From Actinomycetes bacterium (GTDB lineage Bacteria; Actinomycetota; CALGFH01): a DNA stretch of 64,000 nt. The DNA lies in the NCBI GenBank assembly GCA_036000965.1, contig DASYUT010000180.1:1-64000 (forward strand), in the 5' to 3' direction. Of this stretch, positions 1 through 64,000 are shown one piece after another (positions within the stretch are counted from its first letter, which is position 1; each line of letters starts with the position of its first letter). The translations under genes were made by a program, and so were the position numbers. Under the pieces are notes generated by a model. The model ran no database searches. It was not told the origin of the DNA and saw only the letters and a program-made list of their open reading frames with translations.

Positions 1-417
1 GAGATCCCCTCCGCGAATGGGACCTCGACAGCGCGCGGCCTGGCCCGTCTGTTCGCGATGTTGGCGATGGGCGGCGAGCTGGACGGTGTCCGGCTGCTGT
101 CGCCTCAGACGGTGCGCGCCTTCGGCACGGTGCAGGTGCGCAGTCCCGATGCGACCAGCGAGGATGACCCGGGCGGGCAGTCGCTGATCGTGCCGTGGGG
201 CCTTGGCTACATCGGGAACTTCGCCGCGCCGGGGCGGGGCCTTCGGTACGGCCCGGTGGAGTCGGCGTTCGGATCCGAGGGAGGCGGAGGGGAGATCGCC
301 TTCTGCGACCCGGAGCATCGGATCTCCGTCGGCTTCGTGCGCAGCCAGCTCGACATGATCGGAACGTTCTCCGCCGGGCTGATCGACGCGCTCTACCGGT
401 GTGTGGGCGATTCCTGA
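1..417 (+). CDS. Serine hydrolase, beta-lactamase / EstB family (C-terminal part)
   Basis: The reading frame is open from the first base of the window, so the gene starts to the left. The visible 138 residues begin with IPSANGTSTARGLARLFAML, a segment typical of the later part of class C beta-lactamase and carboxylesterase-like serine hydrolases, where an ANG/T turn precedes the helix after the active-site Tyr region. The catalytic SxxK and YxN motifs must lie upstream and are not visible. The tail contains a Gly-rich stretch (FGSEGGGGEIAFCDP) in the place where this family usually has HTGxGG, so the third catalytic motif looks altered. Substrate cannot be told; the family includes esterases, D-aminopeptidases and penicillin-binding enzymes. 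It ends about 100 bp before the next gene. Confidence 0.7.
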   Translation, partial: EIPSANGTSTARGLARLFAMLAMGGELDGVRLLSPQTVRAFGTVQVRSPDATSEDDPGGQSLIVPWGLGYIGNFAAPGRGLRYGPVESAFGSEGGGGEIAFCDPEHRISVGFVRSQLDMIGTFSAGLIDALYRCVGDS

Positions 418-521
418 CGGCCAGCGAAGCAAGAGCGGATGGTTCACTGTCGGCAGCCCCAGAAACCACCACCCCAACCACGTACGAACGCCACCCACCG
501 GCTCCAGAGGAAGGATCGCGC

Positions 522-1223
522 ATGCCTGTCACAGCCACGTCGCCTCCCGATCGTGGGGCGCTGAGCGGCCTCCTGACCGGCGTCAGTTTCATCGCCGGGG
601 TGGCCGGAGCGATGGCCCTCGCCGATGGTCCCTTCCCGCGCCCCGGCGCGGACCCCGCCCAGATCCGCGAGTACTTCACGCAGAACGCCGGCCCGGCCCG
701 GCTGAGCGCGGCCGGCCAGGCGATCTCGGCGGCCTCACTGGTGCGGTTCACCACGTCAGTGGCCAAGCTGGCCGGGCGCACAGGCCGAGGGTCGCGGGTG
801 CTCCAAGCGGCGGCGGTCGCCGGCGGCGGGCTCGCCGCCGCGTCGCTGGCGACCTCCGCGGTGACCCACGCAATGCTCACCGGCCAGAATGATGACGACG
901 ACGCGGCCAAGCTGGCCAGGCGGGAGTTCGTAGCCGGCGGCCCCGTGCACGGCGTCGGGTTCGGCGTGCTCACCGGCGCGCTCGCGCTGGCCGGGCTGCG
1001 CACCGGCGAACTGCCCCGGCCGGTGGCGATCACCGGGCTGGTCTCGGCGGCCTCGAGCCTGCTCTCGCCGCTCTACTTCCTCTGGGAGCCCGCGGGGTGG
1101 CTCATCCCGGCCGGGCGGTTCCCCGGGCTGCTGGTCAGCGGCGTCGCTGGGGTCAGGCTCGCCCGCGGCGCACGCCCGCTCCAGCAGGCCGCAGACCTCG
1201 CGTTCCGCCGAGGGCACACCTAA
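522..1223 (+). CDS. Hypothetical multi-pass membrane protein
   Basis: A 233-residue protein starting MPVTATSPPDRGALSG. ATG 522 was chosen because a purine-rich AGAGGAAGG lies about 8 bases before it and hydrophobic sequence starts soon after. About four to five hydrophobic segments are visible, near residues 15-35, 60-80, 95-115, 140-160 and 190-215. An acidic run QNDDDD lies between the third and fourth. I do not recognise a catalytic motif. The general pattern resembles DUF4386-like actinobacterial membrane proteins, but that is an impression only. It lies upstream of the DHA2 exporter on the same strand with about 100 bp between, so shared transcription is possible. Confidence 0.6.
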   Translation: MPVTATSPPDRGALSGLLTGVSFIAGVAGAMALADGPFPRPGADPAQIREYFTQNAGPARLSAAGQAISAASLVRFTTSVAKLAGRTGRGSRVLQAAAVAGGGLAAASLATSAVTHAMLTGQNDDDDAAKLARREFVAGGPVHGVGFGVLTGALALAGLRTGELPRPVAITGLVSAASSLLSPLYFLWEPAGWLIPAGRFPGLLVSGVAGVRLARGARPLQQAADLAFRRGHT

Positions 1224-1326
1224 CCGATGTACGGCGCAGATCCACGGTCTGGGTAACGGACCAGCGCGGAGACGATGAGCGGCGGGACGCGACCGTCGGC
1301 GGGTGCTGCAAAGGAGGCCACCGACG

Positions 1327-2979
1327 ATGCCTGACGCCCCTCGACCATCGCCTGGTCCAAGTCCTCGACCCCAGCCGCGACCGACCGTCGCACCGCGCTG
1401 GGCGCCGCTGGTGGTCGTCTCGCTCGCGCAGCTGATGATCGCCCTGGACGCGACCATCGTGAGCATCGCCCTGCCGTCGGCGCAGCGGGCGCTGCACGTC
1501 TCCGATGCGAACCGGCAGCTGGTGATCACCGCCTACACGCTCGCCTTCGGCGGGCTGCTGCTGCTCGGCGGCCGGATCGCCGATTACCTGGGGCGCAAGC
1601 GGGCGTTCCTGATCGGGCTGGCCGGGTTCGCCGCCGCATCGGCGCTCGGCGGCGCCGCCACCAGCCTTGGGATGCTGCTGGCCGGCCGGGCCCTCCAAGG
1701 GGCCTTCGCCGCGATCCTGGCGCCCACGGCCCTGTCGCTGCTCGCCGTGACCTTCACCGAACCCGCCGAGCGGGCAAGAGCGTTCGCGGTCTACGGCGGG
1801 ATCGCCGGCAGCGGCGGCGCCGCCGGCCTGCTCCTCGGCGGCGTGCTGACCCAGTACCTCGCCTGGCGGTGGTGCCTGTATGTGAACGTGCCGATCGCGG
1901 TCATCGCCATGACCGGCGGCTGGGCCGCGCTCCCCGACCTGCGCCCGGCGGGCAGGCCGCGCCTTGACATCCCCGGCGTGCTCCTCGCGACCGGCTCCCT
2001 GGCCGCCGTGGTCTACGCCTGCACCCAGGCGGTATCCCACGGCTGGGGTGCGCACACCGTGGTCGGCCTCTTCGTGGCGGGCACGGTCGGGCTGGCGCTG
2101 TTCGTGGCGCAGGAGTCCCGCTCGGCCAGCCCGCTGCTGCCGCTGCGCATCGTGGCCAACCGCAACCGCGGTGGCGCCTACCTGTCGGCGGCCCTTGCGG
2201 TCGTCGGCATGTACGGCATGTTCCTGCTGCTCACCTACTACTTCCAGGTCGTCCTGCGGTTCTCGCCCGTGCGGGCGGGGCTGGCGTTCCTACCGATGAC
2301 CGCGGCGGTCGTGGCCAGCTCCGCGGGTATCGCCAGCCCCCTGCTGCCCCGCGTGCCGCCAAGGGCACTGATCGCTCCCGGCCTGCTGGTGGCCACCGCC
2401 GGGCTAGTGTGGCTCACCCAGCTCCACCCCGACAGCGCCTACGCCACCCACGCCCTGCCCGCCGAGATCCTGACCGGCCTGGGCATCGGCTGCGTGTTCG
2501 TGCCGGTCTTCAGCCTCGCCACCCAAGGAGTCGCCCCACACGAGACCGGGATCGCCTCGGCGATGGTCAACACCGCAAACCAGGTCGGCGGGTCGATCGG
2601 CACCGCGCTGCTCAACACCATCGCCGCCAGCGCCACCGCCGCCTACCTGGCCGCACACGCGCGAGGTTCCGCCACCGCCACCGCGGCCCAGGGTCTCGTC
2701 CACGGCTACACCGTGGCCATCGCGTGGGGCGCTGGCATCCTCGCGGCAGCCGCGCTGCTCGCCACCATCATGATCACCGCCGGCCGGCCACCGCATCCTG
2801 GCGACAACGCGCCCACCGCCGCGCACGCGTCCTCCAGACAGCCAGACCCTGCACGCCATCCCGAAGCTGGAGGCTCAGACGCTGGATCCAACGGCTACAA
2901 GACGCCAGGCCGGAGGCACCCTCCCGCAACCGAAACCGCAGGTGCCGACGAACTTCAGCTGAGAAGGAGAAGACGATGA
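1327..2979 (+). CDS. MFS drug exporter, DHA2 (EmrB/QacA) family
   Basis: A 550-residue transporter with about 14 membrane segments, the usual size for the 14-TM DHA2 family of proton-driven multidrug exporters. Family signatures visible: LMIALDATIVSIALPSAQ in the first helix (motif D1), GGRIADYLGRKRAF in the first cytoplasmic loop (motif A), and GIAGSGGAAGLLLGG in the fifth helix, matching the antiporter motif C region. Start ATG 1327 sits nine bases after a strong AAGGAGG; an in-frame ATG at 1303 would precede that ribosome site and is unlikely. The Pro/Arg-rich C-terminal tail after about residue 490 looks unstructured. The stop overlaps the start of the cupin remnant (ATGA), so the two were translationally coupled. 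The exported compound is unknown. Confidence 0.9.
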   Translation: MPDAPRPSPGPSPRPQPRPTVAPRWAPLVVVSLAQLMIALDATIVSIALPSAQRALHVSDANRQLVITAYTLAFGGLLLLGGRIADYLGRKRAFLIGLAGFAAASALGGAATSLGMLLAGRALQGAFAAILAPTALSLLAVTFTEPAERARAFAVYGGIAGSGGAAGLLLGGVLTQYLAWRWCLYVNVPIAVIAMTGGWAALPDLRPAGRPRLDIPGVLLATGSLAAVVYACTQAVSHGWGAHTVVGLFVAGTVGLALFVAQESRSASPLLPLRIVANRNRGGAYLSAALAVVGMYGMFLLLTYYFQVVLRFSPVRAGLAFLPMTAAVVASSAGIASPLLPRVPPRALIAPGLLVATAGLVWLTQLHPDSAYATHALPAEILTGLGIGCVFVPVFSLATQGVAPHETGIASAMVNTANQVGGSIGTALLNTIAASATAAYLAAHARGSATATAAQGLVHGYTVAIAWGAGILAAAALLATIMITAGRPPHPGDNAPTAAHASSRQPDPARHPEAGGSDAGSNGYKTPGRRHPPATETAGADELQLRRRRR

Positions 2980-3131
2980 CCAACTCTCCAATCACCATCC
3001 ATCTTGCGAGTGATGAGAGCAACGGTCAGCTTGCCGTCATCGAAGAGGAAGTCGCAGCCGATTTCCCCGGCTCGCCGCTGCATGTCCATCCAGGGTTTGA
3101 CGAGGCTTTCTACGTTCTCGATGGGAACTGA
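2976..3131 (+). pseudogene. Cupin-domain protein, truncated by frameshift
   Basis: A 51-residue frame starting MTNSPITIHLASDESNG, with AGAAGGAGA just upstream, overlaps the exporter stop by ATGA. It follows the first strands of a small cupin: LHVHPGFDEAFYVLDGN matches the metal-binding HxHxxxxEAFYVLDG region. The frame ends at TGA 3129. Restoring one G at about 3122-3126 continues the protein as ELTFQLGQDVRRVTEGAV, the expected next cupin strand, after which similarity is lost near 3180. So there is both a one-base deletion and a 3' truncation. A product of about 50 residues would lack half the barrel and is unlikely to work. Confidence 0.7.
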
Positions 3132-3204
3132 CGTTCCAGCTCGGCCAGGACGTCCGCAGAGTGACCGAGGGGGCGGTCACCCCGGCCTTCTCGCGAGGGG
3201 CCGG

Positions 3205-3930
3205 TCACCCCGGACCGGACGGCGTGTGCAGGTGGTCGGTGCGCCTGGCCGCGCGCTCGCCCTCCACGGCAGCCCGGAACAGAAACAACCCGAGCACCAC
3301 CTGGAGGAGGTAGCGGGGCGAGTGGTCGAGCAGCATGGCCACGCCGCCGCCCGCGACGAGCAGGACGGCCAGGCCGCGGCCGAGCCAGGCGGTGATCCGG
3401 GTGGCGAGGACCCGGCGGCCGGTCAGCTTCCAGACCAGCGCCCTGGCCAGCCGGCCGCCGTCCAGGGGGAAGCCGGGGAGCAGGTTGAACACGGCCAGCA
3501 CCAGGTTGCCGGCGCCGAGGAACCATGCGAGCTGCGCCACCCAGCCCGTGGCGAGCTGGCTGGTGAGCGCGAACAGCCCGGCCAGCACGACCGAGGCGAG
3601 CGGGCCGGCCATGGCCATGAGCACCTCGCCGCCGGGGCCGCCGGGCTCGCTGACGATGCGGGCCGCGCCGCCGAACACGTAGAGGGTGACCTCGGCGGTG
3701 GGCACCCCGAGGGCGCGGGCGACCAGGGCGTGGCACAGCTCGTGGGTCAGCACCGAGGCGAAGAAGGCGAGGCTGAAGCCGAGCGAGAGCGCGAGCGCGC
3801 CGGCCCCGGTGACCGTGGGCGCCCACACGTCGAGGGTGCCCGCGGTGAACACGAGCAGGCCGAGGAACCAGGTCAGGTCGAGACGGACCGGGACACCGAG
3901 CACCCGTCCGACGTCGAGCCCCCGCCCCAA
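3205..3930 (-). CDS. Site-2 protease, M50 family zinc metalloprotease
   Basis: A 241-residue intramembrane protease. The zinc motif HELCH is at residues 63-67, inside a hydrophobic helix, and the second conserved element, LLPGFPLDGGRLARAL, supplies the distal Asp ligand (DG) near residue 150. The N-terminus GRGLDVGRVLGVPVRLDLTWF matches the start of rhomboid-sized actinobacterial M50 proteins that lack CBS domains. No ATG or GTG fits; a TTG at 3928-3930 lies six bases after AAGGAG and gives the natural N-terminus. It could also be translated from further upstream, but that sequence looks non-coding. The family cleaves membrane-bound substrates such as anti-sigma factors; the target here is not evident from neighbours. 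Confidence 0.85.
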   Translation of the reverse strand: MGRGLDVGRVLGVPVRLDLTWFLGLLVFTAGTLDVWAPTVTGAGALALSLGFSLAFFASVLTHELCHALVARALGVPTAEVTLYVFGGAARIVSEPGGPGGEVLMAMAGPLASVVLAGLFALTSQLATGWVAQLAWFLGAGNLVLAVFNLLPGFPLDGGRLARALVWKLTGRRVLATRITAWLGRGLAVLLVAGGGVAMLLDHSPRYLLQVVLGLFLFRAAVEGERAARRTDHLHTPSGPG

Positions 3931-4114
3931 GCCGCGCTCCTTCGTCCGGGGTGCCTGCGCACCAGGCGTGTCACAGCACGTACGCGCTTGCCGCCGGCTT
4001 GGTTCCCGCCCCCAGCGGGGCACCGTCCGCGTCACGCAGCCTTCCCGCAGGGTAGCTGGCGGCGGGTCCCATGTCTGCCCCCTGCCGCTGCCCCCTGCCG
4101 CCAGCGGTGTGCCG

Positions 4115-5227
4115 CTACCGGTCGAGCAGCCCCATGCCGCGGGCCCAGGAGGTGGCGTACGTGTCGACCGAGGCCTTCTCGGCCTCCGGGCTGACGGTGA
4201 GGGGCTGCAGGCACTCGACCATGACCGCCACCTCGTCAGTGGTCTCCTTCTTGGCCGCCCCCTCGGCCGCGCCCGGCTGGGGCCCGTGGTGGACGCCGGC
4301 CGGGTGCAGGGTCGCCATCCCCTTGTCGATTCCCTTGCGACTGAAGAAATCACCGTCGTGGTAGAAGAGCAGCTCATCGTTGTCAATATTTGAATGGTAG
4401 AAGGGCACCCGCAGGGCGCCTGGCTCGGTCTCGAACGGGCGGGGCGCGAACGTGGCGACGTCGAACCCGCGGCAGCGGAAGGTGGTGTGCACGCTCGGCG
4501 GCAGGTGGTAGCGGGGGCTGACCACCGGCCGGAAGTCGGCCACGTTGAGCCGGTAGGGCGCCAGGTCGCCCTGCCAGCCGACCACGTTGAGCGGGTGGTG
4601 CGGGAAGGTGAAGGTGGTGACCTGGCTGCGGCGCCGCACCTTGACCCGGAACTCCCCCCGCTCGTCGTGCGGGTCGGGCTCGGGGGTCTCCAGCACGCCC
4701 GGGTCGAAGAGGGCGTGGTGGCCGAGCAGCCCCTTGTCGGGCAGGACGAACTCGTCGCCCTCGATGAGCAGGAAGAAGTTGTCGGTGGTCTCCGGGACGA
4801 CCCGGTGGGTGGTGCCTTTGGGCACGACGAGGTAGTCGCCGGGCCGGAAGCCGAGCGGGCCGTAGTCGGTCTCCAGCGTGCCCGTGCCCCGGTGGACGAA
4901 GTAGATGACGTCGCCGTCGGCGTCCCGGACGAAGAACGGCATCGGCGCGGCCCGGCGCGACACCAGGATGGCCAGGTCCTCGTTGGAGAGCACGACGAGC
5001 GGGTCGCCTTCGGGGTCGGTCTGGTCGGGCGGCGTCACCTGGTTCCAGTCGAAGGCCCAGGGCCGCAGCGGCCCCTCGACCTTGACCCAGGCGGTCGGCG
5101 GTGCGGTCCGGTACAGGTGCGAGGCCCGCCCGGTGAACGCCTGGCGGCCGTGCTCCTCCTCGTAGGTCCCGGCGGGCAGGTCGACGTGCGCCTGCCTGGT
5201 CACCCTCCCCTTCGACTGCGGGATCAT
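4115..5227 (-). CDS. Homogentisate 1,2-dioxygenase-like protein
   Basis: A 370-residue protein in the size range of actinobacterial HgmA-like dioxygenases. The N-terminus MIPQSKGRVTRQAHVDLP and the block LPDKGLLGHHALFDP are characteristic. The C-terminal cupin contains YHSNIDNDELLFYHDGDF and TLHPAGVHHGPQPG, which hold the His/Glu/His iron-binding positions of the family. Known members open the ring of homogentisate in Tyr/Phe catabolism; actinobacterial paralogues are often annotated this way without proof. ATG 5227 follows GAGGAGGGCGCG. No other Tyr-catabolism genes (hppD, fahA, maiA) are adjacent, which slightly weakens the specific substrate call. Confidence 0.75.
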   Translation of the reverse strand: MIPQSKGRVTRQAHVDLPAGTYEEEHGRQAFTGRASHLYRTAPPTAWVKVEGPLRPWAFDWNQVTPPDQTDPEGDPLVVLSNEDLAILVSRRAAPMPFFVRDADGDVIYFVHRGTGTLETDYGPLGFRPGDYLVVPKGTTHRVVPETTDNFFLLIEGDEFVLPDKGLLGHHALFDPGVLETPEPDPHDERGEFRVKVRRRSQVTTFTFPHHPLNVVGWQGDLAPYRLNVADFRPVVSPRYHLPPSVHTTFRCRGFDVATFAPRPFETEPGALRVPFYHSNIDNDELLFYHDGDFFSRKGIDKGMATLHPAGVHHGPQPGAAEGAAKKETTDEVAVMVECLQPLTVSPEAEKASVDTYATSWARGMGLLDR

Positions 5228-5298
5228 CGCGCCCTCCTCGGTCTCGGCGGCGTCGCCCCAAGGCGTACCGGCAGCGTACCCGTCGCGGGTGGCGGGGC

Positions 5299-6576
5299 TC
5301 AGCCGGAGGCCGCGTCCTCCTCGAGTGGTCCGGTGGCGGCCCGGGCCGCAGCCGGGCCGGTGCCGCCGGCGGCGGCCAGGGCGGCGGCCAGCTCCCGGGC
5401 GAGCCTCGGCTCGACCTCCTCGCCCGGCTCGACGTCGGCCGCCCCCAGGTGGGCGGCCAGGTGCCGGGCGGCCACGGCGGTGGCCGCGAGCGCCTCGGCC
5501 CGGTCGCCGCCGTCCTCGAGGGTGAGCGCCCGCAGCAGCAGCCGGCCGCCAGGCCGGTCGTGCTTGGGATCGACCCGGGCGACCAGCCGGTCGCCGGCCA
5601 GGACGGGCATGACGTAGTAGCCGTGGCGCCGCTTGGCCGCGGGCACGTACACCTCGACGCGGTAGCGGAAGCCGAACAGCCGCTCGGTCCGCTCCCGGAA
5701 CCAGATGAGGGAGTCGAACGGGCTGAGGAGGACCGGTGGGCGGGCGCCCGCTCCCCGAGGCACGGGCGTGCCGGGCACCAGGTAGGCCGGCTTGGCCCAG
5801 CCCTGCACCGCGACCTCGGCCAGCAGCCCGCTGGCGACCGCCTCGGCCAGCGCGGGCCTGGCCTCGGCGGGCGGGAGCCGGAAGTAGTCGGCCAGGTCGG
5901 CCGCGGTGCCCACCCCGAGGGCGCGGGCGGCCAGCACGGTGAGGGCGACCGCGGCCTCGGTCTCGGAGGGGACCGACACGTCGAGCCCGGGCGGCAGGAC
6001 CCGCTCGGCCAGGTCGTAGCGGCGCTCGAACCGGACCCGGTCGTGGACCAGCAGCACGCCCTGGTCGAACAGGTCCTCGAGCACGTGCTTGGCTGGAGCC
6101 CAGTCCCACCACGTCCCCCGCAGCCCGGCGTCCGGCTCCCGGAACGCCGAGGCGGCCAGCGGCCCCTGCTCGGCGATGCGCGCGAGGACCTTCGGGTACA
6201 GCTCGGCGTGCTCGGTGCGGACCCCGGCCCACCAGCCCCGGGTGGTCGCCGCCATCCGGCGCATCCGGGGCAGGAACCAGCGGTAGCTGTCGATGGGCAG
6301 GAACGAGGCGGCGTGGCCCCAGTACTCGAACCCCGCCCGCCGCCTGTACAGCAGGCGCTCGAAGGCGGCCGGGTCGTGGGCGCCCACCCTGGACGCCACG
6401 ACCAGTTCGTGGCTGCGGGCGACCACGTTGATCGAGTCGACCTGGATTGCGCCGAGCCGCTGCAGCGCGGCCCGCATGGCGGCCGGCCCGGCCGCCCGCG
6501 CCGCGGGCGCGCGGAGCAGCCCCTGGGCGGCCAGGGCGAGCCGGCGCGCCTGGCCGATGGAGAGCGAGTCGGGCAT
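5299..6576 (-). CDS. Winged-helix DNA-binding protein, YcaQ / HTH_42 family
   Basis: A 425-residue protein starting MPDSLSIGQARRLALAAQG. The opening block, followed by LGAIQVDSINVVARSHELVVASRVG and later FEYWGHAASFLPID, is the signature of the HTH_42 family, whose members include the interstrand-crosslink DNA glycosylase YcaQ/AlkX. The conserved QVDS, RxH and WGHA elements are all present, as is the late block LLSPFDSLIWFRERTERLFGFRYRVEVY. The expected role is removal of alkylated or crosslinked bases. ATG 6576 is preferred over an in-frame GTG at 6597 because it matches the family N-terminus; its ribosome site is weak. It is divergent from the HDAC-like gene, with about 230 bp between. Confidence 0.8.
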   Translation of the reverse strand: MPDSLSIGQARRLALAAQGLLRAPAARAAGPAAMRAALQRLGAIQVDSINVVARSHELVVASRVGAHDPAAFERLLYRRRAGFEYWGHAASFLPIDSYRWFLPRMRRMAATTRGWWAGVRTEHAELYPKVLARIAEQGPLAASAFREPDAGLRGTWWDWAPAKHVLEDLFDQGVLLVHDRVRFERRYDLAERVLPPGLDVSVPSETEAAVALTVLAARALGVGTAADLADYFRLPPAEARPALAEAVASGLLAEVAVQGWAKPAYLVPGTPVPRGAGARPPVLLSPFDSLIWFRERTERLFGFRYRVEVYVPAAKRRHGYYVMPVLAGDRLVARVDPKHDRPGGRLLLRALTLEDGGDRAEALAATAVAARHLAAHLGAADVEPGEEVEPRLARELAAALAAAGGTGPAAARAATGPLEEDAASG

Positions 6577-6809
6577 GCCACCAACCCTACCGGACACCGC
6601 CGACAGCGCCGGCCCTTACGCGTGCCAGGCAAGCAGGCGCGCCCAGTGCCCGGTGCCGTGCCGTCCTCAGGGCCCGCCACGCAGGAAGGCGGTGCCGCCG
6701 GTCGCATCGAGGCCCGGGTGCGTCGCTGCCCAGGTGGTGCCGACTGCCCTGGCGGGACTGGGCGGGCCCCGTTGGGCGTCCGGGGCCGGGTACGGTACGG
6801 TCCTGGCTC

Positions 6810-7853
6810 ATGGAGCCGATGCCCGTCGTGGCCTGCGACGCCCACCGCGCCCACGACCCCCCGTACGAGATCAACTTCGGCCGGACCGTGAAGCCCGTGT
6901 GGGAGCGGGTCGCCCGCGGCGAAGTGCTCCGCTCGGCCCTGGCCGGCGCCGGCCACCCGGTCACCGACCCGGTCGAGCACGGCCCCGAGCCGCTGCTGGC
7001 CGTGCACGACCGCGTCCTGCTCGACTTCCTGGAGACCGCCTGGGACGACTGGCGCGCCCACCACGGCCCGGACGTGCTCGTCCCCGACACCTTCCCGGTG
7101 CCGGGCCTGGGCCGGGGGTCGGCAAGACCGCCCGTCTCCGGCCTGGGGCGACCAGGCTGGTTCTGCTTCGACACCGCCACGCCGCTGGTGGCGGGGAGCT
7201 GGCGGGCTGCCCGCGCCGCCGCCGACGTCGCCCTGTCCGGCGCGGACCTGGTCGCCGAGGGCGCCCCGGCCGCCTTCGCGCTCTGCCGGCCCCCCGGGCA
7301 CCACGCCGGCCCGGGCTACTTCGGCGGCTTCTGCCTGCTCAACAACGCGGCGATCGCGGCCCGGGCCCTGGCCGGGCTGGGGCGGGTGGCGGTGGTGGAC
7401 GTCGACTTCCACCACGGCAACGGCACCCAGGACGTGTTCTGGGAGGACCCCGGGGTGCTGTACGTGTCGCTCCACGGCGACCCGGCCGTCCACTACCCCT
7501 ACTTCACCGGCAACGCCGGCGAGGTGGGCGCCGGGGCGGGCGCGGGCACCACCTGCAACCTGCCCCTCCCCGACGGCACCGACGACGGCCAGTACCTGCG
7601 CGCGCTCGAGGAGGCGGCCGGGACGGTGGCCGCCTTCGACCCGACCGTGCTGGTGGTGAGCCTCGGCTTCGACACGTTCGTCGACGACCCGATCGGCGGG
7701 TTCGGACTCGGCGCCGGCGCCTACCCGCGCATCGGCCGGCTGCTGGCCGGGCTCGCCCTGCCCACGCTGTTCGTGCAGGAGGGCGGCTACGCGCTCGACG
7801 CGATCGGCGACTGCGCGGTGGCCACCCTTGCCGGGTTCCAGGGCGCCCGCTGA
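6810..7853 (+). CDS. HDAC-family deacetylase / acetylpolyamine amidohydrolase-like
   Basis: A 347-residue zinc hydrolase. The motifs ALCRPPGHHAGPGYFGG, FCLLNNAAIAA and VAVVDVDFHHGNGTQ carry the tandem catalytic His pair and the Asp/His/Asp zinc ligands of the arginase/deacetylase fold. SLGFDTFVDDPIGGF provides the second Asp ligand and FVQEGGYALDAIG the oxyanion-side loop. Bacterial relatives remove acetyl groups from polyamines, acetoin-related compounds or other small amines rather than histones. ATG 6810 is preceded by TACGGTACGGTCC with no strong ribosome site; a second ATG three codons on is possible. It is transcribed toward the YihY gene and converges with it across about 64 bp. Confidence 0.85.
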   Translation: MEPMPVVACDAHRAHDPPYEINFGRTVKPVWERVARGEVLRSALAGAGHPVTDPVEHGPEPLLAVHDRVLLDFLETAWDDWRAHHGPDVLVPDTFPVPGLGRGSARPPVSGLGRPGWFCFDTATPLVAGSWRAARAAADVALSGADLVAEGAPAAFALCRPPGHHAGPGYFGGFCLLNNAAIAARALAGLGRVAVVDVDFHHGNGTQDVFWEDPGVLYVSLHGDPAVHYPYFTGNAGEVGAGAGAGTTCNLPLPDGTDDGQYLRALEEAAGTVAAFDPTVLVVSLGFDTFVDDPIGGFGLGAGAYPRIGRLLAGLALPTLFVQEGGYALDAIGDCAVATLAGFQGAR

Positions 7854-7917
7854 CCAGCGGGACGGCACCCAGCCCCAGGTGACGTCGACCCCGCGCTCCG
7901 GTCCCCGCCAGCCGGCC

Positions 7918-8937
7918 TCAGCCGCGCGGAGCGGGGGGGTCGGGGTCGGCCCAGTCGGGCTCGGCGGGGCGCCCGTCGCCGGGCTCCTCGGCGTGGAAGA
8001 CGACCTCGACGGTCTCCTCGGGCCGGCGCTCCTCCTGCTTCGCCAGCGCCTCGAGGACCCGCTGGTCGGCGCCGGCCAGCGGCGGCTGGATCAGGCTGCG
8101 CGGCCACAGGCGCCGGGCCCGGACCACGTTGAGCTCGGCCGCGTACAGCGTCACCGTCGCGGCCAGGTACAGCCACGACAGCAGCCCGATCACCAGCGCG
8201 AACGTCCCGTAGGTGTTGCTCGCCCGCTTGAGCTGGCTGTCGACGTACCAGCCGCCCAGCTGCTGCAGCACGAGCCAGCCGAGCCCGGCGAGCACCGCCC
8301 CGGGCAGCAGCTCGCGCACGGCCCCCGTGCGGACGGTGAGGACCCGGAAGCCGAGCAGGAACAGCAGCGTGTCGACGGCCAGGGAGATGCCGATGCCGGC
8401 CAGTCGCGAGGCGGCCGAGTCCCCGGCCGCGGTGACGCCCGACACCACGGTGACGAGCAGGAGCCCGCCGCCAAGGGTCACGAGCCAGAGCAGGCCGCGG
8501 ATCCGCCGCACGAAGAAGTTCGGGTAACGCTTGCGGGGGACGTTCCAGACCCCGTTCATCGCGTTCTGGGCCGCTTCGGCAACCCCCAGCCCGCCGTACA
8601 TGGCGGTCAGCAGCCCGACGGCCAGGGCCGTCCCGCTGCCGGGCAGGGCGCCGAGGTTCTCCTTGATGTCGTTGCCGATCACCGGGAACTGGGTCAGGGC
8701 CGAGTCGAGGATGCGCTGCTGCAGGTCGGTCCGGTCCTGCAGCACGAACCCGAGCAGGGTGGTGAGCACCATGAGCAGCGGGAACAGCGAGAAGAACCCG
8801 TAGTAGGCGAGCAGGGCGGCGTGGTGGCCGCCCTGGTCGTCGCCGTACTTCTTGACCACCGCGATCGGGAACCCGAGCCACGGCTGCCGCTGCTGGAAAC
8901 GGTCGAACGCCCGCAGCAGCCCCTGAGCCCACCCCAT
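7918..8937 (-). CDS. YihY/virulence factor BrkB family membrane protein
   Basis: A 339-residue protein with about six hydrophobic segments. The start of the core, GGHHAALLAYYGFFSLFPLLMV, is the family hallmark (AALAYYxxxSLFPLL), and LLSWLYLAATVTLYAAELNVV is the conserved last helix. The cytoplasmic C-terminal tail is Glu/Pro rich. Older annotation as ribonuclease BN is known to be wrong for this family; the role is unresolved, with transport or envelope functions suggested. The start at 8937 has only a weak ribosome site. It lies 14 bp after the citrate synthase stop on the same strand, so it is probably co-transcribed with gltA. Confidence 0.85.
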   Translation of the reverse strand: MGWAQGLLRAFDRFQQRQPWLGFPIAVVKKYGDDQGGHHAALLAYYGFFSLFPLLMVLTTLLGFVLQDRTDLQQRILDSALTQFPVIGNDIKENLGALPGSGTALAVGLLTAMYGGLGVAEAAQNAMNGVWNVPRKRYPNFFVRRIRGLLWLVTLGGGLLLVTVVSGVTAAGDSAASRLAGIGISLAVDTLLFLLGFRVLTVRTGAVRELLPGAVLAGLGWLVLQQLGGWYVDSQLKRASNTYGTFALVIGLLSWLYLAATVTLYAAELNVVRARRLWPRSLIQPPLAGADQRVLEALAKQEERRPEETVEVVFHAEEPGDGRPAEPDWADPDPPAPRG

Positions 8938-8951
8938 CGCCGGCGCCCGGC

Positions 8952-10256
<1,305 letters not shown>

Positions 10257-10311
10257 GGCGACTCCATTCATCGCGCGCGGGCGAGCGGCTCCCTGAACCC
10301 TACCGTGACCT

Positions 10312-10327
10312 GGGTTACCACTAACCC
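10312..10327. promoter_or_regulatory. Small inverted repeat upstream of gltA
   Basis: GGGTTA and TAACCC flank a four-base spacer about 56 bases before the citrate synthase start, in the only notably A/T-containing part of this gap. It could be a regulator site in the gltA promoter. The rest of the gap between gltA and pgl (10257-10428) shows no coding sequence. A second inverted repeat, CCGGGTAGC/GCTACCCGG (10391-10399 and 10428-10436), overlaps the pgl stop codon. Confidence 0.25.
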
Positions 10328-10428
10328 GCTGGCGGCGCTACGCCGGCTGCGGATGCGCCAGCCGGCCGCCCGGCCCTGCGCGAGGCGCGACCGGGTAGCC
10401 GGCCCCGGCGACCTGCCCGGAGCCTGCG

Positions 10429-11151
10429 CTACCCGGCCGCGGCCCGGTCCAGCAGCCAGGTGACCGCGCCACCGGCCTGCTCGACGGTGGCCACCGCGCG
10501 GGCGATGGGCAGGTCGGAGTCCAGCCGTGTCAGGGCCTGGGCGACCGGCGCGGCCTTCTCTTGCCCGGCGGCCAGCACCAGCAGCCGCTCGGCGCCGGCC
10601 AGGGCGGCCAGGGTGAGGCTCACCCGGTCGGGCGGTGGCTTGGGCGCGCCGTGGACCGCGACCACCAGCCGGTCGACCACCTCGAGCTCCGCGTGGCCGG
10701 GGAACAGCGACAGGCAGTGCCCGTCCGGGCCCACCCCGAGCCAGACCAGCTCGAGCCGGGGCACTCCGGCGGGGTTGGGCGGCAGCGCGCGCAGCCTGGC
10801 CTCGTACTCGGCGGCGGCCTGCGCGGCGGGCAGCTCGCCGCGCAGGCGGAGCAGGTTCCGTTCGGGCACCGGGACGTGGTCGAGCAGGGCCGCGGATGCC
10901 TGGCCCCAGTTGGACTCGGGGTGGTCGACCGGCACGCAGCGCTCGTCACCCATGGCCACCCGCACCCGCTCCCACTCGACCCCGGCTCGCAGGTCATGGC
11001 CGGCCAGGCGGCGGTAGGCGGCCACCGGGCTGGTGCCGCCGGTCAGCACCCACGTGCACGACCCGTACGCGTCCACCGCCGCCTCGATGTCGGCGATGGC
11101 CGCGCGCGCGGCCGCCTCGGCCAGCGCGCCCGCGTCCTGGACCACCTCCAC
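10429..11151 (-). CDS. pgl: 6-phosphogluconolactonase
   Basis: A protein of about 240 residues of the NagB/DevB sugar isomerase fold. The phosphate-binding loop WVLTGGTSPVAAYRRL, the block VRVAMGDERCVPVDHPESNWG and LELVWLGVGPDGHCLSLFPG are diagnostic of DevB-type lactonases, which hydrolyse 6-phosphogluconolactone between zwf and gnd in the oxidative pentose phosphate pathway. The start is uncertain. GTG 11151 gives the normal N-terminus (VEVVQDAGALAEAAARAA) but lies about 13 bases after AGGGGAG; a GTG at 11214 has no ribosome site. It is the last gene of the tkt-tal-gnd-zwf-opcA-pgl set, separated from opcA by about 110 bp. Confidence 0.9.
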   Translation of the reverse strand: MEVVQDAGALAEAAARAAIADIEAAVDAYGSCTWVLTGGTSPVAAYRRLAGHDLRAGVEWERVRVAMGDERCVPVDHPESNWGQASAALLDHVPVPERNLLRLRGELPAAQAAAEYEARLRALPPNPAGVPRLELVWLGVGPDGHCLSLFPGHAELEVVDRLVVAVHGAPKPPPDRVSLTLAALAGAERLLVLAAGQEKAAPVAQALTRLDSDLPIARAVATVEQAGGAVTWLLDRAAAG

Positions 11152-11188
11152 CCGACCGATGGCGCTCCCCTCCCTCCTCGTGTCCGCC

Positions 11189-11255
11189 CGGCCGCTGGTG
11201 CGCCCGGCGGGCACGCGGCGCCCCTCGTTGCGCCCGTCCGGCCGCTGGTGCGCCC
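11189..11255. repeat. Direct repeat between opcA and pgl
   Basis: The sequence CCGGCCGCTGGTGCGCCCG occurs twice with a period of about 37 bases in the short gap between opcA and pgl, next to the opcA stop. It codes for nothing visible. It belongs to the series of short locus-specific duplications seen beside many genes in this window. Confidence 0.6.
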
Positions 11256-11262
11256 GCCGTGG

Positions 11263-12354
11263 TTACTGCTCGGCCAGGGTGGCCGCCTGCAACAGGGCCT
11301 CCTCGAAGATGCGCTCGCGCCCGAACACCTCCAGCTCGGCGCCCAGCCCGGCCGGGTCGCTGACCAGGCCGGCCAGACCGACCTTGCGGCGGGTGGTGGG
11401 GTGCCCGGGCGTCTCAACGGTGGCGACCAGGTGGCCGGGCGGCGCCTCCACCCGGATGCTGGCCGGGCCGTCGTCGGTGGCGACCTGCAGGTCGACCCTG
11501 GTGAGGGTGCCTGACCCGAGCGCCTGAGTGATGCGCGCCTCGCAGGTGCCCCGCTCGGTGGCGTACCGGGCGACCCAGTCGTCGCCGCTCAGGTGGGCCC
11601 GGTCCAGCGCCCAGCCGAGCCGGGAGGCGAACCACCCGGTCAGCTCGAGCCCGGCGGTTGGCTCGACCGCGTCCACCCGCAGCCAGCGCACCCGGTCGAC
11701 CGCGCTGCGCAGCGGCGGGCCGCCGAACGGCGCGGCGAGCAGCTCCCGCCAGGGTGTCAGCCGCTGCCAAACGCAGTCCGACAGCGCCGCGGTCAGCGCC
11801 GAGGCCGCCTTGGCCAGCCTGGCCAGGTCGGCGGGCGGGTCGGCGAACGCGGCCGAGTCGACGATCAGCCGGTTGCTGACCGAGTTGAGCTCGTCGAACG
11901 CCTCGTGCGCGAACGGCGGCGTACCCCACCAGAAGGTGAACACCGGCAGCTCGGGCAGTAGCAGCGGCAGCACCACCGCGGTCAGGTGGCGCGGGGGGAC
12001 GGTGGCCTGCACGACCACCTCGTCCCAGGCCATGCCGGGCCCGCTCCTGGGGTCCTGCTGGACCAGCCGGGCCCAGGCGCGCACCCCCTTCCTGCCCTCG
12101 GGTGGCTCGGCGATCAGCGCCACGCAGCGTGACGGCGCCCGCGGCCCGAGCCGCTCGACCGCGGCCAGCGCCTGCTGGCCGGCGGCCCGGTCGGGGCAGA
12201 CAACCACGAGATTGGCCACGCTGGCACGCACGAGCATGCCGTGGTCGCCTTCCCACTCCCTGCGCTGGCGCTCGAGGACTTTCTCGACGTCGGCCAGGGC
12301 GACCGGCTCCAGCCCCCAGCCCCGCACCTCGCCCCGCCGGGCCGTCTCGGTCAC
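11263..12354 (-). CDS. opcA: Glucose-6-phosphate dehydrogenase assembly protein OpcA
   Basis: A 363-residue actinobacterial/cyanobacterial OpcA, the allosteric partner needed for full G6PDH activity. Recognisable parts are the N-terminal half with NLVVVCPDRAAGQQALAAVE and the signature PELPVFTFWWGTPPFAHEAF, followed by LIVDSAAF. GTG 12354 overlaps the zwf stop as GTGA and follows GGAGGC, so the two proteins are made together, as expected for a complex. OpcA-type adjacency to zwf is a strong marker of Actinomycetota (or Cyanobacteria). Confidence 0.93.
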   Translation of the reverse strand: MTETARRGEVRGWGLEPVALADVEKVLERQRREWEGDHGMLVRASVANLVVVCPDRAAGQQALAAVERLGPRAPSRCVALIAEPPEGRKGVRAWARLVQQDPRSGPGMAWDEVVVQATVPPRHLTAVVLPLLLPELPVFTFWWGTPPFAHEAFDELNSVSNRLIVDSAAFADPPADLARLAKAASALTAALSDCVWQRLTPWRELLAAPFGGPPLRSAVDRVRWLRVDAVEPTAGLELTGWFASRLGWALDRAHLSGDDWVARYATERGTCEARITQALGSGTLTRVDLQVATDDGPASIRVEAPPGHLVATVETPGHPTTRRKVGLAGLVSDPAGLGAELEVFGRERIFEEALLQAATLAEQ

Positions 12355-13898
12355 GGCCGCCTCCAGCGCCGGCCGGGCTGGTGGCGCGCGATCAGCTCGT
12401 CGGCCGCCTTCGGGCCCCACTCCCCCGCCGCGTAGTTGGGGAAGTCGGGCGGGGGCGCCTCGGCCCAGCGGTCCAGGATCGGCTGCACCACCTGCCAGGC
12501 CAGCTCGACCGAGTCCCAGCGGGGGAACAAGGTCGGGTCGCCCACCATCACGTCGAGCAGCAGGCGCTCGTACGCGTCGGGCAGGTCGTCGGCGAACGCG
12601 GTGCCGTAGGAGAAGTCCATGTTGACCGAGCGGACCTCCATGGACGGGCCGGGCACCTTGGCGCCGAACTTCATGGTGATGCCCTCGTTGGGCTGGATGC
12701 GCAGGACGAGCGCGTTGGGCTCCAGCCCGTCCTGGGCCGCCTCCCCGAACGGCAGGTGCGGCGCGGCCTTGAACTGGACCACGACCTCGGTGGCCCGCTT
12801 GGGCAGCCGCTTGCCGGTGCGCAGGTAGAAGGGGGTGCCCGCCCAGCGCCAGTTGTCGATCAGCAGCTCGAGCGCCACGTAGGTCTCCACCGCCGAGTCG
12901 GGCGCCACGTCGTGCTCGTCCCGGTAGGCGGGCACCTGCTGGCCGTCGACCCAGCCCTCGCCGTACTGGCCGCGGACGACGTTGCGGTCGACCGTCTCCC
13001 CGGTCATGCGGCGCACCGCCTTGAGCACCTTGGCCTTCTCGTTGCGGACGTCCTCGGCCTCGAAGGTGGCCGGCGGCTCCATCCCGACCAGGGCGAGGAC
13101 CTGCAGGGCGTGGTTCTGGATGATGTCGCGGATCGCGCCGGCGGTCTCGTAGAAGTGGCCCCGGTGCTCGATGCCGAGCGACTCGGCCACGGTGACCTGC
13201 ACGTGGTCGACGTAGCGGTGGTTCCAGACCGGCTCGAAGATGCCGTTGGCGAAGCGGAACGCGATGATGTTCTGGACGCTCTCCTTGCCCAGGTAGTGGT
13301 CGATGCGGAACACGTCGCGCTCGGGGAACACCTCGGTGACCAGGGCCTGCAGCTCGCGGGCGGAGGCCAGGTCGTGGCCGAACGGCTTCTCGACCACCAC
13401 CCGGGACCAGCCCCGGTCCCAGGCCCGGCCGCCGATGCCGGACTTGCCGATCCCGCGGACGGTGTCGGGGAACAGCCTGGGGATGAGCGACAGGTAGAAC
13501 AGGCGGTTGCCGTCGGTGCCCAAGTCGCGGTCGAAGCGGTCGAGCAGGTCGCCGATCCGGGCATAGGTGTCGGGGTCGTTGGACGACCCGCTGATGTAGT
13601 GCAGCCGCCTCGCGAACGACTCCCACACCTCCTTCTGGATCGGCTGGGTGCGGGAGAACTCCTCGACCGCCTTGCGCATGTCGGCCCGGTACTCCTCGTC
13701 GGAGAACTCGGTGCGCGAGGACCCCACCATGGCGAAGTTCTGCGGCAGCAGCCGGTGCAGCTCGAGGTTGTACAGCGCGGGGACGATCTTGCGATGGGCG
13801 AGGTCGCCGGAGCCGCCGAACACCACCATCGCGGTCGGGGGCGGCGTGGCCCGGACCCGGTCACCGACCACCAGCGGGTTGCTGTCCCCTGAGGTCAC
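12351..13898 (-). CDS. zwf: Glucose-6-phosphate 1-dehydrogenase
   Basis: A 515-residue NADP-linked dehydrogenase for the first step of the oxidative pentose phosphate pathway. The nucleotide-binding loop reads VFGGSGDLAHRKIVPALYNL, with Gly instead of the commoner Ala at its second position. The active-site block RIDHYLGKESVQNIIAFR contains the substrate-binding His and Lys. GTG 13898 follows GGAGGTGCCGCG and overlaps the gnd stop as GTGA; the zwf stop in turn overlaps opcA. The chain of overlapping genes implies one transcript with gnd and opcA. Confidence 0.95.
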   Translation of the reverse strand: MTSGDSNPLVVGDRVRATPPPTAMVVFGGSGDLAHRKIVPALYNLELHRLLPQNFAMVGSSRTEFSDEEYRADMRKAVEEFSRTQPIQKEVWESFARRLHYISGSSNDPDTYARIGDLLDRFDRDLGTDGNRLFYLSLIPRLFPDTVRGIGKSGIGGRAWDRGWSRVVVEKPFGHDLASARELQALVTEVFPERDVFRIDHYLGKESVQNIIAFRFANGIFEPVWNHRYVDHVQVTVAESLGIEHRGHFYETAGAIRDIIQNHALQVLALVGMEPPATFEAEDVRNEKAKVLKAVRRMTGETVDRNVVRGQYGEGWVDGQQVPAYRDEHDVAPDSAVETYVALELLIDNWRWAGTPFYLRTGKRLPKRATEVVVQFKAAPHLPFGEAAQDGLEPNALVLRIQPNEGITMKFGAKVPGPSMEVRSVNMDFSYGTAFADDLPDAYERLLLDVMVGDPTLFPRWDSVELAWQVVQPILDRWAEAPPPDFPNYAAGEWGPKAADELIARHQPGRRWRRP

Positions 13899-14833
13899 CG
13901 CGGCACCTCCGTCCTGTGCGCCGGGTGGCCGCCGAACTCGTTCGTGTGCACCGGGTGGCCGCCGAACTCGTTGCGCAGGGCGGAGATCAGCCTGTCGGCG
14001 TAGGAGTCCTCCACCCGCGAGCGCAGCCGCATGATCAGCGACAGGTTGATGACCGGGACGGGCACGTCCTTCTCCAGGGCCTCCTGGACCGTCCAGCGCC
14101 CCTCGCCGGAGTCCTCGACCCAGCCGCTGAAGCCGGCCAGCTCCGGGTCCTTGGCGTAGGCGGACGCGATCAGGTCCAGCAGCCACGAGCGCACCACGCT
14201 GCCGTGCCGCCAGAGCTCGGCGACCTGGTGCAGGTCGAGGTCGTAGTCGCTGGCGTGGAGGATCTCGAAGCCCTCGGCGTAGGCCTGGAGGAGGCCGTAC
14301 TCGATGCCGTTGTGCACCATCTTCACGTAGTGGCCGGCCCCGGACGGGCCGACGTGGGCGTGGCCGCCCTCGGGGGCGAGGGTGCGGAAGGCCGGCTCGG
14401 CCTGGGCGAACGCATGTTCGGGTCCGCCGACCATCAGGCAGAAGCCCTCCTTGAGGCCCCAGACGCCACCGGAGGTGCCGACGTCGAGGAAGGCGATCCG
14501 CTTCGCCGCGAGGGCCCGGGCCCGGGCCACCGAGTCCCGGAAGTGGGAGTTGCCCCCGTCGATCAGCACGTCCCCGGGGTCGAGCAGCTCGGCGAGCCGG
14601 TCGATCGCCTCCTGGGTCGGCGCCCCGGACGGGACCATCACCCAGACTGTCCGCGGCGGCTCCAGCTTGTCGCGGAGCTGCTCGAGGGTGGCGGCGGGCT
14701 CGGCGCCGTCGGCCGCGACCGCCTCGATCGTCTCGGGCGACCGGTCGAAGGCGACCACCCGGTGGCCGCTCTTCAGCAGCCGGCGGGTCAGGCCGGCCCC
14801 CATCCGTCCGAGCCCCACCATGCCGATGTCCAC
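13895..14833 (-). CDS. gnd: 6-phosphogluconate dehydrogenase, short GndA/YqeC type
   Basis: A 312-residue decarboxylating dehydrogenase of the short class that is often NAD-dependent. Seen are the Rossmann start MDIGMVGLGRMGAGLTRRLL, the substrate loop LIDGGNSHFRDS, DVGTSGGVWGLKEGFCLMVGG and the catalytic HYVKMVHNGIEYG. The C-terminus after ALRNEFGGHPVH carries a second copy of NEFGGHP, a ten-residue in-frame duplication right before the stop. GTG 14833 follows GGGAGGACACCAGC. It is placed 40 bp after tal. Confidence 0.93.
   Translation of the reverse strand: MDIGMVGLGRMGAGLTRRLLKSGHRVVAFDRSPETIEAVAADGAEPAATLEQLRDKLEPPRTVWVMVPSGAPTQEAIDRLAELLDPGDVLIDGGNSHFRDSVARARALAAKRIAFLDVGTSGGVWGLKEGFCLMVGGPEHAFAQAEPAFRTLAPEGGHAHVGPSGAGHYVKMVHNGIEYGLLQAYAEGFEILHASDYDLDLHQVAELWRHGSVVRSWLLDLIASAYAKDPELAGFSGWVEDSGEGRWTVQEALEKDVPVPVINLSLIMRLRSRVEDSYADRLISALRNEFGGHPVHTNEFGGHPAHRTEVPR
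13915..13974. repeat. 30-bp tandem duplication at gnd 3' end
   Basis: Two copies of a 30-base unit containing CCGGGTGGCCGCCGAACTCG lie about 20 bases inside the gnd stop. The duplication is in frame and adds one NEFGGHP(V/A)H(T/R) decapeptide to the C-terminal tail, beyond the usual family end. Two base differences between copies show it is not brand new. Confidence 0.9.
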
Positions 14834-14873
14834 GCTGGTGTCCTCCCTGCCACGCTGCTGTCGAGGGTGCGGG

Positions 14874-15998
14874 TCAGCCGACGACCCTGGCGCGCTTGGC
14901 CTCGACCGTGTCGAGGGCGGCCTGGTAGCTGTCGGCGAACTTCTTCACGCCCTCCTCTTCGAGCTCCCGGCCGACGGTGGCCTCGTCGATGCCCAGCGCG
15001 GCCAGGTCCGACCAGAGCGCGTGGGCCCGGTCGAGGCCCTCGGTGGCGGTCTGGCCGCGGACCACGCCGTGGTCGGCGAACGCCTCGATGGTCTCCAGCG
15101 GCATGGTGTCGACCGTCTGCCTGGCCACCAGCTCCTCGACGTACATCACGTCGCGGTAGGCCGGGTTCTTGGTGGAGGTCGACGCCCACAAGGGGCGCTG
15201 GACCCGGGCGCCCTCGCGGGCCAGGGCCTCCCAGCGCGGCCCGGTGAACGTCTGCTGGAACACCTCGTAGGCGAGCTTGGCGTTGTCGATCGCGGCCGTG
15301 CCCAGGCGGGCCCTGGCCCGCTCGGCGTCGGGGCCGCCCCGCTCCACGACCGCCTGCAGCTTGGCGTCGACGTTGGTGTCGACCCGGCTCACGAAGAACG
15401 AGGCGACGCTGGCGACCGACTCGAGGTCCCCGCCCGCGTCGGCCAGGTCCTCGAGCCCGGCCAGGTACGCCTCGATGACCTCCCGGTACCGTTCGATCGA
15501 GAAGATGAGGGTCACGTTGACGTTGATGCCGGCGCCGATCGAGGCCCGGATCGCGGGGATGCCAGCGGCGGTGGCGGGGATCTTGATGAACACGTTGGGC
15601 CGGTTGAGGGTGTCGAAGAGCCGTCGCGCGTCGCGCACGGTGGCGTCGGTGTCGTTGGCGATGCCAGGGTCCACCTCGAACGACACGTAGCCGTCGCCGG
15701 CGTGCTGCTCGTAGACCGGCTCGAGCTCGGCGGCGGCGGCCCGGATGTCGTCCAGGGCGAGCGCCTCGAAGATGGCCTTGGCGTCCAGGCCCTCGCGGGC
15801 CAGCCGCGCGATGTCGTCGTCGTAGAACGAGCCCTCGCCCATGGCCTTCTGGAAGATGGTCGGGTTGGAGGTCACTCCGACGACGAAGTACTGGTCGCGG
15901 AGGCGGCGCAGCTCCCCCTTCTGGAGCCAGTCGCGGGCGATCGAGTCGACCCAGACGGCGACCCCCTGGCGGGTGAGCTCTTCGAGTGGACGGGTCAT
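14874..15998 (-). CDS. tal: Transaldolase
   Basis: A 374-residue transaldolase of the actinobacterial/cyanobacterial length class, transferring dihydroxyacetone units in the non-oxidative pentose phosphate pathway. Visible are VAVWVDSIARDWL, GVTSNPTIFQKAM, the Schiff-base region NVFIKIPATAAGIPAI with the active-site Lys, INVNVTLIFSIERY and the late block RPLWASTSTKNPAYRDVMYV. ATG 15998 follows AAAGGAGCCTGAC. It lies between tkt (about 50 bp) and gnd (about 40 bp), in operon order. Confidence 0.95.
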   Translation of the reverse strand: MTRPLEELTRQGVAVWVDSIARDWLQKGELRRLRDQYFVVGVTSNPTIFQKAMGEGSFYDDDIARLAREGLDAKAIFEALALDDIRAAAAELEPVYEQHAGDGYVSFEVDPGIANDTDATVRDARRLFDTLNRPNVFIKIPATAAGIPAIRASIGAGINVNVTLIFSIERYREVIEAYLAGLEDLADAGGDLESVASVASFFVSRVDTNVDAKLQAVVERGGPDAERARARLGTAAIDNAKLAYEVFQQTFTGPRWEALAREGARVQRPLWASTSTKNPAYRDVMYVEELVARQTVDTMPLETIEAFADHGVVRGQTATEGLDRAHALWSDLAALGIDEATVGRELEEEGVKKFADSYQAALDTVEAKRARVVG

Positions 15999-16049
15999 GT
16001 CAGGCTCCTTTGCTGCGCTCGCGCGCGTGCGCGCGCTGCCGTTGGATCG

Positions 16050-18155
16050 TCAGGCGGGCAGGTCGTCGGGCGGGCCCCCGCCGCTGGCGGCGGACCCGGA
16101 GCCGCTGCGGCGACCGGCCCGCTGGTGGACGGCCCTGGCCCGGGCCGCGATGTTGTCGGGGGTGAAGCCGTTCTTCTCGAGCACGGTGGCGCCCGGCGCG
16201 GACGCGCCGAAGTGGTCGATGCCGAACGCCTCGCCGGCGTCGCCGACCCACCGTTCCCAGCCGAACCGTGCCGCCGCCTCGACCGACAGGCGGGCGCTGA
16301 CCGCCGGCGGCAGGACCTGGTCGCGGTAGGCCTGGTCCTGGTCCTCGAACAGCTCCCAGCAGGGCATGGAGACCACCCGGGTGGGGATGCCGCCGGCCTG
16401 GAGCTGGTCGCGGGCGGCCAGCGCCACCCACACCTCGCTGCCGCTGGCGATCAGGATCAGCTCCGGGTCGCCTCCCTGGGCCTCGGCGAGCACGTAGGCG
16501 CCGCGGTGCAGCCCGTCGGCCCTGGCGTGGGTGGAGCGGTCGATCGGGGGCAGGTCCTGGCGGCTGAGCGCGAGCGCGGTCGGGCCGTCGGTGCGGCGGA
16601 TCGCCGCCCGCCACGCCTCGGCGGTCTCGGGAGCGTCGGCCGGGCGGACCACGCGCAGGACCGGCATCGCGCGCAGGCTCGCGAGGTGCTCGACGGGCTG
16701 GTGGGTGGGCCCGTCCCCGCCCAGCCCGACCGAGTCGTGGGTCCACACGTACACCACGGGCAGGTCCATCAGGCAGGCCAGGCGGACGGCGGGCCGCATG
16801 TAGTCGGAGAAGATCAGGAAGGTGGCGGCGAAGGGGCGCAGGCCGCCGTGCCCGGCCAGGCCGTTGGTGACCGCGCCCATGCCGTGCTCGCGGACGCCGT
16901 AGTGGAGGTTGCGCCCGGGGCCGTCCGGGCCGTAGTCGCCGGCGCCGGTCAGCTCGGTCTTGTTGGACTCGGCCAGGTCGGCCGAGCCGCCCAGGAAGTT
17001 CGGCAGCCGCGCCGCGATCGCGTTCATGACCACGTTCGACGCCGACCTGGTGGCCTGCTTCTTCGGCTCGGTGAACAGCTTGTCGAGGTCGGCGTCCCAG
17101 CCTTCGGGCAGGTCGCCCCTGATGCCCGCCTGCAGCTCGGCGGCCAGGTCGGGCTCGGCCTGGGCGTAGGCCTCCAGGCGCTGGTACCACTGGCGCCGGG
17201 CCTGCTGGTTGGCCGGGACCCGCGCCCGCCAGCGGTCGTAGACGCCGTCGGGCACGTAGAAGTGCTTGTCGGGGTCCCAGCCGTAGACGTGCTTGGTCGC
17301 CCGGACCTCCTCCTCGCCGAGCGCCGCCCCGTGCGCCTTGGAGGTGTCCTGGGCGTGGGGCGCGCCCCAGGCGATGTGGCTGCGCAGCCGGATGAAGCTG
17401 GGCCGGTCGGGCTCCTCGACCGCGGCCTGGTAGGCGGCGGCGATCTCCTCTAGGTCGTTGGCGTCCTCGACATGCTGGGTGTGCCAGCCGTAGGCCCGGT
17501 AGCGGGCCTCGACGTCCTCGGCGAAGGCGATCTCGGTCGGGCCGTCGATGGTGATGTGGTTGTCGTCGTACAGCAGGGTGAGCTTGCCGAGCCTGAGGAA
17601 GCCGCCGATCGAGGACGCCTCGCTGGCCACGCCCTCCATCATGTCGCCGTCGGAGGCGAACACCCAGGTCCGGTGGTCGATCACCCGGTGCCCGTCCCGG
17701 TTGTAGCGGTCGGCCAGGAACCGCTCGGCGGCCGCGAACCCGACCGAGTTGCCCACGCCCTGGCCGAGCGGTCCGGTGGTGACCTCGACCCCTGGGGTCA
17801 GGTGGCGCTCGGGGTGCCCGGGCGTGCGCGAGCCCCACTGCCGCTGCTGCTTCAGGTCGTCCATGGTCAGGTCGTAGCCGACCAGGTGCAGCGCCGCGTA
17901 CTGGAGGATGGAGGCGTGCCCGTTGGAGAGCACGAAGCGGTCGCGGTCGAACCAGTCCGGGTCGGCAGGGTCGAAGGTGAGGAACCGGGTCCAGAGCACG
18001 TAGGCGGCGGGGGCCAGCGCCATGGCCGTGCCCGGGTGGCCGTCCCCGGCCTTCTGGATGGCGTCCATGGCGAGCACCCGGAGGGTGTCGACGGCGAGGC
18101 GGTCGAGGTCGGCGCCTCGGGCGGCTTCGGTGGTCGCGCTGGCTTGGGTGGTCAC
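16050..18155 (-). CDS. tkt: Transketolase
   Basis: A 701-residue thiamine-diphosphate transketolase, the usual full length. The N-terminal half has AGDGHPGTAMALAPAAYVLW, LSNGHASILQYAALHL and the TPP/Mg region FASDGDMMEGVASEASSIGG. The middle has REHGMGAVTNGLAGHGGLRP and VWTHDSVGLGGDGPTHQPVEHLA. GTG 18155 follows GAGGAGCCGCT. It is the promoter-proximal gene of the pentose phosphate operon. It reshuffles two-carbon units between sugar phosphates together with the neighbouring transaldolase. Confidence 0.96.
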   Translation of the reverse strand: MTTQASATTEAARGADLDRLAVDTLRVLAMDAIQKAGDGHPGTAMALAPAAYVLWTRFLTFDPADPDWFDRDRFVLSNGHASILQYAALHLVGYDLTMDDLKQQRQWGSRTPGHPERHLTPGVEVTTGPLGQGVGNSVGFAAAERFLADRYNRDGHRVIDHRTWVFASDGDMMEGVASEASSIGGFLRLGKLTLLYDDNHITIDGPTEIAFAEDVEARYRAYGWHTQHVEDANDLEEIAAAYQAAVEEPDRPSFIRLRSHIAWGAPHAQDTSKAHGAALGEEEVRATKHVYGWDPDKHFYVPDGVYDRWRARVPANQQARRQWYQRLEAYAQAEPDLAAELQAGIRGDLPEGWDADLDKLFTEPKKQATRSASNVVMNAIAARLPNFLGGSADLAESNKTELTGAGDYGPDGPGRNLHYGVREHGMGAVTNGLAGHGGLRPFAATFLIFSDYMRPAVRLACLMDLPVVYVWTHDSVGLGGDGPTHQPVEHLASLRAMPVLRVVRPADAPETAEAWRAAIRRTDGPTALALSRQDLPPIDRSTHARADGLHRGAYVLAEAQGGDPELILIASGSEVWVALAARDQLQAGGIPTRVVSMPCWELFEDQDQAYRDQVLPPAVSARLSVEAAARFGWERWVGDAGEAFGIDHFGASAPGATVLEKNGFTPDNIAARARAVHQRAGRRSGSGSAASGGGPPDDLPA

Positions 18156-18289
18156 AGCGGCTCCTCGGGCTGATGGTCGGTGAGCGGGCAGCGGCGTGAG
18201 GCTCGCTCCAAAGGCTACCCCCGCGAGGGCGCCCCCGACCGCGCGTCCACAACCTGCCTCCGGGGGCCGGCCGCAGCCGGCGGCGGCGG

Positions 18290-18395
18290 GTGGCAGACGA
18301 GACCGGGTGGCCCCCAGACGGGCCGGCGGGCCCCAGACGGGACAGGACCGGGTGGGCCCAGACCGGGCCGGCGAGCCCAGACCAGGCCGGCGGGG
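18290..18395. repeat. Degenerate repeats after the ppk stop
   Basis: Four imperfect copies of a unit around CCAGACCGGGCCGGCGGGC (19-22 bases) fill the gap downstream of the polyphosphate kinase stop and before the transketolase promoter. There is no convincing reading frame. Copies differ by single bases and spacer length. Confidence 0.65.
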
Positions 18396-20555
18396 CTACT
18401 GCCCCGTCCGGCGGGCCTCCACCCCTTGGCGGAGGGCGAGCTCGCGCAGCACCTTGTGGGTGGCGACCGGCTGCTCCTCCTCGACCGGCCGCCGCTGCGA
18501 CCAGGTGCCGTCCTCGCCGAGCTCCCAGGCCTGGACGTTGTCGGCCAGCATGACGTCGAGGACGCCCTGCAGCCGCTTGGTGAGGTCGGGGTCGTCCACC
18601 GGGGTGACGACCTCGACCCGCTGGTCGAGGTTGCGGGGCATCAGGTCGGCCGAGCCGATGTAGTACTCGCGGCCGCGGCCGTTGCCGAACACGAACACCC
18701 GGGAGTGCTCGAGGAAGCGGCCCATGACCGAGCGCACCCGGATGTGCTCGCTCACCCCGGGCACGCCCGGACGCAGCCGGCAGATCCCCCGGACCACCAG
18801 GTCGATCTCCACACCGGTCTGGGAGGCGGCGTACAGGGCCCGGATGCAGGCGGCGTCGACCAGCGAGTTCATCTGCATCACGATGCGGCCGGGCCGGCGG
18901 CTCGAGTGCCGCTCGGCGGTCCGCTGGATGCGCTCGATGAGCTGGTCGCGCAGCCCGTCCGGGGCGACCAGGATCTTGCGGTAGCGGACCCGCCGCGCGT
19001 ACCCGGTCAGCGAGTTGAACAGGTCGGTCAGGTCGGCGGCCAGGTCCTCGTCGCAGGAGAGCAGGCCCATGTCGGTGTACAGCCGCGCGGTCTTGGCGTT
19101 GTAGTTGCCGGTCCCGATGTGCAGGTAGCGGCGGATGCCGCTGCCCTCGCGGCGGACGACCAGGGCGGCCTTGGAGTGGGTCTTCAGGCCGACCAGGCCG
19201 TAGGCGACGTGGCAGCCGGCCTGCTCGAGCGCGCGGGCCCAGCCGATGTTGGACGCCTCGTCGAAGCGGGCCTTCAGCTCCACCAGCACCGCCACCTGCT
19301 TGCCGGTCTCAGCCGCGTGGATGAGCGCCGACACGATCGGCGAGTCGCCGTCGGTGCGGTACAGGGTCTGCTTGATCGCGAGCACGTTCGGGTCGTCGGC
19401 GGCCTGCTCGATGAAGCGCTGCACCGAGCTCGAGAAGGCGTCGTAGGGGTGGTGGACCAGCAGGTCGCCCTCGCGGATGGTGCGAAACAGGTTGGCGCCC
19501 TCCTCGCCGGTGGCCAGCAGCCGCGGCTGGGTGGTGCCCACCCACGGCTCGTAGGCCAGCTCGGGTCGGTCCACGCTGCCGGCCAGGCCCATGAGGTCGC
19601 CGAGGTTGAGCGGGCCCTCGACGGTGACCAGGGCGCTGTCGTCGACCTCCAGCTCACGCTGCAGGAGCCGGACGACGTGCTCGGGCATGGACGCGGCCAC
19701 CTCGAGCCGCACCACGGCGCCGAAGCGCCGCCGCCGCAGCTCCTGCTCGACCGCGAGCAGCAGGTCGTCGGCCTCGTCCTCGGCCAGCTCGATGTCGGCG
19801 TCCCGGGTCACCCGGAACGGGTGCGCCTCGACCACGGTCATGCCCGGGAAGAGCTGGTCGAGGTGGGAGACGACCACCTGCTCGAGCGGCACGAAGGTGC
19901 TGCTGTACCCGAGCGGCACGAAGCGGGGCAGGATGCCGGGTACCTTGACCCGGGCGAACCGGTCGCGCCGGCTCGACGGGTCGCGGACGGTGACGGCCAG
20001 GGAGAGCGACAGGTTGGAGATGTAGGGGAACGGGTGGCTCGGGTCGACCGCGAGCGGGGTGAGCACTGGGAAGACCTGGTCCATGAAGTAGTCGCGCAGG
20101 TAGTCGAGGTCGCGCTTGCCCAGCTCCTCCATGTCGGCCAGGCGGATCCCCTCGGCCTCGAGGGCGGGCAGGACCTCGTCGAGGAAGATCCGCACCTGGT
20201 TCTCGACCGACGGCCCGATGTGCTTGGCGATCGCCTCGAGGGTCTCGCTCGGGGTCCAGCCGTCCGACCCGCGGGTGGCCATGCCCGCCTCCACCTGCTC
20301 GCGCAGGCCGGCGACGCGGACCATGAAGAACTCGTCGAGGTTGGTGGCGAAGATGGCGAGGAACCGCAGCCGCTCGAGCAGCGGCGTGTCCGGGTCGCCG
20401 GCCAGCGCGAGCACCCGGTCGTTGAACTGCAGCCAGGAGACCTCACGGTTCAGGTAGAGGTAAGGATCGAACAGGTCCCGCTCCCTGGCGGCCGCCTCGC
20501 TGGACTGCTCGGTCGCGTCCTCGTCCTCCCGTACGGCTTCGGTGGTCTCGGTCAC
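18396..20555 (-). CDS. ppk: Polyphosphate kinase 1
   Basis: A 719-residue PPK1 that reversibly builds inorganic polyphosphate from ATP. Its four-domain order is apparent: the N-terminal YLNREVSWLQFNDRVLALA and FLAIFATNLDEFFMVRVAGL, the block FPYISNLSLSLAV, then the phosphohistidine region GLKTHSKAALVVRREG and YLHIGTGNYNAKTARLYTDM. GTG 20555 follows GAGGAGACGCTGCC. It stands alone on its strand, with an approximately 190-bp gap upstream; no phosphate regulator box was recognised. Confidence 0.96.
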   Translation of the reverse strand: MTETTEAVREDEDATEQSSEAAARERDLFDPYLYLNREVSWLQFNDRVLALAGDPDTPLLERLRFLAIFATNLDEFFMVRVAGLREQVEAGMATRGSDGWTPSETLEAIAKHIGPSVENQVRIFLDEVLPALEAEGIRLADMEELGKRDLDYLRDYFMDQVFPVLTPLAVDPSHPFPYISNLSLSLAVTVRDPSSRRDRFARVKVPGILPRFVPLGYSSTFVPLEQVVVSHLDQLFPGMTVVEAHPFRVTRDADIELAEDEADDLLLAVEQELRRRRFGAVVRLEVAASMPEHVVRLLQRELEVDDSALVTVEGPLNLGDLMGLAGSVDRPELAYEPWVGTTQPRLLATGEEGANLFRTIREGDLLVHHPYDAFSSSVQRFIEQAADDPNVLAIKQTLYRTDGDSPIVSALIHAAETGKQVAVLVELKARFDEASNIGWARALEQAGCHVAYGLVGLKTHSKAALVVRREGSGIRRYLHIGTGNYNAKTARLYTDMGLLSCDEDLAADLTDLFNSLTGYARRVRYRKILVAPDGLRDQLIERIQRTAERHSSRRPGRIVMQMNSLVDAACIRALYAASQTGVEIDLVVRGICRLRPGVPGVSEHIRVRSVMGRFLEHSRVFVFGNGRGREYYIGSADLMPRNLDQRVEVVTPVDDPDLTKRLQGVLDVMLADNVQAWELGEDGTWSQRRPVEEEQPVATHKVLRELALRQGVEARRTGQ

Positions 20556-20702
20556 GGCAGCGTCTCCTCAACCGGTGACACGGTGGTCCGCCCATGGTCG
20601 CACCAGGTGCGGGGCTTGCATAGCAGGCCATGCCCGCCGGCCCCCCGTCGCTCACCCGGTTCGGCATCCGCGCGCGCGTCCTGAAGGTCCCGTGCCGGTC
20701 CG

Positions 20703-20760
20703 CGCCACTCAGCCCGGTCCGCCGCTCAGCCGGGTCTGCCGCCGCTCAGCCCGTCCGGCC
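20703..20760. repeat. Stop-codon-containing repeat, DUF885 3' end
   Basis: Three copies of a core CTCAGCC(C/G)G, with periods of about 17 and 20 bases, run out of the DUF885 gene. The gene's own stop (TGA, minus strand) is inside the copy at 20741-20757, so the following copies repeat the stop codon and its surroundings. Confidence 0.7.
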
Positions 20761-22404
20761 GGTCCCGTCGAGGATGTCGCCCATGAGGCCGAGGGGCGGG
20801 GCGCCAAGCGCCAGCAGCTCGGCATGGAACCGCTGCGTGGAGTAGCCGCCGCCCCAGGCCGAGCGGGCCTGCTCGCGCAGGCGCAGGATCTCGAGCTTGC
20901 CCCAGGTGTAGCGGCCGTAGGTGGGGTCGTAGGTGGCCCGGGTCGCCTCGGCCGCCGCGGCCGGCCCGTACACGAACGCGTCCGCCTCGAACCGGCGCAC
21001 CGCATCGGCCATGGGCATCGAGCTGCGGTGCACCCCGAGCGACACGGCCAGCCGGGTGACCCGGGTGAGCGCCTCGAGCGCCACCCCGGCGGCGAAGCGC
21101 GGGTCGCCGTCCCGGAACCCCAGCTCGACGCAGACCTCCTCGGCGTAGTGGGCCCAGCCCTCCACGAACGCCGGGGAGTGCAGGGTCCTGCGCACGTCAC
21201 CCTCGGCCCGGCGCAGGCTCCGCCCGTGCGCGAAGTGCCCGGGGGCGACCTCGTGCACGGTGATCGCGGGCAGGGTCGAGCGGCTGAACACCGCCAGCCA
21301 GTCCTCCTGCTCCTCGGCCGGCCAGTCCGGCTCGGGCGGGGTGATGTAGTAGCGCGAGGGCGCGTCCGGCTCATACGGCGCCGCCCACGACATCATCGCC
21401 AGCGCCCAGCGGCGCGACGGCGGCGCCGGGCCGACCACGCACTCGCCGTCCAGGTCGGGCACGAGCCGGTGCTCGGCGGTGAAGGCGATCGCCTCGGCGG
21501 TCACCGCCTGTGCCTCCTCCATCACGCCGACGGCCTCGGGATGGTCGCGGAGCAGGCCGGCGACCACCGCCGCGGTCGGGCGGCCGGGCGCGAGCCGGGC
21601 GCAGGCGTCGTCCAGCATCGCCCGCAGCCGGTCGCGTTCGGCGTCGGCTCGCTCCTCCAGCCGGCCGAGGTCGACCGGGATGGCCTGCCCGACGCCGAGG
21701 AGCCGCTGGAGTGCCGGCCCGCCCAGGGCCGCGTCGGGGTCGCCGCCGGTCGCCGCCCGCTCCACATGGCCGACGAGCCGGCCGTGCGCAGCGATCGCGG
21801 CCGCGGCCACCGGGTCGGCCGGGTCCAGCCCGGCCGCGAGCCCGCGCACGGCCGGCAGCAGCGCCTCGGCGACCGGCCGGGGCACCCGGTCCAGGCTCTC
21901 CCGGGCCGCGTCGACCGCCTCGGGCCAGGCGGCCAGGTGGCGGCGGCGCGCCTCGGCCCGCGCTGCTGCCGGTGCGTACTCCCGGTCGTAGCAGGACAGG
22001 TCCATGGCGTCGACGTGCAGCAGCGGGTTCCAGCGGTGCTCCTCGAGCTCCCCCAGCTCGACCCGGGCCAGGGCCTCGAACGCGGCCAGGTGCGCCTCGT
22101 CGTGGGCGGACCACCCCGGCCCCGGCCCGCCCGGGGCGGCCGAGGACACGCTGCCCGGGATGGGCGAGGACACGCTGCCCGGGATGGGCGAGGACGCGCT
22201 GCCCGGGATGGGCGAGGACGCGCTGCCCGGGGCGGGTGAGGACGCGCTGCCCGGGGCGGGCGAGGACCTGTCGAGCCGGGCCAGCCCGGCCCGCACCCCG
22301 GCCGGGGAGAGATCCTGGATCCGCCCGTCGTACTCGTGCAGCCCGGCGTTCTCGCGCACGGCGCTCACGGCCAGGTCGCACAGGGCCCGCAGTCGCTTGT
22401 CCAT
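20746..22404 (-). CDS. DUF885 family protein (M3/M32-like metallopeptidase fold)
   Basis: A 552-residue protein starting MDKRLRALCDLAVSAVRENA. The zinc-site-like motif TVHEVAPGHFAHGRSLRR (HExxPGH) and the partner block FVEGWAHYAEEVCVELG are diagnostic of DUF885 proteins. These look like gluzincin peptidases, though no substrate is established. Near residues 48-90 there is a low-complexity insert made of six octapeptides of the form SSPxPGSx, encoded by a 24-bp DNA repeat; it probably forms a flexible loop and varies in length between strains. ATG 22404 gives the family N-terminus; an ATG 18 codons upstream is less likely. No signal peptide was seen. Confidence 0.85.
   Translation of the reverse strand: MDKRLRALCDLAVSAVRENAGLHEYDGRIQDLSPAGVRAGLARLDRSSPAPGSASSPAPGSASSPIPGSASSPIPGSVSSPIPGSVSSAAPGGPGPGWSAHDEAHLAAFEALARVELGELEEHRWNPLLHVDAMDLSCYDREYAPAAARAEARRRHLAAWPEAVDAARESLDRVPRPVAEALLPAVRGLAAGLDPADPVAAAAIAAHGRLVGHVERAATGGDPDAALGGPALQRLLGVGQAIPVDLGRLEERADAERDRLRAMLDDACARLAPGRPTAAVVAGLLRDHPEAVGVMEEAQAVTAEAIAFTAEHRLVPDLDGECVVGPAPPSRRWALAMMSWAAPYEPDAPSRYYITPPEPDWPAEEQEDWLAVFSRSTLPAITVHEVAPGHFAHGRSLRRAEGDVRRTLHSPAFVEGWAHYAEEVCVELGFRDGDPRFAAGVALEALTRVTRLAVSLGVHRSSMPMADAVRRFEADAFVYGPAAAAEATRATYDPTYGRYTWGKLEILRLREQARSAWGGGYSTQRFHAELLALGAPPLGLMGDILDGTGRTG
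22141..22270. repeat. 24-bp coding minisatellite inside DUF885 gene
   Basis: Five full 24-base units start at 22141, 22165, 22189, 22213 and 22237, with a partial one at 22261. Each begins CGAGGAC. On the minus strand they code for SSPAPGSA / SSPIPGSV octapeptides. The unit length keeps the frame, so copy number can change without breaking the gene. Confidence 0.95.
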
Positions 22405-22553
22405 GGCCGGGCAGGGTACTACCGGTTGCCTGAGCGCGGCAGGCGCCCGCAGCTTCACCGTCTACGCCGGCCGCGAGATCACCCGCTGACCACCGACCGG
22501 GCGGGCGCCCGCTCCCGGTGGCGGGCCGCTCGACCTGGCTCGCGCGGTGCCTA

Positions 22554-22637
22554 CGATGACTGGCCCGCGCGGTGCGTTCGATGGGGACCGTCCCCCGATG
22601 ACTGGCCCGCGCGGTGCGTACGATGGGGACCGTCCCG
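22554..22637. repeat. 42-bp direct repeat upstream of aminotransferase gene
   Basis: Two nearly identical 42-base copies begin CGATGACTGGCCCGCGCGG (22554 and 22596), one T/A difference apart. They end about 20 bases before the GTG start of the aminotransferase-like gene and cover most of its possible promoter. The rest of the 250-bp gap to the DUF885 gene shows no gene. Confidence 0.9.
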
Positions 22638-22658
22638 AGCCGCCGAGGAGGGCATGAC

Positions 22659-23804
22659 GTGGCCGACGACCTGCTGGCCTGGCGCCACCGCTTCCCCACC
22701 CTGGACGGTGCGCCCTACCTCGCCGCCCACACCCTCGGGCCGATGCCCGACTCGGTCCCGGGCGCCCTGGCCCGCTTCGCCGAGGAGTGGGCGGCCGAGG
22801 GGGTGGGCGCCTGGAGGGGCTGGCTCGAGCAGGTCCGGGCCACCGCGGCGATCCTCGAGCGGCTGCTCGGCGCCCCCGAGGGGTCGGTCGTGCTCGGCCC
22901 GAACGTCTCCGTCCTGGCCGGCCAGGTGCTCTCGTGCGTGGACTGGCACGGCCGCCGGAACCGGCTCGTCACCACCGACCTCGAGTTCTCCACCTGCGAC
23001 TACCTGTACCGGGCCCAGGAGATGGCCGGGGCCGAGGTCGTGGTCGTGCCGTCCGGGCAGCTCACCGTCGACCCCGAGCGGGTCGCCGCCGCCGTGGACG
23101 AGCGGACCGCGTTGGTCGCCGTCACCCACGTCGCCTTCCGGTCCTCCGCCCTGCTCGACCCGGCCCCGATCGTGGCCCGCGCCCACGAGGTCGGTGCGCT
23201 CGTCCTGCTCGACACCTACCAGTCGGCCGGCACCGTCCCGGTCGACCTGGCCGCGCTCGGCGTCGACCTCGCGGTCGGCGGGTCGGTGAAGTGGCTGCTG
23301 GGCGGGCCGGGCACCGGCTACCTGTACGCCCGGCCCGAGGTGGCCGAGCGGCTCGCCCCCCGCTCGGTGGGCTGGTTCGGCCACGCGGCGCCGTTCGCGT
23401 TCGAGCCCGCCCCGACCAGGCATGCCCCGGGGGCGGGCCGCTTCGTGACCGGCACGCCCAACGTGGCGGCGCACGTGATGGCGGCCGAGGGCTACCGGAT
23501 CGTGGCCGAGGCCGGGGTGGCGGGGATCCGGGCGAAGTCCCAGCATCAGACTGCACGGCTGCTCGAGGGGTTCGTCGAGCAGGGGGCGGTGATGCGCGGC
23601 CCGGCCGACGTGCGCCGGCGCGGGGGCAGCGTGGTGGTCGACTTCGACGGCGCCGAGAAGGCCACCGAGGAGCTGATCCGGCGTGGCTTCACCTGCGACT
23701 ACCGGCCGGGCGCCGGCCTGCGCCTGGGACCGCACTTCTACACCGTCGACGACGAGTGCGACGCGGTGGTCGCCGAGGTGGCCGCGATCCGGGCTGGTCG
23801 CTGA
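22659..23804 (+). CDS. Class V aminotransferase-fold PLP enzyme, kynureninase-like
   Basis: A 381-residue PLP enzyme. VLLDTYQSAGTVPVDLAALGVDLAVG supplies the PLP-binding Asp and Gln, and SVKWLLGGPGTGYLY carries the Schiff-base Lys; this arrangement, with KW-L-GGPG, is close to kynureninases. The N-terminal YLAAHTLGPMPDSV and FVTGTPNVAAHV blocks fit the same group. The kynureninase-typical DxHSAG is DTYQSAG here, so other class V activities (desulfurase, epimerase) remain possible. GTG 22659 follows GAGGAGGGCATGAC. The stop codon lies inside a 27-bp tandem duplication. No tryptophan-catabolism neighbours are present. Confidence 0.75.
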   Translation: MADDLLAWRHRFPTLDGAPYLAAHTLGPMPDSVPGALARFAEEWAAEGVGAWRGWLEQVRATAAILERLLGAPEGSVVLGPNVSVLAGQVLSCVDWHGRRNRLVTTDLEFSTCDYLYRAQEMAGAEVVVVPSGQLTVDPERVAAAVDERTALVAVTHVAFRSSALLDPAPIVARAHEVGALVLLDTYQSAGTVPVDLAALGVDLAVGGSVKWLLGGPGTGYLYARPEVAERLAPRSVGWFGHAAPFAFEPAPTRHAPGAGRFVTGTPNVAAHVMAAEGYRIVAEAGVAGIRAKSQHQTARLLEGFVEQGAVMRGPADVRRRGGSVVVDFDGAEKATEELIRRGFTCDYRPGAGLRLGPHFYTVDDECDAVVAEVAAIRAGR

Positions 23805-23844
23805 GCCAGGCTCGTCCGGGCTGGTCGCTGAGCCAGGCTCGTGA
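23791..23844. repeat. 27-bp tandem duplication spanning a stop codon
   Basis: Two copies begin GGGCTGGTCGCTGAGCCAGG at 23791 and 23818. The first contains the last codons and TGA of the aminotransferase-like gene; the second repeats them just downstream. Confidence 0.95.
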
Positions 23845-23872
23845 GGACCCCGGCAAGGGCTGCCCGGCCGGC

Positions 23873-23972
23873 GCCGGGCTCCCACGGCGTCCAGGCTGCC
23901 GGGCTCCCACGGCGTCCAGGCTGCCGGGCTCCCGTGGCGTCCAGGCTGCCGGGCTCCCGTGGCGTCCAGGCT
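23873..23972. repeat. Four-copy 25-bp tandem repeat
   Basis: Four units of 25 bases start at 23873, 23898, 23923 and 23948 with GCCGGGCTCCC. The first two read CACGG and the last two CGTGG after that, so the array grew by stepwise duplication. It is in the 495-bp gap between the aminotransferase-like and NlpC/P60 genes. The remainder of that gap (23980-24299) is less G+C rich and probably contains the promoter and leader of the NlpC/P60 gene. Confidence 0.95.
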
Positions 23973-24299
23973 TCGGTGACATCCCATGCCGGCGAGGCGC
24001 CGACCGGCAGCCCTTCGAAGGGGAGTCACTAGGATCGACAGGTTCGTCCGCTTCTGGGTGGCCTGTGGATGAAATTCTTAGGAACGCGCATCATCACTGC
24101 TCAGGCGCAGTATCCGCCGATGCCGTCGAGGCGGTGTTTGCGGTCGGAATGGCCAATCCCGGTTGCTGAGGTTAATTTGTGACCCGCCCGTAACCGGGCC
24201 ATGGCCATCTGCCAGCCGAAGCGCCACCTTCCCCCGACCCCGAGCCATCCCCCAGAAGGCCGGGTCAGGCGCTCACAGACAACAAGGAGTACGACGCTC

Positions 24300-24851
24300 G
24301 TGCAGAATGCCCTGCGTTCCTGGCATGTCCCAAAACACGTCCTGATCCGCTCGATCGCCGCAACCGCGCTCGCTGGCGCGCTGGCGATCCCGTCCACAGC
24401 CACCGCGCCGGCCCAGGCCGCGCCGGTGGCTGTCTCTGTCCATGCGCCCCGCGCCGCCGTCGCGGCGTCCTCGCTGGCGGCCCGCAAGGCCGCCAAGCGG
24501 GGCCGCGTGGTCGCCTATGCCAAGCAGGCGATCGGCAAGCGGTACCGCTGGGGCGCCGTTGGCCCGCGCGCCTATGACTGCTCTGGGCTGGTGCTCGCCT
24601 CCTACCGGGCGGTGGGCATCAGGCTCCCGCACAGCTCGCGGATGCAGTGGAGGTATGGCAAGCGCGTGTCGGTCCGCAAGCTCCTGCCAGGAGACATCCT
24701 CTTCTACAGCAGAGGATCGGGCCGGATCAGCCATGTCGCCCTGTACGTCGGCGGTGGCAAGATGGTCCACGCCTCGCGGAGGGGCGTCCCGGTCAAGATG
24801 GTGAAGATGCGCACCAGAGGCCTGGTCGGAGCCAGACGAATCATCGTCTGA
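24300..24851 (+). CDS. NlpC/P60 family secreted peptidoglycan hydrolase
   Basis: A 183-residue protein with an N-terminal basic region and hydrophobic helix (about residues 15-35) ending ...ATAPAQAAP, a plausible Sec signal peptide with cleavage near AQA-AP. A compact NlpC/P60 domain follows. The catalytic Cys is C94 in AYDCSGLVLASYRAVG, the His is H145 in ISHVALYVGG, and H157 in KMVHASR is the third polar position. Such enzymes cut D-Glu-to-diamino-acid bonds in peptide stems. GTG 24300 follows AACAAGGAGTACGACGCTC. The long A/T-richer leader (about 24030-24299) suggests its own regulated transcription. Confidence 0.88.
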   Translation: MQNALRSWHVPKHVLIRSIAATALAGALAIPSTATAPAQAAPVAVSVHAPRAAVAASSLAARKAAKRGRVVAYAKQAIGKRYRWGAVGPRAYDCSGLVLASYRAVGIRLPHSSRMQWRYGKRVSVRKLLPGDILFYSRGSGRISHVALYVGGGKMVHASRRGVPVKMVKMRTRGLVGARRIIV

Positions 24852-24892
24852 TCCCCGCATGACCTGTTGACGCTGCGCAGGGGCCACGTTCA

Positions 24893-24939
24893 CGCCGCCG
24901 GTCCCGCCCCGTGCCCACGGGGCGGGACCGGCGGCGTTT
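24893..24939 (+). terminator. Strong intrinsic terminator-like hairpin
   Basis: A perfect 20-base-pair stem (24893-24912 with 24917-24936) with loop GCCC is followed by TTT. It sits 40 bases after the NlpC/P60 stop and will end that transcript; the symmetric sequence could also act on the other strand. Confidence 0.85.
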
Positions 24940-25073
24940 CCGCGGGCGACGGGACGGTCACCGACGTTCCATGACTGGGGGCATCCTCCCGGACTTGCCC
25001 ACATCGGCGTGGCGTGCGCCTCGCACTGGCCCCGCGCCGGTTCCTGGTGTCGAATCTTGAGGGCTCGCCCGTT

Positions 25074-25127
25074 GTACAGATGCAGGGGCAGGCCGAGGGT
25101 CGTACAGATGCAGGGGCAGGCCGAGGG
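25074..25127. repeat. 28-bp tandem duplication before the VOC gene
   Basis: Two copies of GTACAGATGCAGGGGCAGGC plus flanking bases, period 28 (25074 and 25102), end right at the ribosome-binding site AAGGAG of the downstream gene. The 5' untranslated region or promoter has been duplicated. Confidence 0.9.
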
Positions 25128-25139
25128 AAGGAGCGACAC

Positions 25140-25877
25140 ATGGGCAATCCGGTGGTGTACTTCGAGCTGGGCGGCGTGGAGCACGAGCCGCTCGTGAAGT
25201 TCTACGGGGAGCTCTTCGGATGGAGGCTGCAGACGATCCCCGGCTCGAACTACGCCCTGGTCGATACCCAGGGCGGTGGTGGGATCAACGGCGGGATCGG
25301 CAAGAGCCGGACCGGCGAGCCCTGGTCGACGTTCTACGTCGAGGCGGGCGACCTCCAGGCCGTCCTGGACCAGGCCGAGTCGCTTGGGGCCAAGACCGTG
25401 ATGCCGGTCACCGAGATCCCAGGCAGGGTGACCTTCGCGATGTTCAACGACCCCGACGGTTTGTTGATCGGGCTGGTCAAGGGCGAGGAGCCAGCGGAGG
25501 GCGCGCCACAGGGCCCGTCGGCGGGTACGGGGGCCCCGGTCGACTGGTTCGAGGTCCTGGGCGCTGACGCCACGCGGACGCAAGCCTTCTATACGGCGCT
25601 GTTCGGCTGGAAGATCAATGAGGGCGCCCCGGGCTACGGGCTGGTGGACACTGGGGCCGGGCGTGGCATCCAGGGGGGTCTGGGCGCTGGCGAGGAGGCC
25701 CGCTGGGCAACCGTCTACGCGAGCGTGCCAGACGTCGAGGGGACGCTGGCCCGGGCTGAGGAGCTCGGGGGCAGGCGGATCTACGGGCCCATGGCGGTCG
25801 ACGATCACATGCAGACGGGTGCTTTCCGCGATCTGGCCGGGAACGTGTTCGGCGTCTACCACCACGGGTCGCACTGA
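25140..25877 (+). CDS. Two-domain VOC (glyoxalase/bleomycin-resistance fold) protein
   Basis: A 245-residue protein with two tandem VOC domains. The first starts VVYFELGGVEHEPLVKFYGELFGW and ends AMFNDPDGLLIGLVKG; the second starts VDWFEVLGADATRTQAFYTALFGW and ends AFRDLAGNVFGVYHHG. This is the layout of the CFP32/GlxA-like actinobacterial proteins, which have no firmly known substrate. ATG 25140 follows GGGAAGGAGCGACAC. It is downstream of the strong hairpin at 24893-24936, so it should have its own promoter, part of which lies in the duplicated 28-bp unit. Confidence 0.85.
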   Translation: MGNPVVYFELGGVEHEPLVKFYGELFGWRLQTIPGSNYALVDTQGGGGINGGIGKSRTGEPWSTFYVEAGDLQAVLDQAESLGAKTVMPVTEIPGRVTFAMFNDPDGLLIGLVKGEEPAEGAPQGPSAGTGAPVDWFEVLGADATRTQAFYTALFGWKINEGAPGYGLVDTGAGRGIQGGLGAGEEARWATVYASVPDVEGTLARAEELGGRRIYGPMAVDDHMQTGAFRDLAGNVFGVYHHGSH

Positions 25878-25918
25878 CGGTCGAAGGTCGCGACCCACGG
25901 CGGACCACGACGTGGCCC

Positions 25919-26036
25919 GGCAGGTGCGGGCCGGGCGTGCCCATGTCACCAGCTAGGCAGGTGCGGGCCGGGCGTGCCCGGTCACCAGCTGGCCGCATTG
26001 GCTGAGACGTCCGCCATCCGCATTGGCTGAGACGTC
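25919..26036. repeat. Two pairs of direct repeats between VOC and PhoH genes
   Basis: GGCAGGTGCGGGCCGGGCGT occurs at 25919 and again near 25957. Separately, CCGCATTGGCTGAGACGTC occurs at 25993 and 26018 (period 25). No coding sequence is visible in this 230-bp gap, which separates two converging genes. Confidence 0.85.
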
Positions 26037-26111
26037 TTGCCGCGGAACGCCAGCCCAGAGAGGTCGCGTGGCGGAGCTCACCGACCTGGCGTCTACAGGG
26101 CGTCTACAGGT

Positions 26112-26429
26112 CTACAGAAGGTCGTCCAGGTTCTTCTTGGGGCGCCGCTCGGCCTTGGAAACCAGGTCGTCGAAGCTCGGGCTATGGCGCTTCTGGCCCA
26201 GGGCGTCGGTGAGGGCGTCGGGGCCGCCGAGGTCGCGGCCGGCGGTCAGCAGGTCGTCGAGCGACGCCCGCTCCTTGCCCTCGAGCCGCAGGCGGATCGC
26301 GGTGAGGGTCGCCGACTGGTCGGTCGACAGCCCGTGCCGGTTGTTGAGCTGGGTCAGGGCCAGCTCGGCCCGGACCAGCAGCTCGCGGTCGACCGGGCCA
26401 GGCCCGGCGTCGGTGGTCTCGTCGCTCAT
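26112..26429 (-). CDS. Small charged cytosolic protein, function unknown
   Basis: A 105-residue protein starting MSDETTDAGPGPVDRELLVRA, with no membrane segment. It is helical and charged (LTAIRLRLEGKERASLDDLL) and ends in a short repeat-like pair, SFDDLVSKAERRPKKNLDDLL. I do not recognise the family. ATG 26429 follows GAGGAAGAACGGC. It begins 29 bases after the PhoH stop, so it is very likely made from the same transcript and may assist or modulate that protein; that is inference from position only. Confidence 0.7.
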   Translation of the reverse strand: MSDETTDAGPGPVDRELLVRAELALTQLNNRHGLSTDQSATLTAIRLRLEGKERASLDDLLTAGRDLGGPDALTDALGQKRHSPSFDDLVSKAERRPKKNLDDLL

Positions 26430-26458
26430 GCCGTTCTTCCTCTCTGGGCCGGTGCGCT

Positions 26459-27829
26459 TCAGAGCTTGCGGGCGACCAGCTCCGCGACCGGGCTGCGCTC
26501 GCCCTTGATCAAGGTGACATGGCCGAACAACGGCTCGCCCTTGAGCCGGGCGATCAGCGCGGCCACGCCGGAGTCGGGGTCGACGTAGGGGTGGTCGACC
26601 TGGGACGTGTCGTGGCACAGGACCAGCTTCGAGCCCTCCCCGAGCCGGCTCGCGAGCGAGCGGAGCACCCCGTACTCCACGTTCTGGGCCTCGTCGAGGA
26701 TCGCGAAGGTTCGTACGAACGTGCGGCCCCGGATGAAGGTGAGCGGCTCGAGCTGCACGGTGCCGTCGTCCAGGAGCCCCTGGACGAGGTCCTGGGTGTA
26801 GCTCTCGCGCCGGTCGGCGTCGTGGGAGCCCCGGAAGAGCTGGGCCAGCGTTTCGTGGACGGCCTTCATCCAGGGGGAGATCTTCTCGTCGACGTCCCCG
26901 GGCAGGAAGCCGAGGTCCTGACGGCCGACCGGGACCACCGGCCGGAACACCAGGACCCGGTCGTAGGCGTCGGCTTCCAGGGTCGCCTCCAAGCCGGACG
27001 CGATCGCCAGGTAGGTCTTGCCAGTGCCGGCGTTGCCGGCCAGCGAGACGAGCGGCACCTTGGGGTCGCGGAGCAGGTGCAGGGCGAAGTGCTGCTCCTT
27101 GGACCGCGCCCGCACCCCGAACGTCTCCGGCGCCTCCCCGAGCAGGGCGAGCTGCACCGCCTCGCCCGCCTCCACGGTCCGCCGGACCTGGCCGAGCGCG
27201 CTCTGGGTGCCCGAGCGGAGCACCACGAACTGGTTGGCGAACAGCGGCTCGTCGGGCACCAGCTCGCCGCCCCGCTTGGCGTAGTAGGCGTCGAGCCCGC
27301 CCTCCACCTCGACGGTGGCCACCCCGAGGTAGCCCTCCTCGACCGCGACCCGCTCGTGGCGGTACTCCTCGGCCGCGAGCTTGAGCGCCTCGGCCTTGAT
27401 CCGCAGGCTGGCGTCCTTGGAGACCAGGATCACGTCGCGCTCGTCGCCGAGCTCCTTGGCCAGGTTCGCGGTGGTGGCCAGGATGCGGTTGTCAGGCGTG
27501 TCGGCGCTCAGCCCCTCGGGCAGCGACATCCGGTCGACCTGGTTGACCTCGACCCGCACCCGCCCGCCGCCCGGCGAGACCACGCCCTCGGCCAGGCTCC
27601 CCCGCTCGCGCAGCGCCTCGAGGGCCCGGACCGCCCGTCGGGCCGTGACCCCTGTCTCGTCCGGCCGCGTCTTGAGCTTGTCCAGCTCCTCGACCACCGT
27701 GAGCGGGACGACCACGTCGTGCTCCTGGAAGCGGGTCAGCGCCTCCGGGTCGGCGATGAGCACGTTGGTGTCCAGCACGTAGGTCCGCAGCGGCACGGCC
27801 GGGTTGGAACGACGGGGGGCTCGGGGCAT
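26459..27829 (-). CDS. PhoH family protein with N-terminal PIN domain
   Basis: A 456-residue fusion of a PIN ribonuclease domain (residues 13-150, starting RTYVLDTNVLIADPEAL, with the acidic residues D20 and downstream Asp/Glu) and a PhoH-type ATPase (about 240-450). The Walker A loop GNAGTGKT is at residues 265-272 and the Walker B FAILDEAQNVE follows. The PIN-PhoH architecture (YlaK/PhoH2 type) is known in actinobacteria as an RNA helicase/RNase. ATG 27829 follows GGAGTGTCGTCC; a GTG nine bases upstream is too close to the purines. Upstream is a 650-bp region of repeats and gene debris. Confidence 0.93.
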   Translation of the reverse strand: MPRAPRRSNPAVPLRTYVLDTNVLIADPEALTRFQEHDVVVPLTVVEELDKLKTRPDETGVTARRAVRALEALRERGSLAEGVVSPGGGRVRVEVNQVDRMSLPEGLSADTPDNRILATTANLAKELGDERDVILVSKDASLRIKAEALKLAAEEYRHERVAVEEGYLGVATVEVEGGLDAYYAKRGGELVPDEPLFANQFVVLRSGTQSALGQVRRTVEAGEAVQLALLGEAPETFGVRARSKEQHFALHLLRDPKVPLVSLAGNAGTGKTYLAIASGLEATLEADAYDRVLVFRPVVPVGRQDLGFLPGDVDEKISPWMKAVHETLAQLFRGSHDADRRESYTQDLVQGLLDDGTVQLEPLTFIRGRTFVRTFAILDEAQNVEYGVLRSLASRLGEGSKLVLCHDTSQVDHPYVDPDSGVAALIARLKGEPLFGHVTLIKGERSPVAELVARKL

Positions 27830-27844
27830 GGACGACACTCCCTT

Positions 27845-27965
27845 GACTCGGTCAGGCGACCCCGCCGACTCGGTCGGGCGACCGCCGACTCGGGTCGGGC
27901 GACCCGCAGACGAGGGGGCGGGCGACCCGCAGACTCGGGGGCGGTGATCCGCCGACGGGGCGGGT
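27845..27965. repeat. Degenerate repeat cluster upstream of PhoH
   Basis: Variants of TCGGGCGACC(C)GCCGACTCG and GGCGGGYGAYCCGCAGACTC recur about six times with irregular spacing of 17-27 bases. The cluster covers the likely promoter of the PhoH gene. No reading frame here has protein character. Confidence 0.7.
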
Positions 27966-28089
27966 GATCCGCCTCGGAGACCGGCTCGTGCCGGCGACGC
28001 CTTCGCTAGCTACCAACCCCTCGGCTGCCAGCCGCCGGTGGGGTGGCCCGGCGGGCGCCGGCGCTCCTGCGGCTGGCGGCCCGGCCCGC

Positions 28090-28227
28090 GAGCCGGGCAC
28101 GCCAGCGGTCCAGGAGCACTGGCCTGGCCAGCTCCCGGATGAGCTGCTCCCTGCGCTGCGAGACCCGCAGACGTTCGGTCTGGACCGCGCTTCAAGCCAG
28201 CGAGTGGACGTCGTTGAGCTGGATCAT
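28090..28227 (-). pseudogene. Possible decayed small gene, minus strand
   Basis: On the minus strand ATG 28227 opens MIQLNDVHSLA, then TGA at 28192-28194. The same frame continues with convincing helical protein sequence (SAVQTERLRVSQRREQLIRE, then LARPVLLDRWRARLAG). Reading the TGA as a sense codon gives a plausible protein of about 45-60 residues like short actinobacterial helical proteins. This is a guess from composition; no family was recognised. Confidence 0.25.
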
Positions 28228-28305
28228 GAGGACTACAAGGTACCTGTGATCGCCCTGCCCGGCGACAGCCCTTGCCGGGCCGCGTCGCGTCCCTCCCGCG
28301 GCGCG

Positions 28306-28367
28306 GGTGCCGGCGTCGCGTCAGTCATCGTGGCCCTGGTGCCGGCGTCGCGTCAGTCATCGTGGCC
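28306..28367. repeat. 30-bp duplication, period 32
   Basis: Two identical 30-base copies containing GCCGGCGTCGCGTCAGTCAT lie at 28306-28335 and 28338-28367. On the minus strand each includes the TGA that ends the Gly/Asp/Lys-rich remnant at 28353-28487. Confidence 0.92.
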
Positions 28368-28487
28368 GCCGTCCATCGGGTCGTCGCCTTGCTTGCCGTT
28401 GCCGCGGTCCTTGCCGGGCTTGCTGTCCTTGCCCGGGTCGCCGTGGTTGCTGTTCCCGCCGGTGACCCGCCGGTGGGTGACCGTCAG
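28353..28487 (-). pseudogene. Remnant C-terminal tail of a minus-strand gene
   Basis: A minus-strand frame reads GGNSNHGDPGKDSKPGKDRG and then NGKQGDDPMDGGHDD before TGA at 28353-28355. Its Gly/Asp/Lys/Asn composition is like the disordered tails of secreted actinobacterial proteins and unlike a chance shadow frame. The frame is closed by TAG at 28488-28490, and the rest of the gene is missing. It overlaps the broken 5' end of the S41 gene on the other strand, which suggests a recombination junction. Confidence 0.3.
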
Positions 28488-29791
28488 CTACGTCGGGATC
28501 GACGGCGCCGAGCACGAGCTGCGGGAACAGTGGCTGGTGACCGAGAACCTGCCCTCGCTTGTGCCCGACCCCGACGAGGCCACCATCACCGCGACCTCGC
28601 TCGGCCTCGACCTCGGGGCCGACGAGGTCGGCCGGGCCAGGAAGCTGCTGTTCGCCCCCCAGGTGGTGGCCCAGGAGCAGGCCGGCCAGCCCGCGGAGCT
28701 CGCCACCCAAGGAGCCGCCGGGGAGCTGCCGACCAGCATGCCCGGGGTGTTCCGGGCCCGCGCCGTGGCGACCGCCTCGGGCACCTTCGGCCACATCCGC
28801 ATCTTCACGTTCAGCGTGGACGACCCCGCCGCCTTCGTGACCGAGTTCGTCAGGCTCGTGGGACTGCTCCCCCAGAACGGGCTGATCGTGGACGTGCGCG
28901 GCAACGGCGGCGGCCACATCTACGCCAGCGAGTTCACCCTGCAGGCGCTCACGCCCCACCGGATCGTCCCCGAGCCCGTCCAGTTCATCAACACCCCGCT
29001 GAACCTGCGCATCTGCCGCAAGCACAAGGACAACCCGACCGGCCAGATCGACCTCGGGCCCTGGTACGCGTCGATGGACCAGGCCGCCGAGACCGGCGCG
29101 ACGTTTTCGGCGGCCTTCCCGATCACCCCCGAGGACGGCGCGAACGCGCTCGGCCAGCGCTACCACGGCCCGGTCGTGCTGGTCACCGACGCCCGCTGCT
29201 ACTCCGCCACCGACATCTTCGCCGCCGGGTTCCAGGACCACGGCATCGGGCCGGTCCTGGGCGTGGACGACAACACCGGCGCCGGCGGCGCCAACGTGTG
29301 GACCCAGGGGCTGCTCAAGACGCTGCTGGAGGTGCCGACGGCCGAGTCCGGCTCGCCCTACAAGGCCCTGCCCAAGGCAGCGAACATGCGGGTGGCGATC
29401 CGCCGCACCCTGCGGGTCGGGGCGGTGGCCGGCACGCCGGTCGAGGACCTTGGCGTGGTCCCCGACCAACGCCACCGGATGACCCGCAACGACGTCCTGA
29501 ACGGCAATGTCGACCTGCTCGAGCAGGCCGGCGAACTGCTCGCTGCGCTGCCGCCCCGCACCCTCCAGGTGACGGCGACCCTGGGCGCCGGCGGCGAGCT
29601 GGTGCTCGAGCTCGCGGTCGCCGGCCTCGACCGGGCCGACGTCTACGTCGACGACCGGCCCCGCGCGTCGGTCGACGTCACCCGGGGGAAGCGCCTCGGT
29701 GACCGTCCCCGGGGTCCCGGGCGCCGAGCTGGTACGGGTCGAGGGCTTCTCCGAGGGCCAGCTGGTTGCCGCCCGCACCGTGGAGCTCTGA
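28462..29791 (+). pseudogene. S41 family peptidase, 5'-truncated and frameshifted
   Basis: The recognisable protein starts at VTRRWVTVSYVGIDGAEHEL, which in related actinobacterial S41 proteins is internal; the N-terminal helical and PDZ-like parts are missing. The catalytic core remains: LIVDVRGNGGGHIYASEF and CYSATDIFAAGFQDHG, where the Ser of YSATD is the nucleophile. Near 29686 a five-G run shifts the frame. With one G removed the sequence continues ASVTVPGVPGAELVRVEGFS and ends ...VAARTVEL at TGA 29789-29791, a normal-looking C-terminus. Upstream of 28460 the same frame is open but reads repeats and debris. No credible start or ribosome site was found, so the gene is called decayed. Confidence 0.75.
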
Positions 29792-29866
29792 GTGCCGCGA
29801 GTCCTCACCCCGAGCTTTCCTGACTAGTTCGTAGGGACTAGGATTCGAGGGCGGGCGCGCGGGCCG

Positions 29867-29900
29867 GGCTCGGCACCCCTCTTCCCCGGGGTGCCGAGCC
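29867..29900. terminator. 13-bp hairpin between S41 remnant and lipoprotein gene
   Basis: GGCTCGGCACCCC and its exact complement enclose an eight-base loop. There is no T-run after it, so it may be a weak terminator of the S41 transcript or a structure upstream of the lipoprotein promoter. Confidence 0.5.
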
Positions 29901-29939
29901 TGCCTGCTCGGGGCCGTCCGGGGCACTGGCAAGTTCTCG

Positions 29940-29965
29940 GGAACCGACTGGGCTCGTTCGGGGTT
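29940..29965 (+). promoter_or_regulatory. Possible ECF-type promoter for the lipoprotein gene
   Basis: GGAACC, a 16-base spacer and GGTT lie about 45 bases before the ATG of the Lipoprotein_15 gene. The GGAAC-N16-GTT layout is that of many extracytoplasmic-function sigma factor promoters in Actinomycetota. A chance match cannot be excluded. Confidence 0.3.
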
Positions 29966-30006
29966 CTGTTAGCCAAGGTTCTCGTCCCCCCACAAGGAGA
30001 ACTTGC

Positions 30007-30966
30007 ATGCAGAAGTCGCGTGTCGTCGGCATCGCGGTGCTCGCGGCGCTGGCGCTGGTCCTGGCAGCCTGCGGCGGGAAGGCCAAGCAGACGTCCGGCG
30101 AGGACCCGTACGGCCAGCCGCAGGCCACCACCGGCCCGGAGGCGACCCCCGCCTCCGCCCTCAAGCTGGCCCAGTCTCAGCTCGGCCCGATCCTGACCGA
30201 CGCCCAGGGCCGCACGCTCTACGGCTTCGCCTCCGACAATGGCGGCACGAGCACCTGCTACGACCAGTGCTCGCAGAGCTGGCCGCCGCTGGTCGCCCAG
30301 GGCAACCCAACCCCTGGCCAGGGCATGGACCCCTCCCTGCTCGGCCTCTCCCCCCGCAGCGACGGCACGCAGCAGGTGACCTACAAGAACTGGCCGCTCT
30401 ACTACTTCTCCGGCGATCAGGAGCCAGGCCAGACCAAGGGCCAGAGCCTCAAGGGCCTCTGGTACGTGGTCGGCGCCAACGGCCTGGTCCGGCAGGCCGC
30501 CGGGCAGGCGCAGGGCTACACCGCGGCCAAGGCGACCTGGGTGAAGGTCGCCAAGTCGGCCAAGTTCGGCCCGATCCTGACCGACGGCAAGGGCCGGACG
30601 CTGTACGCGCTCGGGCCTGACAAGGGCGGCACGCCCCACTGCTACCTGCAGTGCACGACGACCTGGCCGCCGCTGGTCAGCCAGGGCGAGGCCAAGGCCG
30701 GCCAGGGCCTCGACCAGACCCTGCTCGCGGTCAAGGCCCGCGACGACGGCAAGCAGCAGCTGATGTACAGCAACTGGCCGCTCTACTACTACGCGGGCGA
30801 CCAGGCCGCGGGCCAGACCAAGGGCCAGGGCTTGCGCGGCATCTGGTGGCTGATCGGTCCCAACGGCCTTATCAAGACGCAGGCGCCCCAGGCAAGCACC
30901 GGCAGCAGCGGCGGCGGCGGCAGCAGCGGCGGCGGCAGTAGCGGCGGGTACGGCTACGGCGGGTAG
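30007..30966 (+). CDS. Lipoprotein with two Lipoprotein_15 (secreted repeat) units
   Basis: A 319-residue secreted lipoprotein. The signal peptide ends at the lipobox LAAC with Cys22 as the lipid anchor. Two homologous halves follow. The first has LGPILTDAQGRTLYGF, then CYDQCSQSWPPLVAQG and YKNWPLYYFSGDQEPGQTKG; the second has FGPILTDGKGRTLYAL, CYLQCTTTWPPLVSQG and YSNWPLYYYAGDQAAGQTKG. Each half therefore has the conserved Cys pair and the WPLYYxxGD motif of PF03640-type repeats. The family is common on the outside of actinobacterial cells, sometimes near oxidase genes; no activity is established. The tail is Gly/Ser rich. ATG 30007 follows AAGGAGAACTTGC. Confidence 0.9.
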   Translation: MQKSRVVGIAVLAALALVLAACGGKAKQTSGEDPYGQPQATTGPEATPASALKLAQSQLGPILTDAQGRTLYGFASDNGGTSTCYDQCSQSWPPLVAQGNPTPGQGMDPSLLGLSPRSDGTQQVTYKNWPLYYFSGDQEPGQTKGQSLKGLWYVVGANGLVRQAAGQAQGYTAAKATWVKVAKSAKFGPILTDGKGRTLYALGPDKGGTPHCYLQCTTTWPPLVSQGEAKAGQGLDQTLLAVKARDDGKQQLMYSNWPLYYYAGDQAAGQTKGQGLRGIWWLIGPNGLIKTQAPQASTGSSGGGGSSGGGSSGGYGYGG

Positions 30967-31014
30967 AGTCCAGGCGGCGCGACAGCCCAGGCAAGGGCAG
31001 CGCCCGAGGCCCGG

Positions 31015-31058
31015 GGGCGGCCCTTCCCTGGCGTCCGGGCGGCCCTTCCCGGGCGTCA
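31015..31058. repeat. 22-bp tandem duplication after the lipoprotein gene
   Basis: Two 22-base units beginning GGGCGGCCCTTCCC lie at 31015 and 31037 in the short gap before the converging aldo/keto reductase gene. Confidence 0.85.
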
Positions 31059-31087
31059 GGGTGTCCCTCCCCAGCGCCCCAGCCGGC

Positions 31088-32071
31088 TCAGACCGGGCCG
31101 GACCCGGCGCTGGTCTCGCGCACGGCCGCCTGGATCTCCTCGAGGTCGCGCCGGGTGAGGGTGAGTGACCCGGCCGGGAGCCAACCGTCGACCTGCGACG
31201 GCCGTCTGGTGCCGACGATCGCCGCGGTCACCCCTGGCTGGGCGATCACCCAGGCGACCGCGACCGCGGCCACGCTTACGCCGTGGCGCTCGGCGACCGG
31301 GCGGAGCCGGTCGGCCAGGGCGAGGTTGGCCGACAGCCGCGGCTCGGTGAAGTCGGGGCTGCGCCGGCGCCAGTCGTCCTCGGGCAGGTTCCGCACCCGC
31401 TCTGTGTCGAACGCGCCGGTGAGCAGGCCCGACTGCATCGGGCTGTAGCAGACCACGGCGGTGCCATGCTCGATGCACCACGGCAGCACGTCTTCCGCGG
31501 CGGACCGGTCGATCAGGCTGAACGGCGGCTGCGCGGAGTCGACGTGCCGGACCGCCTCGCAGCGTTCCAGCAGGTCCACGCCGAAGTTGGAGACCCCGGC
31601 GTAGCGCACCTTGCCCTCGTCGACCAGCTCGGCCATGGTCCCCCATGACTCCTCGACCGGGGTGCCGGTGGTTCGGTCGGGCCAGTGGAACTGGTAGAGG
31701 TCGACGTGGTCGGTACCGAGCCGCTTCAGGCTCTGCTCGAGTTCGAAGCGGATGGACTCCGGGCGCAGGTCACCCTGGGTGCGCCGGTCCGGGTTGCCGT
31801 ACCAGTTCAGCCCGCACTTGGTGGCCACCAGGACCTCCGAGCCCAGCTCGCGCAGGACCTGGCCGACGACCTCCTCGGAGTGCCCGAAACCGTACACAGC
31901 GGCCGTGTCGACCCAGTTGACGCCGGCGTCGAACGCCCGGTGGAGCGCGGCGATCGACTCGTCGTCGTCCTGTGGGCCCCAGCCGAACCGCCACGGGCCG
32001 CCGATCGCCCAGGCGCCGACCCCCACCACCGAAAGCTCCGGTCCCGCACTGCCCAAGTTGCGAAACTGCAT
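31088..32071 (-). CDS. Aldo/keto reductase
   Basis: A 327-residue NADPH-dependent oxidoreductase. The start MQFRNLGSAGPELSVVGVGAW, the catalytic Asp/Tyr block VNWVDTAAVYGFGHSEEVVG, the Lys region EVLVATKCGL, and the His in DLYQFHWPD form the AKR tetrad. The C-terminal VIAQPGVTAAIVGTRRPSQV is the cofactor-binding end. It belongs to the open-chain sugar/aldehyde AKR groups (AKR11/12-like); the substrate is unknown. ATG 32071 follows GAGGGAGGCGGCAGCGC. It shares its strand with the nicotinate phosphoribosyltransferase upstream, but about 110 bp with stop-linked repeats lie between. Confidence 0.92.
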   Translation of the reverse strand: MQFRNLGSAGPELSVVGVGAWAIGGPWRFGWGPQDDDESIAALHRAFDAGVNWVDTAAVYGFGHSEEVVGQVLRELGSEVLVATKCGLNWYGNPDRRTQGDLRPESIRFELEQSLKRLGTDHVDLYQFHWPDRTTGTPVEESWGTMAELVDEGKVRYAGVSNFGVDLLERCEAVRHVDSAQPPFSLIDRSAAEDVLPWCIEHGTAVVCYSPMQSGLLTGAFDTERVRNLPEDDWRRRSPDFTEPRLSANLALADRLRPVAERHGVSVAAVAVAWVIAQPGVTAAIVGTRRPSQVDGWLPAGSLTLTRRDLEEIQAAVRETSAGSGPV

Positions 32072-32132
32072 GCGCTGCCGCCTCCCTCGCCGTCGGACTG
32101 CCAGCCGGTTGCCCGGCCACGGTAGCGGAGGT

Positions 32133-32204
32133 GCGTCAGCGGCCGTGGACGGCGAGGCGTTACCCGCCGTGGACGGCGAGGCGTCAGCGGCCGTGGACGG
32201 CGAG
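32133..32204. repeat. Three-copy 24-bp repeat carrying a stop codon
   Basis: Units start at 32133, 32157 and 32181 (GCGTCAGCGG / GCGTTACCCG then CCGTGGACGGCGAG). The minus-strand stop of the nicotinate phosphoribosyltransferase gene is in the third unit. The outer copy repeats the final codons LAVHGR and TGA; the middle copy reads TAA at that place. Confidence 0.95.
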
Positions 32205-33500
32205 GTCGACCGGCTCGAGGCGGCTCGACGGCCGGTAGCGCCGGCCCACCTTCGCGCACGGCTGGCCTTCGCGCAGCACCACGTCGGCGGTGTAGTCGCC
32301 CGAGCCCTTCAGCAGCGCGGAGCCGACCCCGTAGGAGTCGACCGGCACGCCCTCGCGCTCGAACGCGGTGATCCGCTCGGCGGTGAACCCCCCCGAGCAG
32401 ATGATCCGCACGTGCCCGAACCCCTCGGCGTCGAGCGCGCGCCGCACGTTCCACACCAGCTGCCGGTTGACCCCGGTGGGCGGGAAGTCGCCCATCTGGT
32501 CCCACAGGGAGCGGTCGACGAGGTTGGCGGCGGTGTCCAGGCGCACGCCCCACAGCCGCTCGCCGAACTCCCGGGCGCAGGCCAGCGAGGTGCCCACGCA
32601 GTCGTTGTGGAAGTCGACCAGCGCGACCAAGGGCACGTCGGGGATGTGGCGGGCGAACGCGCGCATGGCCGCCACTGTGTCACCGGCGAAGGTGGCGATG
32701 AGCGCGTGCGGGGTCGTGCCAAGCCCGCGCTCGCCCCACCAGGCGGCCTGCGCGTCGGTCGCCACCCCCTGGGCGCCGCCGATGAACGCGGCGTAGCCGT
32801 CGCCCCCCTGGGTCGCCCAGTGGTCGAAGCGGTCGGCGAAGAACACCACCGGCTTGCCGTTGGCGGCGGCCACGACCCAGCGCACGTTGGTCGCGACCAG
32901 GCTGCGGCGGGCCAGGACCCCCAGGTAGACGCTTTCGAGGTGGGCGAAGAACCGGTACGGCCCGGTGATCTCGATCACCGGCTCCCAGGCGGTCACCAGG
33001 TCCCCGTCCCGCAGCGCGCGCACCTCCAGCTCGCCACGCGCGGGCCGCCACAGGCGGTCGAGGGTCACCTCGGTCTCGACCTGGGCCCGGACCGCGTCCA
33101 GGTACCCCTGGCCGCCGTGCAGCCGGGCCCGCCGGGTCCGGTTGCGGGCGCGCAGGTACTCGGCGAACGCGTCGTCGATCTTGGACTGGTCCACGGCCGC
33201 CCCGGCGCCCAGGGCGAGGACCGCCAGCGCCTCGTCGATCCCGCACGCCACCACGCCGTCGTCGCGCTGGAAGACCTGCATGGTGACCTGGGTGTCGGCC
33301 CCTTCGGCGGCCAGGATGCGCCGGGTGCGGTCGAAGTAGACGCCGGCCCGGTAGCCAGCGCGCAGCTCGGCCACTGGCAGGTCGAACACCCAGGGGGCCA
33401 GGCGACCGTTGCCGGTGCGCAGCTCGGACCCGTTGGCCGGCAGCGGGGTGGCCGAACCGCCGAGGTCCAGGCCTCTGAGCGGCGCGGTGGTCTCCTCCAT
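32184..33500 (-). CDS. pncB: Nicotinate phosphoribosyltransferase
   Basis: A 438-residue enzyme of the nicotinate/quinolinate phosphoribosyltransferase fold, converting nicotinate and PRPP to NaMN for NAD salvage. Typical parts are YRAGVYFDRTRRIL, DTQVTMQVFQRDDGVVACG, the block GTTPHALIATFAGDTVAAM, VALVDFHNDC and the phosphate-binding end IICSGGFTAERITAFEREGVPVDSYGVGS. This is the actinobacterial PncB2-like form rather than the E. coli form. ATG 33500 has only a weak ribosome site. Upstream (33501-33733) lies a 25-bp repeat array shared with the divergent AIM24 gene. Confidence 0.88.
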   Translation of the reverse strand: MEETTAPLRGLDLGGSATPLPANGSELRTGNGRLAPWVFDLPVAELRAGYRAGVYFDRTRRILAAEGADTQVTMQVFQRDDGVVACGIDEALAVLALGAGAAVDQSKIDDAFAEYLRARNRTRRARLHGGQGYLDAVRAQVETEVTLDRLWRPARGELEVRALRDGDLVTAWEPVIEITGPYRFFAHLESVYLGVLARRSLVATNVRWVVAAANGKPVVFFADRFDHWATQGGDGYAAFIGGAQGVATDAQAAWWGERGLGTTPHALIATFAGDTVAAMRAFARHIPDVPLVALVDFHNDCVGTSLACAREFGERLWGVRLDTAANLVDRSLWDQMGDFPPTGVNRQLVWNVRRALDAEGFGHVRIICSGGFTAERITAFEREGVPVDSYGVGSALLKGSGDYTADVVLREGQPCAKVGRRYRPSSRLEPVDLAVHGR

Positions 33501-33588
33501 GCGCGAACCCTATCCGATCGGGATCGGGCCTCCCAGGCCGATGGCCCGGTGCCGTGGGCAGTGTATACGCGGCTCCCACGGGCCCGGC

Positions 33589-33670
33589 GCCCGGGCGGCC
33601 ATCTGCCCCGTGTGCCCGGGCGGCCATCTGTCCCGTCTGCCCGGGCGGCCATCTGCCCGGTCTGCCCGTT
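33589..33670. repeat. 25-bp tandem repeat, three copies plus
   Basis: Units beginning GCCCGGGCGGCCATCTG start at 33589, 33614 and 33639, with a fragment at 33664. They fill the divergent gap between pncB and the AIM24 gene and must overlap one or both promoters. Confidence 0.95.
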
Positions 33671-33733
33671 GCCTCGCCCGCGGTCCAGCGGTAGCGTCGA
33701 AGGATCAGCCAGCTCGACCCGGAGGCGAGGGCG

Positions 33734-34507
33734 ATGCTCGCGCACAAGCTCGCCGGCCCGACCGCGCACGCGGTGGTCGTCCAGCTCGACGCCGGACAGA
33801 CGGCATGGTGCGAGGCGGGGCGGCTGGTATGGAAGACCGCCAACGTCGGCCTGCGCGTGCAGCTGTCCGGCCCGGCCGGCCCGAACGTCCTGGGGGTGCT
33901 GGGCAGGGCGGTGACCACCGCCGTCGGGCTGGGCAGGCGCCGGCTCGCCGGGGAGCGCCCGGCCTACCACCATCTGACCGCGGTGGGCGGGAGCGGCCTG
34001 GCCGCGTTCGCCGCGCCGTCCCCTGGCCAGTTGCGCGAGCTGCGGCTCGACGGCGGTCGGGGCTGGCTGGTCGCCAGGGGCGCCCTGGTGGTCGCCGAGG
34101 CCACCATCGGCCCGGACCTCGGCACGACCCTGCTCGGCCTGGTGCACCGTGAGGCTGACCAGCCCGAGCTCGAGGGCCTGGCCGGCACCGGCTCGCTGTT
34201 CGTCGCGGCGGCCGGCAGCTTCCTCGAGCTCGACCCGGGCCGCTTCGGCGGCGAGGTGCAGGTCGACGCGGCCCGGCTGGTCGCCGTGCAGGAGGGCGTC
34301 GGCATCACCGTCGAGCGGGTCGGCGCTCTCCCCGGCCCCGAGCTGCTGGCCAGCGTGCTCGGGGGCGAGCCGGCCGTCCTGGCCACGCTGTCCGGTGCCG
34401 GCCTGGTGCTGCTGCAGTCGGCGGCGCCCACCAGGGCCGACACCGACCGGGCCGGTGGCGGCCCGGACCGGCCGGTACCCAGGTGGCTCGGCGGGGACCC
34501 CGGATGA
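33734..34507 (+). CDS. AIM24 / TIGR00266 family protein
   Basis: A 257-residue mostly beta protein. The segments VVVQLDAGQTAWCEAGRLVWKT, LAGTGSLFVAAAGSFLELD and VAVQEGVGITVERV show the repeated strand pattern of the AIM24 family, whose bacterial members are soluble and of unknown biochemical role. The fit is weaker in the middle, where the family's Gly-rich block is replaced by LGVLGRAVTTAVGLGRRRLAG. ATG 33734 follows GGAGGCGAGGGCG. The next small gene begins 70 bp later on the same strand, so they may form a pair. Confidence 0.7.
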   Translation: MLAHKLAGPTAHAVVVQLDAGQTAWCEAGRLVWKTANVGLRVQLSGPAGPNVLGVLGRAVTTAVGLGRRRLAGERPAYHHLTAVGGSGLAAFAAPSPGQLRELRLDGGRGWLVARGALVVAEATIGPDLGTTLLGLVHREADQPELEGLAGTGSLFVAAAGSFLELDPGRFGGEVQVDAARLVAVQEGVGITVERVGALPGPELLASVLGGEPAVLATLSGAGLVLLQSAAPTRADTDRAGGGPDRPVPRWLGGDPG

Positions 34508-34577
34508 CATGGCGGCGCGCCCGTCCCGCACGCGAGGCGGGCGGGCCAGGACCGCGGTCCACGACCAGGAGGGGACG

Positions 34578-34913
34578 ATGGCACTCGTCGACGACGTGAG
34601 GAACCTGGCCGAGCAGGCCCAGCGCAGCCTCGAGCAGGGCGCCCAGCAGGTGCAGGACCGGCTGGACGGCCTGCGCCGGCGCCGGCGCTTCAACGAGCTC
34701 GCCCGCCAGCTCGGCCGGGCCGTATACCAGGCGCGCAAGCACGACCAGGCCGACGGGGCCGAGGTGGAGCGGCTGTGCGCGCAAATGGCCGCGGTGGAGG
34801 CCGAGATCGCCGCGGCCGAGGCCAAGGCCAAGGCCGCCCCGGGACCGCCCGGAGACCCCCCCGACCGCCCGCCAGCGCCCCCGGACCGGGGCTACAGCCT
34901 GGACGACATCTAG
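34578..34913 (+). CDS. Small coiled-coil protein, function unknown
   Basis: A 111-residue soluble protein, MALVDDVRNLAEQAQRSLEQ onward, almost entirely helical with a strong coiled-coil pattern to about residue 85 and a Pro-rich tail ending RGYSLDDI. Similar short proteins occur widely in actinobacterial genomes without a known role. ATG 34578 follows AGGAGGGGACG. The stop is inside the left arm of a 100-bp inverted-repeat structure. Confidence 0.7.
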   Translation: MALVDDVRNLAEQAQRSLEQGAQQVQDRLDGLRRRRRFNELARQLGRAVYQARKHDQADGAEVERLCAQMAAVEAEIAAAEAKAKAAPGPPGDPPDRPPAPPDRGYSLDDI

Positions 34914-35009
34914 TGGTCCGTCTCCATGATCAGTTGCCGGTCCACAGGGGCCTGAGCAGGGGGGCACGGCGGCTTGGAGGCGTCCAACACCTCGGAGACG
35001 GACCACCAG
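34910..35009. repeat. 100-bp segment bounded by 16-bp inverted repeats
   Basis: The left arm (34910-34925, CTAGTGGTCCGTCTCC) and right arm (34994-35009) are inverted complements with one mismatch. They enclose 68 bases that hold no gene. The left arm contains the stop codon of the preceding small gene. It could be a miniature inverted-repeat element or a long-range terminator structure; no target-site duplication was seen. Confidence 0.55.
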
Positions 35010-35077
35010 CAGCAGGGACAAGACGGGTGTCAACGGCCATCGGCAGCCCCGGCGGCCCCGGCAGATCAGGACGTTCT

Positions 35078-35197
35078 CAGCAGGAGATTCATCCTGCTGT
35101 AACGCGAGGAACACACGGATCGCTCTATCCGTGTAGACAGTCCGCCTCACAGGCGTGAGCGGCCCCCGCCCGGCCCCCCCGGCGGGGGCCGCTCGCC
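35078..35197 (+). ncRNA. Candidate structured RNA ending in a terminator
   Basis: Four hairpins follow each other without coding sequence. They are CAGCAGGA/TCCTGCTG (35078-35099), ACACGGAT/ATCCGTGT (35113-35134), CGCCT/AGGCG (35143-35155), and a 14-bp G+C stem (35157-35170 with 35181-35194) whose loop holds seven C residues, followed by GCCTTT. The ordered hairpins plus a terminator suggest a small RNA or a leader that ends before ctaA. C-rich loops recall the actinobacterial 6C RNA, but the layout was not matched to any known family. Folding is by eye only. Confidence 0.35.
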
Positions 35198-35200
35198 TTT
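35157..35200 (+). terminator. Rho-independent terminator-like hairpin before ctaA
   Basis: A perfect 14-bp stem, GAGCGGCCCCCGCC with its complement, ten-base loop, followed by GCCTTTGG. It would stop transcripts from the 34.9 kb gene or from the candidate RNA before the oxidase cluster. Between here and ctaA (35201-35385), ATGCGCCGGTCAG-type direct repeats (35218-35284) fill the gap and no gene is seen. Confidence 0.7.
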
Positions 35201-35385
35201 GGTGAGGGTCGTGGGGGGATGCGCCGGTCAGAGGGAGATGCGCCGGTCAGCCGCCGGTCGCCCGGGGGAATGCGCCGGTCAGCCGCTCGTCGCCAAGGCC
35301 AGCGCGTGACGTAGGCGAGCCAGCCGCGCGGGTGCGCGGGTTTGGTAGCATCGTCACGCTCCCCACTCACGCTCTCAGGAGAACG

Positions 35386-35823
35386 GTGACCCGGTTCCAG
35401 CGCCTCGCCGCCGCCACCACGGCGGCGACGTTCATCCTCATCGCCGTGGGGGGGCTGGTCCGGGCGACCGACTCGGGCCTCGGCTGCCCCGACTGGCCCC
35501 GCTGCTTCGGCAAGCTGGTGCCCCCGGCCGAGCTCCACGCCTGGATCGAACACTCCCACCGGCTGGTCGCGTCGGTGATCATCGTGCTGGTGACGGTCCT
35601 GGCGGTGGCCGCCTGGCGCACCGGCCAGGCCCGCAGCATCCGCTGGGCCGCCGTGGGCGCCGTGGCGCTGGTGCTCGGCCAGGCGCTGCTCGGCGCCATC
35701 GTGGTCTGGCGCAAGCTCGAGGCTGACTCGGTGACCCTGCACCTGGCCACCGCGCTCGCCTTGCTCGCCCTGCTCGAGTTCATCTCCTTCCGGTCCCGCT
35801 CCGGACGGGGCCGCCTCAGGTGA
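35386..35823 (+). pseudogene. ctaA: Heme A synthase, N-terminal half (frame-broken)
   Basis: This frame encodes the first four helices of CtaA/Cox15, which oxidises heme O to heme A for the oxidase. Visible are LVRATDSGLGCPDWPRCFG, with the family Cys pair (C34, C40), WIEHSHRLVASV, with the Glu and His of the heme site, and SVTLHLATALALLAL, with the next His. It stops at TGA 35821-35823 in the loop between helices 4 and 5. The other half continues in the next frame. One extra base in the G-rich stretch near 35803-35820 would explain the break; removing it joins both halves through a Ser/Gly/Arg linker. GTG 35386 follows AGGAGAACG. If the indel is real, heme A synthesis depends on frameshifting or on two assembled halves. 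Confidence 0.75.
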
Positions 35824-35859
35824 GGGGGCCTCGCGCGCCTCAGGTGGGTCGCGGTCCAG
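35812..35859. repeat. 24-bp duplication at the ctaA break
   Basis: CGCCTCAGGTG with flanks occurs at 35812 and 35836. The TGA that ends the first half of ctaA lies in the first copy. A third fragment, GCGCCTCACC, precedes ATG 35879. Confidence 0.75.
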
Positions 35860-35878
35860 GCGATTCGCGCGCCTCACC

Positions 35879-37207
35879 ATGGTCGGGGCCGGCTTGGTCT
35901 ACATGCAGATGCTCGTCGGGTCGACAGTGACCGGCCACGATGCCGGGCTGGCGTTCCCCGACTTCCCCCTCATGAACGGGCAGCTGGTCCCCGACCTGAC
36001 CCTGACCACGGCGAAGCTCCAGGTCTTGCACCGCGGCTTCGCCATGGTCGTCGGCGCGATCGTCGTCCTCATCTGGCTGCGGGCACGCAGGACCCAGTGG
36101 ATGCACCCGACCGTCACCCGGCTGGCCGGCTACGCGAGTGGGCTGGTGGCCGTGCAGATCGGGCTCGGGATCGCGAACGTGTGGGACCGGCTCTCGGCCC
36201 TGACCGTGGTGCCCCACCTGGCCGTCGGCAGCCTCCTCTGGGGCGTGATGTTCATGCTGGTGCTGCACGCCGACCGGTTCACCGGTGGCGGCAGGCGCGA
36301 CCCGGCCGAGTCTGAGCCGGCCCCGCGCCGCACCGCCAGGGAGGCGGCGGGTGCCTACTTCCTGCTCACCAAGCCGCGCATCATCGAGCTGCTGCTGGTG
36401 ACCACCGTCCCCACCATGTTCATCGCCGAGCGCGGGGTGCCGTCTCCCTGGCTGATCCTGGCGACCCTGGTCGGCGGCTCGCTGTCGGCCGCCAGCGCCA
36501 ACACGATCAACTGCTACCTCGACCGCGACATCGACCAGGTGATGGCGCGCACCGCGCGCCGGCCGCTGCCCACCCACCGGGTCGACCCGGCTGACGCGCT
36601 GCGCTTCGGTGTGGTGCTCGGCGTAGCCGGCTTCGTATGGCTGTGGGCCACGGTGAACCTGCTCAGCGCGGCCCTGGCCACCGCGGCGATCCTGTTCTAC
36701 GTGTTCGTCTACACGATCGGGCTGAAGCGGCGCTCGACCCAGAACATCGTCATCGGCGGGGCCGCCGGGGCGGTGCCCGTGCTGGTCGGCTGGTCGGCGG
36801 TGACCGGCACCATCGAGATCCCGGCGCTGGTGTTGTTCGCGATCATCTTCTACTGGACGCCGCCCCACTTCTGGGCGCTGTCGCTGAAGTACCGGGAGGA
36901 CTACGCGGCTGCCGGGGTGCCGATGCTGCCGGTCGTGCGCGGCCCCCGGGAGACCTCGCACCAGATCCTGTACTACACCCTGCTGCTGGTCGCAGTCACG
37001 CTGCTGCTCTACCCGGCCGGGCAGATGGGCACGATCTACCTGGTGGCCGCCCTGACCCTGGGCGGGGTGTTCGTGTGGCGCGCGGCCCAGCTCTGGCGCG
37101 ACGCGTCCGGGCAGCGGGCGATCCGGCTGTTCAGCTTCTCCAACCGCTACCTGGCGCTGCTGTTCGCGGCCATGGCGGTCGACGCGGTGGTGCGGGTCCG
37201 CGGCTGA
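35879..37207 (+). CDS. ctaB: Fusion of CtaA C-terminal half with heme O synthase CtaB
   Basis: A 442-residue frame with two parts. Residues 1-135 are helices 5-8 of heme A synthase: MLVGSTVTGHDAGLAFPDFP, LQVLHRGFAMVVG and VVPHLAVGSLLW contain the late conserved His residues. Residues 150-442 are a complete protoheme IX farnesyltransferase: AYFLLTKPRIIELLLVTTVP, NCYLDRDIDQVMARTARRPL (first Asp-rich prenyl-diphosphate site) and YWTPPHFWALSLKYREDYAA. The linker is Arg/Pro rich. Thus heme O and heme A synthases are joined in one polypeptide apart from the upstream frame break. ATG 35879 has no clear ribosome site, supporting read-through from upstream. The CtaB part should be functional. Confidence 0.85.
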   Translation: MVGAGLVYMQMLVGSTVTGHDAGLAFPDFPLMNGQLVPDLTLTTAKLQVLHRGFAMVVGAIVVLIWLRARRTQWMHPTVTRLAGYASGLVAVQIGLGIANVWDRLSALTVVPHLAVGSLLWGVMFMLVLHADRFTGGGRRDPAESEPAPRRTAREAAGAYFLLTKPRIIELLLVTTVPTMFIAERGVPSPWLILATLVGGSLSAASANTINCYLDRDIDQVMARTARRPLPTHRVDPADALRFGVVLGVAGFVWLWATVNLLSAALATAAILFYVFVYTIGLKRRSTQNIVIGGAAGAVPVLVGWSAVTGTIEIPALVLFAIIFYWTPPHFWALSLKYREDYAAAGVPMLPVVRGPRETSHQILYYTLLLVAVTLLLYPAGQMGTIYLVAALTLGGVFVWRAAQLWRDASGQRAIRLFSFSNRYLALLFAAMAVDAVVRVRG

Positions 37208-37467
37208 CCCGAACGGTCCGGGTCCGCGGGCCGCCCTGGCCAGATTGGCCGACCGTCCTGGGTCCGCTCTTCGGCGTCTGGCTCACGCTCACGCTTCGGC
37301 TCTGGCTGCGTCACGCTCCCACCCGGCTCACGCTCCCACCCGGCTCATGCTCCGGTTCCGGTTCTCGCTCCGGTTCACGCTCCCGCCCCGGCTCCTGCTC
37401 CCGCTCCTGCTCATGCTCCCGCCCGGCTCATGCTCCTGCTCCCGCCCGCCCCGGCTCTGGCTCCCGC
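37208..37467. repeat. Polypyrimidine/polypurine degenerate repeat region
   Basis: Between the converging ctaB and ctaG genes most of 37270-37467 consists of variations on GGCTC(A/C)(C/T)GCTCC, with CT-rich + strand and GA-rich minus strand. On the minus strand it follows the ctaG stop and looks like a degenerate six-base expansion (GAGCSG). Near 37194 and 37220 the ctaB tail sequence GGGTCCGCGG is also repeated. No gene is present. Confidence 0.75.
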
Positions 37468-38508
37468 TCAGCCGGCCGGTCTGTGGCGCTCTCCCGCCAC
37501 CGGGCTCTGGTGGTCGGGCTGGGGCGGCGGGGGTCCGCCCGCGGCGGCCGCCGCGGCCCGCCGGGCCGCGCGCTGGGCGGCCAGCTCGGCGTCGACCCGG
37601 GCGGTCACCCGGTCCTCGTTGCGCATCCAGGCCGCGATCGCCAGCCCCGTGGCGACCAGCAGCAGCAGGTCGCCAGCGACCCACATGATCGCCCCGCCGA
37701 GGTGCTGGTCGTCCAGGGGGCTCGGCCCCCAGGTCCGCCCGCTGGCGTAGTGGGGGTAGAGGATGCGGCCGCTCGAGTAGAGGGCCAGGGCCAGGAACGT
37801 GTTCACCGGCCCTTGCATGAACACGTAGCCGACGCGCAGCGGATGGGGCATGCGCCAGCGGCTCGGGTCCAGGCCGATCGCCGGCCACCAGAACAGCACC
37901 GCGGCGACCAGGTAGAGCAGGTGCTCAGCCACGTGCACGGCATCGTTCTCCAGGGCCGCCTGGTAGATCCCTGAGAAGTGCGTCCCCCACATGACCGCCG
38001 CGAACCCCACCCAGGCGAGCAGCGGGTGGGTGAGCAGCCTGACCGGGGCCGAGTGCAGCACCCGCATCACCTTGCGGTGGCCGCGCCGCCCGACCGCCCG
38101 CACCAGCAGGCTGACCGGCGTGCCGAGCACCAGCAGGGGCGCGGCCACCATGGTGAGCAGCAGGTGCTGGACCATGTGGACCGAGAACAGCGTCCCGTCG
38201 TAGGTGGCGACCGGCGACAGCAGCGCGACCGCGAGCACGGCCAGCCCGGCCAGGAATGCGCCGGTGCGGGCCGGCCGCCACGGGTTGCGCGGATGCAGCT
38301 CGGCCACCCGGCGCACCCCGAGCAGGTAGAGCGCTGCCGAGCCGGCGAGCAGGGCGAGGAACAGCGGGTCGGCCTGCCAGGCGAGCAGCACTTCGGGGAA
38401 CCGGGGTTCGGGCTGCACCTGGTTGAGGGCGAGCGCTGGGGTGGGTAGGAGCACCAGGCCGGCGGCGAGCACGGCCGGGACGGCGCGGCGCAACGGGGAT
38501 GGGCGCAT
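37468..38508 (-). CDS. ctaG: Cytochrome c oxidase assembly protein, caa3-type CtaG
   Basis: A 346-residue polytopic protein of the caa3_CtaG family (Bacillus/actinobacterial type, not the Cox11 type), needed for copper insertion or stability of the oxidase. Seven or so hydrophobic helices are visible. The conserved His-bearing segments are present: LFSVHMVQHLLLTMVAAPLLVLGTP, HPLLAWVGFAAVMWGTHFSG, DAVHVAEHLLYLVAAVLFWW and the late DQHLGGAIMWVAGDL. ATG 38508 gives MRPSPLRRAVPAVLAAG, a signal-like first helix; the ribosome site is weak. It faces the ctaA-ctaB gene and is back to back with the cox genes through the septum gene. Confidence 0.88.
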   Translation of the reverse strand: MRPSPLRRAVPAVLAAGLVLLPTPALALNQVQPEPRFPEVLLAWQADPLFLALLAGSAALYLLGVRRVAELHPRNPWRPARTGAFLAGLAVLAVALLSPVATYDGTLFSVHMVQHLLLTMVAAPLLVLGTPVSLLVRAVGRRGHRKVMRVLHSAPVRLLTHPLLAWVGFAAVMWGTHFSGIYQAALENDAVHVAEHLLYLVAAVLFWWPAIGLDPSRWRMPHPLRVGYVFMQGPVNTFLALALYSSGRILYPHYASGRTWGPSPLDDQHLGGAIMWVAGDLLLLVATGLAIAAWMRNEDRVTARVDAELAAQRAARRAAAAAAGGPPPPQPDHQSPVAGERHRPAG

Positions 38509-38550
38509 GGCCCCATTTTCACGACGCCCAGCCGGGACAGCCACCCCCGC

Positions 38551-39546
38551 CTACCGGCGCGTGCCGCGCATCGAGCCCTCGACCGGGTCGCTGTCCGGGT
38601 CGCCGAGTGCGCAGATGATGGTCCGGTCCCCTGCCTCCCAGGACTCCCGGGTCGGGGTGAAGAAGGTGAAGTCGAGGGTGGAGTCGCGCAGTGGCACGCC
38701 CACGTAAGGCCGGAACCTGGCCGCGCAGACCCGGTCACCAAGCTCGTCGAGGGCGTCGTCGCTGGGCAGCCGCCTGCTGTTGACCGGGACGATCGCGTAC
38801 ACCTCGGCGTCGTGGGGCTGCTGGCAGGGCACGACGTCGACGGTGGCGACGCTGTCGCCGGCCCCCTCGGGCTCGTTGTAGCAGTCCCCGGTACGGACGT
38901 CGCCGAGCCCGACCTTCTCGCCCGCCCCGGTGGTGGGCGCCCCGCTGGCCGGCGGCGACTCGCTCGGCTCGGTGACGGCCGGCTCCGTGACGATGGTTGG
39001 CGTGGTCGTGGGCGGTGCGGCCGCGGGGGTCGGGCCGCTCTCCCGGAGCAGGCTGTAGGCCCCGACGCTGGCCAGAGAGCCGACCACGAGCACCCCGACC
39101 AGGACGACGATCACCAGCACCGCGGTCCGGCCCGGCGAGCGCCTTGGCGGCGCGGCCAGCCACGAGTCGTCCGGCAGGGGCTGCCCCCAGGCCGGGCGGG
39201 GCAGGGCGGTGGTGGGCGCCGCAGGATCGTGTGCGCGCCAGCCTGCGGCGCCCGCCCAGCCGTGGTCGGGCGAGCCCGGATCACCCATCCAGCCGTGGTC
39301 GGGCCAGCGGGGATCGCCCGGCCGGCCCGGGTCGGGCCAACCGGGGTAGCCCGGCAGGCCCGGATCGGGCCAACCGGGGTCGCCCGGGCGGCCCAGCGGC
39401 TCGGTCGGCACGTCGGGGTCCGGCAGGGTGCCCGGGGCGGCCCAGCTCCACGGCTCGTCCGGTCCCGGGGCCGGCCGCCCAGGTGAAGTCCAGGGGCGGT
39501 TCGGTCCGCGGTCGTCCCCGCGGTCGTCCCCGCGGTCGTCGGCCAT
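38551..39546 (-). CDS. Septum-formation family protein with Pro/Asp/Gly-rich N-terminus
   Basis: A 331-residue protein with three parts. The first 120 residues are a disordered, Trp/Pro/Asp/Gly-rich region with repeats such as PGWPDPG, PGYPGWPDPG and PDHGW. A single membrane helix follows (TAVLVIVVLVGVLVVGSL). The extracellular part has KVGLGDVRTGDCYNEP, VDVVPCQQPHDAEVYAIV and CAARFRPYVGVP, which is the septum_form (PF13845) domain with its paired Cys residues. The N-terminal tail looks cytoplasmic. ATG 39546 follows AGGAGCAGCGG. A role in cell-envelope or division is suggested by the family only. It is divergent from coxB. Confidence 0.8.
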   Translation of the reverse strand: MADDRGDDRGDDRGPNRPWTSPGRPAPGPDEPWSWAAPGTLPDPDVPTEPLGRPGDPGWPDPGLPGYPGWPDPGRPGDPRWPDHGWMGDPGSPDHGWAGAAGWRAHDPAAPTTALPRPAWGQPLPDDSWLAAPPRRSPGRTAVLVIVVLVGVLVVGSLASVGAYSLLRESGPTPAAAPPTTTPTIVTEPAVTEPSESPPASGAPTTGAGEKVGLGDVRTGDCYNEPEGAGDSVATVDVVPCQQPHDAEVYAIVPVNSRRLPSDDALDELGDRVCAARFRPYVGVPLRDSTLDFTFFTPTRESWEAGDRTIICALGDPDSDPVEGSMRGTRR

Positions 39547-39611
39547 CCGCTGCTCCTCGCGGCGCCAGGGTTGCTCGGGGGATGGTTTCTCACCCCGCCG
39601 ATCGGGCGTCA

Positions 39612-39631
39612 ATCGGCGCGCGCGCGCCGAT
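39612..39631. promoter_or_regulatory. 20-bp perfect palindrome in divergent promoter region
   Basis: ATCGGCGCGC followed by its exact complement forms an uninterrupted palindrome in the 289-bp gap between the septum-family gene and coxB. It lies 66 bases before the septum gene start and about 205 before coxB. A dimeric regulator site is possible. Further right, CTTGTTCACAAG and CTTGTGAGCGG (about 39699-39731) could hold the coxB promoter. Confidence 0.4.
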
Positions 39632-39835
39632 ATCCGAACGCGGCCCGCGCGCGACCGGCCCCGGATGCCGGTAGAGTAGCAAACGCGCAGGCAGAGGCAC
39701 TTGTTCACAAGCGCGGATCGACTTGTGAGCGGTCCGAACCGCCGCTAGATTCACCGTATGCCATGGCGCGCCGGCCCCGAGCACCCGGGCAGGCAGCCAT
39801 CCGGGACCCCAAGGAAGCGAGGCGACCGAGTCCAG

Positions 39836-40903
39836 ATGCGACGCGCGCAGCACCGAGCCGGGCACCGGGCCAGGACCGCGGCACTGGTACTGGCCGGCAT
39901 CATGGTCCTGGCCGGTTGCGGGTCGTACCCGGGGGTCACCGAGCAGTCGAAGCACGTCTACAACCTCTACAACCTCCTGTTCGTGGTCGCCGCGATCATC
40001 TTCGTGCTGGTCGAGGGAGCGATCCTGTGGGCCGCGTTCCGCTACCGGCGCACCGACGACCAGCTCCCGCCCCAGTTCCACGGCAACAACATGCTCGAGA
40101 TCGCCTGGACGGTGGTCCCGCTGCTGATCGTGGCGACCCTGTTCTGGCTCTCCTGGCAGGTCCTTCAGAAGGTCGACGCCCAGTCCAAGAACCCCGACGT
40201 GACCGTCAACGTCACCGGGTTCCAGTGGCAGTGGCAGTTCACCTTCCAGGGCGAGAAGGTGCGCGTCGAGGAGGGCCAGCCGCCCCAGGACCTGACCCTC
40301 AGGGGCACCATCGCGCGGCCACCCACGATCTACCTCCCGGTCGGTCAGAAGATCCATTTCAACCTGCAGGCCAGGGACGTCATCCACGCCTTCTACATCC
40401 CCCAGTTCCTGTTCAAGCGCGACGCCATCCCGGGCCGCACCAACAGCTTCGAGGTCACCATCGACAAGCCGGGCAGCTACTCCGGGCAGTGCGCCCAGTT
40501 CTGCGGCCTGCAGCACAACGCCATGCACTTCACGGTCAAGGCGGTGTCCGTGGCCGAGTACCGGGACTGGATCGCCAAGTCGGTCAAGCAGGCGGAGAGC
40601 GGCTGCCCCAACGACCCCACCCCGGGCCAGATCGCGGCCAAGAACGTCGCCTTCGACAAGGACTGCCTGGCCGCCAAGGCCGGCCAGGCAGTCCAGCTCA
40701 AGTTCGACAACCAGGAGAACGTGCCCCACAACGTCGCCTTCTTCAAGGGTGGGAACGCCCAGGCGCCCAACGTGTTCCGGGGTCAGGTCTTCAACGGCCC
40801 CAAGACCGTCACCTACCAGGTTCCTGCACTCTCCAAGGGGAACTACTTCTATCATTGCGATGTCCACCCGACGGCGATGCAAGGCAAGCTCGTTGTCAAG
40901 TAG
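39836..40903 (+). CDS. coxB: Cytochrome c oxidase subunit II with extra C-terminal cupredoxin domain
   Basis: A 355-residue lipoprotein-like subunit. The signal ends in VLAGC with Cys28. Two membrane helices follow (NLLFVVAAIIFVLVEGAILW and EIAWTVVPLLIVATLFWL). The CuA domain has FQWQWQFTFQGE, RDVIHAFYIPQF and GQCAQFCGLQHNAM, giving the CxxxC, His and Met copper ligands. After about residue 255 a second copper-protein-like domain appears: AVQLKFDNQENVPHNVAFF and YFYHCDVHPTAMQGKLVV, with a His-Cys-His-Met type 1 set. This is where caa3 oxidases carry cytochrome c. ATG 39836 gives a normal lipoprotein signal; an upstream ATG at 39758 is possible. Confidence 0.92.
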   Translation: MRRAQHRAGHRARTAALVLAGIMVLAGCGSYPGVTEQSKHVYNLYNLLFVVAAIIFVLVEGAILWAAFRYRRTDDQLPPQFHGNNMLEIAWTVVPLLIVATLFWLSWQVLQKVDAQSKNPDVTVNVTGFQWQWQFTFQGEKVRVEEGQPPQDLTLRGTIARPPTIYLPVGQKIHFNLQARDVIHAFYIPQFLFKRDAIPGRTNSFEVTIDKPGSYSGQCAQFCGLQHNAMHFTVKAVSVAEYRDWIAKSVKQAESGCPNDPTPGQIAAKNVAFDKDCLAAKAGQAVQLKFDNQENVPHNVAFFKGGNAQAPNVFRGQVFNGPKTVTYQVPALSKGNYFYHCDVHPTAMQGKLVVK

Positions 40904-40938
40904 GGATACCGCCTCGACCAGGGCTGCAAGGAGTTCCG

Positions 40939-42615
40939 ATGGCCATCACTGAGGCGCGGCCGGAGGCAGGCCCTGCCGGCTCGTACGGGATCAGCCCGCA
41001 GCGCCACCCGATCATGGAGTGGCTGACCACCACCGACCACAAGAAGATCGGGATCATGTACCTGGTGAACTCGTTCTTCTGGTTCTCGGTGGCGGGCCTG
41101 CTGGCGGTGTTCATCCGCGTCGAGCTGGCCGAGCCGGGTACCCAGTACTTCGCCGAGCAGCAGTACAACGAGCTGTTCACCATGCACGGGACGACGATGA
41201 TCTTCCTGTTCGTCATCCCGATCCTGGCCGGCTTCGGGAACTACATCGTGCCGCTGCAGATCGGCGCCCTCGACATGGCGTTCCCGCGGGTCAACGCGCT
41301 GTCGTTCTGGATGCTGCCACTGGCCGGGATCATCCTGTTCTCCGGCTACCTCACCGGCGGGGCGGCCTGCGCCGGCTGGACCGAGTACCCGACCGTGTCG
41401 CTGCAGCCCTGCGGCACCGGCGTCGGCACCGACCTGTGGATCGTGGCGCTGCTGCTGATCGGCACCTCGTCGATCCTCGGGGGGGTCAACTTCCTCACCA
41501 CCATCTTCAACATGCGGGCGCCCGGCATGACGATGTTCCGGATGCCCCTGTTCACCTGGACGATGCTGGTCACCTCGCTGCTGGTGCTGCTCGCCACCCC
41601 GGTGATCGCCAGCGCGCTGGTGATGCTGCTGATCGACCGGAACCTCGGCGGGTCGTTCTTCGACCCGGCCAAGGGCGGCATCACGGTGCTGTGGCAGAAC
41701 GTCTTCTGGTTCTACTCCCACCCCGCCGTGTACGTGATGGTGCTGCCCGGCATGGGCATCATCTCCGAGGTCCTGCCCGTGTTCTCGCGCAAGCCGCTGT
41801 TCGGCTACAAGGCGTTCGTGTTCGCCACCGCCGGCATCGGCGCGCTCGGGTTCAGCGTCTGGGCCCACCACATGTTCACCACCGGCACGGTGCTGCTGCC
41901 GTTCTTCAGCATCATGACCTTCCTGATCGCGGTCCCCACCGGGGTGAAGTTCTTCAACTGGATCGCCACCCTGTGGAAGGGCAAGATCTGGTTCACGACC
42001 GCGAACCTGTTCGCGTTCGGGTTCCTCTCCATGTTCCTGATCGGCGGGATCGACGGCGTGTTCCTGGCCTCCCCGCCGGTCGACTTCGCCCTCCACGACA
42101 CCTACTGGGTGATCGCCCACATCCACTACGTGCTGTTCGGCGGCAGCGTGTTCGCCGTGTACGCGGGGATGTACTACTGGTTCCCCAAGTTCACCGGCAA
42201 GCGCCTGAACGAGGGCCTTGGGAAGCTGCACTTCTGGCTCCAGATGATCGGCTTCAACCTGACCTTCATGCCGATGCACGTGCTCGGCCTGCTCGGCATG
42301 CCCCGCCGCATCTCCGACTACATCCCCTTCACCGACTGGACCGGGCTGAACCAGCTCCAGACCGTCGGGTCCCTGCTGATCGCGGTCTCCACCGCGCCGT
42401 TCCTGGCCAACGTCTGGCTGACGCTGCGCCGCAAGGACCGCGACCCGGAGAACCCGTGGGACGCCAACACCCTCGAGTGGTGGACGACCTCGCCCCCGCC
42501 GGCCCACAACTTCGACAGCCTGCCCGAGATCCACTCCGAGCGGCCCCTGTTCGACGCCCAGCACGCCGACGAGCTGACCGTCCACGCCGACGCGACCACG
42601 ACTGGAGCACGCTGA
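40939..42615 (+). CDS. coxA: Cytochrome c oxidase subunit I, A2-type
   Basis: The 558-residue catalytic subunit with 12 or so helices. Heme and copper ligands are seen: H83 (MHGTTMIF), H261 (FYSHPAVYVMVLPGMG), H310/H311 (WAHHMFTTG), and H395 and H397 (WVIAHIHYVLFGG). K337 in AVPTGVKFFNW fits the K-channel. Helix VI has Y259-S260 and Ala instead of the GHPEVY Glu, the hallmark of A2-type heme-copper oxidases such as those of Rhodothermus and Thermus caa3. ATG 40939 follows AAGGAGTTCCG. The stop overlaps coxC (TGATG). It is 35 bp after coxB. Confidence 0.96.
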   Translation: MAITEARPEAGPAGSYGISPQRHPIMEWLTTTDHKKIGIMYLVNSFFWFSVAGLLAVFIRVELAEPGTQYFAEQQYNELFTMHGTTMIFLFVIPILAGFGNYIVPLQIGALDMAFPRVNALSFWMLPLAGIILFSGYLTGGAACAGWTEYPTVSLQPCGTGVGTDLWIVALLLIGTSSILGGVNFLTTIFNMRAPGMTMFRMPLFTWTMLVTSLLVLLATPVIASALVMLLIDRNLGGSFFDPAKGGITVLWQNVFWFYSHPAVYVMVLPGMGIISEVLPVFSRKPLFGYKAFVFATAGIGALGFSVWAHHMFTTGTVLLPFFSIMTFLIAVPTGVKFFNWIATLWKGKIWFTTANLFAFGFLSMFLIGGIDGVFLASPPVDFALHDTYWVIAHIHYVLFGGSVFAVYAGMYYWFPKFTGKRLNEGLGKLHFWLQMIGFNLTFMPMHVLGLLGMPRRISDYIPFTDWTGLNQLQTVGSLLIAVSTAPFLANVWLTLRRKDRDPENPWDANTLEWWTTSPPPAHNFDSLPEIHSERPLFDAQHADELTVHADATTTGAR

Positions 42616-43232
42616 TGGCCGTAGCCGACGCCGCAGTCCGCGAGACCCCGACCGGTCCCGGCCACGAGCGCACCGGCGGGATCAGCTCCTCCCTGCTCGG
42701 TATGGTGCTGTTCATCGCCTCCGAGGTCATGTTCTTCGGCGGCCTGTTCGGGGCCTACTTCACCCTCCGGACCGCGGCGCCCGAGTGGCCGCCGCCCGGC
42801 ACCCCCGAGCTGAACAAGCTGTACGCGCTCGGGCTGACCGCGGTACTGGTCTCCTCGAGCGTCACGATGCAGCTCGGCGTGTTCGCCATCCGCAGGAACG
42901 ACCAGAAGTGGCTGGTCCGCTGGCTGGCCATCACCCTGGTCCTCGGCGCCCTCTTCCTCATGGGCCAGGCCAACGAGTACCACATCCTGTTCACGGAGGG
43001 CACGACACTGCGCAGCGGCGTGTTCGGCTCCACCTTCTTCACCCTCACCGGGTTCCACGGGGCGCACGTGTTCGGCGGCGCCGCGTTCATCCTCATCGTG
43101 CTGCTGCGGGCCCGCTCGGGCCAGTTCACCGCCCGGTACCACGACACCGTCGAGATGGCCTCCTACTACTGGCACTTCGTCGACGTCGTGTGGCTCGGCC
43201 TGGTCACCACCATCTACCTTCTGAGCCAGTAG
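42615..43232 (+). CDS. coxC: Cytochrome c oxidase subunit III
   Basis: A 205-residue subunit with five helices, lacking the first two of the seven-helix form, as common in actinobacteria and caa3 oxidases. Conserved blocks are LGMVLFIASEVMFFGGLFGAYF (with the helix III Glu), GVFGSTFFTLTGFHGAHVFGG and EMASYYWHFVDVVWLGLVTTIY. ATG 42615 overlaps the coxA stop, so translation is coupled. The stop is inside a repeated segment that continues to the start of the next gene. Confidence 0.95.
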   Translation: MAVADAAVRETPTGPGHERTGGISSSLLGMVLFIASEVMFFGGLFGAYFTLRTAAPEWPPPGTPELNKLYALGLTAVLVSSSVTMQLGVFAIRRNDQKWLVRWLAITLVLGALFLMGQANEYHILFTEGTTLRSGVFGSTFFTLTGFHGAHVFGGAAFILIVLLRARSGQFTARYHDTVEMASYYWHFVDVVWLGLVTTIYLLSQ

Positions 43233-43305
43233 GCGAGGACCGCCTACCTCCTGAGCCAGCAAGTGAGAACCATCTAGCCTGAGCCAGCAAGCGAGGACCG
43301 CACCC
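43221..43305. repeat. Stop-spanning repeat between coxC and ctaF-like gene
   Basis: CTGAGCCAG(C/T)A(A/G)G(C/T)GAG(G/A)ACC occurs at 43221, 43251 and 43279 (periods 30 and 28). The coxC stop codon TAG is in the first copy. The third runs up to the ribosome-site region of the next gene. Confidence 0.9.
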
Positions 43306-44166
43306 GTGAACGCAGCCGCGCGCCTGTTCTTCCTCATGGGGACGTTCGGCGTCACCGCCGGGCTCATCTACTACTTCGCCTGGCAACACCCTGAGCCAGC
43401 CGGGTTCGCCCTGCTCATGGCGTTCTTCATCGCCTGCCTGTTCATCGGTGCGCTGCTGTGGACGGCCAGCCCGGCCAACCGGCGGCGGGTCCCGGCGCCC
43501 GACACCGGGCTGCCCGGGTCGGCCAGCCAGGAGCGCGGCGCGGCCGACGAGCACGGGTTCATCCACCACATGCCGCCCACCATCGCCCCGGCGGTCTACG
43601 CGCTGGCCGCCGCCGTCATCCTGGCCGCGGTGGTGTACCGGGACAAGGTGAAGCTGCTCGGCCTGTGGGGTGTCGCCCTGGGGCTGCTGCTGTTCCTGGC
43701 CGCCACCGCGCTGTGGTACCGGGCGATCGCGGTCGACACCCGGGCCAAGCTCCACGGCGGCCCCCACGGCGCCGAGCGCGGCGTGGCGGTCCCGCCCGGC
43801 GGCGCCCCGGCCGTCCCCACCGGGCCGCCCGGGCCGGCCAACTACTTCGAGCAGGTCCGGGAGGCGTTCGAGGTCGGCGACCCGGACTGGGCGGCCGACG
43901 CCTACGCCCCCGACGCCGTCTACTACGAGCCGGCCAACCCGCCCCACGAGGGGCGCGACGCCATCCGCGCCTACCTCAACGACCTGCTCAAGGGACACCC
44001 GGGCCTGCGCTACGAGGTCAAGCGCATGGGCGCCGACGACCACACCGCGATCGTCGAGTGGACCTGGTCGTTCCGGCGCGACGGCCGGCGCGTCACCGAC
44101 CAGCCCGGGGTCAGCGTCATCCAGGTCGGCGAGCACGGCATCACCTACCACCGCGACTATCTCTAG
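43306..44166 (+). CDS. CtaF-like oxidase subunit IV fused to a SnoaL-like domain
   Basis: A 286-residue protein in two parts. Residues 1-150 have four hydrophobic segments ([76 protein letters not shown]), matching actinobacterial CtaF, the small subunit IV of the aa3 oxidase. After a Gly/Pro-rich linker, residues 178-286 are a SnoaL/NTF2-like alpha+beta barrel: [39 protein letters not shown] and [21 protein letters not shown] know of no reason for this domain in an oxidase subunit. The two parts share one uninterrupted frame. GTG 43306 has a modest GCGAGGACC upstream. Confidence 0.75.
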
Positions 44167-44173
44167 CCAGCCG

Positions 44174-44818
44174 GTGGCCGTGGCCCCGCCGCCCGAGCCC
44201 GACGGCACCGCCCCGCCGAAGCGGTGGCGGTGGGGACCGCCCAGGCGGCCCGCGCTCCTGGCGGCCGTCCTGCTGCTCCCGGTCGGCGCCGGGTTCGCGG
44301 TCCTCGCCCTGGAGCGGCGGCCGGACCCGTCCACCGGTGCCGCGGCCACCCGCCTCTCCCCCGTCCCCACCGTGCAGACCTACCCTGCCGGGACGAACGC
44401 GCCCGACCTGCGGCTCACCACGCTGGACGGCGGCACCGTGCGCCTGGCCGCGCTCAAGGGCCGGCCGGTCGTGGTCAACTTCTGGGCCTCCTGGTGCAAG
44501 CCCTGCGCCAGGGAGCTCCCGCTGCTCGCCGACGCCCGGGCCGCCCACCGCGCGGACGGGCTCGCGCTCGTCGGCGTGCTCGCGGCCAGCGACCGGCCCG
44601 GCGCGGCCCGCCGGTTCGCCGCCCGCCACGGCGCCACCTGGCCGACCGGCCTCGATCCCGGCCCCGGCCCGTCCGGCCCGACCATGACCGCCTACGGCGT
44701 CACCGGACTACCGGAGACGTTCTTCGTGCGCCGCGACGGCACCCTCGCCTCCCGCCAGCTCGGGGAGCTCACCCAGGCCAGCCTCGCCCGCCAGCTCGCT
44801 GCGATCCTCCCCCCGTAG
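44174..44818 (+). CDS. TlpA/ResA-like membrane-anchored thioredoxin
   Basis: A 214-residue protein with one N-terminal membrane helix (residues 26-46, [20 protein letters not shown]) and an extracytoplasmic thioredoxin-like domain. [15 protein letters not shown] contains the redox pair C108/C111, and [15 protein letters not shown] has the cis-Pro loop. This group (ResA/TlpA/CcmG) reduces apocytochrome or CuA cysteines; next to coxB a role in CuA or cytochrome maturation is likely. The start is uncertain between GTG 44174 and GTG 44180; both lie right after the previous stop, implying coupled translation. Confidence 0.85.
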
Positions 44819-44851
44819 CCACCGGTCCTCGGGCGCACCTCACCAGCCCGG

Positions 44852-46015
44852 TCACGGCCCGGCCGGGGACCTCACCGTGACCTGCACCCGCTGGGGGTGG
44901 TTGCCGGCATAGCCGCCCAGATTCCACGGAGGCTCGGCCGGCTGCTCCCGACCGGTCGCATCCGCGGCTCGGCAGCACAGCTCGTAGTCGCCCGGCGCCG
45001 CCGGCTCCCAGCGGTAGGACCACCCCTGCCAGGCATGGGGCGCGGGCGGCGCGGCCAGCTCGGCCGGGTCCCAGGTGCGCCCGCCGTCGACGCTGACCTC
45101 CACCCGCACCACCGGACCCCAGCCCGACCAGGCCCGGCCCTCCAGCCGGCACGGCCCAGGCTCGAGGAAGCGCCGCCGGGTCAGGAAGTCCGGGATGCCC
45201 GGCGGCGCCATGAGCGACCGGGGCGCGATCCGGGTGACCGGCTCGCCCCCGTCGTCGGCGGCGCGGCGGTACCGGTAGGCACGGACCTGCTGGTAGCCGA
45301 GGAACGGCTCGGCGCTGACCGTGACCCGCGACAGCCACTTCACGCTCGTCATGCCATACCAGCCGGGGACCAGCAGGCGCAGCGGGAAGCCGTGCTGAGG
45401 TGGCAGCGGCTGCCCGTTGACGGCCCAGGCGAGCAGCACGTCGGCGCGCCGCGCCTCGGCGAGCGGGAGGCTGCGCTCGTAATGCTGCTCGACCCCGCCC
45501 TCCACCCCCCGGTCGAGCCCGCTGAACACCACCTCGACCGCGTCGTCGGCCACACCGGCCTGCTCCAGCAGCGGCCACAGCGGCGTCCCGGTCCACTCCG
45601 CCGTTCCCACCGCCTCCAGCAGCCACGGCTGGCTCACCGCACGGGGCGACAACCGGGCCCGGCCGTTGCCGGCGCACTCCATCGTCACCAGGCGGGTCAC
45701 CGCTTGGCGGGCCCGGAGCTCGTCGAGGGTGAACGAGCGGGCCCGGCTCACCCTCCCGCCCAGCTCGAGCCGCCACGTGGCCGGGTCGACCACCGGTACG
45801 TCGTAGTGGACCAGCAGGTAGTGCAGCCCGACCGGGGTCACCGGCCAGCGCAGCGCCTCCAGCGGCATGCCGTGGTTACGGGTCGCGAGCTGCAGCTCCT
45901 CGCGGGTGATCTGCTCGGAGGCGGTCACGCCAGGGGGCAGCTCCCCGGTTGCCGGACGGTCCATGCCGACCTCCCCTCGCGCGGGGGCGACGTCCTCGAT
46001 GGCCTGGTCGCTCAC
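44852..46015 (-). CDS. Molybdopterin-dependent oxidoreductase, sulfite oxidase fold
   Basis: A 387-residue cytosolic enzyme without a signal peptide. VTRLVTMECAGNGRARLSP contains the Mo-ligating Cys (C114) and the cofactor Arg of the sulfite oxidase family. Later, HGFPLRLLVPGWYGMTSVKWLSRV and the dimerisation domain (VEVSVDGGRTWDPAEL, YELCCRAADATGREQP) match. No heme or extra domain is attached. Actinobacterial relatives are generally uncharacterised; sulfite or N-/S-oxide chemistry is possible. GTG 46015 follows GACGGAGTGACAC. It is divergent from korA across a 305-bp gap. Confidence 0.88.
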   Translation of the reverse strand: MSDQAIEDVAPARGEVGMDRPATGELPPGVTASEQITREELQLATRNHGMPLEALRWPVTPVGLHYLLVHYDVPVVDPATWRLELGGRVSRARSFTLDELRARQAVTRLVTMECAGNGRARLSPRAVSQPWLLEAVGTAEWTGTPLWPLLEQAGVADDAVEVVFSGLDRGVEGGVEQHYERSLPLAEARRADVLLAWAVNGQPLPPQHGFPLRLLVPGWYGMTSVKWLSRVTVSAEPFLGYQQVRAYRYRRAADDGGEPVTRIAPRSLMAPPGIPDFLTRRRFLEPGPCRLEGRAWSGWGPVVRVEVSVDGGRTWDPAELAAPPAPHAWQGWSYRWEPAAPGDYELCCRAADATGREQPAEPPWNLGGYAGNHPQRVQVTVRSPAGP

Positions 46016-46320
46016 GTGTCACTCCGTCAGGTCGGGGATGCTGCCACCGCGATCCTGCCCTGCCGACCCGGCTCGCGCCACCCGACCGGGCTCCCTCGGG
46101 GTGGTGCGAACCCGGCAGTCCCGCATTTCGGCACCATTGCCACGCATGGTGGGGTCTGGCCGCGCACGGCGGGAACATGAATCCTGAGAGGTATATCCTT
46201 GTGGGTGGCCCGTACCCGGGTCCCAGCCTCTGGGGCCAGTTGACGCCCGGCCTTGGGCGGTTTCGAGCTCGGCGCGCGGTCTGGTTCACCGACCGTCCGT
46301 GTTCTCGAAACGAGGGAGTT
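46016..46320. promoter_or_regulatory. Divergent promoter region and hairpin leader of korAB
   Basis: This gap shows no gene. Just before the korA start, GTTTCGAG (46260-46267) and CTCGAAAC (46304-46311) form an eight-base inverted repeat. Inside it, CGGTC (46277-46281) pairs with GACCG (46291-46295), giving a nested hairpin that ends ten bases before ATG 46321. The ribosome site GAGGGAG lies directly after it. A regulator site or translational control element is possible. A/T-richer GAGGTATATCC at about 46188-46198 may mark a -10 region. Confidence 0.35.
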
Positions 46321-48170
46321 ATGTCCAAGCCGGTCCAGGTACTGGATCGCGTCACGATTCGCTTCGCCGGCGACTCCGGTGACGGCATGCAGCTCACTGG
46401 AGACCGCTTCACCAGCGAGACCGCAGCATTCGGCAACGACCTGTCCACCCTGCCCGACTTCCCGGCCGAGATCCGCGCCCCGGCCGGCTCGATCGCCGGG
46501 GTGAGCGGGTTCCAGGTCCACTTCGCCAACTACGACATCCTGACTCCCGGGGACGCGCCCAACGTGCTGGTCGCGATGAACCCGGCGGCGCTCAAGGCGA
46601 ACCTGCGCGACGTGCCGAAAGGCGCCACGATCATTGTCAACACCGATGCATTCACCACGCGCAACCTGGAAAAGGCCGGGTATGCGTCGAACCCGCTGGA
46701 CGACGGCACGCTGGGCGACTACGCCGTTCACGCGGTCGCGCTGACCTCGATGACCACCGAGGCGCTCAAGGAATTCGACGTCACGAAGAAGGAGGCTGAG
46801 CGGGCGAAGAACATGTTCGCCCTCGGCCTGATGTCGTGGTTGTACCACCGACCGACCGAGTCGACGATCGCGTTCCTGGAGAGGAAGTTCGCGTCCCGGC
46901 CGGTGATCGCCAAGGCGAACGTGCGCGCGTTCAAGGCGGGTTACCACTTCGGGGAGACCACCGAGACGTTCGCGGTGTCCTACGAGGTGCGGCCGGCGCC
47001 GCTGGCCAAGGGGACCTACCGCAACATCTCCGGCAACCTGGCGCTGTCCTATGGGCTGATCGCGGCGAGCAGGCTGTCGGGTCTGCCGCTGTTCCTGGGT
47101 GCCTACCCGATCACCCCGGCGTCCGACATCCTGCACGAGCTGTCGCGCCACAAGCACTTCGGGGTGCGCACCTTCCAGGCCGAGGACGAGATCGCGGGAG
47201 TTGGCGCCGCCCTGGGCGCGGCGTTCGGCGGGTCGCTGGGGGTGACCACGTCGAGCGGGCCTGGGATCGCGCTGAAGGCCGAGACGATCGGGCTGGCGGT
47301 CTCGCTGGAGCTGCCGCTGCTGGTGGTCGACATCCAGCGGGGTGGGCCCTCGACCGGGCTGCCGACCAAGACCGAGCAGGCCGACCTGCTCCAGGTGATG
47401 TTCGGGCGCAACGGCGAGGCGCCGGTCCCGGTGGTGGCCGCGGCCACCCCGAGCGACTGCTTCCACGCCGCCATCGAGGCGGCCCGGATCGCGTTGAAGT
47501 ACCGCACCCCGGTGGTCCTGCTGTCCGACGGCTACCTGGGCAACGGGTCGGAGCCGTGGCTGATCCCGGACGTGGCGTCGCTGCCCGACATCTCGGTGGC
47601 GTTCGCGACCGAGCCGAACCACGGCGACGACTACTGGCCCTACCTGCGGGACGAGCGGACGCTGGCCCGCCCGTGGGCGGTCCCGGGTACGCCGGGGCTT
47701 GAGCACCGCATCGGCGGGCTCGAGAAGGCGGACGGGACCGGCACGATCTCCTACGACCCCGAGAACCATGACCGCATGGTGCAGCTGCGTGCCGCCAAGG
47801 TGGCCGGGATCGCCACGGACATCCCGCCGCTGGAGGTGGACCATCAGGAGGACGCACGGCTGCTGGTGCTCGGGTGGGGGTCGACGTACGGCCCGATCGG
47901 GGCGGCGGTGCGCCAGGTGCGCGCCCAGGGCCTGCAGGTGGACCAGGCCCACCTGCGTCACCTGAACCCGTTCCCGGCCAACACCGGCGAGGTGCTGCGC
48001 CGCTACGACCAGGTGCTGATCCCCGAGATGAACATGGGGCAGCTCCGCATGCTGGTCCGGGCCGAGTTCCTGGTCGACGCGACGGGCTACAACCGCGTCC
48101 GCGGGCTGCCGCTCAAGGCTGAGGAGCTCGAGCACGTGATCGTTGAGATGCTCGAAGGAGCCGACCGTTC

Positions 48171-48174
<4 letters not shown>
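46321..48174 (+). CDS. korA: 2-oxoacid:ferredoxin oxidoreductase, alpha (fused gamma-alpha) subunit
   Basis: A 617-residue subunit. The N-terminal gamma domain (residues 10-190) begins VTIRFAGDSGDGMQLTGDRF and contains FPAEIRAPAGSIAGVSGFQVHF. The alpha domain has GNLALSYGLIAASRLSGLPL, FLGAYPITPASDILHELSRH and TFQAEDEIAGVGAALGAAFGG, the pyrimidine-binding region for thiamine diphosphate. Such KorA proteins with KorB oxidise 2-oxoglutarate (or other 2-oxoacids) to acyl-CoA with ferredoxin; in actinobacteria this enzyme is the oxygen-tolerant KGOR form. ATG 46321 follows ACGAGGGAGTT. The stop overlaps korB (ATGA). Confidence 0.93.
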
Positions 48175-49260
<1,086 letters not shown>

Positions 49261-49268
<8 letters not shown>

Positions 49269-49378
49269 CCGGGCGGAGCCGGTGAGCGCGGCGGCCCGGG
49301 GAAGCGGGTGAGCGCTCCTGAGCGGGGAGAGCGAGCGAGTTCTCCTGCCCGGGGGGAGCCGGTGAGCGCGGCGGCCCG
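49261..49378. repeat. 38-bp direct repeat linking korB stop and rnd start
   Basis: Copies at 49261-49298 and 49341-49378 share GGAGCCGGTGAGCGCGGCGG and flanks, with two base differences. The first holds the korB TGA; the second reads TGC there and supplies the ribosome site and GTG of the RNase D-like gene. Confidence 0.93.
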
Positions 49379-50702
49379 ACCGGCCGCCAGCGCCTCGGCT
49401 GCAGGGGCCTCGCACTCGGCGGCGGGGGCCTCGCACTCGGCGGCGGGGGCCTCGCACTCGGCGGGGACGTCGCGCTCGGCGGCGGGGGCCTCGCGCGCTG
49501 CAGGCGAGGTTCCTCGGCTCGACCCGGCTGCCCTGGCCGGCGCGGCCAGGGCAGCCGGGCGGATCGGGCTGGACACCGAGTTCATGTCCGAGGGTCGCTA
49601 CCGGGCCCTGCTGTGCCTGGTCGGCGTGGCGGTCCCCGACCCGGCCGGCTCGGGGACGCCGCTGGTGGAGCTGATCGACCCGCTCGCCGGTGGCCTGGAC
49701 CCGGCGCCGCTGGCCGGCGTGCTCGCCGACCCCGAGATCGAGGTGGTCGTCCACGCCGGCCGGCAGGACGTCGCCCTGCTCCGCCGGGTCTGGGGCACCG
49801 AGCTCCGCGGCATCTTCGACACCCAGGTCGCGGCCGGTTTCGCCGGATTCGGCGCCCAGACCGGCTACGGTGGCCTGCTCGCCGACGCGCTCGGCCTGCG
49901 GGTGGCCAAGTCGGCCAGCTTCACCCGCTGGGACGTCCGGCCGCTCACCCCCGAGCAGGTGGCCTACGCCCGCGAGGACGTCGCCCACCTGCTGCCCCTG
50001 GCCGACGCGCTGCGGCGGCGGCTGGTGACGAGTGGGCGGCTGGAATGGGCGCTCGAGGAGTGCCGCCGCCTGGAGGGAGCCAGCGACGAGCGCGACCCGG
50101 ACACGGCCTACCAGCGGCTGCCGCGGGTGGCGTCGCTCGGCCCGGCGGCGCGCGCGATCGCCCGCGAGCTGGCCGCCTGGCGGGAGCGGACCGCCTCCGC
50201 CGAGGACCGGCCGGTCGGCACCGTCCTGGCTGACGCACCCCTGGTGGAGGTGGCCAAGCGCCGCCCGGTAGGGCTGCCCGGGCTCGAGAAGATCCGCGGG
50301 ATCCAGCCGTCGACGCTGCGGCGGCGGGGCGACGCGATCCTGGCCGCGGTCGCGCGCGGGCTGGCCGCCGACCCGCTACCGGCCGAGAACGGCGAGCGGC
50401 TGGACTCGACCCATGCCGACGTGCCGGTGATCGCCTTGGCCGAGGCGCTGGTGCGGGCCCGGGCGCTCGACGCGGGCCTGGCCTACGAGCTGGTCGCCGG
50501 GCGGGCCGACCTGGCCCAGATCGTGGCGGCCGCCCGCCGGGCCGGGATGCCCGAGCCGGCCGTCCGCACCCTGCAGGGCTGGCGCCGGGACCTCGTCGGC
50601 GCCGAGCTGCTCGACCTGCTGGCTGGCCGCCGCTCCCTGGCCGTGGACCCCGCCGGCCGGGTCGTGATCAGCACTCGGGCGGGGATGGACGGAGGTCGCT
50701 GA
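49362..50702 (+). CDS. rnd: Ribonuclease D-like 3'-5' exonuclease with HRDC region
   Basis: A protein of about 446 residues. After a repetitive N-terminal extension (AAGASHS units), the DEDD exonuclease domain begins: GRIGLDTEFMSEGRYRALLC (DxE), VVVHAGRQDVALLRRVWG (D) and VAYAREDVAHLLPLADAL (YxxxD), the complete DEDDy set. A helical HRDC-like domain follows about residue 225 on (PLVEVAKRRPVGLPGLEKIRG), and a second such unit may follow. It trims stable RNA 3' ends in known members. GTG 49362 follows GGGGGGAG; an in-frame GTG at 49308 is an alternative, and the two start regions are repeats of each other. Confidence 0.85.
   Translation: MSAAARPAASASAAGASHSAAGASHSAAGASHSAGTSRSAAGASRAAGEVPRLDPAALAGAARAAGRIGLDTEFMSEGRYRALLCLVGVAVPDPAGSGTPLVELIDPLAGGLDPAPLAGVLADPEIEVVVHAGRQDVALLRRVWGTELRGIFDTQVAAGFAGFGAQTGYGGLLADALGLRVAKSASFTRWDVRPLTPEQVAYAREDVAHLLPLADALRRRLVTSGRLEWALEECRRLEGASDERDPDTAYQRLPRVASLGPAARAIARELAAWRERTASAEDRPVGTVLADAPLVEVAKRRPVGLPGLEKIRGIQPSTLRRRGDAILAAVARGLAADPLPAENGERLDSTHADVPVIALAEALVRARALDAGLAYELVAGRADLAQIVAAARRAGMPEPAVRTLQGWRRDLVGAELLDLLAGRRSLAVDPAGRVVISTRAGMDGGR
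49398..49499. repeat. 21-bp coding repeat in the rnd N-terminus
   Basis: Units GCGGCGGGGGCCTCGCACTC(G) lie at 49419 and 49440, with variants before (49398) and after (an 18-base unit at 49461 and a further copy at 49479). They code for AAGASHS-like heptapeptides in an unstructured extension. Confidence 0.9.
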
Positions 50703-50735
50703 ACCGCCGAGGTCGGGTCGGTCGGCGGACCCGGC

Positions 50736-51599
50736 TCAGCTCGCCCCGGATGGCAGCCCGATGGGGTTCGGGAACGGGAAGCTGCCGGCGTCCAGGATGC
50801 GGGCGCGCGGCGCGGCGACCAGCTCGGCCAGGCGGTCGCAGGCGTCGGGGCCGAGGTGGCGCCAGGGTGCCATGGCCAGCTCGTCGGTGCGCGCCTCCAC
50901 GCTGGCCCGGGCGGCCCGCCCCTCCTGGGTGAGGGTGCCGTCGCCGGCGACCCAGGCGCGTGCCCGCAGCCGTTCCACCGCGGCTGACCACTCCTCCTCG
51001 GGCCACCCGCGGGAGGCGCGCAGCAGCTCGGCGGGCACCGCACCGGCGGCGGTGATCAGGACGTGGGCCTCGCAGCCGTCGACACCGGCCGCGAGCAGGG
51101 TGGCGACATGGCCGTCGCCGCGGAACTCGCGCAGCAGCGTGGCGGCGTGCCAGAGGGTGAGGTGGGGGTCGTCGGGCCAGGGCAGCGACGCGTGGCCGGC
51201 GTGGAGCGGTCGCCCGGCTGGGTCGCAGCCCTCGGCGGCCCGGCGCGCGAGCCCGGCCGCCTCGGCCAGCTCCGCCGAGCCGGTCGTGGGGCCGAGCATC
51301 CGGTCGAGCGCCGCCCCGGCGACGCCGTAGCGGGCGGCCAGGACCCGCGCGGGGGACGACAGCGTCCAGGCGTCGGGGATGGCCCGGTGCACCAGCCTGG
51401 GGTGGAAGCTGTAGAAGGTGGCCACCACGACCTCGGCGGGCACCGGCCCCATGGCCGCCGAGCGGGAGGCGAAGTAGCCCATCCAGCCGCCCTTGAGGCC
51501 GGCGGCGTCGTAGGCGGCGCGCGCCTCGGGCGCGAAGTACACCATCGCGTGGTACGGCTCGAGCGCCCACCACATGCGGCGGGCCAGGCTGGCATCCAT
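50736..51599 (-). CDS. SCO6745 family protein
   Basis: A 287-residue all-helical protein starting MDASLARRMWWALEPYHAMVYF. That start and the run SFHPRLVHRAIPDAWTL are characteristic of the actinobacterial SCO6745 family, usually described as an uncharacterised or HTH-containing protein. The C-terminal half (WSAAVERLRARAWVAGDGTL, TQEGRAARASVEARTD) resembles a winged helix of the MarR type. The function is unknown. ATG 51599 follows a very strong AAAGGAGGT. Immediately upstream is a PadR regulator fragment on the same strand. Confidence 0.85.
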   Translation of the reverse strand: MDASLARRMWWALEPYHAMVYFAPEARAAYDAAGLKGGWMGYFASRSAAMGPVPAEVVVATFYSFHPRLVHRAIPDAWTLSSPARVLAARYGVAGAALDRMLGPTTGSAELAEAAGLARRAAEGCDPAGRPLHAGHASLPWPDDPHLTLWHAATLLREFRGDGHVATLLAAGVDGCEAHVLITAAGAVPAELLRASRGWPEEEWSAAVERLRARAWVAGDGTLTQEGRAARASVEARTDELAMAPWRHLGPDACDRLAELVAAPRARILDAGSFPFPNPIGLPSGAS

Positions 51600-51664
51600 G
51601 CGCTCGGACCTCCTTTGTGTCGGGAGGGCAGCCTACTGTCTGGGCCGGGAGGCGTCCGGCGTTC

Positions 51665-51766
51665 TCTGCGGAGCTGCTCGACGATGGCATACCCCGTGGC
51701 CGGGCCGGCGCCCACCGCAGCCAGCAGCAGCAGGTCGAGGTGGCCCTTGAGGACCTGCCCGTTCAT
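51665..51766 (-). pseudogene. PadR-family regulator, N-terminal fragment
   Basis: ATG 51766 starts MNGQVLKGHLDLLLLAAVGA, then GPATGYAIVEQLRRE, an excellent match to the first helix and turn of PadR regulators (GHLDLLLLAAV, HGYxIxExLR). After 34 residues the similarity stops abruptly and unrelated sequence follows through the SCO6745 ribosome site. The recognition helix and dimer domain are missing. It is a remnant left by a deletion; its junction is about 65 bases from the next gene's start. Confidence 0.75.
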
Positions 51767-51809
51767 GCCTCGTAGCACCAGGTGAAGGCACGGGGTGTGT
51801 CAAGCCCGG

Positions 51810-52289
51810 TCAGGCGCAGGTCGTCTGCACGTCGTGGGAGTCGCCGAGGTCTGCCACGGGCAGGTCGAACACGACGCTGCCGCGGGGCGCCACCACCGGG
51901 CTGAGCTGCACTCCCGACGACCGGAGCTGCCCGTTGGGCGCCACCCCGGTGACCTGGCAGCGGGCCCGGCCCTGCCGGCTGCCCTGGTTGGTGACCCGCA
52001 GGGTGAGCACGACCGTGGAGCGGTCGGAGGCGACGGTCTGGCCGACGACCTGACCCTGGAACGGGCCGACGCCGTGCACCGCCCACCAGGCGGTGATGCC
52101 GAGCAGCAGCACGCCGGCGATCACGGCGACCATCACGGTCGCGTGGCCCTGGACGGGGCTTGGCAGCGCGAGACCAGCCGGGTTGTACCGGACCTTCGCG
52201 GGGCCGTCGAGGGGTAGCTCGCAGCGCTCGCACGCGGTCCCGCCGGGCTGCACCGCGGTCCCGCATCTCGGGCAGCGTCTCGCATTCAC
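51810..52289 (-). CDS. Membrane protein with N-terminal zinc ribbon
   Basis: A protein of about 159 residues. The N-terminus NARRCPRCGTAVQPGGTACERC is a CxxC...CxxC zinc ribbon. One membrane helix follows (MVAVIAGVLLLGITAWWAV). The remaining 90 residues form a beta-rich extracytoplasmic domain of FxLyD/DUF3426-like appearance (VVLTLRVTNQGSRQGRARCQ, VVAPRGSVVFDLPVADL). This layout is frequent in actinobacteria and has no known function. GTG 52289 gives the natural start just before the zinc ribbon; GTG 52313 would add eight residues. Confidence 0.65.
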   Translation of the reverse strand: MNARRCPRCGTAVQPGGTACERCELPLDGPAKVRYNPAGLALPSPVQGHATVMVAVIAGVLLLGITAWWAVHGVGPFQGQVVGQTVASDRSTVVLTLRVTNQGSRQGRARCQVTGVAPNGQLRSSGVQLSPVVAPRGSVVFDLPVADLGDSHDVQTTCA

Positions 52290-52472
52290 AAACGACGACG
52301 GTAGCAGGATCACCGCCGATCGTCACCCGAACCCGGCAACCTGCTCACCGTCACCCGAACCGGTACCTGGTGGCGTCCTCGGGGACCACACCGCCCCCGC
52401 GGGTCGGGCAGGCGGCCGGCGGGTAGGCTGCACCGGTGCGGTTCCGCTCGGGCGCCGGGAAAGGAGGCAGGC

Positions 52473-53412
52473 ATGGCGAGCACGGCCTCGATCCGCGTGG
52501 GGACGGCGGGCTGGACCGACCCGACCCATCAAGTCCGGGCGCTTCTACCCGAAGGGGACCTCGAGCGCCGAGGCCCGGCTGCGGTTCTACGCGTCCCAGT
52601 TCCCCCTCGTCGAGGTGGACGCCACCTACTACTACCTGCCCTCGGAGGAGCAGGCTGGCCTGTGGGTGGATCGGACCCCACCCGGCTTCGTCTTCAACGT
52701 CAAGGCGTTCAGCCTGCTCACCGGGCACCCGACCCGGCGCAACGCGCTGCCCGACGACCTCGCCGAGCTGATCGAGCCCGAGCACCGCGCCAAGCAGCGC
52801 CTGTACGCCTCCCACCTACCTGAGGAGGCGGTCGAGGAGGCGTGGCGGCGCTTCCACGCCGCCCTGCTCCCGCTCGACTCAGCCGGCAAGCTCGGCTCGG
52901 TGCTGCTGCAATTCCCGGAGTGGTTCGGACCCCGGCACTCCAGCCGCGAGGAGCTGCGCAAGGTCCGCGACCGCCTGCCCGGCTACCAGGTCTGCGTGGA
53001 GCTGCGCAATCGGACCTGGCTGGCCGACGAGCGGGACCGCGAGCGCACCCTCGGCCTGCTCGCCGAACTGGGCCTGCCGCTGGTCTGCGTGGACATGCCC
53101 CAGGGGTTCCGCTCGTCCATGCCGAGGCTGGCCGAGGCGACCAGCCCCGAGCTTGCAGTGGTCCGCTTCCACGGCCGCGACCCCGAGGCCTGGAAGCACA
53201 AGGGCCCCACGGCCGGCCCCCGCTTCCGCTACCTGTACGACGAGCGGGAGCTGCGCGAATGGGTGCCACGCATCGAGCACCTGGCCGACGAGGCCCGCGA
53301 GGTCCACGTAGTGATGAACAATTGTTATCAGGACTACGCGGTGCAGGGTGCTCGCGCCATTGCATCGCTTCTGAGCAGCGAGAACCCTGAGATGGTGGTC
53401 AAGGCGACTTGA
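52473..53412 (+). pseudogene. DUF72 family protein with one frameshift
   Basis: ATG 52473, after a strong AAAGGAGGC, begins MASTASIRVGTAGWTDPT. The matching continuation (KSGRFYPKGTSSAEARLRFY, ASQFPLVEVDATYYYLPS) is in the next frame, so one extra C in GACCCGACCCATC near 52523-52530 breaks the gene. Beyond it all DUF72 blocks are intact (VFNVKAFSLLTGHPTRR, VLLQFPEWFGPRHSSREEL, YQVCVELRNRTWL, VVRFHGRDPEAWKHKG, VHVVMNNCYQDYAVQGA) to the stop at 53410-53412. Without the indel the protein would be about 312 residues, the normal family length. Its TIM-barrel-like fold is of unknown activity. A sequencing error is a real possibility. Confidence 0.85.
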
Positions 53413-53443
53413 GCGCGGCGCTTAAAGTCGGCATAATCAAGGC

Positions 53444-53758
53444 ATGACCCGCCCTCACCGTGTCCGCCTCGGCGGCAACCTGTTCCACCCGATCGTCCCG
53501 CCGGGTGCGGTTGGCATCACCCGCCAGCTCGGCCCGTGGGGCAACCCGCACCGGGTCGGGAAGCCCTGCCGCGCGTGCCCCGGCGTCACCCACGACCTCG
53601 AGCAGGCGCTCGCCCTGCACCGCCGGGACCTCGACGCCGACCCCGACCAGACGGCCGCCGTGCGCCGGCACCTGGCTGGCCAGAACCTGGCGTGCTGGTG
53701 CCCGGCGGGTGGGCGGTGCCACGGCGACTACCTGCTCAAGGTGGCCAACAAGCCATGA
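53444..53758 (+). CDS. DUF4326 domain protein
   Basis: A 104-residue protein, MTRPHRVRLGGNLFHPIVPP onward. The conserved elements LGPWGNPHRVG and NLACWCPAGGRCHGDYLL (a Cys/His cluster) are those of DUF4326, a family common in phages and mobile DNA and of unknown function. Other Cys residues (PCRACPGV) may add to a metal site. ATG 53444 has a weak AAGGC. Its stop overlaps the integrase start (ATGA), so both are made from one message; that coupling is unusual enough to suggest they work or move together. Confidence 0.85.
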   Translation: MTRPHRVRLGGNLFHPIVPPGAVGITRQLGPWGNPHRVGKPCRACPGVTHDLEQALALHRRDLDADPDQTAAVRRHLAGQNLACWCPAGGRCHGDYLLKVANKP

Positions 53759-54675
53759 CGCACCCCGAGTTCGCGCTCCTCGGCACGAGCTGGGAGCTCG
53801 CCCTGCGCGCCGATGGCTACTCGGACTCGACCGTGCGGTCCTACCGGCAGGCGGTCGCGAGCCTGGCCGCCTGGCTCACTGAGACGGGCCAAGCCGACAT
53901 CGGCCCGGCCGAGCTCACGCGCGACCACATCCGCGACTGGCTCGTCCACCGGCGCGAGACCGCGTCCAGCTCCACCGCCCGCGCCGAGTTCTCGGGCGTC
54001 CGCCACTTCGCGCGCTTCCTCGTCGAGGAGGGCGAGGCGGCCCGGGACGCCACCCAAGGGATCCGCACTCCCGCGGCGGGCGACCCCGAGACCCCGGTCC
54101 TGTCGGTCGAGGACCTCCGCCGCCTGCTCGCCACCTGCGCCGGGCAGGACTTCGTGGCGCGGCGGGACGCCGCGGTGATCCTGCTGTTCGCCGACGGCGG
54201 CCTGCGCCGGAGCGAGCTGGCCGGCCTGCAGGTGGCCGACGTCGACCTCGCCGACCGGATCGTCTGCGTTGCCGGCAAGGGCTCCCGCCGCGCGGTGCCG
54301 CGGCACCGCGCCGTTCCCGTCGGCGTCAAGACCGCCAGGGCGCTCGACAGGTACCTCCGGGAGCGCCGCCGCCACCCCTACGCCGACTCCCCCGCCTTGT
54401 GGCTCGGCGGCCGGGGCCGCCCGCTGCTGAGTGACAGCGGGGTGGAGAAGATGCTCGAACGCCGCGGCGAGCTGGCTGGCCTGACGGGCCTCCACGCGCA
54501 CGTGTTCCGCCACACCTGGGCGAGCCAGTTCCGCTCGGCCGGCGGCAACGAGGGTGACCTCATGGTCCTCGGCGGCTGGCACTCCAGGGCGATGCTGGAC
54601 CGCTACGGCAAGGTGCAGGCGGGCGACCGGGCGGCCGAGGCGGCCCGGCGGCTGTCGCTCGGGGACCGGCTCTAA
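53755..54675 (+). CDS. Tyrosine recombinase (XerC/D-like integrase)
   Basis: A 306-residue recombinase. The N-terminal SAM-like core-binding domain covers residues 10-95 (GYSDSTVRSYRQAVASLAAW), and the catalytic domain covers about 112-300. Catalytic residues are visible: R151 in GGLRRSELAGL, K175 in AGKGSRR, H249 and R252 in HVFRHTWAS, H276 in LGGWHS (usual form LGH) and Y284 in DRYGKV. All six positions are plausible, so it should be active. It resembles phage or integron-type integrases more than chromosomal XerC/D in its context. No tRNA gene, attachment repeat or further mobile gene was found nearby. Confidence 0.9.
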   Translation: MTHPEFALLGTSWELALRADGYSDSTVRSYRQAVASLAAWLTETGQADIGPAELTRDHIRDWLVHRRETASSSTARAEFSGVRHFARFLVEEGEAARDATQGIRTPAAGDPETPVLSVEDLRRLLATCAGQDFVARRDAAVILLFADGGLRRSELAGLQVADVDLADRIVCVAGKGSRRAVPRHRAVPVGVKTARALDRYLRERRRHPYADSPALWLGGRGRPLLSDSGVEKMLERRGELAGLTGLHAHVFRHTWASQFRSAGGNEGDLMVLGGWHSRAMLDRYGKVQAGDRAAEAARRLSLGDRL

Positions 54676-55020
54676 GCACGTCACCAGACGTTCTGCTCGT
54701 AACCGAGGCCAGCGACCAAAGGCCTTCCCATCAAGTTACGGACAGGACTTCTGAGGTGCTGCTTAGGCATAGGCGTCTTGGCGGCCGGCGGCGACCGCCT
54801 GCTCGGCCAGCGCGACTCCCGCAGCCCGGCGGCGAGCAGCAGAAGCGTGCGCGCCTCAGCGGAGTGGTCGCCCTCGACGTGACCGGGTGGTCCAGCCGTC
54901 CGGCACCCCGGACCCAGCGGCCGCCCAGCCTGGCCTGCCCGGGACCTGACCGGCGCGGCCAGGCGCTACCGGGGCGGTCAGGCACCGTCCCGCTCGGCGC
55001 CCGGGACCTGACCGGGGCGG
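54676..55020. other. Non-coding gap downstream of integrase
   Basis: No gene is seen. The first 100 bases are less G+C rich (AAGTTACGG, TGCTTAGGCAT) and could hold an attachment site, but no paired repeat was found. The last 90 bases are repeats shared with the exonuclease 3' end. Confidence 0.5.
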
Positions 55021-55033
55021 TCAGGCACCGCCC
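54938..55033. repeat. Stop-containing duplication, exonuclease 3' end
   Basis: ACCGGGGCGGTCAGGCACCG occurs at 54968-54987 and 55011-55030, period 43. The minus-strand TGA of the exonuclease gene (55021-55023) is inside the second; the same triplet recurs in the first. CCCGGGACCTGACCGG is likewise found near 54938 and 55000. Confidence 0.9.
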
Positions 55034-55932
55034 TGCCCGGCCGTCGGGGCGAGGCCGGCGGTGGCCAGCGCGGCCCTGAGGCGGCGGACCGGGCCTTCGA
55101 GGCCGCGCGCCGCAGCCAGGGCGTCGAGGCGCTCGCGGTCGGGGGGGTGGGACGGGGTGGCGGTCCAGGCGACGTCGGTGGCGACCGGCACGATCCGCCG
55201 CATCGCCGCGAGGTACTCGCCGCTGCCCTCGAGCGCGCTGGCCAGGCGTGGCGCCAGCCGCCCGCGGCCAGCGACCAGCTCGTCCAGGCTGGCGAACTCC
55301 GAGACGAGCCTGGCGGCGGTCTTCTCCCCGACCCCGGCGATCCCGGGCAGGCCGTCGGACGGGTCGCCGCGCAGGATGGCGTAGTCGACGTAGCGGCTGG
55401 GCGGGACGCCGTACCGGGCGGCCACGGTCGCCTCGTCGAAGCGGGTGAGCTGCGAGGTCCCCTTGACCGGGAACAGCACCCAGGCGACCGGGTCGCGCAC
55501 CACCTGGAGCAGGTCCCGGTCGCCGGTGACGACCGCGAGGCGCTCGTCGGGGCCGGCCGCCGCGGCGACTGTGCCGATGACGTCGTCGGCCTCGTACCCC
55601 TGGGCCTCGGCGACCGGCAGCCCGGCCGCCTCGAGCACCGCGCGCAGCACCGGGACCTGGCCGGGCAGCTCCGGTGGGTCGTCGGGGCGGCTGGCCTTGT
55701 AGCCGGGCCAGGCCTCGACCCGCCACTGCGGGCGCCAGTCGGCGTCCAGGACGTGCAGGACGGCGCCCGGGCGGTGGTCGATCAGCAGGCGGGAGAACAT
55801 GTCGAGGTAGCCGCGGACCGCGTTCACGGGCACGCCGTCAGGGTCGGCGATGGACTTGGGCAGGGCGAAGAACGCCCGGTACACGATGCTCGGCGAGTCG
55901 AGCACCAGCAGGGTGGGCCGTGGGCTGTCCAT
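55021..55932 (-). CDS. 5'-3' exonuclease (Pol I N-terminal domain-like)
   Basis: A 303-residue free-standing homologue of the Pol I 5' nuclease. The N-terminal LLVLDSPSIVYRAFFALPK, the helical-arch region, the acidic-metal sites YEADDVIGTVAAAA and AVVTGDRDLLQVV, and the H3TH segment YAILRGDPSDGLPGIAGVGEKTA are all present in order. It removes 5' flaps or RNA primers. ATG 55932 matches the family start (MDSPRPTLLVLD); upstream sequence in the frame looks random. The stop is within a repeat. Confidence 0.9.
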   Translation of the reverse strand: MDSPRPTLLVLDSPSIVYRAFFALPKSIADPDGVPVNAVRGYLDMFSRLLIDHRPGAVLHVLDADWRPQWRVEAWPGYKASRPDDPPELPGQVPVLRAVLEAAGLPVAEAQGYEADDVIGTVAAAAGPDERLAVVTGDRDLLQVVRDPVAWVLFPVKGTSQLTRFDEATVAARYGVPPSRYVDYAILRGDPSDGLPGIAGVGEKTAARLVSEFASLDELVAGRGRLAPRLASALEGSGEYLAAMRRIVPVATDVAWTATPSHPPDRERLDALAAARGLEGPVRRLRAALATAGLAPTAGQGGA

Positions 55933-56151
55933 GCCAGGAGCATGCCACGGACGGCCCGGGCGCGGGGCCGGTCCCGCCGCCGCAACGGCCCGCACGCGGG
56001 GCTGTTCCCGCCGCCGCAGCGGCCCCGCACGGGCCGCCCCGACCGGCCGATTTGCCAAACGGGCAGGTCAGTGAAGTATCGTTCACCCGTCCGTGACCCC
56101 CCGACACGGATCGGATGTTCCCGAACCCCCTTCAGGGAGCGCAGTCGCACA

Positions 56152-57147
56152 ATGGCACCCACCAGACCAGTCCGGGTGCTTCGGTTCGTCGGCGCCATCG
56201 TCGTGGCGTCGATGCTCCTTCCCCAAGCCGGAGCCATCGGCGCGGGACGATCCACGGACGTCCCCACCACGCTCAAGGAGCTGAAGGCCGCCCTTGCCGA
56301 CGCCAACGCCAGTGAGGCGAAGCTCACCAAGGCGGTGGCGCAGGCCAACGCGGCCCTGAACCAGGCCGAGCACGAGCTGAAGGCGGCCGGCGACCAGCGG
56401 CTCGCGGCGCACCTTCGCAGCGTCTACGCGCAGAAGGCGGTGAACAACGCGGCTGGCCGGGTCCAGCGCCTGCAGGCGATCCTGGGCAACCGGGCCAGGG
56501 GCATCTACATCTCGGGCTCCCCGGCCGACATCCGCGCGCTGATCCAGAGCGGCGACCCCGAGGCGCTGCTCGACCAGGTCGCGATCCTCGACCACCTCGC
56601 CCAGGAGGGCAACGACTCCCTGGCCGACCTGCTCGTGGCCCAGCGGGACTTCGCCAAGGCGCGCGTGGCGCTGCTCGAGGCCGAGCAGGACGCGCGGCGG
56701 GCCGAGGCAGCCATCCGGGCCAAGATCAAGCAGGCGATCCAGTTCCGCGACGTGCGCATGCTGGCCCTGAACAAGCTGACCAGCAAGATCACCCTGCTCC
56801 GGGGCCGCGTGGCCGCCTTGCAGTTCAACCAGCGGTTGGGCAACGCGCAGCAGGCCGGGGTGGTGCGGCGGGGCAACACCAGGTGCAACCTGTCGGGCAC
56901 CTCCAACGCCGAGTACAACATCATCATGAAGGAGTCTGGCGGCAACCCCTACGCCGACAACCCCAGCTCCACCGCCTTCGGCCTGGGCCAGCTCCTCTAC
57001 AGCGGCCGGGTCCACTACCTGGGCGTCGCCAACGCGGACACCGTCGACTGCGGCCTGCAGCTCCAGGCGTTCCGCGGCTACGTGCGCGACCGCTACGGCA
57101 CGGCCGAGAACGCCTGGGCGTTCTGGCTGTCCCACCACTGGTACTGA
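56152..57147 (+). CDS. Secreted coiled-coil protein with C-terminal SLT-like transglycosylase domain
   Basis: A 331-residue protein. A signal peptide spans residues 1-32 (RFVGAIVVASMLLPQAGAIG). Residues 40-230 are a long helical coiled coil like CwlO/PcsB-type proteins (LKELKAALADANASEAKLTK, VAILDHLAQEGNDSLADLL). The last 80 residues have AEYNIIMKESGGNPYADNPS, with E261 as the probable catalytic Glu of a lytic transglycosylase, then STAFGLGQLL and YVRDRYGTAENAWAFWLSHHWY. Expected role: cleaving peptidoglycan at the cell surface, with the coiled coil acting as a regulatory arm. ATG 56152 follows TTCAGGGAGCGCAGTCGCACA. It is divergent from the exonuclease gene. Confidence 0.85.
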   Translation: MAPTRPVRVLRFVGAIVVASMLLPQAGAIGAGRSTDVPTTLKELKAALADANASEAKLTKAVAQANAALNQAEHELKAAGDQRLAAHLRSVYAQKAVNNAAGRVQRLQAILGNRARGIYISGSPADIRALIQSGDPEALLDQVAILDHLAQEGNDSLADLLVAQRDFAKARVALLEAEQDARRAEAAIRAKIKQAIQFRDVRMLALNKLTSKITLLRGRVAALQFNQRLGNAQQAGVVRRGNTRCNLSGTSNAEYNIIMKESGGNPYADNPSSTAFGLGQLLYSGRVHYLGVANADTVDCGLQLQAFRGYVRDRYGTAENAWAFWLSHHWY

Positions 57148-57325
57148 GCCGTCCGGCCTGATACCGGCCCGTCCGGTGCTTGGCCGCCCGCTCCGGTGGC
57201 ACGCTTGCGGCGTGGCCGGCCGGGCCAGGCCCGGCCCGGGCCGGCGACGCGACGGCCCCAGGGAGCCGGGGCGGTGCTGGGCAGCCGGGGCAGGTCAGAG
57301 GGCAGCTGGGGCGGTTCTGGCCGGG

Positions 57326-58279
57326 TCAGGCGCTCGGCGCGGCCGGCGGCACGGGCTCGCGCCGCTCGGCCCGCTCGACGTCCGGCTCGATGTAGATGAC
57401 GCGGGCGGACGGGACCTTCCCGCGCACCGCCGCCTCGGCCCGGTCGATCACGTCGGCGACCTCTGGGAACGACAACCCAGGGTCCAGCTCGACCTTGGCC
57501 CCGACCAGCAGCTCGTCGGGACCGAGGTGCATGGTGCGCAGGTGGATGAGCTTGCGGACCCCTGCTGTCGACGCGAGCGCCGCCCGGATCGCGGCCGACT
57601 CGTCCCGGCCGGCCGCCTCGCCGACCAGCAGGCTGCGCATCTCGGTGCCCACCACGACGGCGATGACCCCGAGCAGGACCCCGATTGCCAGGCTCCCGAC
57701 CGCGTCGAACCGGGGTTCGCCGGTGGTCACGGCCAGGGTGACGCCGACGAGGGCGAACATCAGGCCGAGGAGCGCGCCCACGTCCTCGAGCAGCACCACG
57801 GGGATCTCGGGGCTCTTGGCCCGGTGGATGAACTTCCACCACCCCTGCCCGTGACGGATCTTGTTGGCCTCCCTGACCGCCGTGCGCAGCGAGAACGACT
57901 CGAGCACGATCGCGATCCCGAGGACGGCGAACGCCCACACCGGCGACTGCAGCTCGTGCGGGTGGCGGAGCTTGTCGTACCCCTCGTAGAGGGCGAACAG
58001 CGAGCCGACGGTGAACAGCACGACGGCGACGAGGAAGGCCCAGAAGTACCGTTCCCGCCCGTAGCCGAAGGGGTGCTCGGGGGTCGGGTCCTTGCGGCCC
58101 CGCCGGCCGCCGAGGAACAGCAGCGCCTGGTTGCCGGTGTCGGCCACCGAGTGGATCGCCTCGGCCAGCATCGACGACGCGCCCGTGAAGATGAACGCCA
58201 CGAACTTGGCGATCGCGATCCCCAGGTTGGCCAGGAAGGCCGCCATGATCGCGCGGGCACTGCCCTCCCCTTCCTTCAC
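57326..58279 (-). CDS. Cation diffusion facilitator (CDF) transporter
   Basis: A 317-residue transporter. Six helices are visible, with the metal-site motif AEAIHSVADTGNQALLFLG (HxxxD) in helix II and VVLLEDVGALLGLMFALVGV in helix V. The cytoplasmic domain after residue 210 (HLRTMHLGPDELLVGAKVELD) is the ferredoxin-like dimer domain. In this FieF/SLC30A9-like branch, zinc, iron or manganese export is possible; LEDV instead of HxxxD suggests the metal site differs from FieF. GTG 58279 overlaps the upstream gene's stop as GTGA. Confidence 0.9.
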   Translation of the reverse strand: MKEGEGSARAIMAAFLANLGIAIAKFVAFIFTGASSMLAEAIHSVADTGNQALLFLGGRRGRKDPTPEHPFGYGRERYFWAFLVAVVLFTVGSLFALYEGYDKLRHPHELQSPVWAFAVLGIAIVLESFSLRTAVREANKIRHGQGWWKFIHRAKSPEIPVVLLEDVGALLGLMFALVGVTLAVTTGEPRFDAVGSLAIGVLLGVIAVVVGTEMRSLLVGEAAGRDESAAIRAALASTAGVRKLIHLRTMHLGPDELLVGAKVELDPGLSFPEVADVIDRAEAAVRGKVPSARVIYIEPDVERAERREPVPPAAPSA

Positions 58280-58647
58280 TGCGCGTCACCCCCGTCCGTC
58301 GGTCCCGGCTGGCCGGGTGCGCGGAGGGCTCTGCCCACCAGGACGCCGCTCACCACCCCGGGCAGCGACACGAGCCAGGGCCGGAGGGCGAGGGCGACGA
58401 TCAGCGACGCGGCCACGAGCACCACGGCGAAGGCCAGGTCGTTGATCCGCTCCATGACCGTGCGCTCGCGCCTGCCGCCGGGCAGCCGGCCGGCGAGGGC
58501 GAGCCCGACCAGCACCGCGAGGGCGAACACGCCGGTGGCCACTCCCCGCTGCGACGCCGGCTGGATCGCGACGGCGACGCTGCCGACCGTGACCACGAGC
58601 AGCGCGGCCAGGATCGCCCCTGCCGGCCGTACCCCCGCGACGCTCAT
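58276..58647 (-). CDS. Small four-helix membrane protein, function unknown
   Basis: A 123-residue protein with four hydrophobic segments, starting MSVAGVRPAGAILAALLVVT, with a short basic loop (GGRRERTVMERIND) in the middle. No motif was recognised. ATG 58647 follows AGGAGGAGTCACGGCG. Its stop overlaps the CDF transporter start, which implies co-translation and perhaps an accessory role for that transporter. Confidence 0.75.
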   Translation of the reverse strand: MSVAGVRPAGAILAALLVVTVGSVAVAIQPASQRGVATGVFALAVLVGLALAGRLPGGRRERTVMERINDLAFAVVLVAASLIVALALRPWLVSLPGVVSGVLVGRALRAPGQPGPTDGGDAQ

Positions 58648-58961
58648 CGCCGTGACTCCTCCTGTCCGGCTCGCCGCTCGCGCGGCGGGCAGCCGTAGCC
58701 TACCCGCTCGGGGTCCGCCGCTGGGCGCCCATGCCCGGCGGAGGCGTCACCAGCGCGCTACCGAGTTGAGTGGATTCCCGTTGAGATGCTACAAACCGTT
58801 GGCGCCGCCCCAAACGCTCGGCGACAGGGCTCTGACCTCAGGTGCCCGCCCGGGTGGGCGGCGTGCGGCAGGAAGTCCCCCCACCGGTCATGGCGACAAG
58901 CGCACGCCGCAAGCTTGCGGAACCGAGCGTTGGTGGCTCGCTCCCGGGCAGGAAGGGCACC

Positions 58962-60491
58962 ATGAGCATCATCCCCCAGACCATCGCCGACGACCAGCAG
59001 CTCGAGCACTACGGCTACCGTCCGCGGTACCTCCGGACGCTCAGGTCCTTTGAGGCGTTCGCTATCGGCTTCTCGTTCATCTCGATCACGACCGGGGTGT
59101 TCATCGGGTTCGGCTTCGTGCTGAACACCGCCGGCCCAGCCGGCGTCTGGACCTGGCTGATCGCCTTGGTGGGCCAGACGCTCGTCTCGCTGATCTGCGC
59201 CGCCCTGGCCGCCAAGTTCCCCCTGTCCGGGTACCACTACCAGTGGGGCACCCGCTTGGCCAACCCGGTCGTGGGCTGGTGGCTCGGCTGGCTCGGCCTC
59301 ACCTACCTGACCCGTCGTGGTCATCTCGGTCGACTACGCCTTCGCGCAGTCGGCGTTGCAGCCCATGTTCGGCCTCGAGTACACGCCCACCAGCGCGGCG
59401 GTGCTCACCTTCGTCACGGTGGCGGTCCAGGCGGCGGTGATCATCTGGTCGACGCCGATCACCACCAAGATCAACAACGCCGCCGTCGTCTTCGAGGTGG
59501 TCGGCATCGTCGAGCTGTGCATCGTGCTGCTCTCGGCCGCGCTGCTCGCCTCCCGCGGCAACTGGGGCAACCTGCACCTCGACCGGGATCGTGCCCGAGG
59601 AGGGCTGGTTCCGCTGGCTCGGCCCGTTCATGCTGGCCGCGACGCTCGGCGCCTACAACCTGGTCGGTTTCGAGTCGGCTTCGAACTTCTCGGAGGAGAC
59701 CCAGGACCCACGGCGGGCCAACCCCCAAGGCGATGGTCCGCGCCGTGGTGCTGTCCGGGGTGCTCGGCTTCCTCCTCTTGGCCACCCTCGCGGTGGCCGT
59801 GGGCGACGTCAAGGCCACGAGCGAGGACGCCTCCCCGGTCGCCTTCGTCCTTTCCGACGTGCTCGGTCCGAGCATCGAGAAGATCTTCCTCGCGTTCATC
59901 TGCGTCTCGATCTTCTGCTGCGGCATGATCTGCCTGGCCACCGGGTCGCGCCTGTGCTGGGCGATGGCCCGCGACCGGCGCCTGCCCGGACATCAGCTCC
60001 TCTCCCAGGTGCCCCGGATGACCGGCGGCCCGACCTGGGCCACGCTGGCCATGGCGGGCGTCGGCTTGCTGATCCTGTTCATCCTGCGCACCAACACCAC
60101 CGCGCTCATCGACCTGTTCACTGCCTCCACGCTCTCCCCCGCGCTGCTCTACACGGGCACGGTGCTGCTCTACGCCGGGTTCTCCCACCGGGTCACGCCC
60201 GAGCCGGGCTACTTCCACCTCGGCCGCTGGGAGAGACCGGTGCTGACCGGCGCCTTCGTCTGGCTCGCCTACGAGCTGGTCATCCTGTTCGGCCCGGCCC
60301 AGTTCCGCACCGCCCAGACGTACGTGGCCGGGGCGCTCGTGGTTGGCCTGGTCTTCTTCGGGATCATGTGGTCCCTCGAGCCGGCGGCCATGCGCACCTC
60401 GGTTGTTGACGAGCGCCGTGTCGACGTGACCGACCTGCCCCCCGACGACCACGACGCCCGGGAGACCGTCCGCACCAACGCCATGTGGTAG
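58962..60491 (+). pseudogene. APC-superfamily amino acid permease with three frameshifts
   Basis: ATG 58962, after AGGAAGGGCACC, begins a 12-helix amino acid permease (YLRTLRSFEAFAIGFSFISI, PLSGYHYQWGTRLANPVVGW). The matching sequence moves to the next frame three times: near 59311 (TACCTGACCCGTCGTG), near 59583 (CTCGACCGGGATCG) and near 59726 (CCAACCCCCAAGG). In each case one C too many explains it. The middle segments (VISVDYAFAQSALQPMFGLE, TTKINNAAVVFEVVGIVELC, WFRWLGPFMLAATLGAYNLV) and the long C-terminal segment (AMVRAVVLSGVLGFLLLATL) are all typical. Repaired length is about 509 residues, normal for the yeast-type/bacterial UGA4-like permeases. Either a recently decayed gene or C-run sequencing error. 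Confidence 0.85.
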
Positions 60492-60553
60492 CACCTAGGA
60501 GGTGGTAGCACCCAGGAGCAGCAGCACCCCAGGAGCAGCAGCACCCCAGGGGG
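60486..60553. repeat. Four-copy 17-bp repeat starting at a stop codon
   Basis: Units start at 60486, 60503, 60520 and 60537 (TGGTAGCACCTAGGAGG changing to AGCAGCACCCCAGGAGC). The first contains the permease TAG (60489-60491). The array runs right up to the terminator. Confidence 0.93.
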
Positions 60554-60556
60554 CCC

Positions 60557-60925
60557 CTACGGGGCAGCCGCGCAAAGCGCGGCTGCCCCGTTTGTTCTGC
60601 CCGCGCGGCTGTCCCGATCTGGCTCTTGAGGAGCCACCAGCACCGCGCCCGCCGCCGGCACGGCGAAGTGCGCCTCCAGCAGCGCCGGGATGTTGGGGCA
60701 CAGGAACGCCACGCGGTCGCCGGCCTCGACGCCTGCGCCGGCCAGCGCCGACGCCAGCCGGTTCACGCGCTCGTGGAACTTGCGGTAGCTGTAGCGGCGC
60801 TCGCCGTGCACCACCGCGACCTTGTCGGGGTAGACGAACGCGCTGCGCCGCAGGAAGCTCACCGGTGAGAGCTCGGTCCGATAGACCTTCGCAAGCGCCG
60901 GCGGTTCGGGGACGGAAACGGTCAT
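60557..60925 (-). pseudogene. Acyl-CoA synthetase (AMP-binding), N-terminal fragment
   Basis: ATG 60925, six bases after GGAGG, begins a convincing adenylate-forming enzyme: LSPVSFLRRSAFVYPDKVAV, VHGERRYSYRKFHERVNRLA and CPNIPALLEAHFAVPAAGAV. Family members are about 520-550 residues and continue LVAINTRL; here the sequence departs after VLVA into QEPDRDSRAGRTN and stops at the terminator hairpin. The ATP-binding P-loop and all catalytic motifs are missing. It is a 5' remnant left by a deletion whose end lies near 60620. Confidence 0.85.
60559..60595 (+). terminator. Intrinsic terminator, probably bidirectional
   Basis: ACGGGGCAGCCGCGC, loop AAA, and the exact complement form a 15-bp stem (60559-60573 with 60577-60591) followed by TTGTT. 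It ends the permease transcript; on the minus strand it coincides with the broken end of the acyl-CoA synthetase fragment. Confidence 0.85.
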
Positions 60926-61135
60926 GGCGGCCTCCGGTCTGATCGGTGAGTTCGGTGGAGAAAGCCAACCGCCGGCGCGCCGGGCGCGCCAGGCGCAGTG
61001 CCCACGCGTTCGCTACGCAATGCCCACGCAGTCGGCGCAGGCGGGTGTGAGCGGCCGGGTCGTGGCCCGGCTGGGGCCGGGCGGCGGCACGCCGGTCAAC
61101 GGACGGTTGTCGCGACCGGGCGCGCGGTGCGGGCG
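60926..61135. other. Short non-coding gap upstream of acyl-CoA synthetase fragment
   Basis: About 210 bases with no convincing gene. GCCCACGCGTTCGCTACGCA and CAATGCCCACGCAGTCGGCG form a loose direct repeat of TGCCCACGC near 61000-61035. It would hold the promoter of the fragment. Confidence 0.4.
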
Positions 61136-64000
61136 TTAGCCGTGGCCGGCGCGGAGCTGCTCGATGCGAGCGATGTAGCTCTGGACGCGGAGCTGCGCGA
61201 ACAGCTGGCCCGCCGCCTCGAGGTGCTCGGCGGCGCTTCCGGCTTGGCGCTGCGCGCGCGCGAGCTCGGCCAGCGCGAGGTGGGTGCGCCCGGCGTCGAA
61301 GCGCGACCCAATCGCCTCGAAGGTCCGCAGCGCCTCGCCCAGCCGGCGCTCGCCCTCGCCGTGGTCGCTCCCGGCACGGGCGATGTTGCCCAGCGCCCGT
61401 TGGGCCAGGCCGACGGCCCACTTGAAGCCAACTTCGCCGCTGATCTGCAGCCCGTGCAACGCCTCGGTCTGCGCTTGGGCAGCGTCGCCCCGGAGCAGAT
61501 AGGCCTCGGCGAGCCAGCCCTTGAACCAGCCGACGAGCCGCGAGTAGCCCATTCCGGCGAGCAGGTCGATGGACTCCTCGAGGAGCCGGATCGCCTGGTC
61601 CGCATCGCCGCGCTCCAGGTATGCGTAGCCCGTCCACCCGAGGGAGAACGAGTTGTTGAGCGGGTCCGGTGACAGCTCGATGCTGCGGTGGCCCCAGGCG
61701 ATCGCCTCGTCCTCGTCCCCGCGCGTGGCCGAGTAAAAGGCGCGGTTCCAGGCGGCATAGCTCTGGAGGCGGTGGTCCCCGAGCTCCTCGCCGATGGCGA
61801 AGCCGCGGGCGGCGCACGCTAGCGCCGCGTCCAGCTCGCCCATGAAGTAGAGGTTGAGGCCTTGCCAATTGAGGGACTGGCCGAGCCAGAAGCGCTCCCC
61901 CGTTGGCTGCATGAGCTCAACCGCGCGGCGGGCATGATCGAGGCCTTCCTGAAAGCGCGAGACCCACATCGATTCCTTGGCCAGCACGTAATGCGCCTTG
62001 CCCTGGGTTGCCGAATCGCCGGCGCGCGCCGCCGCCGCGATGGCGCGCTCGGCACACGCCACCGCCTGCTGGTAGTTGCCCAGGTGGCTGTGCGCGTGCG
62101 CGAGCTCGAAGTAGAAGCGACCGCCGAGCCCCGTATCACGGAGCTGATCCAGGCGCGCACGGTGGCGCTCCAGCAGGTCGACGGTATCCCGGAAGCGACC
62201 CAGGAAGTAGTTCGAGGCCGCCAGGACCACGGCCAGCTCGACCAGCTGCCGATCCTGCTCGTCGGCCGGCAGGCGCGCTACGTGCGCCTGCGCCTCTTCG
62301 AGCGCCCGGGCGGCGTCCGGGTGCGCGTGGACCCGGGCCGCCTTGGCGGCGAAGCGCGTCAGGTATTCGACGGCCTTGGGAGACTCGTGGGTCCTGGCAT
62401 AGTGGTGGGCCAGTCGATCGTAGACCTCCTCCAGCCGGTCCGCGTAGCGCGCTTCGAGGGCGCGGCCGGCGGCCGCGTGCAACGCACGCCGCCGCCCGGC
62501 CAGCAGGGTCTCGTAGGCCACATCTTGCGTAAGCGCGTGCTTGAACACGAACCCGGGCTCCCGGCCCACCTGCTCGTAGATGAGCTCCAGCCGCTGGAGC
62601 TCCTGGAGCTGCGGGGGCAGCGGAGCAGCCTCCTGCCAGACGGCCCCGAGCAGCCGCAGCGGGACCTCCCGGCCCAACACGGACGCGGTCTGCAAGACCC
62701 GACGAGGCGTGTCCGCCAGTCGATCCATGCGGGCCATCAGCACGCCCTGGATGGTCTCTGGAACGATCGTGTCGGCGCCGACCTGACCGTGCTCGAGCAC
62801 CGCGCGCGCCAGCTCCTCCAGGAAGAAAGGGTTGCCCTCGCCGCGCTCCAGGATCACCTGCGCCAGGGCCTCGGGGACCCGGTCCGCCTGGAGCACGGAG
62901 CGGACCACGCCCAGGCGTCCGCAGGGCTGAGGCGTCGCAGGGCGAGCTGCGTCACGTACGAGTGCTCCCCCCAAGGCGGTTGGTAGCCGTGACGCCACGT
63001 GCACACCAGCAGGATCTGCGCCCCGGCCAGGCTCTCCGCGAGCGAGGCGAGGTACTCCTCGGAGGACCGGTCGATCCAGTGCAGGTCTTCGACCGCGAAG
63101 ATGATCGGCCGTTGCTGGCTGCCGTTTAGGCTCCAGGTCTTCAGGGTCTCGAAGATGCGCACCTTGATCCCCTCCGGGCTCAGATGCCCCAGGGCCGCAG
63201 CGCCGTCGCCCACACCGAGCAGGTGCAGGATGTAGGGGGCGTGGCGGTCCGGCTCCAGCCCGACTCCTGCAGGCCGAAACGCACCTTCTCGGCGACCGCC
63301 GCCGGCGCCTCCCCGTCCTGGATTCCGCAGTTGGCCCGCACAAGGTCCAGGATCGGCAGGTACGGGATGCTGCCGCCATACGACAGGCAGCGTCCCTCCA
63401 GGTAGGTGATGTGCCTGGCGCCCAGGCTGCGCCGGAACTCGTACAGCAGGCGTGACTTGCCGATGCCCGGCTCACCGACCACGCCCACGACCTGGCCGTG
63501 GCCCGCCTCCATCTTCGCGAGCGGCCCGCGCAGCGCCGCCAACTCGTCGTCGCGGCCGATGAAGTGGCTCAGCAGCCGCCGCGCGCTCATCTCCGGCGAG
63601 GCAGCGACCTGCGCCAGGACGTCATGCAGGGTGCTCATCTCGAGGTCCCGCCCGACGAACTGGCTCAGCGGCCGGGCGCCCAGCCCCTCGATCGGCGAGC
63701 GCCGCGGCCCCACCCCAGTTACCCGGAAGGCCACCACGGACCCGCCCCCGCCCCGCAACGGCACGGGACCAAGCTCCTCCAGGCGGACATAGCCGGTCAC
63801 CATGCGGGCGGTGGCAGCGCCTATCACGATCGTCCCCGGCTCCGTCCGCTGCTGCAGGAGGCCCGCCACCGTGGTCGTTTCCCCGAGGGCGCTCAGGCGC
63901 CGCTCGGGCCCCGTGCCGATGTGTCCGACGGCCACCAGGCCCGTGTTCAGGGCCATGCGCAGCACAGAGGAAGGGGTCCAGTCGTTGTCCGGCACACCAT
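61136..64000 (-). pseudogene. Cyclase-domain / AAA ATPase / TPR regulator, frame-broken, 5' end outside window
   Basis: Reading from the right edge, three parts follow. First is the end of a class III nucleotide cyclase domain (LRMALNTGLVAVGHIGTGPE, then GYVRLEELGPVPLRG). Next is an ATPase with Walker A VVGEPGIGKSRLLYEFRRSL and Walker B FAVEDLHWID, and finally about 550 residues of TPR-like helices (AVACAERAIAAAARAGDSAT, AYLERGDADQAIRLLEESID). The frame breaks twice: near 63260, where one G is missing (QE/VGLEPDRHAPYILHLLG), and near 62908, where one G is missing again (SPADAWA/VVRSVLQADRV). Repaired, it is one large actinobacterial-type signalling protein of the cyclase-AAA-TPR family. The visible end is at 61136. 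A true pseudogene or sequencing error cannot be separated here. Confidence 0.8.

Follow-up and report, generated by a model that had tools for sequence, protein, structure and literature searches.

In caa3 oxidases, for example that of Thermus, a cytochrome c is bound covalently at the C-terminus of subunit II, as the accessible part of the source describes (PMC6696091). In haloarchaeal ba3 oxidases, halocyanin is fused to subunit IIa (CbaD), and the sections of the two reports available to us describe it as the redox partner of the oxidase (PMC3128077, PMC8305020). According to the accessible text on the rus operon of Acidithiobacillus, a cupredoxin is encoded there by a gene of its own, ahead of coxB (PMC10654088, PMC8239418). 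The closest published case that we found is the haloarchaeal fusion of halocyanin to subunit IIa. An A-type oxidase with a blue-copper component is also reportedly present in the SoxM supercomplex, where sulfocyanin is said to be a separate subunit and not a fused one. In the open-licence literature, outside which most subscription journals lie, we found no description of a cupredoxin on the C-terminus of CoxB; one may still be published, and the architecture is quite likely to be listed in automatic annotation.

The gene described here lies in the window, that is, the whole stretch of DNA that was analysed (64,000 nucleotides; contig C180 of genome G000). An open reading frame on the forward strand, at positions 39836–40903, encodes a CoxB (CtaC) of 355 amino acids with a lipobox-like LAGC motif, whose cysteine, C28, is invariant in all nine full-length fusions that were aligned. 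All features within this gene are on the same strand. Pfam identified a two-helix membrane anchor at residues 36–108 (COX2_TM; 39941–40159) and a CuA domain at residues 123–237 (COX2, E 2.5e-20; 40202–40546), both above the curated cut-offs. In the full-length predicted model, the helices are found at residues 36–73 and 85–114. The protein scored above the cut-off for TIGR02866 (CoxB), although its score with NF050117, 239.8 bits, was slightly below the cut-off of 250. It is an A-type CoxB/CtaC, with the two transmembrane helices and the CuA ligand set of this subunit, and the genes for subunits I and III adjoin it.

Behind the CuA domain, a linker and the start of the next domain (residues 257–277, with C257 and C277; 40604–40666) form a low-confidence region of the model. 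A type 1 cupredoxin domain occupies residues 259–355 (40610–40900), as indicated by Pfam, sequence relatives, predicted fold and alignment. Both Cupredoxin_1 (residues 259–354, E 1.6e-18) and Copper-bind (residues 268–355, E 2.5e-8) matched above their curated cut-offs. When the tail was excised and searched alone, it still matched Cupredoxin_1 with an E-value of 8.6e-12, and its top solved relative by sequence was auracyanin A (E 8.9e-11), followed by amicyanin and plastocyanin. With these E-values for the tail alone, a chance resemblance to cupredoxins is excluded. The original prediction, which placed a second copper-site pattern after a normal CuA domain in this open reading frame, was right in both coordinates and motif: the CuA domain is complete and the type 1 ligands are present. 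The window open reading frame is a lipoprotein-type CoxB with a real C-terminal cupredoxin domain.

The type 1 ligands are H298 (codon at 40727–40729), C341 (40856–40858), H344 (40865–40867) and M348 (40877–40879). All four are invariant in the nine full-length fusions and in all 15 aligned tails, and the CuA ligands H184, C219, C223, H227 and M230 are each likewise invariant in 9/9 full-length fusions. Conservation of the copper ligands in homologues had been named beforehand, along with the predicted fold, as a point on which the cupredoxin assignment should stand or fall. The complete set of residues invariant in the 15 tails is A268, N292, H298, G321, L332, Y337, C341, H344, M348, G350 and V354. 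The proposed His-Cys-His-Met spacing of type 1 copper proteins was borne out by the alignment: the window protein has three residues between the second histidine and the methionine (CDVHPTAM), intermediate between amicyanin (HPFM, two residues) and plastocyanin (HQGAGM, four residues). This loop varies among the tails between two, three and four residues, which is the amicyanin–plastocyanin range.

Both C257 and C277 are present in all 12 actinobacterial tails, and neither is found in the three Chloroflexota tails; in the alignment row of L013 there is a gap in the first cysteine column, with the cysteine sitting beside it. From this co-occurrence in the sequences, a C257–C277 disulfide may be guessed at as a possibility. 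The dN/dS of the tail was 0.29–0.48 in four pairs, within the range of the core (0.14–0.80); these are simple Nei-Gojobori counts on GC-rich DNA and are to be read only as below 1. The tail is under purifying selection. A profile of the tails was also compared with the other cupredoxins of these loci. Every tail outscored every non-CoxB cupredoxin of the loci compared, the profile having been built from the same tails. The nearest non-CoxB domains were the C-terminal cupredoxins of membrane proteins encoded beside oxidase genes (L041, L042, L157 and L158). Three such multi-helix membrane proteins beside oxidase genes (L041 11548–12783, L157 5421–6449 and L158 8341–9369) end in one or two cupredoxin domains with type 1 motifs.

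The full-length model had a pLDDT of 81 and a pTM of 0.69; the CuA half was clear, and residues 257–277 had a pLDDT below 50. It matched subunit II chains of aa3 oxidases, such as Paracoccus 1ar1_B (Z 21.1, rmsd 2.6, 219 residues), and 2yev_B, subunit II of the Thermus caa3 oxidase, was also among the structural matches. In this search the CuA half outweighed the tail, for which a separate prediction and fold search were therefore made, using residues 255–355 alone and an alignment of five rows. The result was an eight-strand beta domain (pLDDT 81.4, pTM 0.75). Its top Foldseek match was auracyanin A (2aan, E 1.2e-7), and in VIA it matched the auracyanins 6kol (Z 12.3, rmsd 1.9, 95 residues) and 2aan (Z 11.7), with many azurins ranking below them (Z about 10–11). 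The predicted fold of the tail is thus the Greek-key beta fold of cupredoxins, with auracyanin nearest, in agreement with what had been expected for residues 255–355. The auracyanins of Chloroflexus and Roseiflexus (2aan, 6kol) are its nearest relatives in both fold and sequence, but they stand alone, and auracyanin A has the loop C-x4-H-x3-M where the tail has C-x2-H-x3-M.

The fused coxB is surrounded by a complete set of oxidase genes and assembly genes, according to Pfam. On the forward strand, it is followed by coxA for subunit I (40939–42615; 558 amino acids; COX1, E 8.6e-163), which carries FYSHPAVY instead of FFGHPEVY, and by coxC for subunit III (42615–43232; COX3, E 1.8e-36). The next open reading frame on this strand (43306–44166) joins a ctaF-like subunit IV part, for which the Cyt_c_ox_IV match was below the cut-off, to a SnoaL_2/NTF2-like domain (E 2.4e-18); the corresponding contigs of G001 and G002 end earlier. 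A TlpA/ResA-like thioredoxin-fold protein (Redoxin, AhpC-TSA) is encoded at 44153–44818, also forward, with a tentative start codon. Directly downstream of the cluster, on the reverse strand, lies a sulfite-oxidase-like molybdenum gene (44852–46015; Oxidored_molyb and Mo-co_dimer). Upstream of coxB are the genes for heme O/A synthesis on the forward strand, namely the first half of ctaA (35332–35823) and its second half fused to ctaB (35879–37207), and, on the reverse strand, ctaG for a caa3-type oxidase assembly factor (37468–38544; Caa3_CtaG, E 9.9e-76). The ctaA gene is split over two frames in the window. In G001 and G002, both parts are in a single frame, so the window copy is frameshifted at about 35.80–35.88 kb; the frameshift may be either real or an assembly error.

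Among the 60 relatives sampled, the fusion was found in all three genomes of the window's family (the window genome G000, G001 and G002). The G001 and G002 proteins are 59–60% identical to the window CoxB over nearly the full length, and coxA follows directly 3' in both. A CoxB match was obtained in 201 of 396 evenly drawn Actinomycetota genomes, and at least 14 of the 396 had the fusion, in 13 of them in a single frame and in one, G094, split over two contigs; this count covers the matches listed, with up to five candidates scored per genome, and is a lower bound. Among the matches listed, the actinobacterial fusions belong to four family codes (f1, f2, f8 and f47). One scan of named genomes also revealed three Chloroflexota loci with the fusion (L040–L042), at 42–43% identity. 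The search for the fusion in other Actinomycetota was thus successful in several families, and it extended to a second phylum. No fusion was seen on plasmids by tblastn, where 519 records matched and none covered at least 80% of the query in one place. Assembly artefact or contamination as the source of the fusion was rejected, as it is common to the family members and to a second phylum. At three of the second-group loci described below, the gene immediately upstream of the fused coxB encodes a further protein with a cupredoxin-like end (L154 5961–6653, L155 7613–8209 and L157 1206–1874); by eye, these proteins are apparently without the Cys-His-Met copper motif.

Among the described systems, the caa3 oxidases share this architecture. 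In both, subunit II of an A-type oxidase has a one-electron carrier covalently bound behind its CuA domain, and both occur in the same phylum. Sequence comparison showed that the same C-terminal slot holds a CxxCH domain in CoxB of other Actinomycetota, and the window CoxB is without CxxCH, which agrees with the earlier claim that the tail sits where caa3 oxidases have their cytochrome c. A misread cytochrome c was rejected as an identity of the tail, as this motif is absent. The two differ in the cofactor, heme c in caa3 and type 1 copper here, and their CoxB cores group apart. With the haloarchaeal halocyanin-CbaD proteins, the fusion shares a blue-copper protein covalently bound to an oxidase subunit; as far as the available sections describe them, those oxidases are archaeal and B-type with halocyanin N-terminal to the IIa helix, whereas the present oxidase is aa3-like and carries the domain C-terminally on its CuA subunit. 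AcoP/Cup and rusticyanin of Acidithiobacillus are likewise cupredoxins that serve an aa3 oxidase and are encoded beside coxB, but in the accessible parts of the sources they appear as separate proteins with no fusion.

To place the fusions among other subunits II, a tree of 66 CoxB cores was calculated, with identical cores collapsed. All 19 cores with a C-terminal cytochrome c fell on one side of a single branch (support 81). The cupredoxin-tailed cores formed two groups, one with the window and the Chloroflexota proteins (support 84) and a second, actinobacterial one (support 100), both on the side that includes most of the tail-less CtaC; L164 is tagged 'none' in this tree because its contig ends within the gene. 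One further cupredoxin-tailed row, L162, which has a long branch, was found on the opposite side from both groups. A single clade of the 15 fused rows was not rejected by the AU test (p 0.474), in which L162 was left out for its long branch and L164 was scored as fused.

The subunits I encoded next to the fusion are of two types, YSHPAVY and GHPEVY. FYSHPAVY, which we take to be the A2-type signature, is found in the window, in G002 (L152) and in L040–L042, L162 and L163. FFGHPEVY, presumably the A1-type signature, is found in the second group wherever the motif is readable (L154, L156, L158, L159, L161 and L165). In L039, L155, L157, L160 and L164, the contig ends before this part of coxA.

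We consider it most likely that the tail is a tethered blue-copper one-electron relay that feeds CuA in an aa3-like oxidase. This reading is supported by the cupredoxin match and fold, the invariant ligands, the purifying selection, the position in the caa3 slot, the oxidase gene set and the recurrence of the fusion. The tethered type 1 copper would be reduced by a donor, either the bc-type complex itself or a small cupredoxin bound to the membrane. The domain, on a flexible linker after the CuA domain, would then swing or dock onto the CuA face, and the electron would pass from type 1 copper via CuA and heme a to heme a3/CuB and finally to O2. That the tail feeds CuA as the cytochrome c of caa3 does had been part of the original prediction and is the best-supported function; we infer the electron-transfer step, and with it copper loading, redox potential, CuA docking, which way the electrons move and which donor supplies them. 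As donor, we would favour a bc-type complex that works via a cupredoxin. The genome also encodes a cupredoxin close to a Rieske/cytochrome b cluster, so a donor for such a relay would be at hand.

Matches to cytochrome b were found in G000 on contigs C69, C350, C115 and C251, and c-type cytochrome matches (two Pfam families) on C69, C350 and C251, all of them cytochrome b contigs. Neither cytochrome b nor a c-type cytochrome was matched on the window contig, C180 (64 kb window), and no free small cytochrome c was found in G000 among the matches to two Pfam families. Matches to COX1 were obtained in the window, on C69 and, as a short one, on C299. Contig C69 encodes a tail-less CtaC and CoxA along with a diheme c-type protein, a Rieske protein and cytochrome b, an arrangement that we take to be that of the actinobacterial bcc:aa3 supercomplex. 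In this type, CtaC has no tail and is encoded together with the diheme, QcrC-type bc complex that serves the oxidase, whereas the window CoxB has the tail and no bc complex nearby. On C299 (L149, about 3527–4381), the short COX1 match and a short CuA match point to a third oxidase-like locus, either diverged or fragmentary.

The same genome has 23 Cupredoxin_1 matches. On C350 (L143, 2826–7252), genes for a Rieske protein, cytochrome b, a GltD/ferredoxin-like protein and a lipoprotein-like cupredoxin of 170 amino acids stand in a row, and this cupredoxin is a candidate for an anchored donor to the oxidase. Two other proteins, of 530 and 471 amino acids (L146 and L147, on C186 and C339), have about three cupredoxin domains each. 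Because the cupredoxins are many, yet c-type cytochromes occur in the bc clusters and a bcc complex with a tail-less aa3 oxidase on C69, the oxidase with the cupredoxin tail seems to form one branch of a mixed chain, and not of a purely copper-based one. The heme c subunits in the bc-type clusters also mean that the donor may be a cytochrome, which makes the label 'copper chain' too strong. The idea of an electron chain with a copper carrier thus stands as far as the number of cupredoxins and the one beside the Rieske and cytochrome b genes are concerned, but not as a description of the whole chain.

No bc complex lies within the 64 kb of the window, and the sulfite-oxidase-like molybdenum gene is situated just downstream of the oxidase genes. 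In iron oxidisers, moreover, the accessible part of one report places a separate cupredoxin gene directly upstream of coxB (PMC10654088). These observations would fit a tail that serves as a docking or relay domain for electrons that come straight from periplasmic dehydrogenases or an external source (for instance sulfite, Fe(II) or another substrate), with no need of a bc complex. We regard such a function as unlikely: the molybdenum gene lies on the reverse strand, its product has no obvious signal peptide by eye, and there are four cytochrome b matches elsewhere in the genome.

It is considerably less probable that the tail stores copper or loads CuA or CuB as a metallochaperone instead of relaying electrons. 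Genes for CtaG and a TlpA-like protein are nearby, the copper chaperone CupA (4f2e) appeared in the VIA list for the tail model (Z 10.4), and PCuAC-type chaperones share a cupredoxin-like fold, as the available part of the source states (PMC9145763). However, the full His-Cys-His-Met set is present in every one of the 15 tails, its ligands H298, C341, H344 and M348 do not have the HX10MX21HXM spacing given for PCuAC in the same accessible text (PMC9145763), and the best matches in both sequence and structure are auracyanins. A domain without a job, arising from an accidental fusion or as an assembly artefact, is hardly credible, and its artefact version is refuted: the genome is a draft (358 contigs, 4.19% contamination) and the neighbouring ctaA is frameshifted, but the fusion recurs in G001 and G002, where coxA again follows it immediately, as well as in other actinobacterial families and in Chloroflexota, and the dN/dS of the tail is well below 1.

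Taking the tail as a tethered relay to CuA, we put forward a broader proposal only tentatively, as one that may well turn out to be wrong. The tethered donor may have been swapped from heme to copper more than once in bacterial A-type oxidases, with both types of subunit I. The resulting branch would be fed via type 1 copper only, from a bc-type complex to a membrane cupredoxin, the tethered cupredoxin and CuA; apart from the bc complex itself, cytochrome c would take no part between quinol and oxygen.

If the tail is such a relay, the fused donor of the caa3 type would be a replaceable module, heme or copper, within one phylum. The fusion would also be a compact, testable system for electron transfer from type 1 copper to CuA in a single polypeptide. 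In our judgement, the electron carriers of uncultured Actinomycetota and Chloroflexota have mostly been guessed from homology to cytochrome c. The fusion suggests that one respiratory branch of these bacteria uses copper as its carrier, and that copper can take the place of cytochrome c at this step of respiration.
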